Part shown: positions 1 to 48,036 of the stretch, in pieces
Layout: each line of letters begins with the position of its first letter
How positions within the stretch are numbered: the first letter of the stretch is position 1
Source of the DNA: a virus
Virus record (IMG/VR): IMGVR_UViG_3300024513_000031
Span: 1-48,036 of that record
Strand: one strand, 5' to 3'
DNA: 48,036 bases
Made by a program: the position numbers and the translations under genes
Notes under the pieces: generated by a model
What the model was told of the DNA's origin: nothing
Seen by the model: only the letters and a program-made list of their open reading frames with translations
The model's database searches: none

Positions 1-2
1 AA

Positions 3-2885
3 ACAGATTTGTTGTCAATGATATCTAGCGTATGTTCACAGTTAGCGCTAGATTACTTCGTAGAATTAAATGGGTTTGTTATTACAGTCCGTGTTGTATC
101 AACATACAATCAATTTCCAGTAACTGCACTACAAGACTTGGTAGCAAATGGACTTGGTAATAATGTTTCAAGTTATAACAGAGGTGTTAGTTTAGCAAAA
201 GAAAACACAACATCAAGTATGTTAGTTGGACCTAATATAGAACAAATATATTTAACTAATAATGGTTCTAGATATTACGGAAAAGATTTTAATGGCAATC
301 CTATATTTGGACAGCCAGCATTAGTAACCTTAGTAAAAAGATCGTTGAATGGCGCATCATTACCAAGCAATGAAGAAGAAGACGCTGCTGGATGGCAAGG
401 TGACGATCAATTTAAATACTATAAAGTATATACTGACATTGTTCCTGTTTTAATCAAGAATAATAAATTGGCATATCTATTAGGAACTACTGTATTAGTT
501 TCAATGCTTTTTGAATTAGAATTAGCTCATGAGTGTAAAATTGGAGGAGATGGAGGAAATGATGAAAGTTTTCAAGATTATTTAAAAAGATTTAGATATG
601 ATTTGCATTTAGCTTTAGGTGGTCCGGCTGGAACAAGTAAGCCAAATTTGTTTAGAGATAGTGGTTTTGGAGAAACATTACAAGATGAAAGGGCTGGCAT
701 ACAAGGAATAGATGAATATAGTGAAAATGTTCAATTATTAATGGATGCCTTAAATGAAACATATTCAGATATGGGTTTTGCATTTTCTATTGGTGATCAA
801 ATCTATGTTCGTAATGAAGGTGATAAATATCAATTTAGTCGTGAATTAACTCAATCGGCTTGGTTTAAAGAATTTGAAGATGGTCAAGTACAATTTGGTG
901 ATGGTTATAATATAACAAAATTAATAAATGCTAGCGATTTAAGATTTAAGCCATTTTTAATATCAGAAAAAGAAGTTACTGGCTCTATATCGTCAAATTT
1001 GGGCGGATATGTAGTTCCTGTTGAAAGCTCCGCCGAAATGGTTCTTGCAGTACCAGGAAATCAAGGTAATCAAGGGATACCATATACTAACTCTCCGGCT
1101 TTTGTAACTAATGATTTAGCAATTTATTCATACGGAATGCAATTTGATAAATATCCATATCCAATATGGAATACTTTAATGGCTGTTTTAAAATCTGAAA
1201 CAATGGATGCTGGACTAAAAACGGTTAGAATAAAAACAGGAACAGGGCAGAAAAAAACAGGCGGAAGATTTATTGATGTTCCAAATAATCCAATAGCTGC
1301 TGGAATACCAGTAAGAGATAAGCTTTTAAGTTATGGTCCTTGGGGTGTAATTGGTCGTGCCGGAAAAACAGAAGTTGAATTAGAACCTAGTTTAACACCT
1401 TGGAATTGGGGCAGCACCGCATTAATGGATGCTTATGGCAAACAAAAAGTAGCAAGCAATTTAAGTTTTCTACAATATAACGAAGAAGGTGATTTAACTG
1501 TAACTGGATTACCGAATACTGAGTTTGGAAATATAATGCAAATGGTTGGCGTTTCTTTAAGTTCTATCAATATAAATATTGATTCTAAGTCAGGATTTCA
1601 AACCACATATCGTTTTAGAAGATTTTCGCCAAAGTTTGGTACATTAAATCAAACAAGAATTAATCAGTTAAAAACATTTAGCGATGGGTTAAAAGATGTT
1701 AGATCAAGAGTTATAGAAACAGCGTCATCTACAGACTACTCTCTTGCAGAACTTGGTTTATCAGCTAGGGCTGGTCGTGATGCTTTAGTAAGAGCGAAAA
1801 AAAGAGTTAAAAGTGGAAAATTAGGTAAAAACAAAAACAGTCCTCATATTTATTTTATGTCTACTACTGATGCTTCGATAACAGATAATGATAACCAAGT
1901 TATAGCTAATAATATATATACTGGAGATCAAGAAGACATAGCAAGATTTTGTACTGGTTTTTTAACAACAGATGTTCAAAATATGGCAGCTATGTCTTTA
2001 GATGGTCTTATTAGGCCATTTTTAAATTTCTATGGAGCTTATGGAGAAGTTCCTGGTCCGCTTGAAAATTTAAAAGTTTATTTACCAGTTCTTACAAACC
2101 CAGAAAATGAAACAGCTTTATTAAATTCGGTAAATCTTAATCCATTTAATGTTTTTAATGATGTTCAAAGTATATACGCAGCATCATTTTTGACTGGTCA
2201 AAATCAATTGGCAGAAACAACGGATGTTGAAAATGTAAAACCATTTGCTTTGCGTGGCCCATTAATGGTTTCTGGATGGGGTTTTGATAGATATACTTTA
2301 CAAGCAGTACCAAAAGTTGGTGAAGATAGAATAAGTGAACCTTATCCAGATAGTAATGATAATAAAGAATCTACTGTTCAACAAAATAATTCATTTAAAA
2401 CTGGTCCAGTAGATTTAGTTTGGGATGAAGCTAGAGGTGTTTGGACTAATAATAGTATAGCCACATTTTATATAGATCCAGAAGATGATCCTATTAAAGC
2501 TGGGGAGTTTGGGTCTGGATATATTTATATAAATGACTTGCAAAGTTTAGTAACTAAAGGAAACGAGTATGTTAAAGTAAGAATATTTAATGGATCTGGA
2601 AGAGAATGGAATGACAGAACTGATAATTCAATTAATAATGTTATAGGATTATTTGACGCTAATTTAAATACATGGTTTGGTTTACCTATAGATATAGATC
2701 CTAGCGGTAAAACAGAAGATGTTCCTTATGTGCATAGTGTATCTTGTAGTGGAAATAGTTTAGTTATAGAGAAAAAAGTTATGAAATTTAAAAATGGAAT
2801 TTTAAAAGAAGTTGTAGATAGTGGAAGCGGGGCAGGAACAAGCACGACTACTTTATCTCCAACTACTACAACGCCGAGTTTTTAA
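3..2885 (+). CDS. Large virion structural protein (5' end outside window)
   Basis: The reading frame is open to the left edge, so the gene starts upstream. The first in-window start-like codons are TTG at 9 and ATG at 18, and neither has a ribosome binding site in view. About 960 residues are visible. They are rich in Asn, Gly, Ser and Thr, with no signal peptide or clear catalytic motif, which is typical of tail or baseplate proteins. A segment near residues 530-560 reads TTYRFRRFSPKFGTLNQ, a pattern I associate with large phage structural proteins. The chain ends in a short Ser/Thr/Pro-rich low-complexity tail. It is followed after two bases by a vWA-like gene. The structural role is inferred from composition and context; the exact component is unknown. 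Confidence 0.55.
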   Translation, partial: TDLLSMISSVCSQLALDYFVELNGFVITVRVVSTYNQFPVTALQDLVANGLGNNVSSYNRGVSLAKENTTSSMLVGPNIEQIYLTNNGSRYYGKDFNGNPIFGQPALVTLVKRSLNGASLPSNEEEDAAGWQGDDQFKYYKVYTDIVPVLIKNNKLAYLLGTTVLVSMLFELELAHECKIGGDGGNDESFQDYLKRFRYDLHLALGGPAGTSKPNLFRDSGFGETLQDERAGIQGIDEYSENVQLLMDALNETYSDMGFAFSIGDQIYVRNEGDKYQFSRELTQSAWFKEFEDGQVQFGDGYNITKLINASDLRFKPFLISEKEVTGSISSNLGGYVVPVESSAEMVLAVPGNQGNQGIPYTNSPAFVTNDLAIYSYGMQFDKYPYPIWNTLMAVLKSETMDAGLKTVRIKTGTGQKKTGGRFIDVPNNPIAAGIPVRDKLLSYGPWGVIGRAGKTEVELEPSLTPWNWGSTALMDAYGKQKVASNLSFLQYNEEGDLTVTGLPNTEFGNIMQMVGVSLSSININIDSKSGFQTTYRFRRFSPKFGTLNQTRINQLKTFSDGLKDVRSRVIETASSTDYSLAELGLSARAGRDALVRAKKRVKSGKLGKNKNSPHIYFMSTTDASITDNDNQVIANNIYTGDQEDIARFCTGFLTTDVQNMAAMSLDGLIRPFLNFYGAYGEVPGPLENLKVYLPVLTNPENETALLNSVNLNPFNVFNDVQSIYAASFLTGQNQLAETTDVENVKPFALRGPLMVSGWGFDRYTLQAVPKVGEDRISEPYPDSNDNKESTVQQNNSFKTGPVDLVWDEARGVWTNNSIATFYIDPEDDPIKAGEFGSGYIYINDLQSLVTKGNEYVKVRIFNGSGREWNDRTDNSINNVIGLFDANLNTWFGLPIDIDPSGKTEDVPYVHSVSCSGNSLVIEKKVMKFKNGILKEVVDSGSGAGTSTTTLSPTTTTPSF

Positions 2886-2887
2886 TA

Positions 2888-4042
2888 ATGTCAATAGAAA
2901 TAATTGACGGATGTGGTTGTTGCGGTCCTACTACAGCAAGAATTACATTTTGTGATTTAAAATTACTTTTTTTAAATTTATATAATAAATCTGTTACAGT
3001 AGCAACAAACAGAAATCTTATAGCAAAAAATTTAAAATTAGAAATAATTATTATAATAGATAACACAGGAAGTATTAGTTATTCTCAATGGCAACCAAAT
3101 GCTATAAATTTATTTAAAGGTTTTATTTACAATTTAAATCTTTTAAGTAATGTAAAAGTTGTACAAATAAATAATTATGTAAATAATATGGAAGATTGGA
3201 TTTATGATTCATATAGAGAAATACAAAATTCTAATAACGAAATTATTATAGTAATAAATACTATGGATAGTTCTGTTCATTATAATTCACTATATAACTA
3301 TTCAATACCAATTATTGGAACAGATAGAGAATTGCCAAGTGGAATAACAAGCAAAAGTCATTTGCAATTATATGAATATGATGTTGGATTATTCAATCAA
3401 TTGGTTCAAAGTTCAAGCTTAACTAAAATAATAGAAATTGGAGATATAATTGGAAAAGGTGGAAGTTATCAACAAAATCCATATTTTAAACAAGTAAAAA
3501 ATGAAATTTCTAATTTATTTCCGATTAATTCGGATGGAAGTGAAGCCCCAATTGTTTTAGGAGGAATAACTAATTGCGAAAATCCAAGTTCTCTTATTGC
3601 AATAGGAAAATCTGTAGGTAAAGGTCTTAGTTGTCTTTGTGGTCCTCCATCTAAAACATTTTATAAGAGTTTTCCATATTTAATTTCTCAAACATTTAGA
3701 ATAAAAATTGATTTTACAACTTGGGATAATTTATTTCATAAAAATGCATATTATGAAGCAAATTTTGGATTTAGTGAAAACATAGCATTAGATTGGCAAG
3801 TATCATATAGTGGAACTCAAGGAAATCCTTGGTTAATAACTAATAACGGAAAAACTATTAAATTTACAATAGAAGATTCATATAATTGTGGTGGAACTAA
3901 TAATTTAGTTCAATCAGGAAAAGCAGAATGTATAGTGTCATTAAATAATGCTGTTACAATGACATTTGATTTTGATGGCATAGTAGAACATCAAGCAGAT
4001 GGTTATGAACAGATAAAATTTTATTTAGATGAGTTTATATAA
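2888..4042 (+). CDS. von Willebrand A-like (MIDAS) protein, probable virion-associated
   Basis: 384 aa. After a Cys-rich start (CGCC near residue 10), a run of hydrophobic residues leads into IIIIDNTGSIS. Asp58, Thr60 and Ser62 fit the DxS/TxS metal-ion-dependent adhesion site that opens vWA domains. Alternating beta strands and helices follow (EIIIVINTMDSS near residue 125), as expected for a Rossmann-like vWA fold. The C-terminal third is rich in aromatic residues and Asn and could be a beta-sandwich. vWA domains bind protein ligands through a divalent metal. Its place between a structural gene and a glycosyltransferase suggests a virion or host-surface role, which is inference. It starts two bases after the previous stop, so it is probably translationally coupled. 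Confidence 0.5.
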   Translation: MSIEIIDGCGCCGPTTARITFCDLKLLFLNLYNKSVTVATNRNLIAKNLKLEIIIIIDNTGSISYSQWQPNAINLFKGFIYNLNLLSNVKVVQINNYVNNMEDWIYDSYREIQNSNNEIIIVINTMDSSVHYNSLYNYSIPIIGTDRELPSGITSKSHLQLYEYDVGLFNQLVQSSSLTKIIEIGDIIGKGGSYQQNPYFKQVKNEISNLFPINSDGSEAPIVLGGITNCENPSSLIAIGKSVGKGLSCLCGPPSKTFYKSFPYLISQTFRIKIDFTTWDNLFHKNAYYEANFGFSENIALDWQVSYSGTQGNPWLITNNGKTIKFTIEDSYNCGGTNNLVQSGKAECIVSLNNAVTMTFDFDGIVEHQADGYEQIKFYLDEFI

Positions 4043-4043
4043 A

Positions 4044-4856
4044 ATGTTAACTATCGGTCTTCCTACATATAAAGACTTTGATGGCTGTTACTTCACGACA
4101 CAGGCGCTGCGTCTATATCATGATATGGATAATTGCGAAATACTTGTAATAGATACAGAAGAAAAAGGTTGTAAAGATTTAAAAACATTATGCGAAAATA
4201 CAGGAAGTAAATATTTTCATGAGCCATCAGCTGCTCATACTCCATCAGAAGCTAAAAATTTTGTTTTTGAAAGAGCGACTAAAGATTATGTACTATGTAT
4301 AGATTCTCATATATTGCTTCCACAGAATGTTATTAGAAATTTAAAAGACTATATAGCAATACATAATCCAGAAAAGGATTTATTACAAGGGCCTTTACTC
4401 TACGATGATCTACAAAATATAGCCACACATTTTAAACCAGAGTGGTCTGGACATATGTATGGTGTTTGGGGAACAGATCCAAAAGTATATGCCGGATATC
4501 CATTTGACATACCAATGCAAGGAATGGGTCTTTTTTGCATGAAAAAGGCTAATTGGCCTTGGTTTAATAGGAAGTTTAAAGGGTTTGGTGGCGAAGAGGG
4601 TTATATACAGGAAAAAGTTCGTCAAAAAGGTGGAAAAACGCTTTGTTTGCCATTTTTAAAATGGGTACATAGATTTGCTCGCCCAAATGGAGTACCATAT
4701 AAATTAAGTATAATTGATAGAATAGCTAACTATTTAATAGGTTGGCATGAGCTAGGATTAAATTATAATGAAGTAACAGAACATTTTTCAAAACATGTAC
4801 AAACTCATGAGCTTTTAGAGGCTATTCATAGGTTTGAAGTATCAAAAATGGTGTAA
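4044..4856 (+). CDS. Glycosyltransferase family 2 (GT-A fold)
   Basis: 270 aa from ATG 4044. An in-frame ATG at 4029 would overlap the previous gene by 14 bases; the ATG one base after that gene's TAA is preferred. The N terminus MLTIGLPTYKDFDG is a GT2 start. It is followed by ILVIDTEE and YVLCIDSHILL, the usual place of the DxD-like metal and nucleotide-sugar motif, here D-S-H. A later GEEGYIQEKVRQKGGK segment matches the acceptor-side acidic motif of GT2 enzymes. It would transfer a sugar from a nucleotide donor. Sitting among virion genes, it may glycosylate a structural protein; the acceptor is unknown. Confidence 0.78.
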   Translation: MLTIGLPTYKDFDGCYFTTQALRLYHDMDNCEILVIDTEEKGCKDLKTLCENTGSKYFHEPSAAHTPSEAKNFVFERATKDYVLCIDSHILLPQNVIRNLKDYIAIHNPEKDLLQGPLLYDDLQNIATHFKPEWSGHMYGVWGTDPKVYAGYPFDIPMQGMGLFCMKKANWPWFNRKFKGFGGEEGYIQEKVRQKGGKTLCLPFLKWVHRFARPNGVPYKLSIIDRIANYLIGWHELGLNYNEVTEHFSKHVQTHELLEAIHRFEVSKMV

Positions 4857-4885
4857 TTATTATTGAATAATAGGAGAAAATACAA
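4850..4885 (+). promoter_or_regulatory. Promoter-like motif, AT dyad and strong Shine-Dalgarno before a virion gene
   Basis: GGTGTAATTA (4850-4859) overlaps the stop of the preceding gene and matches a motif RGTGTAWWWA seen in other intergenic gaps of this window. A near-perfect AT dyad follows: TATTATT (4858-4864), a central G, then AATAATA (4866-4872). AGGAG (4872-4876) lies nine bases before the ATG at 4886. The Shine-Dalgarno is clear. The promoter and dyad roles are inferred. Confidence 0.35.
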
Positions 4886-5545
4886 ATGTCTACCCCAAGT
4901 ATAGCGTTCTATATTAATCCAAACACAATAGTAAATGGCGAATTTTCTATTAATGCTGTTTCTGGAAGCGGTCTTGGTTTTTATGGCAACGGATTTGGAA
5001 CATCTGTACAAGTAAACAATTTTCAAGAAAGAACATTTTTAACTAATAGTTCTGGTGTTTCGCAAGGACCAGAAGCGAGAAATGTAAAATATATCGCTGC
5101 TGCTTCTGCCATACTAGGTCAAGAAACTCCAGGTAGTTCAACTCCAATAAATGTGACTGGAATACCAAACTACTTATCAACTTTAAATATTAGGTTTACT
5201 CATCCAACAACTCAAGTTAGAACTCAAAATGCTAAAATGATTATTTATGATCGTAGTAGCATAGCTAATAAAGCTAGCGGTGTTAGTACATATGCTTATG
5301 AAGTTATTCATCCAGATCCATCACAGTCTGTTGCTGGCTCTGGTTCTGGATCTTGGACAAATGTTACGGAAACAGGAACATTTCTAACACTAAGAAATAG
5401 TCCTGGTACAAGCGGATTAAATGCCGTTGGAAATACTACTGGATCTGGATTAAGACATGATTGGTATGTTGCTCTTAGCGCATCGCCAACAGGAATTGGA
5501 TCTAAGACTCAGTACGGGCTTTATGTAAGCCTTGAGTATCTCTAA
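4886..5545 (+). CDS. Gly/Ser/Thr-rich virion-type protein
   Basis: 219 aa, preceded by a strong AGGAG site. The sequence is rich in Gly, Ser, Thr and Asn with short beta-type strands (FYINPNTIVNGEF, YLSTLNIRFTHP) and ends in HDWYVALSASP...YGLYVSLEYL. There are no Cys residues, signal peptide or transmembrane segment. This looks like a small beta-rich virion protein such as a head decoration, tail or fibre component. I recognise no specific family, so the role is inferred from composition and from being the last gene of the + strand virion block. Its last 44 bases overlap the 3' end of a convergent gene. Confidence 0.5.
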   Translation: MSTPSIAFYINPNTIVNGEFSINAVSGSGLGFYGNGFGTSVQVNNFQERTFLTNSSGVSQGPEARNVKYIAAASAILGQETPGSSTPINVTGIPNYLSTLNIRFTHPTTQVRTQNAKMIIYDRSSIANKASGVSTYAYEVIHPDPSQSVAGSGSGSWTNVTETGTFLTLRNSPGTSGLNAVGNTTGSGLRHDWYVALSASPTGIGSKTQYGLYVSLEYL

Positions 5546-5747
5546 TACGACTCTTTAGTTCTTCTTCAAAAAGCATTTTCATATCAGATGAGAAGGGGAG
5601 ATCGGTTTTATTAAACCATTCAATCTCCCCTCTTAAATCATCTACAGTCATAGCCTTTAGCTTTTCTGCTATGTAGCTATTTGTAAGCAAAATAGTTGAT
5701 ATAAAATCAGTCTTCTTTTGCTTCGCCACGATATTTCGACCATCCAT
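5502..5747 (-). CDS. Small hypothetical protein, start uncertain
   Basis: The frame is open from 5843 (TTG) to 5502. It overlaps the zinc-ribbon gene upstream, whose stop is at 5707. The ATG at 5747 (81 aa) is given here; an inner ATG near residue 33 of that form would give about 49 aa. The part beyond the overlap (DFISTILLTNSYIAEKLKAM, then VDDLRGEIEWFNKTDLPF) is helical, charged and looks protein-like, which supports a real gene. The last residues are encoded antisense to the end of the convergent virion gene. Function is unknown. It is the last gene of the long - strand run. Confidence 0.4.
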   Translation of the reverse strand: MDGRNIVAKQKKTDFISTILLTNSYIAEKLKAMTVDDLRGEIEWFNKTDLPFSSDMKMLFEEELKSRIRDTQGLHKARTES

Positions 5748-6078
5748 TGTGTGGTCCATATTGTCCATTTTCACGATCTGGTTTTCCGTTTTCATCAAGC
5801 CTTCTAACAGGAAATAGTCCGCCACCATCTTGTCGCTGTCCAAAGCTTAATCTAGCCCTACACTTTGGATTATTACATACAAATTCAAAATATTCGTATG
5901 TCTTTTTATTCTTTTCAACATTCCTTGTACTTGGTCTAATATCAGTTCCGCCACAACAACCACATTTTGACTCATTGAAAATTTCATGGACATTTGCCAT
6001 TTCTCGGAAGATATCTTTTACGCTATCTCCGTCAATTTCAATTGTGCCAAAATGCACTTTTACATTAGCCTTCATCAT
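5707..6078 (-). CDS. Zinc-ribbon protein of the phage recombination neighbourhood
   Basis: 123 aa. A Cys-rich knuckle at residues 39-42 (CGCCGG) pairs with Cys68 and Cys73 (VCNNPKCRARLSFGQ), giving a zinc ribbon. The segment RARLSFGQ followed by GGGLFPVRR is a pattern I know from small phage proteins that sit beside single-strand annealing or recombination proteins. The N terminus (KANVKVHFGTIEIDGDSVKD) looks like a small beta domain. It starts inside the stop of the upstream gene (4-base overlap), so the two are probably coupled. A nucleic-acid role is likely but inferred. Confidence 0.6.
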   Translation of the reverse strand: MMKANVKVHFGTIEIDGDSVKDIFREMANVHEIFNESKCGCCGGTDIRPSTRNVEKNKKTYEYFEFVCNNPKCRARLSFGQRQDGGGLFPVRRLDENGKPDRENGQYGPHNGWSKYRGEAKED

Positions 6079-6737
6079 TTTCTCCAGTCTTGTTCAAAAC
6101 CCTTGAACTTGGGGGAGATAGAAGCATTATTCCTTTGCATTTCGCTTAAGTGTGCAATAACAGTAACTGCACTCTTATAAGGAATGTCTTCTAATCGTCC
6201 AGTAAATTTAAAGTCTTTTGCAGCAGAAAGATACTTAGTAATATTAATATCATTCCTCTGACAAAGTACCTCAATAAATTTTATCTGAGTTTGAGTTATT
6301 TTTCCATCAGAAAGTGCATCTTCATGTGGAACGGCGACAGCTTCTTCAGCAGCAATAACTTTTCTCAATCTCAATGCTTTTCTTAGCACACGACCTTCAG
6401 CCCTTGTTTCTGCAACAGCTGTAGCAAATACTGCAAACCTAGCATCACAATTACTTGCGCTACAATCAGCAGCAGCTTCATAAGACAGAATGTCTTGCTC
6501 TGGGTCATTATCTGGAAGAATGTCTATCCTATACTTTAGAACACAACAATAACCATTAGACATAGTTGGACATTGAACAATATCAACATGAGTCTTATTT
6601 ATCTTGCCAAGAACTAACTCTGTAACACGCCTTAGTCCATCTACAGTAGGATTGCCATCTACCAATTCTTCATTAGTGAACAAAGAAAGCACATAGTCAT
6701 TCCATTCGGGCGAATTAAAACTTGGTTTATCAGACAT
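6075..6737 (-). CDS. Possible Rad52-like single-strand annealing protein
   Basis: 220 aa. The N terminus (SPEWNDYVLSLFTNEELVDG, then P-TVDGLRRV) and the central AETRAEGRVLRKALRL recall the Rad52-type core, where a helix with alternating Arg/Lys and 'RALR' lies on the DNA-binding face. Cys residues at 90-100 (DCSASNCD) flank the beta region. The C terminus (ITQTQIKFIEVLCQRNDINI) resembles the short helical tails of phage annealing proteins. It is followed by the zinc-ribbon gene with a 4-base overlap. I infer a recombination role at low to moderate confidence; no catalytic motif exists to test it. If correct, the phage has both a RecA-type recombinase and an annealing protein. Confidence 0.4.
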   Translation of the reverse strand: MSDKPSFNSPEWNDYVLSLFTNEELVDGNPTVDGLRRVTELVLGKINKTHVDIVQCPTMSNGYCCVLKYRIDILPDNDPEQDILSYEAAADCSASNCDARFAVFATAVAETRAEGRVLRKALRLRKVIAAEEAVAVPHEDALSDGKITQTQIKFIEVLCQRNDINITKYLSAAKDFKFTGRLEDIPYKSAVTVIAHLSEMQRNNASISPKFKGFEQDWRK

Positions 6738-7504
6738 TAAAACTCCTCAGTATAAATTTCAAAATAATTTTCTTTGCTGTCTTTTAAAGATTGTATCGTC
6801 TGATCTATCTTGGTCAAGGTTTTTTTCATGCGAATATCAGAATCATCACCTTTAGTAATAACTCTAATCAAAGCAAAACCATTAGATAATAATAAACCTG
6901 TTTTTTTATTATCGCTTTTCTGTCTCTTTGCAAGACTGTCTTTTCCCCATATTGGCTTAAAGTGTGTTGGGCCATCAACTTCAATAGCTATGCCTTTTAG
7001 ATTTTTTGTTGACAATGATATAAATAAATCAATATGTTGTTTTTCGGCAAATAAATAGTGCATAGATACTGAATATCCCATGCCCATTAACCCATTCATT
7101 AAATATTTTTCCAGACGACTTCCTTCTATACTAGCTCTTCTTAAAGCTAAAGCGCTTTCATATCTTAACTCTTCAATCTTAGAATCTGACATTGCTTCCC
7201 AATTTTTTCTTGATACATCAGATCGTCTTTTTCTTTCTTTGGAGGGCATATTTTTCCAATTGTTTAACATAGACTCGCCTATTTTATCTTTAGTTTCTTG
7301 CTTAACCTTTTTACCTTTTGTTGGATGTTTAGCTACTCCAGTTTCTAAAGCTTTTGACTGAGCTTCAGAATGATCTCTTATTTCAATTCCGTTTTTAATT
7401 AATTCACGCCTTATCTTATTTGGATAAGTTTTAAACTTTTTAGCTATTTCATATGTAGACATGTTTTCATTTAAATAACAATTAATTACTTTTTGTATGT
7501 CCAT
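6737..7504 (-). CDS. EDxHD (Vsr-like) homing-type endonuclease with N-terminal helix-turn-helix
   Basis: 255 aa. Residues 1-45 form a helix-turn-helix (STYEIAKKFKTYPNKIRREL). A NUMOD3-like segment follows (KHPTKGKKVKQETKDKIGES). The C-terminal half carries the nuclease core: GSRLEKYL (Glu), HIDLFI (Asp), IAIEVDGPTHF (acidic residue and His) and QKSDNKK (Asp). This is the EDxHD arrangement of homing endonucleases related to very-short-patch repair nucleases. Such enzymes cut an intein-less or gene-less allele and spread by repair. It overlaps the upstream gene by 23 bases and ends by sharing one base with the start of the Rad52-like gene, so it is packed into the operon. Its target is unknown. 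Confidence 0.7.
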   Translation of the reverse strand: MDIQKVINCYLNENMSTYEIAKKFKTYPNKIRRELIKNGIEIRDHSEAQSKALETGVAKHPTKGKKVKQETKDKIGESMLNNWKNMPSKERKRRSDVSRKNWEAMSDSKIEELRYESALALRRASIEGSRLEKYLMNGLMGMGYSVSMHYLFAEKQHIDLFISLSTKNLKGIAIEVDGPTHFKPIWGKDSLAKRQKSDNKKTGLLLSNGFALIRVITKGDDSDIRMKKTLTKIDQTIQSLKDSKENYFEIYTEEF

Positions 7505-7949
7505 AGTACAACCTGTAAATCTTGTTAAGGTCTATTTCTGGTATTACTGCACACGGTTCTCTGTTCCAACATTTTTTAAAAATATCTGCGTGTTCATCAT
7601 TTTCTACAATTATTTTTAATTGTTCATTTCTATATATTTTTTCAAAATCGTTATACTTAAAGTCATTTTTAAAATACCATTCTAAATCGTATAAATATAA
7701 ATATTTTTCTGATTTTGAACCATTTTTTAAAATACTTTCAGCTGTTTTTATATTTGTAGAAACCAATGGAGAACTAACAAAATAAAATGAATCTTCAATA
7801 GAAAATGTTGGCATATTGTAATTTAGTAAAGATTTGCCTTTGTTTTCGCAGAAAAGCAGTACATCTCCTATAAAATATCGAGTATTTTCAAATATGGTAT
7901 GTATTAGTTGCGAGTTACAATCGCTATTAACAGCAAATCCGATTCTCAT
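7482..7949 (-). CDS. Hypothetical protein of the sugar cluster
   Basis: 155 aa. Not recognised. It begins MRIGFAVNSDCNSQLIHTIF, like a Rossmann-type first strand and helix, and later has YLYLYDLEWYF and IIVENDEHADIFKKC followed by CAVIPEIDLNKIY. The last part resembles the donor-side end of a GT-B domain, where a 'transfer name to the list' strand is followed by a helix. It has no convincing nucleotide-sugar motif and is half the usual size, so it may be a truncated or highly reduced glycosyltransferase-like protein. It overlaps the GHMP kinase-like gene by four bases (ATGA), which ties it to the sugar cluster. Confidence 0.45.
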   Translation of the reverse strand: MRIGFAVNSDCNSQLIHTIFENTRYFIGDVLLFCENKGKSLLNYNMPTFSIEDSFYFVSSPLVSTNIKTAESILKNGSKSEKYLYLYDLEWYFKNDFKYNDFEKIYRNEQLKIIVENDEHADIFKKCWNREPCAVIPEIDLNKIYRLYYGHTKSN

Positions 7950-8836
7950 AAAATTATTTGGCTCCCATTAAAATCAAATTTAAAATTTATAGCTTCAAAA
8001 TCTTTTAGTAATTTTAAGTTTGTATTTTCTGCATCTTCTTTTGAATATATAATTCCATAACATAAGTTATCACTTAAATCAAATGATTCAAGTTTAGAAA
8101 ACATGCATTTATTAATAAACTCGATTGAGTTTTGACCAGTACATTTTAAATGTTTTATCTTAAAATTGTTTTTTACAATGTTTAAAAATCTATCAATATT
8201 AAATGACAAAAGGCTTTCTAAACCATCTTCTGCATATCTTAATATTGTCCATTTTTCTTTTTCGTTTAGTTCTATATTGTCTTGATTGTTTTCAGTTAAC
8301 AAATAAATAAATATTCTTTTTTGTAAAAAATGTATTTGTTCATTTGTTATTTTTAAAGGACTGTATGAAATATCATTGTTTTTATTTAATTTTGCAAAAG
8401 AAATTCCGCCGAAACAAGAAGCATATATTTTTGAATATGAACACTTATCTTTAAAAAGAGTCATTGCTATTTCTTGCGAAAAACTAATTAATTTAACATT
8501 GCTGCAATATATAGACTTTAAACTAAAAATGCTTTTAACTAAACCAAAAATCAAAGCATATTTATGTTCGTTGTTATCAGGAAGATCAGAAAAGAAATCT
8601 ATTTTTATATCAGAACAATTTATTTTATTTTTTTCAAAGTGCTTAAATACTAATTCAACAATTTCATTATCTACAGTTTCTTTTTTTTCAAATTTATTTT
8701 TTATTCTAGCTATTACATAAACATATTTATTTATACAAAAATTTAATATTAAACCATAGTTTTGTGAGAACCATGATACTAAATCAGTTCCGTTTCCAAG
8801 CAACGAAAATGAAATAGGCGTTTTAGTTATTATCAT
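7946..8836 (-). CDS. GHMP kinase-like protein (heptose-7-phosphate kinase type, degenerate)
   Basis: 296 aa. The first 45 residues (MIITKTPISFSLLGNGTDL, then CINKYVYVIA) match the start of GHMP sugar kinases of the D-glycero-D-manno-heptose 7-phosphate kinase type, which open with R/KTPLRISFAGGGTDL and an 'IDKYIYV' strand. The ATP-loop that normally reads PxGxGLGSSA is replaced here by DLPDNNEHKYALIFG, without the Gly/Ser run. Phosphoryl transfer may therefore be weak or lost. The C terminus ends in an alpha/beta region typical of the family. It overlaps the upstream GT by 14 bases. Together with the nucleotidyltransferase at 10515 it suggests making an activated sugar; the exact sugar is inferred. 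Confidence 0.6.
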   Translation of the reverse strand: MIITKTPISFSLLGNGTDLVSWFSQNYGLILNFCINKYVYVIARIKNKFEKKETVDNEIVELVFKHFEKNKINCSDIKIDFFSDLPDNNEHKYALIFGLVKSIFSLKSIYCSNVKLISFSQEIAMTLFKDKCSYSKIYASCFGGISFAKLNKNNDISYSPLKITNEQIHFLQKRIFIYLLTENNQDNIELNEKEKWTILRYAEDGLESLLSFNIDRFLNIVKNNFKIKHLKCTGQNSIEFINKCMFSKLESFDLSDNLCYGIIYSKEDAENTNLKLLKDFEAINFKFDFNGSQIIL

Positions 8837-9518
8837 AAATATTACTTGATATTTCTATTTTTTCTTTTAATGTTTCAAATTTTTCTTTGTGAATAGTAGG
8901 TTCCTCATCGCAGACTTTATCTAATGAACAAAATGCATAATTATCGCTTACAAAGCTATAATCATTAGTCCAATAGTTGTCTTTTTTTACAGATCCAAAA
9001 ATAGGTCTTTTGTATTTAAGATAGTCTTTTGTTTGTATGGGATTAGATTTATATGTATCTAATATTTCTTTTGGAAAGAATATTCCATGTAAATCAATTT
9101 TATCTTCTAAGGCAGGATCAATTCCATAAACATCAATCAAATTCCATTTAGACGATTGATTTTCATATAAAATTTCTAATGTATTTTGTATTGGTATAGT
9201 AGATCCAGATATTTTTATTATTTTATCAAAAACACAATTTTCAAAACCTATTTTTTCTGAATAAGAATGAAAATTATATAGTTTATTAAAATTGTTTTTT
9301 TCTAAAGATTGATAGTGCGGTCTTACTATCTTCCAGAAATAATTAATTCTAAAAGCTTGAACTTCTTCAAAAATATCACATGTATTATCGTCTACTATTA
9401 CAACTTCAAAGCTCTCATTTTTTTCTAAAAGTTTTTTAGTAAATCTGGCTATGTGATAAAGAGATCTTTTTAAATTTTTTTTACTATTGTCTGGTATTAG
9501 CAAAAAAGAAGTTGTCAT
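8823..9518 (-). CDS. Glycosyltransferase-like protein (GT-A/GT2 type)
   Basis: 231 aa. The N terminus MTTSFLLIPDNSKKNLKRSL followed by FEVVIVDDNTCD fits the first two strands of a GT2 domain, with the acidic nucleotide-binding 'VDD' at residues 42-44. A middle strand FDKIIKISGSTIPI lies where the DxD motif is expected, but no clear DxD is present. The family call therefore rests on the N-terminal pattern and the neighbourhood. The C terminus has ENYW-like aromatic residues (NYWTNDYSFVSDNYAF). It abuts the next gene with a one-base overlap. Likely a sugar transferase with an unknown donor. Confidence 0.5.
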   Translation of the reverse strand: MTTSFLLIPDNSKKNLKRSLYHIARFTKKLLEKNESFEVVIVDDNTCDIFEEVQAFRINYFWKIVRPHYQSLEKNNFNKLYNFHSYSEKIGFENCVFDKIIKISGSTIPIQNTLEILYENQSSKWNLIDVYGIDPALEDKIDLHGIFFPKEILDTYKSNPIQTKDYLKYKRPIFGSVKKDNYWTNDYSFVSDNYAFCSLDKVCDEEPTIHKEKFETLKEKIEISSNIYDNN

Positions 9519-10531
9519 TAAAGAACTCCTTTGCTTAATAAATTTTCATTTATTTTATTTTCATAGTTTTCAAAATTTATATTTTTTAAAACACGAATTA
9601 ATCTATGGTGATATGTATGATTGTTATAAATATGTTTCTTTATTGCGTTACAACTATCTTTATATTGATCAATATTTTTTAAAACCTCTAAGACTTTATT
9701 TAAATAATTTTCTTGATTATCTGCATATATACCAATGTCATTAAAAATAAAATCAGTATCTGTATTTTTTTGCATGACGGTTATTCCATTGCAAGAAAAC
9801 ACATCAAATAAAAATTGAGGTATTCCAAAACCATATTCATAATTGTGTTTTTGATAAATTGTTGGACATACCTTTGCAGAGGCAATAACATCTTTTATTT
9901 CTTTGTTATCGACAAAGCCAAGATAATTAAATAATTGACATTTATTTTTTCCAAAAATCTTTATTGATAGTTCTTTATTTTTGAGCAAATTAAAAAATAC
10001 GCTTTCAAATTCTTTAGATTTATAATTTGTGTAATTACCTACATATGATAAATCTGATATGAATTTTTCTTGTATAATAGGATTAAAACAAAGATAAATA
10101 TCGCAAGCAGATGCAAAATCAAGGGTGTTAATTCCTAAATCTAGCCATTTACTCGAACATAAACTTAATGTTTTTTCTGTACAGTTTTGTAATAGTACAT
10201 CTGGCTTGCCAGTTTGTTCCATCAACTCTTTAATATTTGTGTATTCTTCTTCTGTACAAAAATTTTTATTACTAATCCCATCCAATGTATAAGAACCGAG
10301 CAATATAACTTTTGTATTATTATATTTTTTTAAACATTTTATAATTGATTTATTAATACTTGAAGTGCAACTTATAAATAAATCAGGTTCTCTTTCATAA
10401 AATGCATCAAATGCCGATTTTTGATTGTTATCCCAAAAAACAAATTCATCTCCTATATCAGAAAATATTTTTCCAATAGCTGAGAGTTTTCTATATTGCT
10501 TTCCGTTTTCTTGCTTACAAAGTATTTTCAT
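9518..10531 (-). CDS. GT-B glycosyltransferase, CgeB-like
   Basis: 337 aa. It reads MKILCKQENGKQYRKLSAIG and then alternates strands and helices of a GT-B fold. The C-terminal donor domain has IFGKN, LGFVDNKEIKDVIASAKVC and GFGIPQFLFDVFSCNGITVM, the acidic/aromatic region where group 1 transferases bind the nucleotide-sugar. The end HTYHHRLIRVLKNI is the typical tail of CgeB-like (Glyco_trans_1_2) proteins. It would transfer a sugar from an NDP donor. It shares a 17-base overlap with the nucleotidyltransferase upstream and one base with the GT downstream, so all three are probably co-translated. Confidence 0.7.
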   Translation of the reverse strand: MKILCKQENGKQYRKLSAIGKIFSDIGDEFVFWDNNQKSAFDAFYEREPDLFISCTSSINKSIIKCLKKYNNTKVILLGSYTLDGISNKNFCTEEEYTNIKELMEQTGKPDVLLQNCTEKTLSLCSSKWLDLGINTLDFASACDIYLCFNPIIQEKFISDLSYVGNYTNYKSKEFESVFFNLLKNKELSIKIFGKNKCQLFNYLGFVDNKEIKDVIASAKVCPTIYQKHNYEYGFGIPQFLFDVFSCNGITVMQKNTDTDFIFNDIGIYADNQENYLNKVLEVLKNIDQYKDSCNAIKKHIYNNHTYHHRLIRVLKNINFENYENKINENLLSKGVL

Positions 10532-11195
10532 TTTTTTTCACAAACTTCTTTGCTTTTGTTATGTCTAAATATGTATCTATTTCTACTATTTCTTCAATAA
10601 ACTTTACTTTTAACTTAACTCCAAAATCTATCATTCTATTCAATATTTCAAAACCAAACCACTTGTCAGTTTTTACATCGCTAGAGATTCTTAAAAAAAT
10701 GTTTTTATCTTTTTCTTTTAAAAAAACTATGTGCGCCCACTTTGGACATATTCCATAACTAAAATGTTCAGCATATCCATCTATAACATTAACTCCTACT
10801 TCAGAAGTTCTTTTGCTGTTCTTTTCAACAAGAATAAAGCTTTCCGAAAAATCAAAATTACTAAAAATAGATTTATTAAAAACAATATCGCCATAAATAA
10901 TTAAACAGTCTTTGCTTACAGAATTTGATATTCCAATATTTATTGATTTGGAAACATTTGTATTTTGAAAATCTTTATTAACTATAACTTTTGGATCGTT
11001 ATTTTGAAATAATAACTTTTCTTTTTGAAATCCTAAAACTACAATTGTTTCTGTTTTTCCAAAACTTTTTTTAATTATTGATAATATTCTTGTGATTACA
11101 GTATTTTTTTCATCTATTTTAATATTTGCTTTTGGCCCATGAGACTTCATGCGCTTTCCAATTCCGGCAGCTGGAATGATAATGCACATATCCAT
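10515..11195 (-). CDS. Sugar/alcohol-phosphate nucleotidyltransferase
   Basis: 226 aa. The start CIIIPAAGIGKRMKSHGPKA is the NTP-binding signature of nucleotidyltransferases (GxGxRM followed by PK). A second motif LIIYGDIVFNKSIF carries the metal-binding Asp in the usual 'xxGDxxF/L' place, and the C-terminal EEIVEIDTYLDI fits the second metal Asp region. The family makes NDP-sugars or CDP-alcohols from a phosphate and an NTP. Next to a heptose-kinase-like GHMP protein it may make an NDP-heptose, but its sequence equally fits MobA-like or choline-phosphate cytidylyltransferase types. The start shares one base with the stop of the gene upstream. Confidence 0.72.
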   Translation of the reverse strand: MDMCIIIPAAGIGKRMKSHGPKANIKIDEKNTVITRILSIIKKSFGKTETIVVLGFQKEKLLFQNNDPKVIVNKDFQNTNVSKSINIGISNSVSKDCLIIYGDIVFNKSIFSNFDFSESFILVEKNSKRTSEVGVNVIDGYAEHFSYGICPKWAHIVFLKEKDKNIFLRISSDVKTDKWFGFEILNRMIDFGVKLKVKFIEEIVEIDTYLDITKAKKFVKKNENTL

Positions 11196-11845
11196 TATTG
11201 CTTCACCAAATAAAGTTTTTCTGTAAATCTATGGCAAAGAAAGTTATCTCCTATAATTGATAACGGAGTTCTTTCTTTTTGAAAAAGATTATAAGGTTTA
11301 ATGCTTTCTATAACTAAACGATTTGTAAAAAAATTGCATTCATTTGATTCTTCATCTGAAGAAAATGATTTTTTATAATTAGTAAATTTATAACCATTTT
11401 TTGATAATTCTTCATTGTTTGAATAACACGATCCAACTATATAACTGCCATTATTTAAAATGGACGATGCCTTTTTTAAAAAATCTGGATAAAAAATAAC
11501 ATTTGGTTCAAAAAAACCACAAATATCATATTTATTTAAATATGTATACATAATATAATTTTTAACAGCATTTTTTTTATTGTCACACATTTTAATAAGT
11601 ATTAGTTTAATATTATTAAAAATACCTTTTGTTAGAACAAACCCTTCTTCAGTTTCTTCTATTTCAATATTTCCCATTAGATCAATAATGTTATCATCAA
11701 CATCAGATGAAATATCTGTATCTATTAAATATAGATCTGTTTTTTTATTAGATGCCAATGATAAACTTTGTATAAAATCTTTTATAAAAGCATATCGTTG
11801 TTCTAAACAGACAAGTATTCCTATGCTTGTTTCATCGAAGGACAT
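11195..11845 (-). CDS. GT2-like glycosyltransferase
   Basis: 216 aa. SIGILVCLEQRYAFIKDFIQ is a GT2-type opening strand and helix. It is followed by TDLYLIDTDISSD, and by YDICGFFEPNVIFYPDFLKK, which is the 'D/ExN-xxxxPDFL' segment that in GT-A enzymes holds the metal motif and its following helix. The C terminus IIGDNFLCHRF matches the late acidic/His region. A glycosyltransferase is well supported by pattern, but donor and acceptor are not known. It overlaps the upstream gene by 25 bases and the downstream one by one base. Confidence 0.6.
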   Translation of the reverse strand: MSFDETSIGILVCLEQRYAFIKDFIQSLSLASNKKTDLYLIDTDISSDVDDNIIDLMGNIEIEETEEGFVLTKGIFNNIKLILIKMCDNKKNAVKNYIMYTYLNKYDICGFFEPNVIFYPDFLKKASSILNNGSYIVGSCYSNNEELSKNGYKFTNYKKSFSSDEESNECNFFTNRLVIESIKPYNLFQKERTPLSIIGDNFLCHRFTEKLYLVKQ

Positions 11846-12651
11846 ATATCTTTAATATCCTGCACTAAGTGTGTTAAATTTTGATCTTTAGCAAGGAAAT
11901 CTATTTTATCTGAAATAAAAGAAAATTTGATATTGTTTTCTTCGTTTATGGCATCTTTGTTACCGCCAAATATATTAAAGCATTTATTTTGAAATAATGC
12001 TCCATTGTCTTTCTCTGCTTTTAAGAATATAAAACGATTTAATTTTTCATTAATGCTAAAATCAATAGATTGAACATAATCAATAGGTATTTCAAAACCG
12101 CTAAAAAATACAGCAGAGAAAACGGACTTAGATTTTTCAACTATTTCATCTATGCCATCTTTATATGAAAATTCATCATGTACCATTTGTTTTACAAACC
12201 ATTTAACATTACATTCAATTGGTTTGATGGCGTTCATTAATGCCCCTATTTTTATTGGGCATTTCTTTTCTAAAATAAAATGTATACACTCAAATTGAGT
12301 GTTTTGATTTAAAGCAGATTTAAATGTTTTAATTACATCATCTATGTTATTAGACTCTTCTTTTAAAATGATTAAACATGTAATTCTTGTTGTTATATCT
12401 TTTCTAACTTTTTGTATTTTTTGTTCTAATGTTAGATCTTTTCCCCAAGGATCTCTCCTAATAGCCATGCACAATCTATTCTTAATTACATAAAATTTAT
12501 CTGTTTCATCTTCAGCTTCAATAATTTCACACCCAGCATTTTTAAACTTTTCTAAATTTCCGTATTTGCATCCAGTCTGGGTATTTCCATATTTATCAGA
12601 AAATACACAATACTTACAAGCTGTGTCCATAAACTTATCATTTTCGCTCAA
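11821..12651 (-). CDS. Cys-rich module fused to a GT-A-like domain
   Basis: 276 aa. Residues 1-65 form a separate Cys module: Cys12, Cys15, Cys28, Cys41 and Cys61 (CKYCVFSDKYGNTQTGC, then FYVIKNRLCMAIRR). This could bind zinc or an Fe-S cluster. From about residue 85 there is a GT2-like domain (TTRITCLIILKEESNNIDDV, followed by IHFILEKK) and a middle segment SAVFFSGFEIPIDYVQSID in the DxD place, though without a clear DxD. Such Cys-headed proteins are unusual for free-standing glycosyltransferases. The function of the head (substrate recruitment, redox or structure) is not visible. It has a 4-base overlap with the methyltransferase-like gene upstream. Confidence 0.5.
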   Translation of the reverse strand: MSENDKFMDTACKYCVFSDKYGNTQTGCKYGNLEKFKNAGCEIIEAEDETDKFYVIKNRLCMAIRRDPWGKDLTLEQKIQKVRKDITTRITCLIILKEESNNIDDVIKTFKSALNQNTQFECIHFILEKKCPIKIGALMNAIKPIECNVKWFVKQMVHDEFSYKDGIDEIVEKSKSVFSAVFFSGFEIPIDYVQSIDFSINEKLNRFIFLKAEKDNGALFQNKCFNIFGGNKDAINEENNIKFSFISDKIDFLAKDQNLTHLVQDIKDICPSMKQA

Positions 12652-13127
12652 GGTCTTTCTCCTTCTATAACAACATAATGCTCAATAAATTTAATGTTTT
12701 TAATACTTAATCCAAGATTGTTGAATTTTTCTTTTATAGAATCAATAGTTAAACAAGCTTTCTTAACATCCCATCCTTCTATACATTTTCCATAAATAAT
12801 TTCTTGGGCTTTTCCGTATTCGATTTGCCCTGTATATATTCTTCTTGCAACAGAAACTATATCTGTAAAGCCAATTTTTAATAATCCTTTGTGAGCAAGT
12901 TTAGAAATCCATTGTGTTAATACAGAATCAATTTTATTATATGAAACATAGTCAATAACATTCATGGCAATTATTTCTTCTGCTTCATTATCTTCTAAGT
13001 GTTGTTCTAAAATAGTTGGATTGCCTTCAACTATTAATGGATAGTCTTCTTTTGTTGCGGTAGGATCAATATTTAAATATCCATTTTTAGCTAAATGTTT
13101 TTGATTTATCAAAAGATTTACTTTCAT
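12648..13127 (-). CDS. Methyltransferase-like protein lacking the SAM loop
   Basis: 159 aa from ATG 13127, which overlaps the upstream stop as ATGA; an ATG at 13139 is less likely. The order of elements follows a small class I methyltransferase of the type that uses phrases like 'WxNxDi', 'eii/aMhVleH' and 'LkpGGxLxI'. Here they are GYLNIDPTATKED, EEIIAMNVIDYVSYNKID and KLAHKGLLKIGFTDI. The glycine-rich SAM-binding loop that should precede them is absent (KVNLLINQKHLAKN instead), and the usual His in the 'H' helix is missing. Either it is inactive or it uses another cofactor. It lies in a glycosyltransferase operon, so sugar or lipid modification is plausible. Confidence 0.5.
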   Translation of the reverse strand: MKVNLLINQKHLAKNGYLNIDPTATKEDYPLIVEGNPTILEQHLEDNEAEEIIAMNVIDYVSYNKIDSVLTQWISKLAHKGLLKIGFTDIVSVARRIYTGQIEYGKAQEIIYGKCIEGWDVKKACLTIDSIKEKFNNLGLSIKNIKFIEHYVVIEGERP

Positions 13128-13957
13128 ATGTTTTCCCACCAGTTCTTTTTAATTTCATTTTTAAATAAGATATCCCAACTATTTAAATAATTATCAAAAG
13201 AAAACTTATTAACAATAGTAGATCTTGCATTATTACAAATAGCCATTAAATGTTCTTTAGAAGATATTACTTTTTCACATATAGTTTTCATTTGTTTAAA
13301 ATCTTCGCATAAAAATCCATTTTCTCCATGAATAATAATTTTTTCATTTTCTTTTGTTTTAAACGCAATTGGACAACAAGCCGAAGACATTGCTTCTAAC
13401 ATAGATAATGACATTTTTTCATTTTTAGAAAAATTTAAATAAACAATGCCTGTCTTATATATATTTAAAAGATCTTTAAAATTTCTTCTATTTTTATTAT
13501 CTAGCATAAGAAAATTTAAATTTGATGTTACATAATTGATCTCATTATGATTTACTTCTGATTTTCCATTTATATAGAAAAAAAGATTTGTTTTTTTAGA
13601 GTCTGGTATAAACAGATTTGTATCTATAGACAAGTCATTTAAAAACTTAGTATTTTGTATTCCTAAATAAAAAGATAAATAATCATTCATTCCAGTAAAA
13701 CTTAAAAATAAATCAAATGCATATTCATTTAAACTATAAAAACATTCTTCGTAATTTTGTAAAAGGTATATGTTGTCTGGTTTGTTTCTAAAATCTTTGT
13801 TCCAAGGTTCTTTGTTTTTTCTTGGTAATACATAAAAATTGTGATTCGTTTTTGCTAAATCAAACAATATTCTTTCATCATATAATTCAGTCAATATATT
13901 AAGAGTTTGTTTGTTCTCTCTTAATTTCCAAACTATAGCATTAATTTGATTAGGCAT
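13124..13957 (-). CDS. GT4/group 1 glycosyltransferase (GT-B fold)
   Basis: 277 aa. The C-terminal donor domain is recognisable: TGIVYLNFSKNEKMSLSMLE followed by AMSSACCPIAF and IIIHGENGFLCEDF. This corresponds to the EX7E region (Glu before 'MSLSMLEAMS') and the 'G.NG.L' loop of group 1 transferases. The N-terminal acceptor domain is reduced, and the whole chain is about 100 residues shorter than typical GT4 enzymes. The start has a strong ribosome site (GGCGGAGAT ahead of ATG 13957). It is the first gene after a 55-base gap with a small hairpin, so a new transcription unit may start here. Confidence 0.72.
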   Translation of the reverse strand: MPNQINAIVWKLRENKQTLNILTELYDERILFDLAKTNHNFYVLPRKNKEPWNKDFRNKPDNIYLLQNYEECFYSLNEYAFDLFLSFTGMNDYLSFYLGIQNTKFLNDLSIDTNLFIPDSKKTNLFFYINGKSEVNHNEINYVTSNLNFLMLDNKNRRNFKDLLNIYKTGIVYLNFSKNEKMSLSMLEAMSSACCPIAFKTKENEKIIIHGENGFLCEDFKQMKTICEKVISSKEHLMAICNNARSTIVNKFSFDNYLNSWDILFKNEIKKNWWENI

Positions 13958-14012
13958 AACATCTCCGCCACAATAGTTTTAATATTGTAGCAAGTGTCTT
14001 ACCTAAATCAAA
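13958..14012 (-). promoter_or_regulatory. Intergenic gap with small hairpin before a GT operon
   Basis: 55 bases without a gene, between PhoH and a GT4 gene. A perfect 6-bp inverted repeat, ACAATA (13970-13975) and TATTGT (13983-13988) around a 7-base loop, lies just upstream of the GGCGGAGAT ribosome site of the downstream gene. No T-run follows, so it is not a standard terminator. It could be an operator or a translational hairpin. No convincing -10/-35 pair was seen. Confidence 0.25.
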
Positions 14013-14747
14013 TCATTCTCCAATTTTTTCTATGATATATCTTACTAAGCCATGTCTTTGAACATCTTCCGATGTTAAAAAAACTTTTGAAATTTCTGGA
14101 TGATCTAATTTTTTTATTATCCAATCTAAAGGATTTCCGTCATTGTGTGGCAAATCACTTTGGCTTTTATCGCCACAAACAATCATTTTTGAATTTAAAC
14201 CCAATCTAGTTAAAAACATCTTTACTTGTTTTTTAGTAGCATTTTGTGCTTCATCTAATATTATAAAAGAGTTATGGAAAGTTCTTCCTCTCATAGTCTC
14301 TAGTGGACAAACTTCTATTGCTCCAGACTCTTTTAATTTTTTAATTTCGTTTTTACTTATAAAATCAGAAAATGAGTCAAAAATAGGAACCATAAAAGGA
14401 TCTGTTTTTTGCTCAATATCTCCTGGCAAATAACCTAATCCATCGCCACATTCAACTATAGGTCTACTGACAATAATTTTATCTGTTTTACCGTCTAATA
14501 AATAACCGATGGCTACACCACAAGACAAATAGCTTTTCCCAGTTCCAGCTGGGCCTGTACAAATTGTAAGAGTCGATTGATTTATAGCATCAAAAAATAT
14601 GCTTTGATTTGGTGTTTTAGGCTTTATTCTTTTTTTATTTGTTACATCCTTATTTCTTTCTTCTTTCCAATTTTCTTCTTTTTGTTTATCCTTTTCCTCT
14701 TGATTTACAAAGTCTTTCCACTTAACGATTTTCTTTCTATTGCCCAT
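14013..14747 (-). CDS. phoH: PhoH-like ATPase
   Basis: 244 aa. Walker A GPAGTGKS at residues 65-72, Walker B FIILDEAQN near residue 165, and the PhoH motifs VSRPIVECGDGLGYLPGD and VCGDKSQSD are all present. The N-terminal 45 residues are a highly charged Lys/Glu stretch. PhoH is a phosphate-starvation-linked P-loop ATPase common in phages, some members of which are linked to RNA helicase or nuclease partners; its phage role is unsettled. It overlaps the upstream GT gene by 43 bases and sits inside the glycosyltransferase cluster rather than with replication genes. Confidence 0.93.
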   Translation of the reverse strand: MGNRKKIVKWKDFVNQEEKDKQKEENWKEERNKDVTNKKRIKPKTPNQSIFFDAINQSTLTICTGPAGTGKSYLSCGVAIGYLLDGKTDKIIVSRPIVECGDGLGYLPGDIEQKTDPFMVPIFDSFSDFISKNEIKKLKESGAIEVCPLETMRGRTFHNSFIILDEAQNATKKQVKMFLTRLGLNSKMIVCGDKSQSDLPHNDGNPLDWIIKKLDHPEISKVFLTSEDVQRHGLVRYIIEKIGE

Positions 14748-15832
14748 TTTATATTCTCTGCAAGTATTTTGCCGATTTCGGCATGGGAAAATGAAAAAGA
14801 CTTATTTATACCGTTTTCTGACTTTTTTAGTCTGTCGTTTTCATTTGTGTAAGCCTCTCTCATAAATTTTCTGGTTTTTGATATATCTAGTTGCCACCAG
14901 ATTTCATCCCCACGCCATATGTCGTGTCTATCCTTAATCATATCAAATACTTGTGATTCAATGACGGGTATCATCCAACCACAACTATCATCCATATAAT
15001 CTAAATACCCCGAAGAGGCTGGTACAATTGGGGTTTTTCCAAAACACATAGCTTCAAATGCTGGTATTGACCAAGCTTCACCATGAGATGTTTGTACAAA
15101 ACAATCTGAGTTATAGTGTATTGAACATATTTCTTCTTCTGAAAGTCTTGTGTTTATTAAAGCTACTTCTGGTAAATAATTAATTTTTAAAGATGTTGCT
15201 ATTTTATCGCAAAAAGAGAAGAATTCTTCTTGAGAACAATTAGTTTTAACTAATAAGCAAACATTTTCATCTTTAGAAAATTCTAAAAAATAAGACATTA
15301 ATAAGGAAGCAAAGTTTTTTCTACGATTAAACTCACTTATAGTATAAAAAATAAACTTATTATTATTCTTAATTGGTTCCATAAATTTGGGAATTTTATA
15401 TGAAGTAAAATATTTATCCGTGTTTGTTGCATGAGGTACTATTTTTATATCGTTTTTAACACCGCTTTTTATACATGCATCATTCATTTGTTTATTAAAA
15501 ACAAATACAGAATCCATGCAATTTAAATTGTCTTGCCATCCAGAACCTTTAAAATTATCGGTTTCATACGCAAACATACCTATATTACAATAGCTAGAAA
15601 CATATTGCATATGATTTGGTAGTGTATGCTGAATAATTACATCAATATTATTAGGTTCTTTTTTTTCTATGTTTTCTATATCTTCTGGTATTTTTTCTAA
15701 GTTTCTTTTATCAAAAATCAATGGTCTACAAAAAGTATTTATACCAATAGTATTTAGGCTTCTAATATATTCAATAGCAGCTTTTGCATAACCAGTAGCG
15801 GATCTATAATCACTAATATACAGAACATTCAT
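14705..15832 (-). CDS. GT4/group 1 glycosyltransferase
   Basis: 375 aa, full length for the family. N-terminal strand MNVLYISDYRSATGYAKAA; middle KFIFYTISEFNRRKNFASLL (the linker and first donor-domain strand); then CFVQTSHGEAWSIPAFEA and MCFGKTPIVPASSG, the EX7E sugar-nucleotide motif. It is coupled to the preceding GT4 through an ATGA overlap, and its last 43 bases overlap the PhoH gene. It transfers a sugar from an NDP donor. Donor and acceptor are unknown; candidates are virion proteins, host envelope glycans or modified DNA. Confidence 0.85.
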   Translation of the reverse strand: MNVLYISDYRSATGYAKAAIEYIRSLNTIGINTFCRPLIFDKRNLEKIPEDIENIEKKEPNNIDVIIQHTLPNHMQYVSSYCNIGMFAYETDNFKGSGWQDNLNCMDSVFVFNKQMNDACIKSGVKNDIKIVPHATNTDKYFTSYKIPKFMEPIKNNNKFIFYTISEFNRRKNFASLLMSYFLEFSKDENVCLLVKTNCSQEEFFSFCDKIATSLKINYLPEVALINTRLSEEEICSIHYNSDCFVQTSHGEAWSIPAFEAMCFGKTPIVPASSGYLDYMDDSCGWMIPVIESQVFDMIKDRHDIWRGDEIWWQLDISKTRKFMREAYTNENDRLKKSENGINKSFSFSHAEIGKILAENIKWAIERKSLSGKTL

Positions 15833-17388
15833 TTAGAAACTCTCATTTCTTCCCAATGATTAATAGATTCTCTTAATTTATTTAAAAAAGCAATTATTGA
15901 TTCTCTATCTGTTTTCATTCTGTTCTTTTCAAATTTGTTAAATAATTTTCTTTTAAAATCAAATTTTACTTTTTCAATTTTTTTTGATTTTACTGATAAA
16001 ATGTTTTCAAATGCTGCGTCAATAAATTCGTTATCTTCTAATTTAGAGTAATTAAAATTTTTTGCCACTATATTTATCTTTGGCGAATTCCAATTTTTTG
16101 CTGGTTTTAACTTTGATATAGTGTTTATCCAAACATTAGCGGATTTATTATAACTGTAATTATCTCTTGCTGTAGATGCTATCTCAAATCGCTTTCTACT
16201 TCTTAAGAACTCTGGCAAAAGAATTAGATCTTTTAGTTTATTTGCTAAATCTATTTTATCTGGATTAGCTATTCCACGATGTGTTTCACTTTCAACGCTT
16301 AAAGAATAGTTTATTGGTGTTGCTAATATAGTTTCTGGCATATCTTGCATTGCAGAGTAGTTAACGCAAAAAACTGGCACACCACAATATGCAGCTTCTA
16401 CCTGTGGCATTCCAAAACCTTCGCATATAGAATATTGAACTAAGCAATCAAATCCATTGTATATTTTTGCCATAGATTCTTTAGAGATTCCATTTTTTGT
16501 TCCTGCTGTAAAACATGACTGATTTTTACAATTTAAACAATAAATACAATTACCCTTCCATACAGATGGGAAAAAATAATTACATTCCTCACAAAGATAT
16601 GTAAAAAATATTCTGTTTGAAACTCCTGACTCTATCAACATTCTTGGTATGTTCCAACCAAGGTCTGGATAAGATGTATGTAGATATAAATATGTTTTAG
16701 ATGCGATCTCTATAGGTAATAGAGATAACAGTCTATTAAATGCAAAAACCAGATCTGGAAAAAGTTTTCTTTTTTGGTTCCTCATTACAGAACCAATTAC
16801 AAAAGAATCTTCTGGTAAACCTAATTCAAGCTTTAATTCTTTTGGATTATCAAAAGGAACAAAACAGTCATCTGCTGAAGGAGATGCTATATCAATAACA
16901 TTGATTTCTGGATAATTAGATAATAGTTTTTTTGCCCATATAGAATATGTAAGTATAGCATCGGCACAAGAATATAAAGATATCCACTCTTTTGTTTGTC
17001 CAATGCCATCAACTGGTGGCATATATATCCAATTATAGTATTCTCGTAATGGAGAATCAGATATAAAAGAATCCATCCACGGATCTCTAAAAGAAATAAC
17101 CGTGTTTGGTTTAAAGTCTAAAAGAACATTTTCAAAAACATATTTACCAAAAACATTTTCTTGATCGGATAAAAATACAGATAATTGTTCATCTGACATA
17201 TTAGCAGGAACAGCTGGATATATTTTCCAAGGTACAGTTTCATCTACCTTGTCTGTATAGCTAGATATTTCTGCTATTTCAAATTGATTTGTACTATACA
17301 AACGAGTAAGAATCTCCTTGCCATAAACAGAATATCCCGTGTTTAAAGATGTGCTATCATTGACAAGGAGAATCTTATATTTTGACAT
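15829..17388 (-). CDS. GT4 glycosyltransferase with an inserted Cys4 zinc-ribbon-like loop
   Basis: 519 aa, longer than usual. The GT-B fold starts with KILLVNDSTSLNTGYSVYG. The donor domain has FVIGSVMRNQKRKLFPDLV, then DCLVQYSICEGFGMPQVEAA with YCGVPVFCVN as the EX7E motif. Between them, at about residues 265-295, sits an insert containing CEEC, a CIYC pair and CKNQSC, a zinc-ribbon-like Cys cluster not part of normal GT4 domains. The C-terminal 80 residues are Lys-rich and helical (KSKKIEKVKFDFKRKLFNKF), possibly for binding nucleic acid or a partner. It lies directly downstream of SSB with a one-base gap. Confidence 0.82.
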   Translation of the reverse strand: MSKYKILLVNDSTSLNTGYSVYGKEILTRLYSTNQFEIAEISSYTDKVDETVPWKIYPAVPANMSDEQLSVFLSDQENVFGKYVFENVLLDFKPNTVISFRDPWMDSFISDSPLREYYNWIYMPPVDGIGQTKEWISLYSCADAILTYSIWAKKLLSNYPEINVIDIASPSADDCFVPFDNPKELKLELGLPEDSFVIGSVMRNQKRKLFPDLVFAFNRLLSLLPIEIASKTYLYLHTSYPDLGWNIPRMLIESGVSNRIFFTYLCEECNYFFPSVWKGNCIYCLNCKNQSCFTAGTKNGISKESMAKIYNGFDCLVQYSICEGFGMPQVEAAYCGVPVFCVNYSAMQDMPETILATPINYSLSVESETHRGIANPDKIDLANKLKDLILLPEFLRSRKRFEIASTARDNYSYNKSANVWINTISKLKPAKNWNSPKINIVAKNFNYSKLEDNEFIDAAFENILSVKSKKIEKVKFDFKRKLFNKFEKNRMKTDRESIIAFLNKLRESINHWEEMRVSK

Positions 17389-17389
17389 T

Positions 17390-17770
17390 TTAGATTGGGT
17401 ATCCTACTGGATCTTGAAAGAAAGAGTCTTCTTCTTTTTCGTGCTTATTAGTTGGTGCTGGCCAATGAAACCTAGTTACTACAAATTTAATTCTATTTCT
17501 TTTCATGCCAGTAGTTTCATCTTTCCATGAATCACTCTTGGCAAATGTTTGAACTAGAATTCTAGAACCTTTAGAAAAGTTCTTATTAATTAATTCAGCT
17601 GTTTTATCCCAAGCTTCACAATCAATATAGGCAGTTCCCTTTTTATCGCCTTTTTCTCTTTTGTATGGAGGATTAACCGCCAATGTAAAGTTTACAACTA
17701 CTTCACCGCTACTTGTTTGCACAAGCTTTGGATCACGAACAAAATTGCCAAGAAAAATACACTCGTTCAT
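17390..17770 (-). CDS. ssb: Single-stranded DNA-binding protein
   Basis: 126 aa from ATG 17770; AAGGAG lies 6 bases upstream, which favours it over the TTG one codon earlier. The OB-fold pattern is clear: NECIFLGNFVRDPKL, VNFTLAV, YIDCEAWDKTAELI, GSRILVQTFAKSDSW and NRIKFVVTRFHW. These match bacterial SSB. The C terminus is acidic (EKEEDSFFQDP) but lacks the canonical DDxIPF tip. The family coats single-stranded DNA at the replication fork. It lies ten bases after the C-terminal DnaE gene, consistent with a replication unit that continues into the GT genes. Confidence 0.92.
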   Translation of the reverse strand: MNECIFLGNFVRDPKLVQTSSGEVVVNFTLAVNPPYKREKGDKKGTAYIDCEAWDKTAELINKNFSKGSRILVQTFAKSDSWKDETTGMKRNRIKFVVTRFHWPAPTNKHEKEEDSFFQDPVGYPI

Positions 17771-17780
17771 CAAAAACTCC

Positions 17781-18908
17781 TTAAAGTTGGTTAATGTCCT
17801 TTAAAACCATAGCATCTGTTTTGCGATCACGATCAACACGAATCAAAACAGTATTTCCTACAAATACTTTATCTAGATGCATTTCGTAAGCATCTGGAAA
17901 TATTATAGCATTGTCTATTTTACAAGAAGAATCGGATACAGTTAATCTAGCCATTCTTCTACCAGGATCTTTTCCATTTTTTGTAACTATTTCTTTAACA
18001 TCTAATATTTCAACTGACAATACCATAAATCCAGTTTTACCAAAATAAAATTCTTTGCATGTTGTATTAGCAGATTGATTTTCTATTCCATCCGTTAATG
18101 AACATGATAGTGCTATGCCAAGATTTTCTCTTTCTGACCAAACTTTCCAAGATATTGGATCATTATATTCAGTTGGAGGATTTTCTAACATATTATATAA
18201 ATCAGATGTTAATGAAATACGATTTTTATTACTGCATCCACCACCTTCTTTTTTAGGTTTTGATAAAGCTAAAATGCATTCTTTAAGATTTTTTGTTTCT
18301 TTGCAATTTTCTTTAATCCATTCTTTTTCTTTTTCTGTTAATTGATTCCAAGTTTCTAATTCAGATATAAGTTTTTGTCTATACTCGCCACACCAATCAA
18401 AACCGCCGACAGCAATAACTTTTGCTACTGATGTAGAAGAAATAGAGTCTGAACAATAAATTAAAAATTTAATCCAACTATCTATTTTTTCAGATTGAGA
18501 ATTGAAGCAAGAAATAAGTTTACTTATTTGTGAAGTACCTATTCCTTTTATATCGGACAAGCCAAACCAAATAGATTCCCCATCAGTATAAAAGTTTGAC
18601 TTTAACATTCTGATATCTGGAGGATATACATTTATATTATAAAGCTTTGCATTGTCTATTAGATCGGCAACTTCTTGAGAGCTATCAGCTTTATCTTTTG
18701 CGTAAAAAAGCCAACTCGTAAAAAATTGTACTGGGAAATGACTTTTTAAATAAGCTGTATCATATCCAGTAAAGCCATAGGCGGAACTGTGACTGTTTGA
18801 TACCGCAATTCCATTCGCATAAAAGATATGTTCTTCATTATCAACTTCAATATCTAATGTTTCAATAATTCCTATTTTTTTAATTGACACGATTGATTCA
18901 GGCTGCAT
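17781..18908 (-). CDS. dnaE: DNA polymerase III alpha, C-terminal part fused to split-intein C half
   Basis: 375 aa. Residues 1-38 are a split-intein C fragment ending in FYANGIAVSN. The extein starts with Ser39: SHSSAYGFTGYDTAYLKSHF, the conserved end of the DnaE fingers. Further on come helix-hairpin-helix-like WFGLSDIKGIGTSQI, a linker, and an OB-fold (GFMVLSVEILDVKEIV). These are the C-terminal domains of a bacterial DnaE that bind template and partners. The gene starts inside the last 37 bases of the endonuclease gene. After trans-splicing, its 337-residue extein would be joined to the fingers part from the gene at 19829, giving about 541 aa. Splicing is inferred from the motifs. Confidence 0.93.
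   Translation of the reverse strand: MQPESIVSIKKIGIIETLDIEVDNEEHIFYANGIAVSNSHSSAYGFTGYDTAYLKSHFPVQFFTSWLFYAKDKADSSQEVADLIDNAKLYNINVYPPDIRMLKSNFYTDGESIWFGLSDIKGIGTSQISKLISCFNSQSEKIDSWIKFLIYCSDSISSTSVAKVIAVGGFDWCGEYRQKLISELETWNQLTEKEKEWIKENCKETKNLKECILALSKPKKEGGGCSNKNRISLTSDLYNMLENPPTEYNDPISWKVWSERENLGIALSCSLTDGIENQSANTTCKEFYFGKTGFMVLSVEILDVKEIVTKNGKDPGRRMARLTVSDSSCKIDNAIIFPDAYEMHLDKVFVGNTVLIRVDRDRKTDAMVLKDINQL
18795..18908 (-). other. Split intein C half (38 aa)
   Basis: Covers codons 1-38 of the C-terminal DnaE gene. The segment ETLDIEVDNEEHIFYANG is the F block (the Asp and the HIF region), and GIAVSN is the G block, with the cleaving Asn last and Ser as the first extein residue. The residue before Asn is Ser instead of the usual His. 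The length is normal for natural split-intein C halves. Confidence 0.9.
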
Positions 18909-19801
18909 TGTATTTCCTTTATTATAATGCCTTCGTTATTTAAAATATCGCTTTCCCAAAATCTAATAAGTTTTAGTTTATTATCAAGACAAAACTTATT
19001 TTTTACTTTGTCTCTATAAAAATTAATCTTTTGAGTATTCGTTTTTGGCCCATTTGGATAAATCTTTGGATTAACATGAAAATAATCTCCGTCTACTTCA
19101 ATAAATAAATTATAATCTTTTAACCAAAAATCAAAAATCCAACATTCTATAATCTTTTCTTCTTCAAAATTTAATTTTAATTTTTGTAAAATACTTTTCA
19201 TTAATAAATGAGGCTTGGTTTTTGTATGTTTAAAAGCTCCTTTTTTAATTCTGTTTAAAGTAGCTATAGACATTAATTTTTTTGAAAACTCTGAATGTTT
19301 AATTCCTGTATGACCATGAATCAATCTTTTTTTAGCAGATATTGATTGTTTGTTTTTAGATTCTTTTGATGTTTTTTTACCAATCCTATACAAAGACATC
19401 TTTTTACCATATTCTGAATTTTTCTTATTCATCCCTAAGTTCCAAGGTTTTTTGCCAAACATTGGATTGTTTTTACCAATTCTAGAAATTTTTGCATCTT
19501 TAGACCATTTTTTTGATCCTTCGTATCTACCACATGCATATTCTTTCCAGAAAAAACCGTTTTTATTTTTATTTCTTAAAATTATTTTTGTTTTTTTATT
19601 GCATTCTCCGCATTTACAAATAGGTCTTATTATTTTAACTATTTTTTCAAAATAGTCTTCTAAAGAGATTTTATGAGAAACTATATGTTGAGCCATGGCT
19701 TTAGAAAAATAAACATTAGAGCCTCCATAAAATTTTTTAATTTCATGTAAGTTTTTATTACATAGAAAACATTTATTCCAAAAATTCTTTTCTATTTTCA
19801 T
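18872..19801 (-). CDS. Free-standing EDxHD homing endonuclease between split-intein halves
   Basis: 309 aa. The N-terminal zinc-finger-like part has CFLCNKNLHEIKKFYG and a downstream HIVSH, resembling a ROS/MucR finger. A second Cys set follows (CKCGECNKKT). NUMOD3-like DNA-contact repeats come next (RIGKNNPMFGKKPWNLG and later copies). The C-terminal nuclease core has FEEEKIIECWIFDFWL, LFIEVDGDYFHVNP and NFYRDKVKNKF, giving the acidic, His and Asp residues of the EDxHD/Vsr-like fold. It has its own start (after AGGTG) and its own stop, and lies between the two halves of the DnaE intein, the arrangement known as a fractured gene. Its likely target is the intein-less dnaE allele. Confidence 0.82.
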   Translation of the reverse strand: MKIEKNFWNKCFLCNKNLHEIKKFYGGSNVYFSKAMAQHIVSHKISLEDYFEKIVKIIRPICKCGECNKKTKIILRNKNKNGFFWKEYACGRYEGSKKWSKDAKISRIGKNNPMFGKKPWNLGMNKKNSEYGKKMSLYRIGKKTSKESKNKQSISAKKRLIHGHTGIKHSEFSKKLMSIATLNRIKKGAFKHTKTKPHLLMKSILQKLKLNFEEEKIIECWIFDFWLKDYNLFIEVDGDYFHVNPKIYPNGPKTNTQKINFYRDKVKNKFCLDNKLKLIRFWESDILNNEGIIIKEIQCSLNQSCQLKK

Positions 19802-19828
19802 AGTATCACCTATGACTTATTACACCGA
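19802..19828 (-). promoter_or_regulatory. 27-base gap with GTGTA-type promoter-like motif
   Basis: GGTGTAATAAG lies on the - strand at 19816-19826 in the only gap between the intein N-half gene and the endonuclease gene. It matches RGTGTAWWWA found in other gaps. AGGTG lies six bases ahead of the endonuclease ATG. The endonuclease may thus have its own transcript; this is inference from the motif. Confidence 0.25.
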
Positions 19829-20731
19829 TTATTCTAGGTCACACATAATACTATAGTTTTTTTCTAAAATATCATAAAGCGTTCTTTTTTTACCATCAGA
19901 ACATAATATTTTGTGATTTAATGTGCATTTTAACTTTTTGCCACTTGATGTTGTTATTTCATAAACTTCTTGTTTTCCATTATTTATTTTATCTTTTACT
20001 TTAATAAAAATATTTTTTTTATATTTGATAGATGGAGCTAAAACATAATCATTAATATTTAATTCTTTAAGTGTTTTAAAGCCTTCTTTTGTTTCTACTA
20101 CAGAATCTGGAGACAAACATTTATTAAATGAATATCTTTGACTTGCTTGTATCCAACCAAATAACTCTTCTGCTTGTTCGTCAGAAATAATCTTTGCTTT
20201 TTTAGCACCGTCAATAAACATCTTTTTGCAGTTAGCCATTTCTTGGGTATTTTTTTTACCAATAGCTTTTCTCAAAACATCAGCTTCTTGCAAGTTAAAT
20301 CCAGCAACAGCTTGTGCTATTTGCATAGCTTGTTCTTGAAAAACTAAAGCGCCATAAGTTGGTTTTAATATTTCATCAACGGATTCATGATAACTAGGAA
20401 CTTTTTCTAAGCCATTAACTCTTTTGCAATAATGTTCTGTCATAGAAATTCCATCTTCGTCTAATGCACGAAGACAACCCGGCCTTAAAAGTGCGCCAAG
20501 AGCAGATAAATGCTCCATATTTTTGGGTTTTAATTTCTTTGACCATTGTTTACCAAGATGAGATTCCAATTGAAAAATGCCCTTGGTATCACCATTTGAA
20601 AAAATTTTCCAAGCTAAATCACAATATGGTAAGTTGTGTAAATTTATTTTAAGCTTTGGTATTTTTCCATTTTTAGATGGTTCTAAAATTGGCCACTTAC
20701 AACCACAATCAAATTTATAAAAATCTTCCAT
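19829..20731 (-). CDS. dnaE: DNA polymerase III alpha, fingers part fused to split-intein N half
   Basis: 300 aa from ATG 20731, which has GAGGTAAT just upstream; an upstream in-frame start at 20776 would run into the exonuclease gene. Residues 1-204 are DnaE fingers: DTKGIFQLES, LSALGALLRPG, ALVFQEQAMQIAQAVAGFNL, ADVLRKAIGKK and RYSFNK. The latter is directly followed by the intein N half starting at Cys205. It lacks the palm catalytic Asp residues, which are in the 637-aa gene upstream. In bacterial DnaE the break before this part falls in the linker after the palm. The product should splice in trans to the 375-aa gene product and pair with the palm subunit. Confidence 0.93.
   Translation of the reverse strand: MEDFYKFDCGCKWPILEPSKNGKIPKLKINLHNLPYCDLAWKIFSNGDTKGIFQLESHLGKQWSKKLKPKNMEHLSALGALLRPGCLRALDEDGISMTEHYCKRVNGLEKVPSYHESVDEILKPTYGALVFQEQAMQIAQAVAGFNLQEADVLRKAIGKKNTQEMANCKKMFIDGAKKAKIISDEQAEELFGWIQASQRYSFNKCLSPDSVVETKEGFKTLKELNINDYVLAPSIKYKKNIFIKVKDKINNGKQEVYEITTSSGKKLKCTLNHKILCSDGKKRTLYDILEKNYSIMCDLE
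19832..20119 (-). other. Split intein N half (96 aa)
   Basis: Last 96 codons of the fingers gene. It opens with CLSPDSVVE (A block, catalytic Cys1 after FNK) and has GKKLKCTLNHKILC (B block with the Thr-x-x-His motif). It ends at the gene's own stop without the F and G blocks, which are encoded separately at 18795-18908. The complete intein would be about 134 aa, a minimal intein without an embedded endonuclease. Confidence 0.92.
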
Positions 20732-20738
20732 TATTACC

Positions 20739-21404
20739 TCAAGATATAAAGCCCTTTGCAGTACCAGAGTTTTCATTTAAAGAGTTTTTAAAGTTAACTC
20801 TCGTAGCTACTTTTCTATGTAGTTGAATAAAACTTTTCAATAGTAAAGCTGTTTGTTTAACATCTACTAATGCATCGTGAGCATTTGCTGTAGAAAGACC
20901 GAAAAATTCTCTTAAAGTATCCATTTTATGATCACGGAGTTCATTAGAATTATCAAACCATTGAAAAATAAAATCATCTAAATCAAAAACGCTTCTTTTA
21001 TTAAATAAGTTTTGTTTTCCGTTTTTATCACAATCGCCAAATTCTTTTGCTAAACGATTAATAATAATTAAGTCAAAATGCCTAATGTTTTTTCCAGCTG
21101 CTATTGGAGCAAAGAAAGTGTTTCCTGGTTTTGGATTATATTTTTTAATAAACGATGTAAAAGATTTCCAAACAATAGAAAGATCTGGAGCCTTTTCTAA
21201 TTCTTCAATGCTTTTCTTGTTTATTTCAAGAGCTTCTTTTTCCAATTTTGAAAAATCCCTTGGTTTAATCAAGCTGCTATATTGACCAAGCTCAGTTAAA
21301 CTTCTTGGATGCAAAGCCATCGCTGCAACTTGTATAACTTCACAAGTTTCTGGGTTTACACTACCAGTTTCAAAATCAAAAACAACTATAGTTGAATTAT
21401 TCAT
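20739..21404 (-). CDS. DnaQ-like 3'-5' exonuclease (DEDDh)
   Basis: 221 aa. All DEDDh residues are visible: VVFDFETG (Asp10, Glu12), RHFDLIIIN (Asp111) and ANAHDALVDVKQT (His176, Asp181). This is the proofreading fold of the DNA polymerase III epsilon subunit. It lies between the palm and fingers genes of the split DnaE, seven bases before the fingers start, so it likely proofreads for that polymerase. The DnaE PHP domain also keeps metal residues, so two proofreading activities are possible. Confidence 0.92.
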   Translation of the reverse strand: MNNSTIVVFDFETGSVNPETCEVIQVAAMALHPRSLTELGQYSSLIKPRDFSKLEKEALEINKKSIEELEKAPDLSIVWKSFTSFIKKYNPKPGNTFFAPIAAGKNIRHFDLIIINRLAKEFGDCDKNGKQNLFNKRSVFDLDDFIFQWFDNSNELRDHKMDTLREFFGLSTANAHDALVDVKQTALLLKSFIQLHRKVATRVNFKNSLNENSGTAKGFIS

Positions 21405-21411
21405 TTTCTTC

Positions 21412-21657
21412 CTATTCTAGATCTAAGGTTTTTTTAATTTCAAGTTTCAATGTGCCTTCTTCATCATATTTTAAATCTACATAAAACTCATTGCTTTTTG
21501 CAGCTTCTAAAAATTCAGATTTAAGATTAACTTTTCCTCCTAATTTAAAAACCAAAGCTTTCATTAACATCAATGTTTCTTTTATAACAACATCTTTTGT
21601 TTTAATTTTTTCATGCAAAGAAACAAGTTCATCTTGTAGATCGCCTTTTCGTTTCAT
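21412..21657 (-). CDS. Small helical protein between DnaE palm and exonuclease
   Basis: 81 aa. Not recognised. The first half is a Lys/Glu-rich amphipathic helix (DELVSLHEKIKTKDVVIKET) that could form a coiled coil. The second half has a beta segment (FYVDLKYDEEGTLKLEIKKT). It starts within the last four bases of the PHP/palm gene, so it is translationally coupled. Being between two polymerase subunits it may be a small assembly or bridging factor, but no sequence motif shows this. Confidence 0.6.
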   Translation of the reverse strand: MKRKGDLQDELVSLHEKIKTKDVVIKETLMLMKALVFKLGGKVNLKSEFLEAAKSNEFYVDLKYDEEGTLKLEIKKTLDLE

Positions 21658-23567
21658 AAACTTTCTCCAGCAAGAAGTTTTTGAACGCCCATCATTTTAT
21701 CCAAAACTGCAACCCCAAGAATATCAAATTTAACAAGCCCAATAGATTCAAGATCAGACATTTCTAATCCAGCTATATTTTCATGAGATGTTTTATCATA
21801 AATCATAGGGCATATATTTTGTAAATTCTCAGAGGCAATTACTATTCCAGCAGCATGTTTGCTTTGTGATCTTTTAGTTCCTTCCATCCTTATTGCTTGG
21901 GCAAAGTATTTTGCATATTGACCTTCTAATGTTCCGTCATCTTTTAGTTTACAATATGGATCTAAATCTTTTTGGCAATTTTCTAAGGCCCATCTAATTA
22001 TAGAAGGTTCTTGTCCTTCATCTCTCATTTCTTGTAATTCTTCGGTTATTTCAGCTTCATCTGGAATATGTTTTGTTATTAGATTGCTTTCTTCAAAGCT
22101 ACAAGCAGCGTGAATACGCAAAACATCTTTTAAAGCACCTCGGCCTTGCATTCTTGTAAAAACAGATATTTGAGAAACTTTATCATTACCATATTTGTTT
22201 TTAATATAGTTAATAATCTCTTCTCTTTTTGATATTGGGAAATCACAATCAATATCTGGCAAACTAATTCTTCCTGGAGCATTACGACCAGAATTATAAA
22301 ATCTTTCAAACAATAATCCGTTTTCAATTGGATTTATTTCAGTAATTCCCAATAAATAACTAACCATACATCCAGCGCCAGATCCACGACCTTTGCCAAT
22401 AAGCCACCCCTGTTCTCTCGCCCAATTGCAATAATCATAAACAATTAGGAAATAGTCTTCTAAGCCAGCAGAAGTTATAACTTCTAATTCTTTAGTGACT
22501 CTATCTCCATATTGATTAAATTTTGGGTCTTCTTTTTTAAAAGAAAATCTTTTTTTCCAACCTTCTCTACAGAGTCTTTTTATTTCTGATGACGATGAAC
22601 TATCTCCAGTTATTTTTGGCAACATAGGAGATTTCAAAATACTATAATCTTTGCACCTGTTAAATATTTCAAATGTATTTTCTATCTCTTCATTAGAGTT
22701 TAATTTAGAAATTTCTTCAAAAGACGGTATATGATAATTATTTGATTTAAAAAAACCAGAAAAACCAAAGTCTTCATCGTTTTGAATATGATTTCTAATA
22801 TCATTTAATGTCTTTTTCATCGAACAAGCTAACAAAACTCTTTGGTCAACAGCATCTTCTTTTCTTGCATAATGAGCATCTGGTGTAGCAACGGTTTTGA
22901 AACCGTGCTTTTTTGCTATATGTCTTAAAGCTTTAGCTATTATTTTAGTCGCTGGTATGTTTTCAGAATCTATTAACTGTATTTCTAAGTAAAAGTTTTC
23001 TTTTCCAAATAAGTCTGCGTATTTATATGCTAGATCAGTAGCTTTCTTTTCCCAATTAGGATCAATTAATGACTTGGCGTGTTCAAATGTTTCTGCTCTA
23101 TATGCTTCTGTTAAGTTTGTAAATAAACAATTTCCCAAGTCAGAACCTGGGTGACCAGAAAAAACAATAAAGGAACCATTTGAAATAGACGCAAGAGTTT
23201 TAAGGTCAAGTCTTGGTTTTCTATAAAAGTTTTCTGGAGAACTAGAAATAGAACTAGCTTTTACTAAGTTCTTCCATCCAATATCTTGTTTTGCAAGAAC
23301 ACATAAATGACTTAGTTTTTTATTATCTTCATTCTTTATTGTAGGTTCATTTTCACATATATAAAATTCACAACCAAGTATTGGATCAATAGATTTGGAT
23401 TTTAACTTTTTATAAAATGAAATAGAACCAGATAAAGATCCATGATCTGTTAATGCACAACCTTTTAATCCAAGTTCTGATATCCTATCTGCTATTCTTT
23501 CAGCAGAAGGAAGTCCATCAAGCAATGAATATTGCGAGTGAACATGCAACGGAATCCAATTTGACAT
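21654..23567 (-). CDS. dnaE: DNA polymerase III alpha, PHP and palm part
   Basis: 637 aa. PHP domain with metal motifs: PLHVHSQYSLLDG (His8, His10), ALTDHGSLSG (Asp41, His42) and TPDAHYARKEDA, so a metal site may be active. The palm has GKGRGSGAGCMVSYLLG, the catalytic pair in LPDIDCDFP near residue 441, and LVKFDILG near residue 613 with the third Asp. It ends shortly after that helix, in the linker that joins palm to fingers in bacterial DnaE. Fingers and C-terminal domains are on separate genes. The chain has no intein motif at its end, so it joins the rest by non-covalent contact. It is the first polymerase gene of the unit. Confidence 0.93.
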   Translation of the reverse strand: MSNWIPLHVHSQYSLLDGLPSAERIADRISELGLKGCALTDHGSLSGSISFYKKLKSKSIDPILGCEFYICENEPTIKNEDNKKLSHLCVLAKQDIGWKNLVKASSISSSPENFYRKPRLDLKTLASISNGSFIVFSGHPGSDLGNCLFTNLTEAYRAETFEHAKSLIDPNWEKKATDLAYKYADLFGKENFYLEIQLIDSENIPATKIIAKALRHIAKKHGFKTVATPDAHYARKEDAVDQRVLLACSMKKTLNDIRNHIQNDEDFGFSGFFKSNNYHIPSFEEISKLNSNEEIENTFEIFNRCKDYSILKSPMLPKITGDSSSSSEIKRLCREGWKKRFSFKKEDPKFNQYGDRVTKELEVITSAGLEDYFLIVYDYCNWAREQGWLIGKGRGSGAGCMVSYLLGITEINPIENGLLFERFYNSGRNAPGRISLPDIDCDFPISKREEIINYIKNKYGNDKVSQISVFTRMQGRGALKDVLRIHAACSFEESNLITKHIPDEAEITEELQEMRDEGQEPSIIRWALENCQKDLDPYCKLKDDGTLEGQYAKYFAQAIRMEGTKRSQSKHAAGIVIASENLQNICPMIYDKTSHENIAGLEMSDLESIGLVKFDILGVAVLDKMMGVQKLLAGESL

Positions 23568-23602
23568 TTAATTCTTTCTAAAAAAACTTCCATAAATAAA
23601 AA
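23568..23602 (-). promoter_or_regulatory. Short gap before split DnaE
   Basis: 35 bases between the Nudix and PHP/palm genes. TTTTTATTTATGG lies on the - strand, and a weak AGAAAG precedes the DnaE ATG. There is no inverted repeat and no clear -35. I see no firm regulatory signal. Confidence 0.15.
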
Positions 23603-24310
23603 TTACTTAGACTTTAATTCGCTCATTAATTCATTGATTACAAATACTGACCAATTTTCCCATTGATCAATATCATTTTTCAAATATCCAGTAAATTCCC
23701 AACCACCATCAGATAGTTTATTTTCTAACAGACCCATACAATCAGTCGTCTTCATCTTAAGGTTATGAACAATTCCAAAATGAACTTTTCCAACATCATC
23801 ACTATCATCATTAATGATGCCTATAATTTTATTCGATTTTACCAAACCTTTATTTAGGGCAATTTCTTCGTCTATCTCTCTCCACATAGCACTATTATAC
23901 AAGTCATCAACATTGTCTAAATCTGATTGCTCAATATGACCGCCAATGCCTATAGACTTCATGTTATGTAATCTAGATTCATTGCCCTTTTTATTTCTTC
24001 GATAAGAAAATGTTTTATTTGCAGATGTAATAACGCAGTAAGGAATTACTTGTTTGTACTCAGGACTTTTTTCAGCAATATTTCTCGGAATCCATAATAA
24101 ATTTTCTGGAATAAGTATTTCTTGTAAATAAAGTTGACAATCTTCACCTGTTAAAATTCCTTGAAATTTACCCAAAGAATCAAGCAGAGATGTTTTAAAA
24201 ACCAAAATATTTTTTGAATTTTCTTCTTTTTGTTCTGGAATATCTGATTTTTCTTTAAAAGAAAATAAGTTTAAAAGTTCGTTTAAGCTGCTAATTTTTT
24301 CTTCGCTCAT
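23603..24310 (-). CDS. Nudix hydrolase-like protein (COG4112-type)
   Basis: 235 aa. A Nudix-like box sits near residues 122-150: GIGGHIEQSD, then AMWREIDEEIAL. It holds the Gly-Gly start and the REXXEE core, with a longer spacer than in the standard GX5EX7REUXEEXGU. The substrate strand ITSANKTFSYRRNKKGNESR precedes it, as in predicted MutT-type phosphoesterases. It could hydrolyse nucleotides or other diphosphate-linked molecules. The gene overlaps the upstream nuclease gene by four bases and lies in the replication unit. Confidence 0.68.
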   Translation of the reverse strand: MSEEKISSLNELLNLFSFKEKSDIPEQKEENSKNILVFKTSLLDSLGKFQGILTGEDCQLYLQEILIPENLLWIPRNIAEKSPEYKQVIPYCVITSANKTFSYRRNKKGNESRLHNMKSIGIGGHIEQSDLDNVDDLYNSAMWREIDEEIALNKGLVKSNKIIGIINDDSDDVGKVHFGIVHNLKMKTTDCMGLLENKLSDGGWEFTGYLKNDIDQWENWSVFVINELMSELKSK

Positions 24311-25326
24311 GTTGATTCCCTGTTAGTTTTACCGCCACCACTACCATACTGTTTAACCGCTGTGAAGTCAGCATATTTAGTATAAACTTTTTCTAATCCC
24401 AACTCAACTATTTCCTCATGAATTTTTCTACAAGTTGATACTCCATCTTGAAAATCGTCTTTATAAAACTTGCATAATTTACTGCATTTCCATTTATCTC
24501 TACCTAAATCCATAATTCTCATTGGAGTTTTGCATTTTTTTATTGATTCAAACTTCTTTCTTATCATTTCTTCTGTTTCTATAAGATCTTCCTTGTGAAA
24601 ACATATAGAAAATGGTCCGCCAGCTTTAACAAAAAATATTGTAACTATTATATTTTCTTCATTTGGATAGACTTTGCTTAAAGCATAATGATAAAGTCTA
24701 AGTTGAAAATCATCAAATAGATCGTCATAACCCTTTTCTTTTCCAGTAGACCAATTTTTTCTTTCTCCTGTTTTCCAATCTATGTATTCAATTGTTTTTG
24801 AATCTATTCTGGTTATAAGATCCATAGTTCCTTTTAATCTTAAATTACCAGAAACGGTTTCTCCGTTCATAAGTCTAAAGTCGTATTTAGCCCAAGGTTT
24901 ATCTAGCTCTATATCAAAATATTTTTCTGGTTCAACTATTACTCTATTCAACGGAGAAAACATTCCGTCTTTAAATAATAAAGTATCCCATAACCATTTG
25001 TCGCATTCCTCAAAATCTTTATCTGTCCATTCAAAAGTATTTTCTTTTTTGCTATAAAATTCAAAAGCCGACTTAATAGCTTGCTCTGGACAAATAAGCA
25101 AGGTATCAAACTCTTTATCCAATTCATCATCACGAAAATTTTTGGTCTTTGTTTGCAAACAAAGCTGTTTATTAGCTAGTAACTCTAGTGCTTTATGAAC
25201 TATATTTCCTTTTACAGCTTTTTTATTAGAATCATCTTTAAAACCTAAACAATATGTTAAAAAATATTTATGCTGACACCATTCAAACGAGCCAGCTGAA
25301 GAAGACCTTAAATAGGTTATTATCAT
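24307..25326 (-). CDS. PD-(D/E)XK nuclease, RecB/Cas4-like with Cys cluster
   Basis: 339 aa. Nuclease motifs: VKGNIVHKAL (His44), LKGTMDLIT (Asp169), IEYIDWKTG (Asp183, Lys185) and DFQLRLYHYAL (Gln208, Tyr212). One Cys at residue 17 (FEWCQHKYF) and three at 281, 285 and 299 (WKCSKLCKF and later VSTC) match the four-Cys iron-sulfur clamp of AddB/Cas4-like nucleases. Such proteins process DNA ends. It lies between dNMP kinase and Nudix genes, coupled by 4-base overlaps on both sides, so replication or recombination end-processing is likely. Confidence 0.82.
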   Translation of the reverse strand: MIITYLRSSSAGSFEWCQHKYFLTYCLGFKDDSNKKAVKGNIVHKALELLANKQLCLQTKTKNFRDDELDKEFDTLLICPEQAIKSAFEFYSKKENTFEWTDKDFEECDKWLWDTLLFKDGMFSPLNRVIVEPEKYFDIELDKPWAKYDFRLMNGETVSGNLRLKGTMDLITRIDSKTIEYIDWKTGERKNWSTGKEKGYDDLFDDFQLRLYHYALSKVYPNEENIIVTIFFVKAGGPFSICFHKEDLIETEEMIRKKFESIKKCKTPMRIMDLGRDKWKCSKLCKFYKDDFQDGVSTCRKIHEEIVELGLEKVYTKYADFTAVKQYGSGGGKTNREST

Positions 25327-25985
25327 TTAAACCAACCTTTTTTGGTTAAAAATTTATTTAACAAAGATAATTCTTTATCTACAGATAATTTTGAATTGTC
25401 TATTATTAAATCAAAGTTTTTAAAATCGTCCAATTCTTTTTCTGAAGAGTGTGTATCACTTGAAATACCCCTGTTTAATCTTACTACATATCCACCGTTT
25501 TCTTGAATTGATTTAACTTCGTTTACAAATCTTACATCTGGAATAATAAAAAAATCTCTTTTTAAAGAATTAATTTTTGTAAATGTTGCTTGTATATGTA
25601 TGTTATCGCTTATTTTTCTACAAATTTCAGTTCCAAAAAATTGTAAAAATTCTCTACCAGTCATATATGAATCATTTTTTGTAAACAAACCTATATCTTT
25701 TGGATCAATGCCAGAAGATTTTATTTTTTCATAAATACTTTCAGATACAAAATTAGGCATATCAGACCATTTATAATAAGTTAATTCATTTTTTTGTTCT
25801 TCGGTTCCATAAATAGATTTCTTTTTTATACTGAATAAATTTTGACATGTATCTTTTAAAGCTAGTGCAAAAGGTATAATTTCTACTTTTTTATTTAAAA
25901 AAAATCTACAATGATTAAAAAATGCATTAGCTAGCGTGTCTTTTCCAGCACTTTTTTTACCACTTATTCCTAATATTTTACACAT
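25323..25985 (-). CDS. Deoxynucleoside monophosphate kinase
   Basis: 220 aa. P-loop GISGKKSAGKDTLAN at residues 6-20, then FALALKDTCQNLF, GREFLQFFGTEICR and FIIPDVRFVNEVKSI, which together are typical of phage dNMP kinases such as T4 gp1. It phosphorylates dNMPs to dNDPs and supplies precursors with the ribonucleotide reductase and ThyX also encoded here. The start lies inside the primase stop (8-base overlap), and the end overlaps the nuclease gene by four bases. Confidence 0.85.
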   Translation of the reverse strand: MCKILGISGKKSAGKDTLANAFFNHCRFFLNKKVEIIPFALALKDTCQNLFSIKKKSIYGTEEQKNELTYYKWSDMPNFVSESIYEKIKSSGIDPKDIGLFTKNDSYMTGREFLQFFGTEICRKISDNIHIQATFTKINSLKRDFFIIPDVRFVNEVKSIQENGGYVVRLNRGISSDTHSSEKELDDFKNFDLIIDNSKLSVDKELSLLNKFLTKKGWFK

Positions 25986-27090
25986 TGCATATGTCCTTCA
26001 AATTTGAATTGGATGATCCAGGATCTTTACCTTCATATTTTGGTACTGCTATGTTAAAAAACCTACATAAAGATGACTTGATTTTTTCTCTTGCTTCAAT
26101 GCCAGCTTCATCATTGTCTAATAATAAGATTATCTTATGTATATCGCAAGTCTCTAATATAATTTGTTGAGAATCAGTTAAAGATGTTCCAAATATAGCA
26201 ACGGCATTTTCAATACCTTTTTCATATAAAGACCAAACATCAGCTGGACCTTCACATAAAATTATTTTTTTACTGTATTTAGCAGCTTCTATAGCATTGT
26301 GTAAGTTATATAAGTATCTTTCTTTTGCAAAACCTTTGTTATTTACCCATTTTGAATATATATAATTTTTGTTTTTAGATTCACATGATCCTTCGTGATA
26401 TTGATTGCACTTTAAACATTTTTCATAATTTGATCTTCCAGTAAAACCGACAACATGAATTCCGTCTTGTGCTATGACTGGAACTATAGACCTATCTCTA
26501 AAAATGCCGTCATTTTTCTTTGAAGTGCCAACACAAAAATGTTCCAAGGTTTCTCTTTTATAACCTCTATTTAAAAAATATTGTGATGGTATATCCATAC
26601 TTGAAATAACATTATGTAAATTCCAACCTTTAAAGAATTTTTTAGTTTTTGTAAATATTTTAATATCATTACAAAACTTTCTTTTTTCTATATTATTTAA
26701 CTCTGGAATATTAGATTCATCAATTTTCAGTATTGATTGACAAAAGTCATATGTTTTTAAAAAACCGTATTTTATATCTTTAAGTTGCCCTGTCCAATTA
26801 TTGTATTTGTTAGAAAGAACACCTCTAATAAAACCAAATGGTGTTGGCCTAAATATTTCTTCACAATGATGTGTATAACAACACCAGTTACCTTTTAAAG
26901 TATTCCCATCTAGATACATACAAAAAGCAGTAGGATTATCTCCACCATGTATTGGACATGGAGCAGAAATATAATTCTGTACATTTTTATATTTAATGTC
27001 AAACATATCTAAGAATATTTGAATATTCTCAAATATTTTTTCAGACATAAAACTAATCTTCGTCTGATCCAAAGAAGTCAATTGGCTCAT
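25978..27090 (-). CDS. dnaG: DNA primase, DnaG-type
   Basis: 370 aa. N-terminal zinc-binding CHC2-type domain: APCPIHGGDNPTAFC and a following CCYTHHC. Catalytic Toprim domain: KIILCEGPADVWSLYEKG with ILLLDNDEAGIEAR. RNA primer synthesis fits. At about two thirds of the DnaG length it lacks the helicase-interaction C-terminal domain. Two starts are possible: 27090 has GAGGTG upstream but overlaps the helicase gene by 38 bases, while ATG 27048 lies just after the helicase TAG. Nearby helicase, SSB and polymerase support its role in the fork. Confidence 0.9.
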   Translation of the reverse strand: MSQLTSLDQTKISFMSEKIFENIQIFLDMFDIKYKNVQNYISAPCPIHGGDNPTAFCMYLDGNTLKGNWCCYTHHCEEIFRPTPFGFIRGVLSNKYNNWTGQLKDIKYGFLKTYDFCQSILKIDESNIPELNNIEKRKFCNDIKIFTKTKKFFKGWNLHNVISSMDIPSQYFLNRGYKRETLEHFCVGTSKKNDGIFRDRSIVPVIAQDGIHVVGFTGRSNYEKCLKCNQYHEGSCESKNKNYIYSKWVNNKGFAKERYLYNLHNAIEAAKYSKKIILCEGPADVWSLYEKGIENAVAIFGTSLTDSQQIILETCDIHKIILLLDNDEAGIEAREKIKSSLCRFFNIAVPKYEGKDPGSSNSNLKDICNV

Positions 27091-28537
27091 TTCTTGACAC
27101 CTCTTCTGAAATAGTAAAACCGCTATTAGTATTTCTTAGTGAGTGAAAATTATTTCTTGTAGGCCCTTCAGAAATCCTACCTATCTCATATTCGCCACAA
27201 ATGTTGATATAATCACCTTGTGATAAGCCATTTCCATGCCTACTAATAATTGGTATTAACTTTAAATTATATCTTTTGCCATTAGCTGCTGGAACTTCTT
27301 CTGCTAATTCCTCCTCTGATTTTCTTTTATATATAGAAAAATTACTGCATAACCAAAGAATTCTATCAGAACCAGACGCTACATCTGTATCTTCACGATT
27401 TATACCATCACGATTTAATTGAGTGAATGCAAGACATGGCACTCCGTATTTTACACAAAAATTATGCAAAGAAGTCATCAGAAAGCCTAATGCTTGATAT
27501 TCAGCCATGTTTTTACTTATAGAATCATCACTCATTAGCTTAATGTAATCAAATACTATTAAACATGGATTGGCTTGACCGCTTTCATTAAGACCTACTT
27601 TTTGCATTATCCATCTTCGCATAATGCCTGATGTTTCTTCAAAAGGTTGTCCGGCTATTGATTTATAATAATAAGGTATTGATTTAAGCTTTTCTTTAGC
27701 GTTGTTTATTTTATTTTTACCATCTGGCAATGATATATATTTACCAGTTTCTATGTCGTTAATTTTAACTCCAGATATTGACGCTAACATTCTATGCCAA
27801 TGATCTTTGTTAGACATTTCAGTATCTAATACTAAAACTGGTATGTTTAGTTTTTCAGAAATGTTTAGTGCTACGGCATCTCCAAAGAATGACTTTCCGG
27901 TTTTCATTCTTGCGCCAATGATGTTTACTGTGCCAGGTCTAAAACCACCGCCAATACATTGATCATAAATAGGAAAACCACTCGGAATACCTATCTGAGT
28001 AATAGGATTATTTTCCAAGTGTTGTATATATTCATCTATGCCATCGCCAATGAATTTTGGAGCAGAATCTTCACTATTTGATAAATTAAGTGTAAAATCA
28101 AATATTCGTTGTTCTGCTATCCCAAGTATATTTGATAGCGTTTCATCTCCAGTAACTGAGTTTAATTCACCGCTTGCTAGATCTATTTCTTTTTTTAATG
28201 AATTTGCAATCTTTAATTTTACAAGTTTTGCAGAAAGCTTTCGTGTATTTTTTAACTCAACAGGGAGAATGGTTAAGCTATTAAGATATTTTTTTTCATC
28301 TTTAGATTCAAAAAATTCTTTATAACCAAGCGAGTTTGCTATGGATAAAAATGTTGGAATATCTATTTTTTCATTTTCATCTTGATAATAATGTCTTAAA
28401 CATTTGTAAACTATTTTATTTGAGTCTATAAAAAAACAATCTTCATTTAAAATATCTGAAGATTCAATGTATGCATCTTTACCATGTTGAAAGTAAGAAG
28501 ATAAAACTGCTCTTTCAGCTGCTGGGTCATGCATCAT
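27053..28537 (-). CDS. dnaB: Replicative DNA helicase, DnaB-type
   Basis: 494 aa. An N-terminal domain of about 150 residues (DPAAERAVLSSYFQHGK) matches DnaB-N. The RecA-like motor has Walker A GARMKTGKSFFG at residues 208-219, IPVLVLDTEMS (H1a), LIVFDYIKLM (Walker B) and VPCLAFTQLNRDG (H3). It unwinds DNA at the fork as a hexamer. The start overlaps the upstream stop as ATGA. A short acidic tail follows. No intein is present. Confidence 0.93.
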   Translation of the reverse strand: MMHDPAAERAVLSSYFQHGKDAYIESSDILNEDCFFIDSNKIVYKCLRHYYQDENEKIDIPTFLSIANSLGYKEFFESKDEKKYLNSLTILPVELKNTRKLSAKLVKLKIANSLKKEIDLASGELNSVTGDETLSNILGIAEQRIFDFTLNLSNSEDSAPKFIGDGIDEYIQHLENNPITQIGIPSGFPIYDQCIGGGFRPGTVNIIGARMKTGKSFFGDAVALNISEKLNIPVLVLDTEMSNKDHWHRMLASISGVKINDIETGKYISLPDGKNKINNAKEKLKSIPYYYKSIAGQPFEETSGIMRRWIMQKVGLNESGQANPCLIVFDYIKLMSDDSISKNMAEYQALGFLMTSLHNFCVKYGVPCLAFTQLNRDGINREDTDVASGSDRILWLCSNFSIYKRKSEEELAEEVPAANGKRYNLKLIPIISRHGNGLSQGDYINICGEYEIGRISEGPTRNNFHSLRNTNSGFTISEEVSRNEPIDFFGSDED

Positions 28538-28938
28538 CTTGATAAATTCCTTTTAATACATTTTGGGCAAGTATATAGATAAGATCCTTCTGATAACCTA
28601 GCCAATGAATAAAACTCTTCTTTTTCAACCCTTTCTTTAGAACCGCACTTTGAACAACTAACATCAATTAAGGATTCGGTATATTCTGGTCTGTAATTTT
28701 TTTTAACCTTTTTTATATTTTTTTCAACAAGCTCTGGATGTATTGATAAATCATCAACAAAATTATTTACAAAATCAGAGTCTATAGTTTTATTCGCCAG
28801 TTCTTTCTTTTTATTTACTCTTTTTTTAGTCGATTTTTTAGATTCTGGTTTAATACCAGTTAAATTAAATAAAGCTTCTTCTACATAAGAAAAACTTTGT
28901 TCTTCTAAAGCCTTGTTAAGCAATTCTACTATTGTCAT
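28534..28938 (-). CDS. Zinc-ribbon protein of the helicase-recombination region
   Basis: 134 aa. The N-terminal 65 residues are charged and helical (KKSTKKRVNKKKELANK is basic). The C-terminal zinc ribbon has VSCSKCGSKERV and YTCPKCIKRN, a C-x2-C...C-x2-C set. Not recognised as a family. It sits just upstream of the helicase with an ATGA overlap, which makes a helicase-loading or single-strand-binding role possible; T4 has a separate loader in this place. This is inference from order only. Confidence 0.6.
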   Translation of the reverse strand: MTIVELLNKALEEQSFSYVEEALFNLTGIKPESKKSTKKRVNKKKELANKTIDSDFVNNFVDDLSIHPELVEKNIKKVKKNYRPEYTESLIDVSCSKCGSKERVEKEEFYSLARLSEGSYLYTCPKCIKRNLSR

Positions 28939-29425
28939 TTCTAACTCTCCTAGCTATTTGTAAACTGTTAAACATATCTGCTACTTTATCTACTTTCATG
29001 GGCAAATACTCAACACGATCAATAATATATTGAAGTTTAACAATGCTAAATTTTAACTTTTTAGCATAATCATCTTGTTCAGCAGCTATAGCAATTCTTT
29101 CTTCTGCCGAAAGATATTTTATGTCTGATACATATTTGCTAATAGTTTTATAAAAACATTCTCTATAATAATTAAGTAATGCTTTTTTAGAACTTATTTC
29201 TTTAGTCAGTCTAAATGAAAAATTATGAAGCAACAATGCTGCTTCGCCACATTGGTCAGAAGTCATTACTTTTAATTGATCATGCGATAAATTTAATAAT
29301 CGCATACATTCATTTGGATTTTCTGGAGTAAAAGTTAAGCCTAGATTATTTTCAAATGGGCTATGCAAAGACTCAAAAAAATCTTTATTACAATTTACAT
29401 TCCAAAATTCTGTTTCTCCACTCAT
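28916..29425 (-). CDS. Helical protein next to RecA/UvsX (possible mediator)
   Basis: 169 aa from ATG 29425, preferred over GTG 29437. Almost all helical, with MSGETEFWNVNCNKD at the start and a C-terminal pair of long helices (YAKKLKFSIVKLQYIIDRVE, then VDKVADMFNSLQIARRVRND). The size and the final 'R..I...R.....' helices recall recombination mediators such as UvsY, which load UvsX onto SSB-coated DNA. It is one gene downstream of UvsX, as would fit. The match is weak, so an unknown helical protein remains possible. Confidence 0.5.
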   Translation of the reverse strand: MSGETEFWNVNCNKDFFESLHSPFENNLGLTFTPENPNECMRLLNLSHDQLKVMTSDQCGEAALLLHNFSFRLTKEISSKKALLNYYRECFYKTISKYVSDIKYLSAEERIAIAAEQDDYAKKLKFSIVKLQYIIDRVEYLPMKVDKVADMFNSLQIARRVRNDNSRIA

Positions 29426-29789
29426 CTTCACTCTCACTACATGGTAAATCTATATATAATATTCCATTTTTTTCACAAAAAAGCCTTTTGTTTCTATCTC
29501 TAGCTTGCGCTTTAGCAAAATTTAATTTATTGCCATGAAAAAACGGTATGTATTTATAATGCTGTTCTCCATGAACCTCAACAATTATTTTCCTCAAAGG
29601 CAAGAAAAAGTCAGCATATAAACTATCACAACCCGGCAAATAAACTTCTTCCAAAATTCTATCTATTGGAAATAACTTTTTTAACAATGCCCTAGCTTTT
29701 AAATGATAAGAAGATTTTTGTTCCGAATCTGAGGATTTTCCCCAAATAGACCAAGAATATTCTTTGTTGTCTAATCCTGTTACTTTCAT
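29388..29789 (-). CDS. Small EDxHD/Vsr-like endonuclease
   Basis: 133 aa. Nuclease core only: ARALLKKLFPIDRILEEVYL (Glu), SLYADFFLPL (Asp), KIIVEVHGEQHYKY (acidic and His), QARDRNKRLFCEKNG (Asp) and YIDLPCSE. The fold resembles very-short-patch repair nucleases and the EDxHD homing family. There is no helix-turn-helix or NUMOD domain, unlike the two homing-type proteins in this window, so a core recombination or repair nuclease is as likely as a selfish one. It is coupled to UvsX by a 4-base overlap. Confidence 0.68.
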   Translation of the reverse strand: MKVTGLDNKEYSWSIWGKSSDSEQKSSYHLKARALLKKLFPIDRILEEVYLPGCDSLYADFFLPLRKIIVEVHGEQHYKYIPFFHGNKLNFAKAQARDRNKRLFCEKNGILYIDLPCSESEDEWRNRILECKL

Positions 29790-30838
29790 GGTCTTAGTAT
29801 ATCATCTATTTCTTTTTGCAAAAGAGCTATCCATTCTGGCTTTTCTTTTAATAGTTTATAAAGCTTTTCAGAACCTTGCACTTTTGGTATTTCTGATTCT
29901 TCTATGTGCCGTTTTAAATAGTCAAGATTCATCCAAGCACCAGATTTTATAATTAAACCTAACTCCATGCCTAGGTTTATGATTTCAAATGTTTTATCAA
30001 TGCCGACACCGTACCTAATATAACTATCAACTTCCATGCCTGGAGATCCAAGAGCGCAAGATTCTATAAGCCAATGAACTTGTTGACCGACTTGAACTTC
30101 TTTTCCATCTTGATTAGCAGTCCATGCTTTATCATATTTCACTCTTAGTTGAACATCGGCCTGATATTGTAAAGCCCTTGATCCCTTTTCAATAAAGCCA
30201 CCATACATGCCTTGGTTTTGAGCCAAGTGCATAATAGACCAAACTATAACTTTTTGAATGGGAACTAGATTGGACGCTTGCCTACAAAAACCAGCAAACA
30301 TCTTGTTGCCAGAACCACGATTTTCATAACCTATACCTTCATCCATTTCTCTTTCATCACAAAGAGAGCTTACCGAATCAATAATGATTAAAGACCTTGG
30401 ATGCGTCTGAATAGCTTTCATTGCTAAATTTAAATAATCTTTAGCAGTTAATATTTTTTCTGGAACAGATCTATAAATTGTTAGTTTTTTAGGATCTAAA
30501 CCTTCTATACCATGAATATTCATGGACTTTAAACGACCTTCAATATTTAAGTAATAAACATGACGGCCTTGTTTTTGACACTCAGCAGCAAATGATAAAG
30601 ATGTTAATGTTTTTCCTGTTTTGGGATGACCACTACATGTTACCCAAGAACCTTCTGGTATCCCTCCATGTAAACCTAAATCTAAAGCAGGGCTAATAGG
30701 TATAATTTCTGGTGGATTATCTAATAAATTGTCTGCCGTAATAGCAACTCCTTCTGCATATTGCTTATTAACTTCAGACATAACTCTTTCTAAATAGTCA
30801 CTACTTTTAGATTCTGACTTGTCAGATTTCTTGGCCAT
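29786..30838 (-). CDS. uvsX: RecA/UvsX-family recombinase
   Basis: 350 aa. Walker A GHPKTGKT at residues 70-77, Walker B SLIIIDSVSSLCD, a central VIVWSIMHLAQNQ strand and the C-terminal fold of RecA-like proteins. The extra N-terminal 25 residues are charged. The loop FIEKGSRALQYQADVQL matches the RecA L2/KGG region. It forms filaments on single-stranded DNA for strand exchange. Neighbours include a Vsr-like nuclease, a helical protein and a helicase, so this is the recombination and replication core. No intein is present. Confidence 0.9.
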   Translation of the reverse strand: MAKKSDKSESKSSDYLERVMSEVNKQYAEGVAITADNLLDNPPEIIPISPALDLGLHGGIPEGSWVTCSGHPKTGKTLTSLSFAAECQKQGRHVYYLNIEGRLKSMNIHGIEGLDPKKLTIYRSVPEKILTAKDYLNLAMKAIQTHPRSLIIIDSVSSLCDEREMDEGIGYENRGSGNKMFAGFCRQASNLVPIQKVIVWSIMHLAQNQGMYGGFIEKGSRALQYQADVQLRVKYDKAWTANQDGKEVQVGQQVHWLIESCALGSPGMEVDSYIRYGVGIDKTFEIINLGMELGLIIKSGAWMNLDYLKRHIEESEIPKVQGSEKLYKLLKEKPEWIALLQKEIDDILRP

Positions 30839-31262
30839 CTAATTCCTCTAGCTTTCTTTTTAAACTTTTGTTCTGCACAAAATTAGGTCTTTGATCCAAG
30901 TTTTCTACTTGTGTGGTTTTTATTTCCTGTTGAGCGCTTTTCTTTTCTATGATAGCTATTTCTTTTTGAAGAAATGGAGATTTCAAAGAAATAACTTTAA
31001 CTCCATTTGGAGTTCTCAAAGATTGAAAAATTATGGACTGAGAATACTTTTTAAGCAAACTATTTGCAAGCTTTATTTGATAAAGATAATAATCTTTCCA
31101 AGGCTTGTGATTCCAAAACTTCGGAGGAAGTTCTGTTTTATTAAACTTAGCATTTCTAGCACACATTGTTTCTGCTAAATATTGAGCAGCAGAAATCCAA
31201 CCACCACCAAATCTTGACTCAAATGTTCTCGTTTCAGATTTTTTGCTATATTTGTCTTCCAT
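30822..31262 (-). CDS. Hypothetical basic protein
   Basis: 146 aa. Not recognised. Mostly helical, rich in Lys and Gln (SAQQEIKTTQVENLDQRPN, later KSLKRKLEELDGQEI at the end). The N-terminal part has RTFESRFGGGWISAAQYLAE. It overlaps the UvsX gene by 17 bases and the upstream gene by 17 bases, so it is translated with the recombination operon. A DNA-associated role is possible but not shown. Confidence 0.55.
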   Translation of the reverse strand: MEDKYSKKSETRTFESRFGGGWISAAQYLAETMCARNAKFNKTELPPKFWNHKPWKDYYLYQIKLANSLLKKYSQSIIFQSLRTPNGVKVISLKSPFLQKEIAIIEKKSAQQEIKTTQVENLDQRPNFVQNKSLKRKLEELDGQEI

Positions 31263-31677
31263 GATTTAATATTAAAAAGTCATTAATAATGACTGGCCTT
31301 TCATCTTGCTTGAGAAGAGTTAAATTTGGAACTAGCCATTCTTCAGTTTTTATTATGTCTCCATCTTTATATCCTATTACATAACAACTTCCGCTATGAG
31401 AACCAAAAATGGAAAATGCCAGATTGGAAAAAAAATACCCCTCTGCATTTTTTGGCAAAGTATCTGCAATATTAGATCTATATCTAATTTTTAATGATAC
31501 AATGTTCAATCTATTTTGTAATAGATATAACTTTAATCTAAGCCAAGAAGGGATATTATCTCTTTCTGGATGACCATCATCTTGATAAGCAGTAGTTCCA
31601 TCGTTTAATTCTGCTATCCATTGAGCAGAAAATACATTTTGGTGTTGTATATAATCATCTTCTATAAGCGTTATCAT
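31246..31677 (-). CDS. Hypothetical protein, beta-rich
   Basis: 143 aa. Not recognised. It begins MITLIEDDYIQHQNVFSAQW, with FSIFGSHSGSCYVIGYKDGD in the middle and PVIINDFLILNHGRQI at the end. It has beta-type strands, one Cys and no transmembrane segment. It shares one base with the upstream helix-turn-helix-like gene and overlaps the downstream gene by 17 bases, so it sits firmly inside the operon. Confidence 0.5.
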   Translation of the reverse strand: MITLIEDDYIQHQNVFSAQWIAELNDGTTAYQDDGHPERDNIPSWLRLKLYLLQNRLNIVSLKIRYRSNIADTLPKNAEGYFFSNLAFSIFGSHSGSCYVIGYKDGDIIKTEEWLVPNLTLLKQDERPVIINDFLILNHGRQI

Positions 31678-31964
31678 TATTCTGTCCTATGTATGCAATC
31701 TTTATATTTTGGAGAATCATAAATATTTTTTTGTTCATATTTTATAGTGTCATCTATCATAGACTGGGCTTGTGTCATAGATACAGATCCGGGTCTTTGA
31801 TCAAATTTTAATCCTGCTTTTTTATTCGCCATTTCGTAATAATTATTTATCAAATCTTTTGAAAGATTTAAAGCTTTACATAATTGATCAATGCTTAATA
31901 ATTGACAGCATTTATCTATAATTATTTTATGTTCATCTGTTAAAACCAATTTTTTCTTAGACAT
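31677..31964 (-). CDS. Small helix-turn-helix-like protein
   Basis: 95 aa. LTDEHKIIIDKCCQLLSIDQ followed by LCKALNLSKDLINNYYE reads as two helices with a turn, like a helix-turn-helix DNA binder with 'L-C-K-A-L-N-L-S' before the recognition helix. Two adjacent Cys lie near residue 19. The C-terminal part is polar. It may be a small regulator or a terminase-small-subunit-like protein; the call is at family-shape level only. It overlaps both neighbours. Confidence 0.45.
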   Translation of the reverse strand: MSKKKLVLTDEHKIIIDKCCQLLSIDQLCKALNLSKDLINNYYEMANKKAGLKFDQRPGSVSMTQAQSMIDDTIKYEQKNIYDSPKYKDCIHRTE

Positions 31965-32307
31965 TTATGCTTATCCTTTCTGCGTTTTTTAACAAACTTG
32001 GATTTTTTGTTTCTATAAATTGAAGGTACAAATCATAGCATTCCTTATTCACCGACTTAAAATCAAACCTTTTTCTTCCTTTAAAAGCATCAAATCTCTT
32101 AAGGTCTGATGGTTGATGAACCATAGGATTATAGAAAAGTCCATTGTCAGGACCATCTGTGCAAACACGAACAAAATATCTTTGTAAATTACTTGGCTCA
32201 GTAATAGATGTTTTTGCTATGCAAGACCAATCTTGTGGACTGATTTCTTTGTTATTAAAATCAAGACCTTTTACTGTGGTTTTATGATCTATGTATTCAT
32301 CATTCAT
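31957..32307 (-). CDS. Hypothetical protein
   Basis: 116 aa. Not recognised. It has a pattern KTSITEPSNLQRYFVRVCTD followed by GLFYNPMV and RFDAFKGRKRFDFKSV, polar with mixed strands and helices. A Trp-Ser-Cys near residue 27 and one other Cys are not enough for a metal site. It overlaps both neighbours by eight bases, as is normal in this run of small genes. Confidence 0.5.
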   Translation of the reverse strand: MNDEYIDHKTTVKGLDFNNKEISPQDWSCIAKTSITEPSNLQRYFVRVCTDGPDNGLFYNPMVHQPSDLKRFDAFKGRKRFDFKSVNKECYDLYLQFIETKNPSLLKNAERISINV

Positions 32308-32635
32308 TACAATCTCCTTTTTTAGTATAAAATACTATTGTATCATTTTCATTTTTAATATTTGCTAACTGAGTGATAAGTTTAGAATCATCTGGATCTG
32401 TCTCTGATATTTTCATAATACCACAAGGTCTAAACATTCCGCTTACTTCAGTTATAAAAGACTTATCGTTACAATAACAACATTTTGCCATCACTTTCCA
32501 TTTAAGACTTTCATCTTTTTTTACGATAAATAAATCAACGAGTTTTTTGTTGCAAGAAGAACAAGAAAGATATATATGACCATTATCTGTTAAAATAGGG
32601 TCTTTGCTTATATTTACTGTTTTTCTTTCGAGCAT
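32300..32635 (-). CDS. Small zinc-ribbon protein
   Basis: 111 aa. Cys pairs CSSCNKK (near residue 25) and KCCYCNDKS (near residue 52) form a C-x2-C...C-x2-C ribbon. An FRPCGIMKI segment and a C-terminal ANIKNENDTIVFYTKKGDC follow. Not a family I can name. It overlaps the upstream small gene by 22 bases. It could bind nucleic acid or another protein. Confidence 0.55.
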   Translation of the reverse strand: MLERKTVNISKDPILTDNGHIYLSCSSCNKKLVDLFIVKKDESLKWKVMAKCCYCNDKSFITEVSGMFRPCGIMKISETDPDDSKLITQLANIKNENDTIVFYTKKGDCNE

Positions 32636-32853
32636 ATACTACCTACCATTTCTAATAGTTCAAAAACTTTTCTTTCGCATATTGATTTATCATCACCGTC
32701 AATATAAAACTCTTTATGTTCATACTCAATCGGATTTCCATTAGCTCTATTTTGATTATCTTTTTCATGCAATGAATAGTAAACAACAATCATAGCTTTG
32801 TGTGGTTTTGTAGGATCGTTTTGCTTTGCTGATTTAAAAAAATTTTCATTCAT
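32614..32853 (-). CDS. Small hypothetical protein
   Basis: 79 aa. Not recognised. It has beta strands AMIVVYYSLHEK and EHKEFYIDGDD, and a C-terminal helix CERKVFELLEMVG followed by SICSKEKQ. It overlaps the upstream FmdB-like gene by four bases. Its small alpha/beta shape is compatible with an accessory or inhibitor protein, but nothing shows a function. Confidence 0.45.
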   Translation of the reverse strand: MNENFFKSAKQNDPTKPHKAMIVVYYSLHEKDNQNRANGNPIEYEHKEFYIDGDDKSICERKVFELLEMVGSICSKEKQ

Positions 32854-33224
32854 TTTCCTTCCTCCACATATTTCTTAACATTTTTTATTTTATTTAAATT
32901 TAAAGGCTTGTCCATTTTTGGCAAATCTTTTACTTCGCCAGATCTCCACCAAGGAGTATTACTTTCTTTTTTTGAAATTCCTGCGTCTGCGATTTTTTCT
33001 CGCATAGATTTTTGGTCTTTTCCTTTGCCTTTTGTTTTTGCGTTTTTTTCTGCCCATTGTCCTATTGTAGTTACATTATTACAAAATACAAAAGGACTTC
33101 CAAAGATTTGATAAAGTTTATTTTGTTTGCATTTTGGGCATTTTTTAGGGTGGTTTTTATGAATACTTTTTTCTATTTCAAAAGAATACTCACAAGAATC
33201 ACACTTATATTCAAATGTAGGCAT
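32850..33224 (-). CDS. FmdB-like zinc-ribbon protein
   Basis: 124 aa from ATG 33224, chosen because MPTFEYKCDSCEYSFEIEKS is the family start; the upstream in-frame ATG is inside the previous gene. Cys8, Cys11, Cys29 and Cys32 (KKCPKCKQNKLYQ) form the ribbon, followed by GSPFVFCNN and a Lys-rich tail. FmdB-type ribbons are small putative regulators, often with poorly known roles. In phages they accompany structural or replication genes. GGGA lies upstream of the start, overlapping the previous gene's end. Confidence 0.75.
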   Translation of the reverse strand: MPTFEYKCDSCEYSFEIEKSIHKNHPKKCPKCKQNKLYQIFGSPFVFCNNVTTIGQWAEKNAKTKGKGKDQKSMREKIADAGISKKESNTPWWRSGEVKDLPKMDKPLNLNKIKNVKKYVEEGK

Positions 33225-33225
33225 A

Positions 33226-33462
33226 TTATTCCCATTCGTTTTTATCTTCATCAATATCAACGCAAAAACTTATATCCCATCTAGTTTCACTAAGCTCTAA
33301 AGATTCTGGCGGAAAACCATCCCTAATAACATTTCCATCCAAATCAAAATAGGCTACTAAAACTTCTGGATCTTCTGAATTCTGATTTATTTTTAATACC
33401 GTCATTGGAAGACCGCCAGATTTTAAAACAACAATGTCTCCACTAGAAAATGATTTTTCCAT
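33226..33462 (-). CDS. DUF2158-like small protein
   Basis: 78 aa from ATG 33462, which has GGAG five bases ahead; the longer frame to 33492 lies inside the radical SAM gene. FSSGDIVVLKSGGLPMTVLK is the signature of the small DUF2158 family (GDvVxLKSGGpxMTV). It is an SH3-like barrel of unknown role. The C-terminal part FPPESLELSETRWDISFC is acidic. It follows the radical SAM gene directly. Confidence 0.75.
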   Translation of the reverse strand: MEKSFSSGDIVVLKSGGLPMTVLKINQNSEDPEVLVAYFDLDGNVIRDGFPPESLELSETRWDISFCVDIDEDKNEWE

Positions 33463-33464
33463 GT

Positions 33465-34487
33465 TTACTCCGACCATTCTGACGAAGCACAATTTGTACA
33501 GAATTTATTAAATGAATTTTCTATAACATTTACATGGTTTTCTGAAAACCATATATCTCGCAAAGAAGATTCATTAATATCACCAAATATTGTATCAAAA
33601 TCATAGTCATGACAACACAAAAATAATTTGCCAGCTGCATTTACATGCAAATAACCAAATGGTCTTCCGCCTATTTCTTTGCCATGAGAACAACCGACTA
33701 CACTTTTCTTTTTTAAATGTTTATTAATTGCTTTTTTATTTGATATAATACCTAATTCGTGTAATTTACCAGCCCTATCAATAAGGTGTGGAACTTTAAA
33801 ACAATTAACTTCTGGAAAAATAGACTTCGCTAACTGAAGCTGTCTTTCGTTTTCATTTGGGGAAAAATCAGGAGCTTCAAAACCAAGCTCTAACCAGCCA
33901 TTGTTTTGATATTTGCTTGTTTCATCTATGCCGTTTATTTGTATAGAAAAAGCCTTGTTTGATACCATATCTCTTAATGTCATTCTTGCGTAATTTATAT
34001 TGCTTATAAGTTGTCCAAATTTCTCTTTTTTAATTCCAGATCTTTTTTCCCATAACTCAGCTTCAAAAGCTGGTATATTTAAACATATTCCGCTTATTAT
34101 TCTTTGGTGTTTTTTTATTATATCTGTTTTGTCTGGAGTTAAATTTATTCCATTAGATAATATCATTGTATAAAGGTTATTTTTATTTAATATTTCCAAC
34201 ATTTGCTCAAAGTATTTATACAATAAAACTTCATTATAATGGGCTGTATATAAACCATTAAACTTTTTTGAAACTATGCCGTCTTCTTTTGATCTTTCTT
34301 CTAAAATATTGTTTATTATCTTTTCAAATAATTCTATGGGCATCTGAACTTTGCCTTCAGATGGATTTGGAGAATATCTAACAGGACAAAACCAACACTT
34401 AGCGTTGCAATAACCAAATGGATCTATTTGAGCTTGTTCTATTTTCCATTTTTTTAAATTGTTATTAATTAATTCTTTGATTTCCAT
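33465..34487 (-). CDS. Radical SAM protein with SPASM-type C-terminal Cys
   Basis: 340 aa. The radical SAM cluster motif is Cys27-x3-Cys31-x2-Cys34 (GYCNAKCWFCP). Later segments ILSNGINLT and ISGICLNIPAF follow the TIM barrel. The C terminus has GYLHVNAAGKLFLCCHDYD, TIFGDINESSLRDIW and FCTNCASSEWSE, a SPASM-like pattern that may hold a second Fe-S cluster. SPASM enzymes typically modify peptides or proteins. It lies 12 bases downstream of the class II RNR gene. RNRs of this class do not need a radical SAM activase, so it may act on another target. Confidence 0.82.
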   Translation of the reverse strand: MEIKELINNNLKKWKIEQAQIDPFGYCNAKCWFCPVRYSPNPSEGKVQMPIELFEKIINNILEERSKEDGIVSKKFNGLYTAHYNEVLLYKYFEQMLEILNKNNLYTMILSNGINLTPDKTDIIKKHQRIISGICLNIPAFEAELWEKRSGIKKEKFGQLISNINYARMTLRDMVSNKAFSIQINGIDETSKYQNNGWLELGFEAPDFSPNENERQLQLAKSIFPEVNCFKVPHLIDRAGKLHELGIISNKKAINKHLKKKSVVGCSHGKEIGGRPFGYLHVNAAGKLFLCCHDYDFDTIFGDINESSLRDIWFSENHVNVIENSFNKFCTNCASSEWSE

Positions 34488-34499
34488 AAATACATCTTT

Positions 34500-36782
34500 C
34501 TAGATAATGCAAGAACCTCCAGCGCAAGCCAGTTCGTTTTGCACATCAATAGTAGAACTTTCTTCGATCATATCTTTATAATCTATGTTAATATAACTTT
34601 CTTTCAACTTATTCCATAATTCAATATTGTACATATCTTTTAAAGCATATGTAGCTTTTTTAATGTCATTATTAAACATTTTGGAAAAGTTAATAATATG
34701 ATTTTTATAAATTTTTTGCATATCACTATTAGGTTCAAAATAACCTAAAGCACAAGAACAGGCACTCCACAAAGAACTAAATTCGTATGATTTATATTTA
34801 TCAAAAAGTTCTTTTGCTATAACTAAAGATTCTTTTCCATAAATTTCTTCTTGCTGTTCAATTGTATAAACAGCGGTAAAAGGTGCTTGTTCATAATCTT
34901 TGTCGCCACTAGAAGCAATTAAAGATATTCCAGCCAAATAATATCTATTATTATAGATGTAATCGCACACAATAGACCATTCATTTTCATTCACATGTAT
35001 TGTATTAGAAACATTGTGATTGATTTCTTTGCAAACACATAATTGTTCATTTTTTCCTGGTATTACCCAATTATTATAAGTTGACACAACATTATCTAAT
35101 AGTTCTGTGGCGCTTAAAGACTCTTTTAGTCTTGTGCCTTCTTGACTTTCTACACAAAATCTAATGCAATCATCTGTTTTGTTTATTGACCAAACAGATT
35201 CTTCACATGCTTGTGGATTTTTAGATTTAAAAAACTTATACGGAGCTTCATTAGTATTTGCTTGGACTATACGAAAATATTTTTGGCTATGGTCTGGGTG
35301 AATTCCAGATGTTGAACCTAATAAACAAGCAGAATTTCCTTCTGGTTTAATACATGTTGTTCTGGCAGCTGGATTTATTTTCAATGCTTTTGCATATTTT
35401 TCATTTGTTTGTCTTACTATTTTAGCTCCATGCTGTTGAATTTTTGGATTTAAAAGTATTTCTGGATGATGCTGCATACCATTGATCGAAACACCTAACA
35501 AAGCTTCTTTTCTAACTATCTGTTCAGTAATCTTTCCAAGATAAGAAAAATTAGTAAATGAAGCTTGAAGCGTTCCAATAAATGCAGCAGCTTCACACCT
35601 TTCATAAAAATCTTCTGGGCATGTGACCGTTTTTCCATTAATTGTAGAAAGGTTACAAAATCCCCAACCAGAAAGACCAACTTCATCTTCTGGCATATCG
35701 TCTTTACAGTTTTCCTTTGTAGTAATTGGACCATCATAATTTAACAAAGCAAGCTTTAATTCATCGCTATCTTTTTTATAATAAGCTCTTGTTACCCATG
35801 ATATTTCGCAGCATGGATTGCACAATGCATCATAAAGATCAGCCCAGAAAAAACCTGGCTCACCAAATTGTTTAGTAGCTTTAAATAAATTCTCAAATAC
35901 TTCTTTAGAAGAATCTTTTCTGTGCAAAAGAGCAGATATATTAGCTCTGCCTCTTTGTGGATTAGTAAAATACCAATCGCCTGTTTTTGCATTAATCATT
36001 AATTCATCATCAGCAGAGAATAAAGCTATAGTAGCCGATCTACGAACACCGCCACTAATAACGGCATCGGCAGAATGCATGACTATATCAAAAGCATCAA
36101 TAGTACGAAGTTTAGATAATCCTTCAGAAACGCATTTATCAAGCAATGCTTTAATATTCTTTAAAGCTTTTTCAAGAGGTTCATGACCTGGGGCTGTTCC
36201 AATGCCAAAACCTAAAGGTTCGCCCTTCTTTCTAATTGAAGAATAATCAAAATGAATATTACAATCTTTAAATTCTTTAAACTCTTTTACCGGTTTATCA
36301 AAATATGAAGAAAGCAGTATTCCAAGAGCATCAGCCCAACCTTCAATAGAGTCATCTATAACATGTATTTTGTGGCTTATAATTTGATTTTTAAGCCTGT
36401 TTTCAGAAAAACTGGGCAAAAGTTCGACATGGTGTTTTTGTACGCTAAAACCAGTTCCTGAACCGCATAAAAGCAAATAAAAACATTCTTGAAAAAACCT
36501 AAGTCGATCACAATAGCTAGCTGAACAATTGTATATTCTTGCATTATGTTTAAGTATTGGCTTGCCACCAAACTGTAATGCTCTTTGAGATCCAAGTATT
36601 TTTTGATCTTTAATCATTCCATAATACTTTTCAATGTCTTCAGAAAGACTTGGATATACTTCTATCATCATGTTTTTAACACGATCTACGCTTTCTTCCC
36701 AAGTTTCTCTTCTTTTTTCATTTTCGATCCATCTTGCATATTTAGAAATGGCTGTATATTTCTGCAACTCTGTAATAGACAT
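34500..36782 (-). CDS. nrdJ: Class II (B12-dependent) ribonucleoside triphosphate reductase
   Basis: 760 aa. It follows the monomeric adenosylcobalamin-dependent RTPR type: LGSQRALQFGG, RIYNCSASYC, FYLLLCGSGTGFSVQ, GVRRSATIALFS, NPCCEISW and SGWGFCNLSTING. Later GVSINGMQHHPE and ACAGGSCII end the chain, with Cys753 and Cys758 as the C-terminal redox pair. The size is near that of the Lactobacillus enzyme (about 740 aa). It makes dNTPs from NTPs with B12, without oxygen. AAGGA lies ahead of ATG 36782. No intein is present. Confidence 0.93.
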   Translation of the reverse strand: MSITELQKYTAISKYARWIENEKRRETWEESVDRVKNMMIEVYPSLSEDIEKYYGMIKDQKILGSQRALQFGGKPILKHNARIYNCSASYCDRLRFFQECFYLLLCGSGTGFSVQKHHVELLPSFSENRLKNQIISHKIHVIDDSIEGWADALGILLSSYFDKPVKEFKEFKDCNIHFDYSSIRKKGEPLGFGIGTAPGHEPLEKALKNIKALLDKCVSEGLSKLRTIDAFDIVMHSADAVISGGVRRSATIALFSADDELMINAKTGDWYFTNPQRGRANISALLHRKDSSKEVFENLFKATKQFGEPGFFWADLYDALCNPCCEISWVTRAYYKKDSDELKLALLNYDGPITTKENCKDDMPEDEVGLSGWGFCNLSTINGKTVTCPEDFYERCEAAAFIGTLQASFTNFSYLGKITEQIVRKEALLGVSINGMQHHPEILLNPKIQQHGAKIVRQTNEKYAKALKINPAARTTCIKPEGNSACLLGSTSGIHPDHSQKYFRIVQANTNEAPYKFFKSKNPQACEESVWSINKTDDCIRFCVESQEGTRLKESLSATELLDNVVSTYNNWVIPGKNEQLCVCKEINHNVSNTIHVNENEWSIVCDYIYNNRYYLAGISLIASSGDKDYEQAPFTAVYTIEQQEEIYGKESLVIAKELFDKYKSYEFSSLWSACSCALGYFEPNSDMQKIYKNHIINFSKMFNNDIKKATYALKDMYNIELWNKLKESYINIDYKDMIEESSTIDVQNELACAGGSCII

Positions 36783-36885
36783 GGCAGTTTTTTTCCTTTT
36801 AATTTTTTATGATCTTATGTTTGGACTGGAATTTTTACACCATCTTTTGAATGATGGCAATCAAGAAATATGAATTTTTCAAAGA
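36783..36885 (-). promoter_or_regulatory. 103-base gap with promoter-like motif and small hairpin before nrdJ
   Basis: TGGTGTAAAAAT lies on the - strand at 36831-36842, matching RGTGTAWWWA. A 5-bp inverted repeat, CCATC (36839-36843) and GATGG (36852-36856), overlaps it on the upstream side. There is no T-run, so it is not a standard terminator. AAGGA precedes the nrdJ start. A cobalamin riboswitch is not seen: the gap is too short. Confidence 0.3.
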
Positions 36886-37053
36886 TTATTTTTTAGATGT
36901 GTTAATTAAATTTGATTTACAATGAGGACAGCTAACATCTTCTTTTTTTTCAAAAATTTCTTTTAAAATAAAAAAAGATAATTTACATTTTGAACACTTA
37001 ACACTTGCATTATTAATTGGCGCATAACGATTAAAAATATAGTAATCACTCAT
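36886..37053 (-). CDS. 55-aa double-CxxC zinc-ribbon protein
   Basis: Found by reading the gap upstream of nrdJ: an ATG at 37053 opens a 55-aa frame. It begins MSDYYIFNRYAPINNA and has VKCSKCKLSFFI and VSCPHCKSNL, a CxxC...CxxC ribbon. The start overlaps the stop of the upstream gene by eight bases (ATGAGTGA). The clean Cys spacing and the coupling make it likely real. It may be a small nucleic-acid- or protein-binding ribbon. Confidence 0.7.
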   Translation of the reverse strand: MSDYYIFNRYAPINNASVKCSKCKLSFFILKEIFEKKEDVSCPHCKSNLINTSKK

Positions 37054-37408
37054 CTTCTTCACCAGAACTTTGATTAAAAACTGTTTCTATTAAATTTTCT
37101 AAATCTTCTAATGGCATTGATTGAATTAAATCAATTATATTATGTGACAATATTTTTGCATCTTCTTCTGGGATATTTATTGATAACATTTTTTTATAAA
37201 TATTTCTTCTAACATACAATTTAACTAAAGGTCCGCCAGCTTTTATAATTAAAGCTACTCCTTTTGGTGATTGGCAAGCTTTTAAAAGCCTTATAGCGTT
37301 TATAACCAAGCTAACTATAGTTAGTATAGTTATAATTCCAACCGCTTCGTATTTTTTGAATACTTCTGATTTTTTAAATTCGTTTTCTAATTTTTCATGC
37401 AACTGCAT
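37046..37408 (-). CDS. Small membrane protein with acidic tail
   Basis: 120 aa. A single transmembrane segment near residues 22-42 (AVGIITILTIVSLVINAIRL) follows a charged N-terminal helix (HEKLENEFKKSEVFKK). The C-terminal part is helical (DAKILSHNIIDLIQSMPLED) and ends in an acidic stretch. Not a family I can name. Orientation is uncertain. It overlaps the zinc-ribbon gene by eight bases. Confidence 0.55.
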   Translation of the reverse strand: MQLHEKLENEFKKSEVFKKYEAVGIITILTIVSLVINAIRLLKACQSPKGVALIIKAGGPLVKLYVRRNIYKKMLSINIPEEDAKILSHNIIDLIQSMPLEDLENLIETVFNQSSGEEDE

Positions 37409-37421
37409 GATTTTTTTACCT

Positions 37422-37595
37422 TCATGTAAAACATCTATCTCTGAAAATTTTCCATTGATTTTTATTTCTATCGTAAATCCATTCTTTATTTTGAATTATC
37501 GGCTGTTCTTTTTTAATAAAAACTTTTTTATCTTCTATTAAGTTGAAACACTCTTTATTTATACCGACAACAAGAAATAATATTAACTCATACAT
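37422..37595 (-). CDS. 57-aa small protein
   Basis: 57 aa from ATG 37595, which overlaps the stop of the glycosyltransferase gene upstream (ATGTATGA); the frame extends upstream, but earlier starts lie inside that gene. It has a hydrophobic start MYELILFLVVGINK, then charged residues and VFIKKEQPIIQNKEWIYD. Not recognised. The hydrophobic stretch is too short for a sure membrane anchor. Confidence 0.45.
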   Translation of the reverse strand: MYELILFLVVGINKECFNLIEDKKVFIKKEQPIIQNKEWIYDRNKNQWKIFRDRCFT

Positions 37596-38250
37596 GTTGC
37601 ACCCAGTTGTCAATGTAAGACTTATCTATATTATTATACACGGTTAAGTCTGTATGAATTGACATTCCTGGTATACAACTTACTAATTTTTTAGCTTTTT
37701 TATTTATATCTAAAAATATTTGATGATCTTCTGGATGAAAGTTTCTAGTCCACTTAAAAAAACATGAATAGTCATCCTTTAAAGTAGCCACTTTTGTTGC
37801 AAAAGTCATTGTTGTTGATATAGTATATTTCCAATGAAAGTTCTTTCTTAAAACTTTAGTAACCTCTCCAAAATTATACAATTTAGAATATTTATCTGGA
37901 TGATCATATAAAGTTACATAATCTCCAAAAAGCAATCCTTCGTTTAAAGCATCTATTACATTTCCATTGTGTAAGTAATCGTCTTCTAAAAAGTATATTA
38001 CTTTGTCATCATCAAATCTATTAATAGCATCCTCTAAACAAGCCATAAAAGAACCGGCATTGCCCAAAGATGTTTTTTGATGTGGTATATTTTTTATTAA
38101 AGATAAAGTATCTTCTGACGAAACATTATCAGCTAAAAAAGTTTTAGAACAATCATTAAATTTAGAAAGAAAATTAGACAAGCATTTATCTTTGCCACAC
38201 ATTTTTGGCTTTTTATAACTATTATCGCTTATCCTATAATAAATATGCAT
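37588..38250 (-). CDS. GT-A glycosyltransferase-like protein
   Basis: 220 aa. The central KVIYFLEDDYLHNGNVIDAL is the DxD-type metal motif and following helix of a small GT-A enzyme. SLGNAGSFMACLEDAINRF precedes it, and HPEDHQIFLDINKKAKKLVS and SIHTDLT come later as acceptor-side acidic and His residues. The N-terminal strand is MHIYYRISDNSYKKPKM, with two Cys (MCGKDKC). Donor and acceptor are unknown. It starts directly after the stop of the two-module protein gene. Confidence 0.6.
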   Translation of the reverse strand: MHIYYRISDNSYKKPKMCGKDKCLSNFLSKFNDCSKTFLADNVSSEDTLSLIKNIPHQKTSLGNAGSFMACLEDAINRFDDDKVIYFLEDDYLHNGNVIDALNEGLLFGDYVTLYDHPDKYSKLYNFGEVTKVLRKNFHWKYTISTTMTFATKVATLKDDYSCFFKWTRNFHPEDHQIFLDINKKAKKLVSCIPGMSIHTDLTVYNNIDKSYIDNWVQHV

Positions 38251-39150
38251 TTACTTTTTTTTGCTTAATGAATTACTTACTCTAATAGCCCATTCAACTC
38301 CGCTTGTTCCGCCCCAACCCAACCAAGCAACTACAGCAGGGATAGTCCAAGGCTTGGTTTTATATTCTGGTTTAGATTTTGCTTTTTCGTAATTACCACG
38401 ATGACGATTGAACTGGGCCATTCTTTTTACTGTATCGGCAGAAAGCTTGGCATTACCAGCCAAATCTCTAGCTCTAGCCCAGCCAACAGGAGTCATGCCT
38501 TTGCATTCCTTTCCGTACTTACGCTTCCATTCTAAGACTTTTTTAGCATTGTTTCTTGCTGATTGAGGAGCATCATATCCTTCGGCAGCTTCAGAAAAAT
38601 AATTTTCAATATCATTTTTGGCTTTTGACTTTTTATCTTCAGACATATAATGTTCCTCAACTTGTTTTTTTACAATTGCTAAAACATCTGAAAGTTCAAC
38701 CTCTTCCCATAAATACCCCGACTTTGACTTTTTTGAACTTCGTGGATGACCATTAGGCAAAAGATCATTGTCCTGTTTATAGTTTGGGTTTGATGGACGA
38801 TTGTTTCTTAATAGATAAAGAAATGCTTTAATTCTATTTAGACCCCATCTAGTTCTATCCATTCCTGGGGCATGACTTGTGGAATATGCACCAGCACCAC
38901 GCCTAAATACAGCTTTTAACTGAGCCATATTAGCTTTAAACTTTGGATTTTTTGCGTTGTGTTCTTGCATTAATTTTCTAATTTTATCTTCAGTTTCTTT
39001 AGAAACTTCTATATTCTTATTTGGTTTACTGGCTGAATCTTTTGGGTTCTTTTTAGAACCCCTTTTTCTTTCTTCTGGTTTTGCAGGTTTTTTTCTTGGA
39101 TCGTTTTTATCTGGACGGCCATACTGCAAACCTTCTGTATGATCAAACAT
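38251..39150 (-). CDS. Phage protein with two conserved modules (capsid-associated type)
   Basis: 299 aa from ATG 39150, which has GGAG upstream and overlaps the methyltransferase stop; the ATG at 39162 is less likely. The N-terminal 50 residues are Lys/Pro-rich and disordered. Module 1 (residues 80-135): FRRGAGAYSTSHAPGMDRTR with GLNRIKAFLYLL and NDLLPNGHPRS. Module 2 (residues 195-295): APQSARNNAKKVLEWKRKYG, GMTPVGWARARDLAG, TVKRMAQFNRHRG and AWLGWGGTSGVEWAIRV. I know both modules as recurrent in phage proteins, often near portal or protease genes, but without a proven role. A virion-associated role is inferred. Confidence 0.5.
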   Translation of the reverse strand: MFDHTEGLQYGRPDKNDPRKKPAKPEERKRGSKKNPKDSASKPNKNIEVSKETEDKIRKLMQEHNAKNPKFKANMAQLKAVFRRGAGAYSTSHAPGMDRTRWGLNRIKAFLYLLRNNRPSNPNYKQDNDLLPNGHPRSSKKSKSGYLWEEVELSDVLAIVKKQVEEHYMSEDKKSKAKNDIENYFSEAAEGYDAPQSARNNAKKVLEWKRKYGKECKGMTPVGWARARDLAGNAKLSADTVKRMAQFNRHRGNYEKAKSKPEYKTKPWTIPAVVAWLGWGGTSGVEWAIRVSNSLSKKK

Positions 39151-39706
39151 TATTATCTCCAATTTTTTCTAGTACCATTAGTCCATTATTGTTTTTTAAA
39201 TCTTCAACAACTTTCCAGTTTTTATTTTCATCTAAAAATTCATTAATTGCTACCAATATACCTTTTCCATGTCCAGTTTCATTTCTTTTTCCAAAACTTA
39301 CTGTATCATGAAAAATCATAAACTTATTAACATTTATATTATGTTTTGATAATTCTGTTTTTATTTGTTCGTAATTATGAAGAGTGTCTATAAAAAGAAG
39401 ATCTGTGTTTTCAATGTTTATATCTAATGTATTTCCTTGTATAAATTTAAAATCTATATTATTTAAATTGCATTCATTGATTAAATTATTAAATTTTTCT
39501 TCTGCTCCAAAAGAACTCGGATGTTTTATATCTATGCATGTTAACTTTTTTGGTTTTGCAACAACAAATGCCCATGTAGATACTATACCCCTAACTCCCA
39601 TTTCTGTTATATGCGAGCATTTTTCTCCATACTTTTTAAGTATTGGGAGATGTTCATTTATATCGCTAGCAGAGTTACAATGATTTTTATATATTTGTTC
39701 TATCAT
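39143..39706 (-). CDS. Class I SAM-dependent methyltransferase-like protein
   Basis: 187 aa. CSHITEMGVRGIVSTWAFV is the SAM-binding strand and loop (Glu-x-Gly-x-x-x-G), followed by KLTCIDIKH (motif II) and FKFIQGNTLDINIENTDLLF with FIDTLHNYEQI (motif IV). This matches the Methyltransf_24/cephalosporin-hydroxylase-like group. Target is unknown. It is transcribed directly after the papain-like gene, separated by one base (TAA, then A, then ATG). Confidence 0.68.
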   Translation of the reverse strand: MIEQIYKNHCNSASDINEHLPILKKYGEKCSHITEMGVRGIVSTWAFVVAKPKKLTCIDIKHPSSFGAEEKFNNLINECNLNNIDFKFIQGNTLDINIENTDLLFIDTLHNYEQIKTELSKHNINVNKFMIFHDTVSFGKRNETGHGKGILVAINEFLDENKNWKVVEDLKNNNGLMVLEKIGDNNV

Positions 39707-39707
39707 T

Positions 39708-40658
39708 TTAAATTAACATAAATAGTTTTTTGTCAATTAATTGTTCTGGGAATCCATCAAAGTTCGAGTAGGCAAATGTTTCTTCCTGTCGAATATGTTT
39801 TTCCATATCTTTCCTGCGAACACGAAGAACACCAGCTGGCAAGCTATCACCAGTATCAAAATCTTTAAGATTGCCGTGACAATCTCCCCAGCTATTAAGA
39901 ATAATAGCGTAAGGATCTGAACCATTTTTATACCCATCATCAATTCCTATGACACACATTTGATGACCCCAACTATCTGTCTGACGATGAAAGCCATCAG
40001 AAGATGGTTCCATGTTATATCCAATGTCGCTAGCTGTAGTGCATGGATAACCATTTACAATTGCGTCACGAAGATCATCCCAACTCTTAATTAGAGCAGC
40101 AGACTTTACAGGATGGAGTTTTGCTTCATTAACGAATTCAGTAGGTGGGCCTGGCTTATCGCCCCACTTACTGGCTACTCTTCCTGAGTATTTCGGAACA
40201 TTTGTGAAGTTAGATCGTAATACTCCAAACTTAATAACAGCATCTGCCATCCAACTACCGAGTGAACCATCGCTGCCATCAAGTTGTCCACGCCCAATAA
40301 ATACTCGCCCCGTACCATATAAATATGGAGGAAAGATAGGATTCCACTCTTCTCTATCGCCCTTCATTAGTTTTTCTGTAGCCATTAAGTATTCAATTGC
40401 GTTTTTAGCGCCAAACGAAACGCAATCACCAATTTCTTGGCCATAATTTTCAGTATCTTTGCCCAATACTTTACGAACTACATCATAAAGCATTAGCTTT
40501 TTACCTTTAGTATCTCTGCTGGCACTAAAAATTTTTAGATCTTTAAAAGAGCCATCATCTTTTAGTAGATCAAATTCTGATTTGACAAGATCGGGATTAT
40601 TTTTTCCTGCCCAACCATTAACTGTTCCATCTGTATATAACTTTGAAATATCTGACAT
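39708..40658 (-). CDS. Papain-like cysteine peptidase (C1-type)
   Basis: 316 aa. The catalytic residues are readable: Gln74 and Cys79 (GQEIGDCVSFGAKNAIEYL), His232 (TDSWGHQMCVIGID) and Asn255 (YAIILNSWGDCHG). These give the Q-C-H-N order of the papain fold. There is no signal peptide, so it acts in the host cytoplasm, in the virion, or by phage lysis. Possible roles are maturation of virion proteins or attack on host proteins; neither is shown. It starts with AAGGTG upstream, next to a gene for a secreted protein. Confidence 0.8.
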   Translation of the reverse strand: MSDISKLYTDGTVNGWAGKNNPDLVKSEFDLLKDDGSFKDLKIFSASRDTKGKKLMLYDVVRKVLGKDTENYGQEIGDCVSFGAKNAIEYLMATEKLMKGDREEWNPIFPPYLYGTGRVFIGRGQLDGSDGSLGSWMADAVIKFGVLRSNFTNVPKYSGRVASKWGDKPGPPTEFVNEAKLHPVKSAALIKSWDDLRDAIVNGYPCTTASDIGYNMEPSSDGFHRQTDSWGHQMCVIGIDDGYKNGSDPYAIILNSWGDCHGNLKDFDTGDSLPAGVLRVRRKDMEKHIRQEETFAYSNFDGFPEQLIDKKLFMLI

Positions 40659-40669
40659 GTTAATTCACC

Positions 40670-41476
40670 TTATTTAAAAGCTTTAAATCCAGCAGCAATT
40701 TCACGCCATGCAGAAGCAAAATCTTGTTTAGTTACCATCTTATTATCTTTGTAAAGACCATAAAGCTTTTCTTGGATTTCGTTAAAAACAATTTCCCATT
40801 TTGACCTATCTCCACCAACAGCAGCAATTGAAGAGCGATTAGCTTCTGCTGTCTTTTTCAAAATATCTTCTTGGTCATCAATAGTTCCAGCAGCAATAGC
40901 AGCAGCTATTCCTTCAAATGATTTGGCTAAAGCATTAGCCTGTTTAGCCTTATCAGATTTAGATAAATTGATTTTCGTTTTAGTCAAATTATAAATAAAT
41001 GGAGAAAGATTATACTTTCCCTCTGGAAAATTTGGTTCTGGTTCTGGATTAGGATTGGGGTTTGGATTTGGTTCTGGTGCAGGAGGAGCTTCATCGCCGA
41101 TAAGAACATCGGTAGATAAGAATGCTGTTCTTGCAGCAGTCTCGGTAATTTTATCCTGTTCTTTAACTGCATAAAGATATGTTACGGCAACAAGAGCTTT
41201 TAGTCTTTTCGGCTGAATTCCAGCACCAAAGAAAACACCGCCATTATAATCTCTAACTCTTTTTTCGGTATATCCATCAAGAACTTTCCAAGTATAAGTA
41301 GTTTCTACTAAATATTGAGGAGGGCTTTTGATCGGGCTTACAGATAAATCAACAAGTTCTCCAAGAGCAATTGGTGTTTCAGCACCAACAATTTTTTGAT
41401 CTGGAATTACAAATTTTTCTGCAAAAACATTGAAGGAAAAAACAAGTGCTAAAGCAAAAGACAAAATAATCTTCAT
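40670..41476 (-). CDS. Secreted protein with Pro/Asn-rich linker
   Basis: 268 aa from ATG 41476 (an in-frame ATG at 41500 lies inside the small membrane gene). MKIILSFALALVFSFNVFA is a Sec-type signal peptide with a likely cut after NVFA; no lipobox Cys. Residues 20-130 look beta-rich (VDLSVSPIKS, TTYTWKVLDG). A linker of Pro-Asn/Pro-Glu repeats (PEPNPNPNPNPEPEP) follows near residue 140. The last 110 residues are helical. Not a known family; envelope or lysis-related roles are possible. AGAGGA precedes the start. Confidence 0.62.
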   Translation of the reverse strand: MKIILSFALALVFSFNVFAEKFVIPDQKIVGAETPIALGELVDLSVSPIKSPPQYLVETTYTWKVLDGYTEKRVRDYNGGVFFGAGIQPKRLKALVAVTYLYAVKEQDKITETAARTAFLSTDVLIGDEAPPAPEPNPNPNPNPEPEPNFPEGKYNLSPFIYNLTKTKINLSKSDKAKQANALAKSFEGIAAAIAAGTIDDQEDILKKTAEANRSSIAAVGGDRSKWEIVFNEIQEKLYGLYKDNKMVTKQDFASAWREIAAGFKAFK

Positions 41477-41622
41477 TTTTTGTTTTCCTCTATCAAACAT
41501 TTGTCCGTGTGTTTATGTGGTTGAAAATTTTTAGAAATATAAATTAGGGCAGTAATTGCTGCCCCAAATATAACTACAGTTACAATATCAAAAATTACTT
41601 CCCAAAATATTTTTTTTATCAA
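41473..41622 (-). CDS. 49-aa single-span membrane protein
   Basis: Found by reading the gap between two annotated-size genes: TTG at 41622 overlaps the upstream stop as TTGA, with AAGGA eight bases ahead. It encodes MIKKIFWEVIFDIV, then VVIFGAAITALIYIS as a transmembrane span, and a C-terminal tail with Cys42. It ends as ATGA over the start of the secreted protein gene, so all three genes are translationally linked. The location and size recall phage lysis or envelope accessory proteins, but no family is recognised. Confidence 0.6.
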   Translation of the reverse strand: MIKKIFWEVIFDIVTVVIFGAAITALIYISKNFQPHKHTDKCLIEENKK

Positions 41623-41879
41623 TTCTGTCCTTGCGCCTTCTTTACAGCAAGAATGAAGTCATCGGCAGTAATCTTATTTGTATCGCCATCAAATTTATTA
41701 ATAAGAAAAGTTAGAGCAGAAATAAACCAAGGTTCTTCTGTGAGTTTGACTACAGCAGCAACAATTTTGTCATCGCTATCGCCAGGAATGATTGTGGTAA
41801 TCCACTTCAAAGTGGAAACAATAAGACTAATAGAGCGAGCTACTTGTTCTGGACTAATTGCAGTTTTTACATCAGACAT
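41619..41879 (-). CDS. Small helical protein of the secreted-protein operon
   Basis: 86 aa. Helical: SPEQVARSISLIVSTLKWIT, then SDDKIVAAVVKLTEEPWFIS and ALTFLINKFD. The middle is hydrophobic, though a clean transmembrane segment is not certain. An EF-hand-like 'DGDTNKITADDF' loop (Asp-x-Asp-x-Asn...Asp) appears near residue 65, which might bind calcium. Not recognised. It is followed by the 49-aa membrane gene through a TTGA overlap. Confidence 0.55.
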   Translation of the reverse strand: MSDVKTAISPEQVARSISLIVSTLKWITTIIPGDSDDKIVAAVVKLTEEPWFISALTFLINKFDGDTNKITADDFILAVKKAQGQN

Positions 41880-41890
41880 GATTACTCCTG

Positions 41891-42457
41891 TTAGTTAAAA
41901 TGCCAACTACATTTTATAACATATAAATTGTTTTTCAACACTTCTTTTTTAACATCTAAATCATTTTTTCCAGTTATTGTTTCTAAGACACCTTTGTTAT
42001 TTGAACATATAGCCCAAGAAACATCTTTGTTCTTAACGGCTTTTAATAATGATTTAACAACTAAGTTTTTAGCAGGAAAAGACTTATGACAAAGTTTATT
42101 TTCTATTTCTATTTGAACTTTCTCGACATCAAACATATTTCCTATGCCAATCCAAAATCTATATCTAGTCCAAACTTTTAATATTTCAACGCCTTTAATT
42201 TTTTCAATAGCAGATACAATTTTATCAGTAATGTCAAAATTTGTATGGCCAACCCAAAGTTTATAAAGATTGCTGGAAAGACCATGCTCTGCCAAAGGTA
42301 TTACTCCTTGCGGAGTCGATATAACTCTAACATGTTTAATAAAATCATTTTCTTGATCAAAACTATCTTTTTGCTCTTGCTCTTCAAAATTTTTAATATC
42401 GTTATTTGTTTTAGGAGTTAATGGGTCTTCCCATTTTAACCATTTTATTTTTCGCAT
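41891..42457 (-). CDS. Hypothetical protein
   Basis: 188 aa. Not recognised. A charged Asn/Glu/Gln N terminus (WLKWEDPLTPKTNNDIKNFE) precedes a compact region with VRVISTPQGVIPLAEHGLSS, LYKLWVGHTNFDITDKI and VWTRYRFWIGIGNMFDVEKV. The mix of Trp and aromatic strands looks folded, not disordered. It overlaps the ThyX stop by 13 bases, so it belongs to that operon. Confidence 0.5.
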   Translation of the reverse strand: MRKIKWLKWEDPLTPKTNNDIKNFEEQEQKDSFDQENDFIKHVRVISTPQGVIPLAEHGLSSNLYKLWVGHTNFDITDKIVSAIEKIKGVEILKVWTRYRFWIGIGNMFDVEKVQIEIENKLCHKSFPAKNLVVKSLLKAVKNKDVSWAICSNNKGVLETITGKNDLDVKKEVLKNNLYVIKCSWHFN

Positions 42458-43260
42458 TTTCCATTTTCTTCTTTAAAAAACTTTCTATATTGTTTCCAGC
42501 CAGAAAAATTTCCATATGATCTATTTGATTCCGAACACGGTGTTGCACAATGTTCAAATGGACTCCAATGACCATCGTTTTTTAATTGGTCGTGTAACGC
42601 ATAATCTTTTTCATAATCTATTACGCCTTCAAAATTTAAATAACTAACTCTAGCGCACCTTGCCACGCCAATTTTTAAAAGATTTTTTTCCTCTGGAACA
42701 TTATTGATGTGTTTATCTGCAAAAGGTATGTGCCAACATCCAATGTCAACTTTTTTTGGTATTGATTTATCTATTTCTTTTTTCATTAAAGTAGCTAATT
42801 CAAATATTTCTGGTTGAGCATTTTTATTTATTCTAAGTTTAAAAAAGTTTTCATAATCTGTGGCAGTAACAATTACAGTAGCATTAAACCAAGGTTCTAA
42901 TAATCTATTTGTTATTTGTTTATGTAAGCCAAGTTCTTGTAATTTTGAAACACTATCTATCATTTTATCTCTTGCTTCTAACCATATTTTTTTAGCGTTT
43001 TCTTTTTTTTCTTCATCCAATTCTAAAAATGCTTGCATACCAGATTGATTTTTTCCCCAATGAACAGGAAAAACAGGATCATTAATAATTTGTTCTAAAA
43101 ACTTTTTTGTTGGAATAGCACGACTACTAGCAGCATTTCTAGATAACATTCTGTGCGTATTAAATTCAGACAATATAAATCTAGGAAAAATACAAACAAA
43201 ACTTGTTATTCTTTGATTGGACGGGCTTATTGAATCGGCTACTATTTCAGCAGAAATCAT
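42445..43260 (-). CDS. thyX: Flavin-dependent thymidylate synthase ThyX
   Basis: 271 aa. The FAD/dUMP signature reads THRMLSRNAASSRA at residues 35-48, in place of the usual RHRxxSxNxxSxR; the first Arg is Thr here. PRFILSEFNTHR precedes it, and HWSPFEHCATP with GNFSGWKQYRKFF closes the fold. It makes dTMP from dUMP using methylene-tetrahydrofolate and FAD. Together with the class II RNR and dNMP kinase it supplies dNTPs. A 4-base overlap links it to the gene upstream. Confidence 0.9.
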   Translation of the reverse strand: MISAEIVADSISPSNQRITSFVCIFPRFILSEFNTHRMLSRNAASSRAIPTKKFLEQIINDPVFPVHWGKNQSGMQAFLELDEEKKENAKKIWLEARDKMIDSVSKLQELGLHKQITNRLLEPWFNATVIVTATDYENFFKLRINKNAQPEIFELATLMKKEIDKSIPKKVDIGCWHIPFADKHINNVPEEKNLLKIGVARCARVSYLNFEGVIDYEKDYALHDQLKNDGHWSPFEHCATPCSESNRSYGNFSGWKQYRKFFKEENGKCEK

Positions 43261-43586
43261 TGTTTTTCCTTTATTAAAAAAGCTTCAGTTGGTAATACTA
43301 CTGGCCTTTCCCTTGTTTCGTTTTGGTTTGATATTCTTTTCAAAGATTGTTCAAAGGAAATTAATATATTTTCTGTCATTCTTTTATTGTTTGTTAATAT
43401 TCCATACTCTGCTAAAGCATGAACTATAACTGGCTTTAAAGCCCCAACACTTAATAAAGCAAAAAAGTCGCCAGTTCTTTTTATTAAATCAAGCTCGTCC
43501 TTATTATTTTCTAGTGTTTCTAGGTTAACTTTACAGTAAACATCTTCTTTGTCTAAGAAAAAAGTTATAGAAGATAAATCAGACAT
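43257..43586 (-). CDS. Hypothetical protein
   Basis: 109 aa. Not recognised. Helical with a hydrophobic centre (DFFALLSVGALKPVIVHALA) and a helix ENILISFEQSLKRISNQNET. The single hydrophobic stretch is interrupted by Lys and Pro, so a membrane span is unlikely. Overlaps with both ThyX and the GNAT gene suggest co-translation. Confidence 0.45.
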   Translation of the reverse strand: MSDLSSITFFLDKEDVYCKVNLETLENNKDELDLIKRTGDFFALLSVGALKPVIVHALAEYGILTNNKRMTENILISFEQSLKRISNQNETRERPVVLPTEAFLIKEKQ

Positions 43587-43995
43587 TTATTTTTCTCCTC
43601 ATACAATTTCCTTCACAAAAAAATCCGTTCTTTTCATAAAAAGAAATCATATTTGATTCACAATGTAAACACAATTCATGGCACATGTTATCTTTTGCAA
43701 AATTATAACAATGTTCTAATAGTTCATAAGATATATTTTGTCCTCTGTATTTTTTTTGAACACAAAGATTTGTAATATAGCAACTATTTTTATTTTTTTT
43801 AGAAAATAAATCTATAGTTATAGTTCCAGCTACTATGTTATTAATATAAAAACAAAATATTTTGCTGTTCTTTTTCAACAAATATTGAACAAATCTTTCT
43901 AGTTCTATTTTAGCTATAAAAAATACACCTATTTCTTTAAGGCAATCAGAATAGCCATTGTATATATCATTTAATGACAATTCTTTAATTTCCAT
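43579..43995 (-). CDS. GNAT-family acetyltransferase
   Basis: 138 aa. The acetyl-CoA motif is visible: ITNLCVQKKYRGQNISYELL (V-x3-R/Q-x-x-G-x-G/A with N in place of the last Gly), followed by HELCLHCESNMISFYEKNGF, the family end. The N terminus has SLNDIYNGYSDCL. It may acetylate a small molecule or protein; the target is unknown. It starts within the stop region of the GT4 gene. Confidence 0.8.
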   Translation of the reverse strand: MEIKELSLNDIYNGYSDCLKEIGVFFIAKIELERFVQYLLKKNSKIFCFYINNIVAGTITIDLFSKKNKNSCYITNLCVQKKYRGQNISYELLEHCYNFAKDNMCHELCLHCESNMISFYEKNGFFCEGNCMRRKINV

Positions 43996-45037
43996 AAATA
44001 TAATCCGTTATTAACGAAGCTGTTTTTTCCCATGTTAATTTTTTCATTTCATCGTATGCCTTTTTATTAAAATTATTTTTAAGGTTTTTCACCTTGATCA
44101 TTTTACTTGCAAATTGATTTATAAAATTGTCATCAAGATTTGGCCAATATCCTTGACCAAAAAACCATTTATTATCATATGCTTTTACTAATTTATCTAC
44201 ATTTACCAATTCACATATTTCATTGTTTATAAATTCTTTATGAGCAGTAGCATTTGTAGCTATACAATTTTTTCCCATAGAAAGCATTTCTGCTAATTCC
44301 ATATTCCATCCTTCAGCCCTAGCAGGAAAAACACCACAATCTGCATATGACATCAATTCAAATAATTCTTGTTGTGTTTTAAATCTATGGCTAATCTTTA
44401 TTCTTTTGTCAGAAGAATAATAGCTTTCCCAATTATTTCTTTCTTCTTCGTTTAAAAACGGATTGTCACAATGCATTATAAGTTCAACATCATTGTCAGA
44501 TGGGAATGCCTTTTGAAAAGCTTTTATTAAAATGTCATGACCTTTTCTTATTTCCCATTTACCAACATTTAAAAATGTAAATTTGTTTTTGTTTAATGCT
44601 TGCTTTGGTTTATCAAAAATAGAATGATCAACACCAAACGGAGTTTTAAATATTTTTGTTTTAACACCAGAGTTTATAGCTATATCAACAGCCCATTGAG
44701 TTGGCAAAAAAATTATATCCATACAATTCATTTGATGAACTTCATGTTTTTGTAGTGGCTCTAATTCAAATATTGGTAATGCAGTTCTAATTCCTTTAGA
44801 TGGATGCATAGATAAATCATTTTGATGCCAAATTTTTAAACTTGAAGCATCTTTATCATAAAAATCAGACTTTTTATTTAAATCTTCAAAAAATTGATAA
44901 TCATTTATAGATTTGTCTATTTGTCCTATTGGCCATAAAAAAACATCGAGCTTTTTAGCAATTTCTTTAACTATGTTCGTAGATACTATTCCATATCCAA
45001 GTTGGTTAACTGGACATACTATATTAATCTTTTTCAT
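43985..45037 (-). CDS. GT4/group 1 glycosyltransferase
   Basis: 350 aa. NIVCPVNQLGYGIVSTNIV is the GT-B acceptor-domain start. KFTFLNVGKWEIRKGHDILI opens the donor domain, with ADCGVFPARAEGWNMELAEM followed by LSMGKNCIATNATAH as the EX7E motif. The acceptor is unknown. It lies far from the main sugar cluster and overlaps the 57-aa gene upstream by 14 bases. Confidence 0.83.
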   Translation of the reverse strand: MKKINIVCPVNQLGYGIVSTNIVKEIAKKLDVFLWPIGQIDKSINDYQFFEDLNKKSDFYDKDASSLKIWHQNDLSMHPSKGIRTALPIFELEPLQKHEVHQMNCMDIIFLPTQWAVDIAINSGVKTKIFKTPFGVDHSIFDKPKQALNKNKFTFLNVGKWEIRKGHDILIKAFQKAFPSDNDVELIMHCDNPFLNEEERNNWESYYSSDKRIKISHRFKTQQELFELMSYADCGVFPARAEGWNMELAEMLSMGKNCIATNATAHKEFINNEICELVNVDKLVKAYDNKWFFGQGYWPNLDDNFINQFASKMIKVKNLKNNFNKKAYDEMKKLTWEKTASLITDYIYGN

Positions 45038-45197
45038 TCGTCTTCTTTTCTAGCAAAACAACCCCAGACATTTCCATTTCAATAAGTCTAGCAGCTTTTT
45101 TTTCTGCTCTTTGCCATTTATCTTCTTCATAGGTCATTATTAAAGACCTTTTCTTTTTGTCTGGGAGAATGCCCCATATTTCATAGTATACGGACAT
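45024..45197 (-). CDS. 57-aa small protein with hairpin-covered start
   Basis: Found by reading the gap: ATG 45197 with AGGAG six bases upstream opens a frame MSVYYEIWGILPDKKKRSLI with helical, charged residues (WQRAEKKAARLIEMEMSGVV) to a stop at 45024. It overlaps the GT4 start by 14 bases. The start codon and ribosome site lie in a predicted hairpin (see 45196-45234). Function unknown. Confidence 0.65.
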   Translation of the reverse strand: MSVYYEIWGILPDKKKRSLIMTYEEDKWQRAEKKAARLIEMEMSGVVLLEKKTNEKD

Positions 45198-45234
45198 AGC
45201 AGACTCCTATATTGAGACTGCTATTAAATACACT
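45196..45234 (-). promoter_or_regulatory. Hairpin covering RBS and start, with promoter-like motif
   Basis: On the - strand: 5' stem ATAGCAGTCTC (45224-45214), loop AATATAG, 3' stem GAGTCTGCTAT (45206-45196). Ten of eleven pairs match. AGGAG straddles loop and 3' stem, and the AU of the AUG is in the stem. AGTGTATTTAATA (45234-45222) lies at the upstream edge of the 5' stem. A transcript starting 6-8 bases after TATTTA would lack most of the 5' stem. Pairing is seen; the role is inferred. Confidence 0.5.
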
Positions 45235-45239
45235 TTTTT

Positions 45240-45518
45240 TTATGACAATGTTTTAATGAACTTCTCTAACTTTATGCCAAAAATTTCTTTTAGATAACCT
45301 TTTTGACACAAATTGAATATACAAGAGTCTAACTCTTTTGATCCAAAACGACCAATTGATTCAGATGGTTTTTGCTTAAAGTATAAATTTAACTTTTCTT
45401 GTATTTCATTTTTAGTTAATAGGCAATCGTCTGGAAGTATTTGATATAAAATGCTTTCGATTGATGTATCAAACTTTTGACCAGTTCTACCATTTCTTTT
45501 TGCATAATGTGTCTTCAT
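45240..45518 (-). CDS. Small winged-helix-like protein with hairpin-covered start
   Basis: 92 aa. It begins MKTHYAKRNGRTGQKFDTSI, then ESILYQILPDDCLLTKNEIQ and IFNLCQKGYLKEIFGIKLEK, a helix-turn/strand order like a small winged helix. Regulator or DNA-binding role is possible; family not recognised. The strong GGAGG site seven bases before ATG 45518 sits in the loop of a perfect 9-bp hairpin, with the AUG in the 3' stem. Confidence 0.6.
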   Translation of the reverse strand: MKTHYAKRNGRTGQKFDTSIESILYQILPDDCLLTKNEIQEKLNLYFKQKPSESIGRFGSKELDSCIFNLCQKGYLKEIFGIKLEKFIKTLS

Positions 45519-45570
45519 AACATTGCCTCCGTTATGAAGTCATTATAGAAATTTTAAGATGGTTTGTCTA
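45513..45570 (-). promoter_or_regulatory. Sigma70-like promoter overlapping an RBS-trapping hairpin
   Basis: On the - strand: -35 TAGACA (45570-45565), 17-base spacer, -10 TATAAT (45547-45542). Then comes a perfect 9-bp hairpin: CTTCATAAC (45539-45531), loop GGAGGCAAT (45530-45522), GTTATGAAG (45521-45513). The loop is the ribosome site and the 3' stem contains the AUG. A start 6-7 bases after the -10 falls near 45535, inside the 5' stem, so this transcript would lose half the stem while read-through transcripts keep it. Sequence features are seen; regulation is inferred. Confidence 0.6.
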
Positions 45571-45730
45571 TTTCGGTGTTTTGTTTTTTTCTTAAAAAAT
45601 CAAACTTTGCTTTGTTTAAATCTGTTATAAACTCATATAAATCACTTATGTTTAATTTATAAGAATGTTTATTTATAAACAAAGTAATGTCATTATTTTC
45701 TTCTGCTGTTTTTACTTTAAAATTAAACAT
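45554..45730 (-). CDS. 58-aa small protein
   Basis: 58 aa from ATG 45730, overlapping the deformylase stop as TAATG; an in-frame ATG at 45736 lies two codons earlier. FNFKVKTAEENNDITLFINK and ISDLYEFITDLNKAKFDFLR read as a strand and a helix. Not recognised. Its coding end contains the -35 box of the promoter ahead of the 92-aa gene. Confidence 0.5.
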   Translation of the reverse strand: MFNFKVKTAEENNDITLFINKHSYKLNISDLYEFITDLNKAKFDFLRKKQNTEIDKPS

Positions 45731-46221
45731 TACCATTCTCTAGGACTTGGTGAATTTTCCCATTGAAAATCATGAATTGTTTTACCAAAAAGATGAGCTA
45801 TTTCATGTTGTATTAAAGCCGATTCAAAAAGATTTGTTTTGTTTATATCCATGTTTTCAAGTTGACCAAAAAACATTTCTTCTTTTGAATAATCAGATTT
45901 TACTTTTATCCAATCATGTCTAAAAACGGTGAGTCTTTGATCTGGAAAACTTAAACACTCTTCTTCATGAGCAAACTTTGATTTTGAAAAATCTGTAATT
46001 ACTGGATTTATCAAAATTAGCGGTTTATTTTTTATTAAAACAACTACTACAGAAGCATTAATTCCAAGCTGATTAGCAGCTATTCCAGCTGCTTTATTCT
46101 TATTTTTTTTATTAAAATCTTGTATAAAAACAACAAGTCTTCTTGCTATTTTTCTACCTTCTTTTATGTTTATAAAATTGCATTTTGTCTTAAGAAGTGG
46201 ATTTTCCGTTAGAATCCTCAT
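45730..46221 (-). CDS. def: Peptide deformylase-like protein
   Basis: 163 aa. Motif I GIAANQLG at residues 46-53, motif II EEECLSFP with Cys89, motif III QHEIAHLFG with His139, Glu140 and His143. The three metal ligands and the catalytic Glu are kept; the usual QHExDH has Ala in place of Asp. It removes formyl groups from new N-terminal Met. Phage-encoded deformylases are known in some large phages. It overlaps the upstream gene by 32 bases. Confidence 0.86.
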   Translation of the reverse strand: MRILTENPLLKTKCNFINIKEGRKIARRLVVFIQDFNKKNKNKAAGIAANQLGINASVVVVLIKNKPLILINPVITDFSKSKFAHEEECLSFPDQRLTVFRHDWIKVKSDYSKEEMFFGQLENMDINKTNLFESALIQHEIAHLFGKTIHDFQWENSPSPREW

Positions 46222-46699
46222 TCAAATATTCCTCTATGTCTTTATTTATCTGTTTAGTTTTAACAAGTCCTGGTGGTATTACAGCAAATCTACATGCTCC
46301 GTCCATTTCTATTTCTTGATCTAAAATAGCACATGCATTTTCAGATTTATGTAACGCACAATTACCGCATTTTACGCCAATATCTTTTGTTGAGTTAGTA
46401 GAAGCGCCCTCATAACCAACCCAAATACCTTCGCCTTTATCTAAAGGACCAATTTTTTCAGCAAGAGAAAGCAATGCATTAGCTAATTCCTTTTCATCAT
46501 CACTTAAACTATCGTAAAGACTTTTTCCAGCCCATTCAGCAGCTTTTTCACGCATAATTTTTGCAAACTTTTCTGGCCCTTCAATAGCCACGCCTTGTTT
46601 AATAGCTTGATTCTTTCCCTCTTTGCCAGTATAGCATTTGCCTTGATCGCCCCATTTCCAACCGTTTTTACCATTGTCGCTGCATTTTTTTAATGGCAT
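46190..46699 (-). CDS. Phage protein with Cys motif (KCGNCA type)
   Basis: 169 aa. An N-terminal segment MPLKKCSDNGKNGWKWGDQG followed by KCYTGKEGKNQAI is a module common in phage proteins. The C-terminal part has VKCGNCALHKSENACAI and DGACRFAVIPPGL, a four-Cys site that resembles small Fe-S or zinc sites of virion-associated proteins. AGGAG precedes the start. Role unknown; virion or head-assembly roles are possible. Confidence 0.55.
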   Translation of the reverse strand: MPLKKCSDNGKNGWKWGDQGKCYTGKEGKNQAIKQGVAIEGPEKFAKIMREKAAEWAGKSLYDSLSDDEKELANALLSLAEKIGPLDKGEGIWVGYEGASTNSTKDIGVKCGNCALHKSENACAILDQEIEMDGACRFAVIPPGLVKTKQINKDIEEYLNEDSNGKSTS

Positions 46700-47073
46700 A
46701 ACAATCTCCTAACTATAAGTTTACAAATTTTTAAGAAATATTTTTCCTTAAAATTAGATTTCATCGCATTTACATCCTTGTGAACCCATTGAATATTTTC
46801 CTTAGTGTATCCTAAATCATTATCTATTCTATCCATAGAAGCAGTTCCTAAATGATAAATTTCTTTACCGTTTTTTCTGCATAAATATTTTAAATGAGTT
46901 ATTTTTATTCCTGTGTAAATACATCTTCTATTTTGTTTTAGGAAAATATCCCAAGCTTCTTCTTTAGTTATATTAAATTCTATATTTCTTTTTTTTGCGT
47001 TTTTTTTAGCTAAAGCCCAATATTTACCAGATATTTCTCCGACTGTTGAATTATTATATGCTTTTCTAGACAT
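46690..47073 (-). CDS. HNH endonuclease (homing-type)
   Basis: 127 aa. RRCIYTGIKITHL, then TASMDRIDNDLGYTKENIQW with VHKDVNAMKSN is the core of phage HNH homing endonucleases (R-I-D-x-x-x-G-Y and the 'vhkdvNxMK' end). The N terminus is basic. It likely cuts a target gene and spreads by repair. The start has AGGGG upstream and lies next to an inverted repeat with a promoter-like motif, as in regulated mobile endonuclease genes. Confidence 0.78.
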   Translation of the reverse strand: MSRKAYNNSTVGEISGKYWALAKKNAKKRNIEFNITKEEAWDIFLKQNRRCIYTGIKITHLKYLCRKNGKEIYHLGTASMDRIDNDLGYTKENIQWVHKDVNAMKSNFKEKYFLKICKLIVRRLLCH

Positions 47074-47104
47074 AATACCCCTAGTATTAAATACACTATA
47101 CTAG
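47074..47104 (-). promoter_or_regulatory. Inverted repeat with promoter-like motif in its loop, before HNH gene
   Basis: On the - strand: CTAGTAT (47104-47098), AGTGTATTTA in the spacer (47097-47088), then ATACTAG (47087-47081). The repeat is a perfect 7-bp match; the last two bases overlap AGGGG, the ribosome site of the HNH gene. AGTGTATTTAATA is identical over 13 bases to the copy at 45222-45234. A transcript starting after the motif would not contain the 5' stem. No gene is seen in the rest of the gap (47105-47120). Confidence 0.45.
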
Positions 47105-47120
47105 AGGATTATTTGCTTGT

Positions 47121-47486
47121 TTAAGTTGGACCTATTGGGTTACTAAAATTAACAGCGCTTTTATTGCATCCGCAACCACCTTGTTTTGGTTGTGCTTGAT
47201 TAACTTGATTAACCTGTCCTGCTATATTTTGTGGAATAGGAGCATTAAATATATCCCATTTTCCAGCAGGGCATTTTTCAGAAGCCCATGTATTTTTGAT
47301 ATTTAAAAAACAACCACATAGCTTGCATGTTCCTTCTGGAGTTTTATTTTCGCAAGAGTTACATATATTCATTCTGTCATGAAATACATTTAATGGAACA
47401 CGCTGAAATCCAGTAGCTGCATGTTTAACAACTGCTTTTGTAAAATTAACAGCTTTTTGAAATATACCAGGTACTGGTTCGCTCAT
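47121..47486 (-). CDS. Cys-rich phage protein (CGCF-type)
   Basis: 121 aa. A central Cys module: RMNICNSCENKTPEGTCKLC, then GCFLNIKNTWASEKCPAGKW, a pattern I know from small phage proteins (R-x-x-C-x-x-C...C-x-x-CGC-x-x-x-K...CPxGKW). It probably holds zinc. The C terminus is Gln/Asn/Pro-rich with GGCGCNKSA. Function unknown. It overlaps the HNH gene upstream by four bases. Confidence 0.6.
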   Translation of the reverse strand: MSEPVPGIFQKAVNFTKAVVKHAATGFQRVPLNVFHDRMNICNSCENKTPEGTCKLCGCFLNIKNTWASEKCPAGKWDIFNAPIPQNIAGQVNQVNQAQPKQGGCGCNKSAVNFSNPIGPT

Positions 47487-47788
47487 GGTCGATACTCCAC
47501 TTTTAACCTATAATCTCTACAGTCTTTTATAACATTTTTATTATATGATTTCCAGCTTTTCAAATGCCCAAAAACAAAATGACATGTTTCGCATAAAACT
47601 ACCAAATTAGATTCTTCAAGCTCTAAAGTTTTATCTATGCTAAATGGTATTATGTGATGACAAGTAAGTTCCTTTTTTACTCCGCACGACAAGCACTCAC
47701 CGCTTTCTTTTATAAGTTTATCTCTTAACGATGACCATTTTCCTGATCTTGGAGTTCCAAAGAATATTGATTTTAAAAAATTAATCAT
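47483..47788 (-). CDS. HNH nuclease-like protein
   Basis: 101 aa. SGKWSSLRDKLIKESGECLS with a CGVKK, then LTCHHIIPFSIDKTLELEES and VLCETCHFVFGH, an HNH motif with two Cys pairs for structural zinc. Such small HNH proteins sit near terminase genes in many phages and may assist packaging; a selfish role is also possible. It overlaps both neighbours. Confidence 0.78.
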   Translation of the reverse strand: MINFLKSIFFGTPRSGKWSSLRDKLIKESGECLSCGVKKELTCHHIIPFSIDKTLELEESNLVVLCETCHFVFGHLKSWKSYNKNVIKDCRDYRLKVEYRP

Positions 47789-47927
47789 TGTTTATTTTTA
47801 ATTCTTTTGTTTCAAATTTTGATAAAACCATATCTCTTCTTTTGTCTTTACACTTATTGCAAAATCTTATGTTTATTGGATCTATAGAAAAAAACATTTT
47901 GTTACACCAACCAAGACAATTAACCAT
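47781..47927 (-). CDS. 48-aa zinc-ribbon protein
   Basis: From ATG 47927, with AAAGGA upstream and an eight-base overlap with the partial gene's stop; the longer frame (to 47978) would lie inside that gene. MVNCLGWCNKMFFSIDPINI and FCNKCKDKRR give a C-x3-C...C-x2-C ribbon followed by basic residues. Possibly a nucleic-acid-binding regulator. Confidence 0.6.
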   Translation of the reverse strand: MVNCLGWCNKMFFSIDPINIRFCNKCKDKRRDMVLSKFETKELKINND

Positions 47928-48036
47928 TTTTCCTTTTGCCAGATTTTGACTTTTTTTCTTCATTTGTTTCTCTTTCAAAAACTATTGCGTCTTTATCTTT
48001 TCCAAAGTAATCAAACTTTAATTTTCCTTTAAAACC
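47920..48036 (-). CDS. C-terminal end of a gene running off the right edge
   Basis: The - strand frame is open to the right edge and stops at 47920. It encodes FKGKLKFDYFGKDKDAIVFE and a Lys-rich tail (KKSKSGKRKNG). The start is outside the window. Length and function are unknown; the basic tail suggests nucleic-acid binding. The next gene starts within its last bases. Confidence 0.5.
   Translation of the reverse strand, partial: GFKGKLKFDYFGKDKDAIVFERETNEEKKSKSGKRKNG

What the first reader, a model, noticed from the sequence alone, without database searches (positions are those of the whole stretch)
17781..20731. Fractured dnaE: natural split intein with a free-standing EDxHD homing endonuclease gene between the halves
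Seen: the fingers gene ends in a 96-aa intein N half (CLSPDSVVE start, TxxH block B) and its own stop. The C-terminal dnaE gene begins with a 38-aa intein C half ending in AVSN followed by Ser. Between them sits a 309-aa gene with NUMOD3-like repeats and an EDxHD/Vsr-like nuclease core. Known: this arrangement of split intein plus separate EDxHD endonuclease was described as 'fractured genes' from environmental phage sequences for other genes. A DnaE case in a phage replication operon with this exact layout looks novel and would be a new trans-splicing intein pair.
Basis: partly seen in the sequence, partly recalled or inferred. Interest (0 to 1): 0.92.

Follow-up and report, generated by a model that had tools for sequence, protein, structure and literature searches.

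The report
Phage polymerase gene split by intein
In this virus of bacteria the gene for the DNA-copying enzyme is broken in two by a DNA-cutting gene, and the two protein pieces probably stitch themselves together; many related viruses have the same break, filled by different cutting genes or by none, which may show how split self-splicing proteins arise.

Summary
The fingers part of DnaE ends in a 96-aa intein N half with its own stop. A 309-aa EDxHD/Vsr-type endonuclease gene follows. The next gene starts with a 38-aa intein C half (AVSN/S) and continues as the rest of DnaE. Three intein-less relatives have one 541-aa gene here, and the two exteins sum to 541 aa. Best explanation: a naturally split, trans-splicing intein with a free-standing homing endonuclease, the 'fractured gene' arrangement of Dassa et al. 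2009. Splicing and cutting were not tested. The locus is not unique: 57 distinct intein pairs were found at this DnaE site (FNK/SH). Of these, 28 have an EDxHD gene between the halves; others have LAGLIDADG, HNH (three fused to IntN) or antisense GIY-YIG genes, remnants, nothing, or a contiguous intein. Among 41 close pairs, five show an insert significantly more alike at silent sites than its flanks (two strongly), as homing predicts; in close relatives, changes in the insert are mostly silent. Whether Dassa's eight gene types include DnaE could not be checked (paper not held). New member of a known kind, within a striking series of states.

The parts
21654..23567 (-). dnaE part 1: PHP and palm domains (637 aa), a separate gene with no intein
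   Evidence: Pfam DNA_pol3_alpha 3.1e-73 and PHP 4.2e-35; same gene border in intein-less relatives L027, L029, L019
20739..21404 (-). DnaQ-like proofreading exonuclease gene between the two native dnaE parts
   Evidence: Pfam RNase_T 1.4e-15; phrog_192 DNA polymerase exonuclease subunit
19829..20731 (-). dnaE part 2: fingers domain (204 aa from Met at 20731) fused to intein N half, own stop codon
   Evidence: ribosome-binding-like TTGAGGTAATAATG before the start; the start is chosen by comparison with relatives
19832..20119 (-). Intein N half, 96 aa: C1 LSPDSVVE..., block B TLNH, ends ...IMCDLE
   Evidence: TIGR01445 34.0 bits; profile of 9 family members hits DnaE intein entries in the PDB, best 2.2e-13
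18872..19801 (-). Free-standing EDxHD/Vsr-type homing endonuclease gene, 309 aa
   Evidence: AlphaFold2 model mean pLDDT 81.8, pTM 0.42, top fold match I-Bth0305I catalytic domain 3r3p, TM 0.79-0.81 by target length; AGGTGATACTATG before its start
18899..19216 (-). Nuclease core of the endonuclease, about residues 196-301
   Evidence: alignment A6 of 15 relatives: D224, F225, E235, G238, H242, E283 invariant; D264, W282 nearly so
18872..18908 (-). 37-nt overlap of the endonuclease 3' end with the start of the IntC gene
   Evidence: overlap in 27 of 27 EDxHD loci scoring over 150 bits, same reading-frame relation in all, 37 nt in 11 of 27 (first ATG of the IntC frame taken as start)
18795..18908 (-). 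Intein C half, 38 aa, ending AVSN; next residue Ser+1
   Evidence: TIGR01443 17.3 bits; AAAGGAAATACAATG before its start; alignment A5
17781..18794 (-). dnaE part 3: C-terminal extein beginning SHSSAYG (337 aa)
   Evidence: 204 + 337 = 541 aa, the length of the uninterrupted gene in L027, L029 and L019
18795..20119 (-). Whole insert (IntN + endonuclease + IntC, 1325 bp), absent from intein-less relatives
   Evidence: blastn breakpoints at 18797 and 20117; empty-site DNA of L027, L029, L019

Best explanation
The locus is a fractured dnaE. The polymerase's second native gene is interrupted between FNK and SHS by a naturally split intein whose break point holds a separate EDxHD homing endonuclease gene. 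The two products (fingers-IntN and IntC-C-terminal part) are made from separate ribosome-binding sites, find each other through the intein halves, and splice in trans (class 1: C1, block B His, terminal Asn, Ser+1) to give a continuous 541-aa fingers/C-terminal DnaE chain. That chain works with the separately encoded PHP/palm subunit. The endonuclease cuts intein-less dnaE of co-infecting phages near FNK/SHS, so that repair copies the whole 1.3-kb insert into them. Shown here: the anatomy, the empty site, kept splicing residues; and, in relatives, mostly silent change and some lateral movement of inserts. Inferred: splicing, the cleavage site, and homing by this copy.
For: Profiles of all parts and fold of the endonuclease. 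Empty-site relatives at 75-80% DNA identity with breakpoints at the intein ends. Extein lengths sum to 541 aa, the size of the intact gene in three relatives. In relatives dN/dS is well below 1: L006/L065 0.07, 0.04, 0.06 for IntN, endonuclease, IntC; L113/L118 0.06, 0.14, 0.10; L229/L230 0.06, 0.06, 0.01; over the 14 pairs run, every defined insert value is 0.29 or less. Third-position identity is higher in the intein halves than in the flanks for L006/L065 (107/134 vs 178/409, p 1e-13) and L113/L118 (97/131 vs 230/518, p 9e-10). In a pass over all 41 pairs with intein identity of at least 0.60, five reach p<0.0012, all with the insert more alike. The contiguous relative L162 folds confidently (pLDDT 95.6) and best matches the Npu DnaE intein, TM 0.91. 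Intein-plus and intein-minus copies occur in the same two contigs.
Against: No splicing or cleavage assay. The window's own insert has only identical copies in the scans, so selection and mobility were measured on relatives, not on it. Around its site, identity to the empty allele L027 is flat (77-90% upstream, 68-93% downstream in 60-nt bins), with no co-conversion tract. Intein, endonuclease and extein distances correlate almost equally (Spearman 0.67, 0.72, 0.69 over 28 loci), so most loci look co-inherited with their dnaE; 36 of 41 pairs show no insert/flank difference at p<0.0012. Silent changes are saturated in many pairs, and L137/L138 IntC has two replacement and no silent changes. The penultimate His of many inteins is Ser here; that cyanobacterial DnaE inteins share this is recalled, not tested.
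Confidence: 0.82

Rival explanations
1. Relic: the endonuclease broke a contiguous intein, the halves no longer splice, and the two chains work non-covalently with intein tails attached.
For: No assay. The palm/fingers border of the same polymerase is already an intein-free break, so the enzyme tolerates separate chains.
Against: Splicing residues are kept and changes in both halves of relatives are mostly silent. Split inteins without any endonuclease also persist (L133/L135, 34-nt gap, dN/dS 0.04 and 0.02).
Confidence: 0.07
2. The intein splices, but the endonuclease is a passenger whose target lies elsewhere, so the insert is not a homing unit.
For: EDxHD relatives L068, L071-L076, L078 and L079 stand alone with no intein seen in the neighbouring ORFs printed (by eye). 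Unrelated endonuclease families occupy the same break point, so the association is exchangeable.
Against: 28 of 57 intein pairs at this site carry an EDxHD gene, with an overlap into IntC in 27 of 27 tested. Inserts look laterally moved in a few pairs.
Confidence: 0.1
3. Assembly or frameshift artefact: a normal contiguous intein with an internal endonuclease, broken by sequencing errors.
For: The window is an IMG/VR contig; a 221-kb contig of the same phage looks chimeric.
Against: The same split is in four records including the window's and, with diverged sequence, in 27 other distinct pairs; a ribosome-binding-like motif precedes each ORF.
Confidence: 0.01

Closest known systems
Fractured genes: split inteins with a free-standing endonuclease gene between (Dassa et al. 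2009, NAR, doi 10.1093/nar/gkp095; content recalled, only citations seen, text not held)
   Same: Enzyme gene of DNA metabolism broken by a split intein, separate endonuclease gene between, Vsr-related EDxHD family, phage origin (recalled).
   Different: Here the gene is phage dnaE at FNK/SHS. Whether DnaE is among the eight gene types of that paper (number recalled) could not be checked. Several unrelated endonuclease families occupy one and the same site here.
Cyanobacterial split DnaE inteins (Npu, Ssp DnaE; PDB 4kl5, 2keq, 1zd7)
   Same: Among the closest solved inteins by profile; Npu DnaE is the closest by fold of a contiguous relative; same host protein.
   Different: Recalled: site three residues upstream (AEY/CFNKSHS), Cys+1, no endonuclease, gene halves far apart on the chromosome.
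I-Bth0305I, EDxHD homing endonuclease (PDB 3r3p)
   Same: Top sequence-profile and fold match of the endonuclease core.
   Different: I-Bth0305I is encoded in a group I intron of a Bacillus phage recA gene (recalled); identity over the core is 20-22%.
Pseudomonas phage MIJ3 split polB intein with HNH endonuclease gene (PMC6892783, passages read)
   Same: Phage DNA polymerase gene split by an intein with a separate endonuclease ORF between.
   Different: Family B polymerase and HNH endonuclease.
Contiguous DnaE mini-intein of Rhodococcus phage Grayson
   Same: Same insertion site FNK/SHS.
   Different: 151 residues in one chain between FNK and SHS, ends THN rather than SN.

Membership tests
Naturally split intein (class 1) | N half with Cys1/Ser1 and block B TxxH, ending in its own stop | tested here: met
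   C1, TLNH, stop at 19829-19831; intein_Nterm above cut-off
Naturally split intein (class 1) | C half with block F His, terminal Asn, and Ser/Thr/Cys +1 | tested here: met
   DIEVDNEEHIFYANGIAVSN/S; intein_Cterm above cut-off; aligned with 8 relatives
Naturally split intein (class 1) | Penultimate His in block G (common, not universal; recalled) | tested here: not met
   Ser at this place; the C half ends in SN in all 28 EDxHD pairs
Naturally split intein (class 1) | Protein trans-splicing of the two precursors | not testable with these tools
   needs expression
Fractured gene (Dassa 2009 type) | Conserved enzyme gene broken in two by a split intein with an endonuclease ORF between | tested here: met
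Fractured gene (Dassa 2009 type) | Uninterrupted homologues exist at the same site | tested here: met
   L027, L029, L019: 541-aa ORFs, site DNA
EDxHD/Vsr homing endonuclease family | Vsr-like nuclease core related to I-Bth0305I | tested here: met
   3r3p E 2.2e-8 by profile; Foldseek E 1.5e-4, TM 0.79-0.81 by target length
EDxHD/Vsr homing endonuclease family | Conserved acidic and His catalytic residues | tested here: met
   E235 and H242 invariant, D264 nearly so in 15 sequences; which of them are catalytic is inferred
EDxHD/Vsr homing endonuclease family | Cuts the empty allele and drives its own copying | not testable with these tools
   indirect only: inserts look laterally moved in a few relatives
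NUMOD3 DNA-binding repeats in the endonuclease | NUMOD3 Pfam match above threshold | tested here: not met
   13.4 bits against 20.4

The most novel reading that the evidence does not exclude
The FNK/SH site of phage dnaE is an endonuclease socket. One lineage of split inteins keeps the same break point while unrelated endonucleases come and go in it: EDxHD, LAGLIDADG, HNH (free or fused to IntN), GIY-YIG on the opposite strand, remnants, or none. The break outlives the endonuclease that occupied it, so endonuclease-free split inteins (L133/L135), the state known from cyanobacterial DnaE, are an end product of this cycle, and the intein can re-fuse or be re-invaded.
Probability: 0.5. Interest if true: 0.82.

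Novelty: new member of a known kind. Interest (0 to 1): 0.64.

Why it matters
How split inteins arise and why they stay split is an open question. Here one site in one protein offers the series of states: empty, contiguous, broken with an intact endonuclease, broken with a remnant, broken with nothing, and broken with different endonuclease families. The states can be ordered on a better-resolved, rooted tree, and each can be expressed. It also offers 48 distinct predicted split-intein pairs at a DnaE junction (57 less 9 contiguous; one of them cut at the contig end), related to but different from the Npu DnaE tools, and endonucleases of several families predicted to target a conserved part of DnaE-type polymerases.

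Tried and rejected
Two dnaE copies in one phage: the 206-kb and 221-kb contigs carry both the split and an intein-free copy. Self-comparison of the 221-kb contig shows that about 68 kb at one end is collinear with the other end, about 147 kb apart, in pieces of 68-86% identity. I read this as two strains of one phage map joined by assembly; not proven, and the second contig has the same order.

Co-conversion signal around the window's insertion site: none.

Known isolates with the same endonuclease: three HENs (window, L069, L061) were searched in the phage collection; hits cover at most 58% of the query at 29-49% identity and their annotations name no DnaE; their surroundings were not read. 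Bacillus phage G dnaE looked like an intein hit but is empty. Of 12 phage loci fetched and searched for the junction, eight gave a junction line, with an intein only in L048 and L054; L047, L055, L057 and L058 gave none and were not resolved.

tRNA and Rfam (gathering threshold) scans of the window: nothing.

Against the single-origin argument from the endonuclease/IntC overlap: LAGLIDADG genes of L099, L106 and L109 also run past the start of the IntC frame, so the overlap may be a general constraint.

Rows dropped before counts: 162 loci (several per contig) were scanned; only those with IntN over 40 bits, IntC over 20 bits, within 1.8 kb and of distinct sequence were kept, 60 rows. L228 (another DnaE site), L231 and L238 were dropped, leaving 57. 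Weak contiguous inteins (such as L129, L131, L155, L166) fell below the cut-off, so contiguous forms are undercounted; the scans were capped too (600 stretches, best 80 of 84). L070's N junction is cut by the contig end. LAGLIDADG labels were given to 6 pairs by eye; 3 of the 6 were tested with Pfam and passed; L121's ORF is short. L122's antisense ORF looks HNH-like by eye but has no Pfam match; L208 and L221 match DUF559/Vsr only below threshold. The 14 pairs were picked by eye; the 41 pairs were picked by a rule.
Full report
1. Observation. The 315-aa ORF 20776-19829 (likely start Met16, base 20731) has a DnaE fingers domain followed, from Cys220, by an intein N half (Pfam Hint 1.3e-7; NCBIfam intein_Nterm 34.0 bits, cut-off 24.5) and a stop. 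The 375-aa ORF 18908-17781 starts with 38 residues ending in AVSN (intein_Cterm 17.3 bits, cut-off 15.6), then SHSSAYG and the rest of DnaE. The 309-aa ORF 19801-18872 lies between. Relatives without the insert align at 75-80% DNA identity and the alignment breaks at window bases 18797 and 20117. Their gene is one 541-aa ORF in L027, L029 and L019; 204 aa of fingers part plus 337 aa of C-terminal part also make 541. Chance is not a reasonable account.

2. The intein. A profile of nine N halves of this family has DnaE intein entries as its best matches in the PDB (4lx3 2.2e-13, 4qfq 2.7e-13, 2keq 3.4e-13), ahead of gp41-1 (5.5e-8). The window's N half alone matches more weakly, best 0.0011. A contiguous relative at the same site (L162) gives a confident model (pLDDT 95.6) whose nearest structure is the Npu DnaE intein (E 6.8e-10, TM 0.91, 28% identity), then gp41-1. 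The window's own halves were not modelled. C1, the block B TLNH, the block F His, the terminal Asn and Ser+1 are present; the penultimate residue is Ser, not His. Recalled, not tested: cyanobacterial DnaE inteins also have Ser there, and their insertion site is three residues upstream.

3. The endonuclease. Profiles: DUF559, Vsr (weak), PHROG homing endonuclease. A profile of 15 relatives has I-Bth0305I (3r3p) as its best PDB match (2.2e-8), then 3hrl (4e-6) and Vsr (1e-4). The AlphaFold2 model (mean pLDDT 81.8; pTM 0.42, so the domains are not fixed relative to each other) has 3r3p as top Foldseek match (E 1.5e-4, TM 0.79-0.81 by target length). NUMOD3 is only a sub-threshold match. The review PMC3943268 (passages read) describes I-Bth0305I as a multi-domain EDxHD enzyme that dimerises on a target of nearly 60 bp.

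4. The locus is one of many. The first scans found the same architecture in two distant contigs, L005 (endonuclease 49% identical) and L006 (34%). Scans with the C-half and N-half alignments returned 72 and 80 loci (the latter capped). After classification by HMM and reading frame, 57 distinct intein pairs lie at the same DnaE junction: 28 broken with an EDxHD gene (window included), 6 labelled LAGLIDADG (3 of 6 tested in Pfam and above cut-off), 3 with IntN fused in frame to NUMOD4-HNH (3 of 3 above cut-off), 1 free HNH, 2 with an EDxHD remnant (L104, L138), 3 split with no endonuclease (34 to 60 nt gap), 9 contiguous, 5 other. Of these 5, L143 and L149 have a GIY-YIG gene on the opposite strand (Pfam 24.7 and 33.1 bits, cut-off 22.6). 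On the intein tree the eight states need at least 21 changes (shuffled mean 27.7, as low in 0 of 200, so states are also clustered); starred branches alone force 4 changes for EDxHD and 3 for contiguous. The tree has 132 columns, 24 of its 54 inner branches are below support 80, and it is not rooted, so it cannot tell gain from loss.

5. A conserved unit. In 27 of 27 loci with an EDxHD score over 150 bits, the endonuclease gene runs into the start of the IntC gene, in the same frame relation, by 19-100 nt, 37 nt in 11 of 27, taking the first ATG of the IntC frame as start (GTG/TTG where there is none). The 28th EDxHD pair, L214 (146 bits), is not of this form: two more ORFs follow its endonuclease. 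The overlap is compatible with one ancestral EDxHD fracture, but LAGLIDADG genes of L099, L106 and L109 overlap IntC too, so it may be a general constraint. Each of the three ORFs of the window has a ribosome-binding-like sequence.

6. Function and mobility. In three close pairs (L006/L065, L113/L118, L229/L230) dN/dS is 0.04-0.14 for the endonuclease and 0.01-0.10 for the halves; over all 14 pairs run, defined insert values reach 0.29 at most, with silent sites often saturated. In L006/L065 third-position identity is 107/134 in the intein halves but 178/409 in the flanks (p 1e-13); in L113/L118 97/131 against 230/518 (p 9e-10); L229/L230 (p 0.67) and L118/L119 (p 0.20) show no difference. Those pairs were picked because they were close; the full pass over all 41 pairs with intein identity of at least 0.60, using only codons for the same amino acid, gives five at p<0.0012, all with the insert more alike, two of them very strongly (0.80 vs 0.45; 0.75 vs 0.48), and 36 without. 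So whole inserts seem to move between dnaE backgrounds, but not often. Matrix correlations say the same: intein-endonuclease 0.67, intein-extein 0.72, endonuclease-extein 0.69 over 28 loci, each reached by 0 of 2000 permutations. L138 resembles L137 with most of the endonuclease deleted and the split intein kept.

7. Target population. Two large contigs (206 and 221 kb) hold the window's fractured dnaE and an 88-90% identical intein-free dnaE. The two ends of the 221-kb contig are collinear, about 147 kb apart, most simply two strains merged by the assembler. Either way intein-plus and intein-minus relatives seem to occur together, as homing requires.

8. What is known. The arrangement is the 'fractured gene' described by Dassa et al. 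2009. That paper is not held; I know its content from recall and saw it cited. Eight paper searches combining split intein, DnaE, phage, EDxHD, fractured gene(s), DNA polymerase III and homing endonuclease showed no title or abstract start about a fractured phage dnaE; four of the eight lists were capped, and only open-licence papers are covered. The nearest published case seen is MIJ3 polB with an HNH gene (PMC6892783, passages). PMC12707363 (passages) describes cysteine-less split inteins in PolB of T4-like phages. No isolate phage in the 50,697-record collection gave a full-length match to the three endonucleases searched, of 28.

9. Verdict. The window feature is a new member of a known kind, almost certainly real and probably working. 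The series of states at one site is what would interest a specialist; the claim that the break outlives the endonuclease and is refilled by others is my bolder reading and needs a rooted tree and bench tests.

Noticed in passing
window 20731-23567 (-): dnaE is also divided without any intein: PHP/palm (637 aa) and fingers/C-terminal part are separate genes with an 81-aa gene and a DnaQ-like exonuclease between. The same order is in L027, L029 and L019 and, without the small gene, in L005, so this native break is probably older than the intein.
   Followed up: partly
IMGVR 3300024509_000007 (G001) 1-68 kb and 147-216 kb; 3300024358_000009: One contig holds two collinear, mostly 70-83% identical copies of a long phage region, one with and one without the split intein; probably two strains merged in assembly, though two contigs show the same order.
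   Followed up: partly
L005 8398-11226 (+): A 942-aa glycosyltransferase-like ORF seems to carry an in-frame intein (CFPAGTPVVTDFGY ... VHNC) with LAGLIDADG-like motifs, in the same phage that has a fractured dnaE. Judged by eye.
   Followed up: no
L081 2053-3978 (+): Another fractured gene: an ORF ending in an intein N half just after a KVDG motif (RNA-ligase-like, recalled), a short match to the endonuclease, and an ORF starting with an intein C half VHN/S.
   Followed up: no
L106, L109, L121, L188, L099, L194, L165, L208: A subgroup of inteins at the same dnaE site starts with Ser instead of Cys; it includes 5 of the 6 LAGLIDADG-labelled split forms and two contiguous ones.
   Followed up: partly
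L070 1211-2389 (+): One fractured dnaE has Cys at +1 (SN/CHAVEY) where the other EDxHD pairs have Ser.
   Followed up: no
L125 2576-3499 (+): The endonuclease between the halves keeps a middle part like the EDxHD proteins (GKNNPMYNKDPWNKG, GHTGCKHS) but ends in an HNH domain (Pfam 36.7 bits), as if the catalytic domain had been exchanged.
   Followed up: partly
L068, L071-L079: Relatives of the endonuclease stand alone; most neighbours look like phage structural genes by eye (L077 unclear), and no intein was seen in the ORFs printed.
   Followed up: partly
L228 3501-4689: A further intein pair seems to lie at another DnaE site (QFTS/C ... SN/CFQEQ), dropped from the counts.
   Followed up: no
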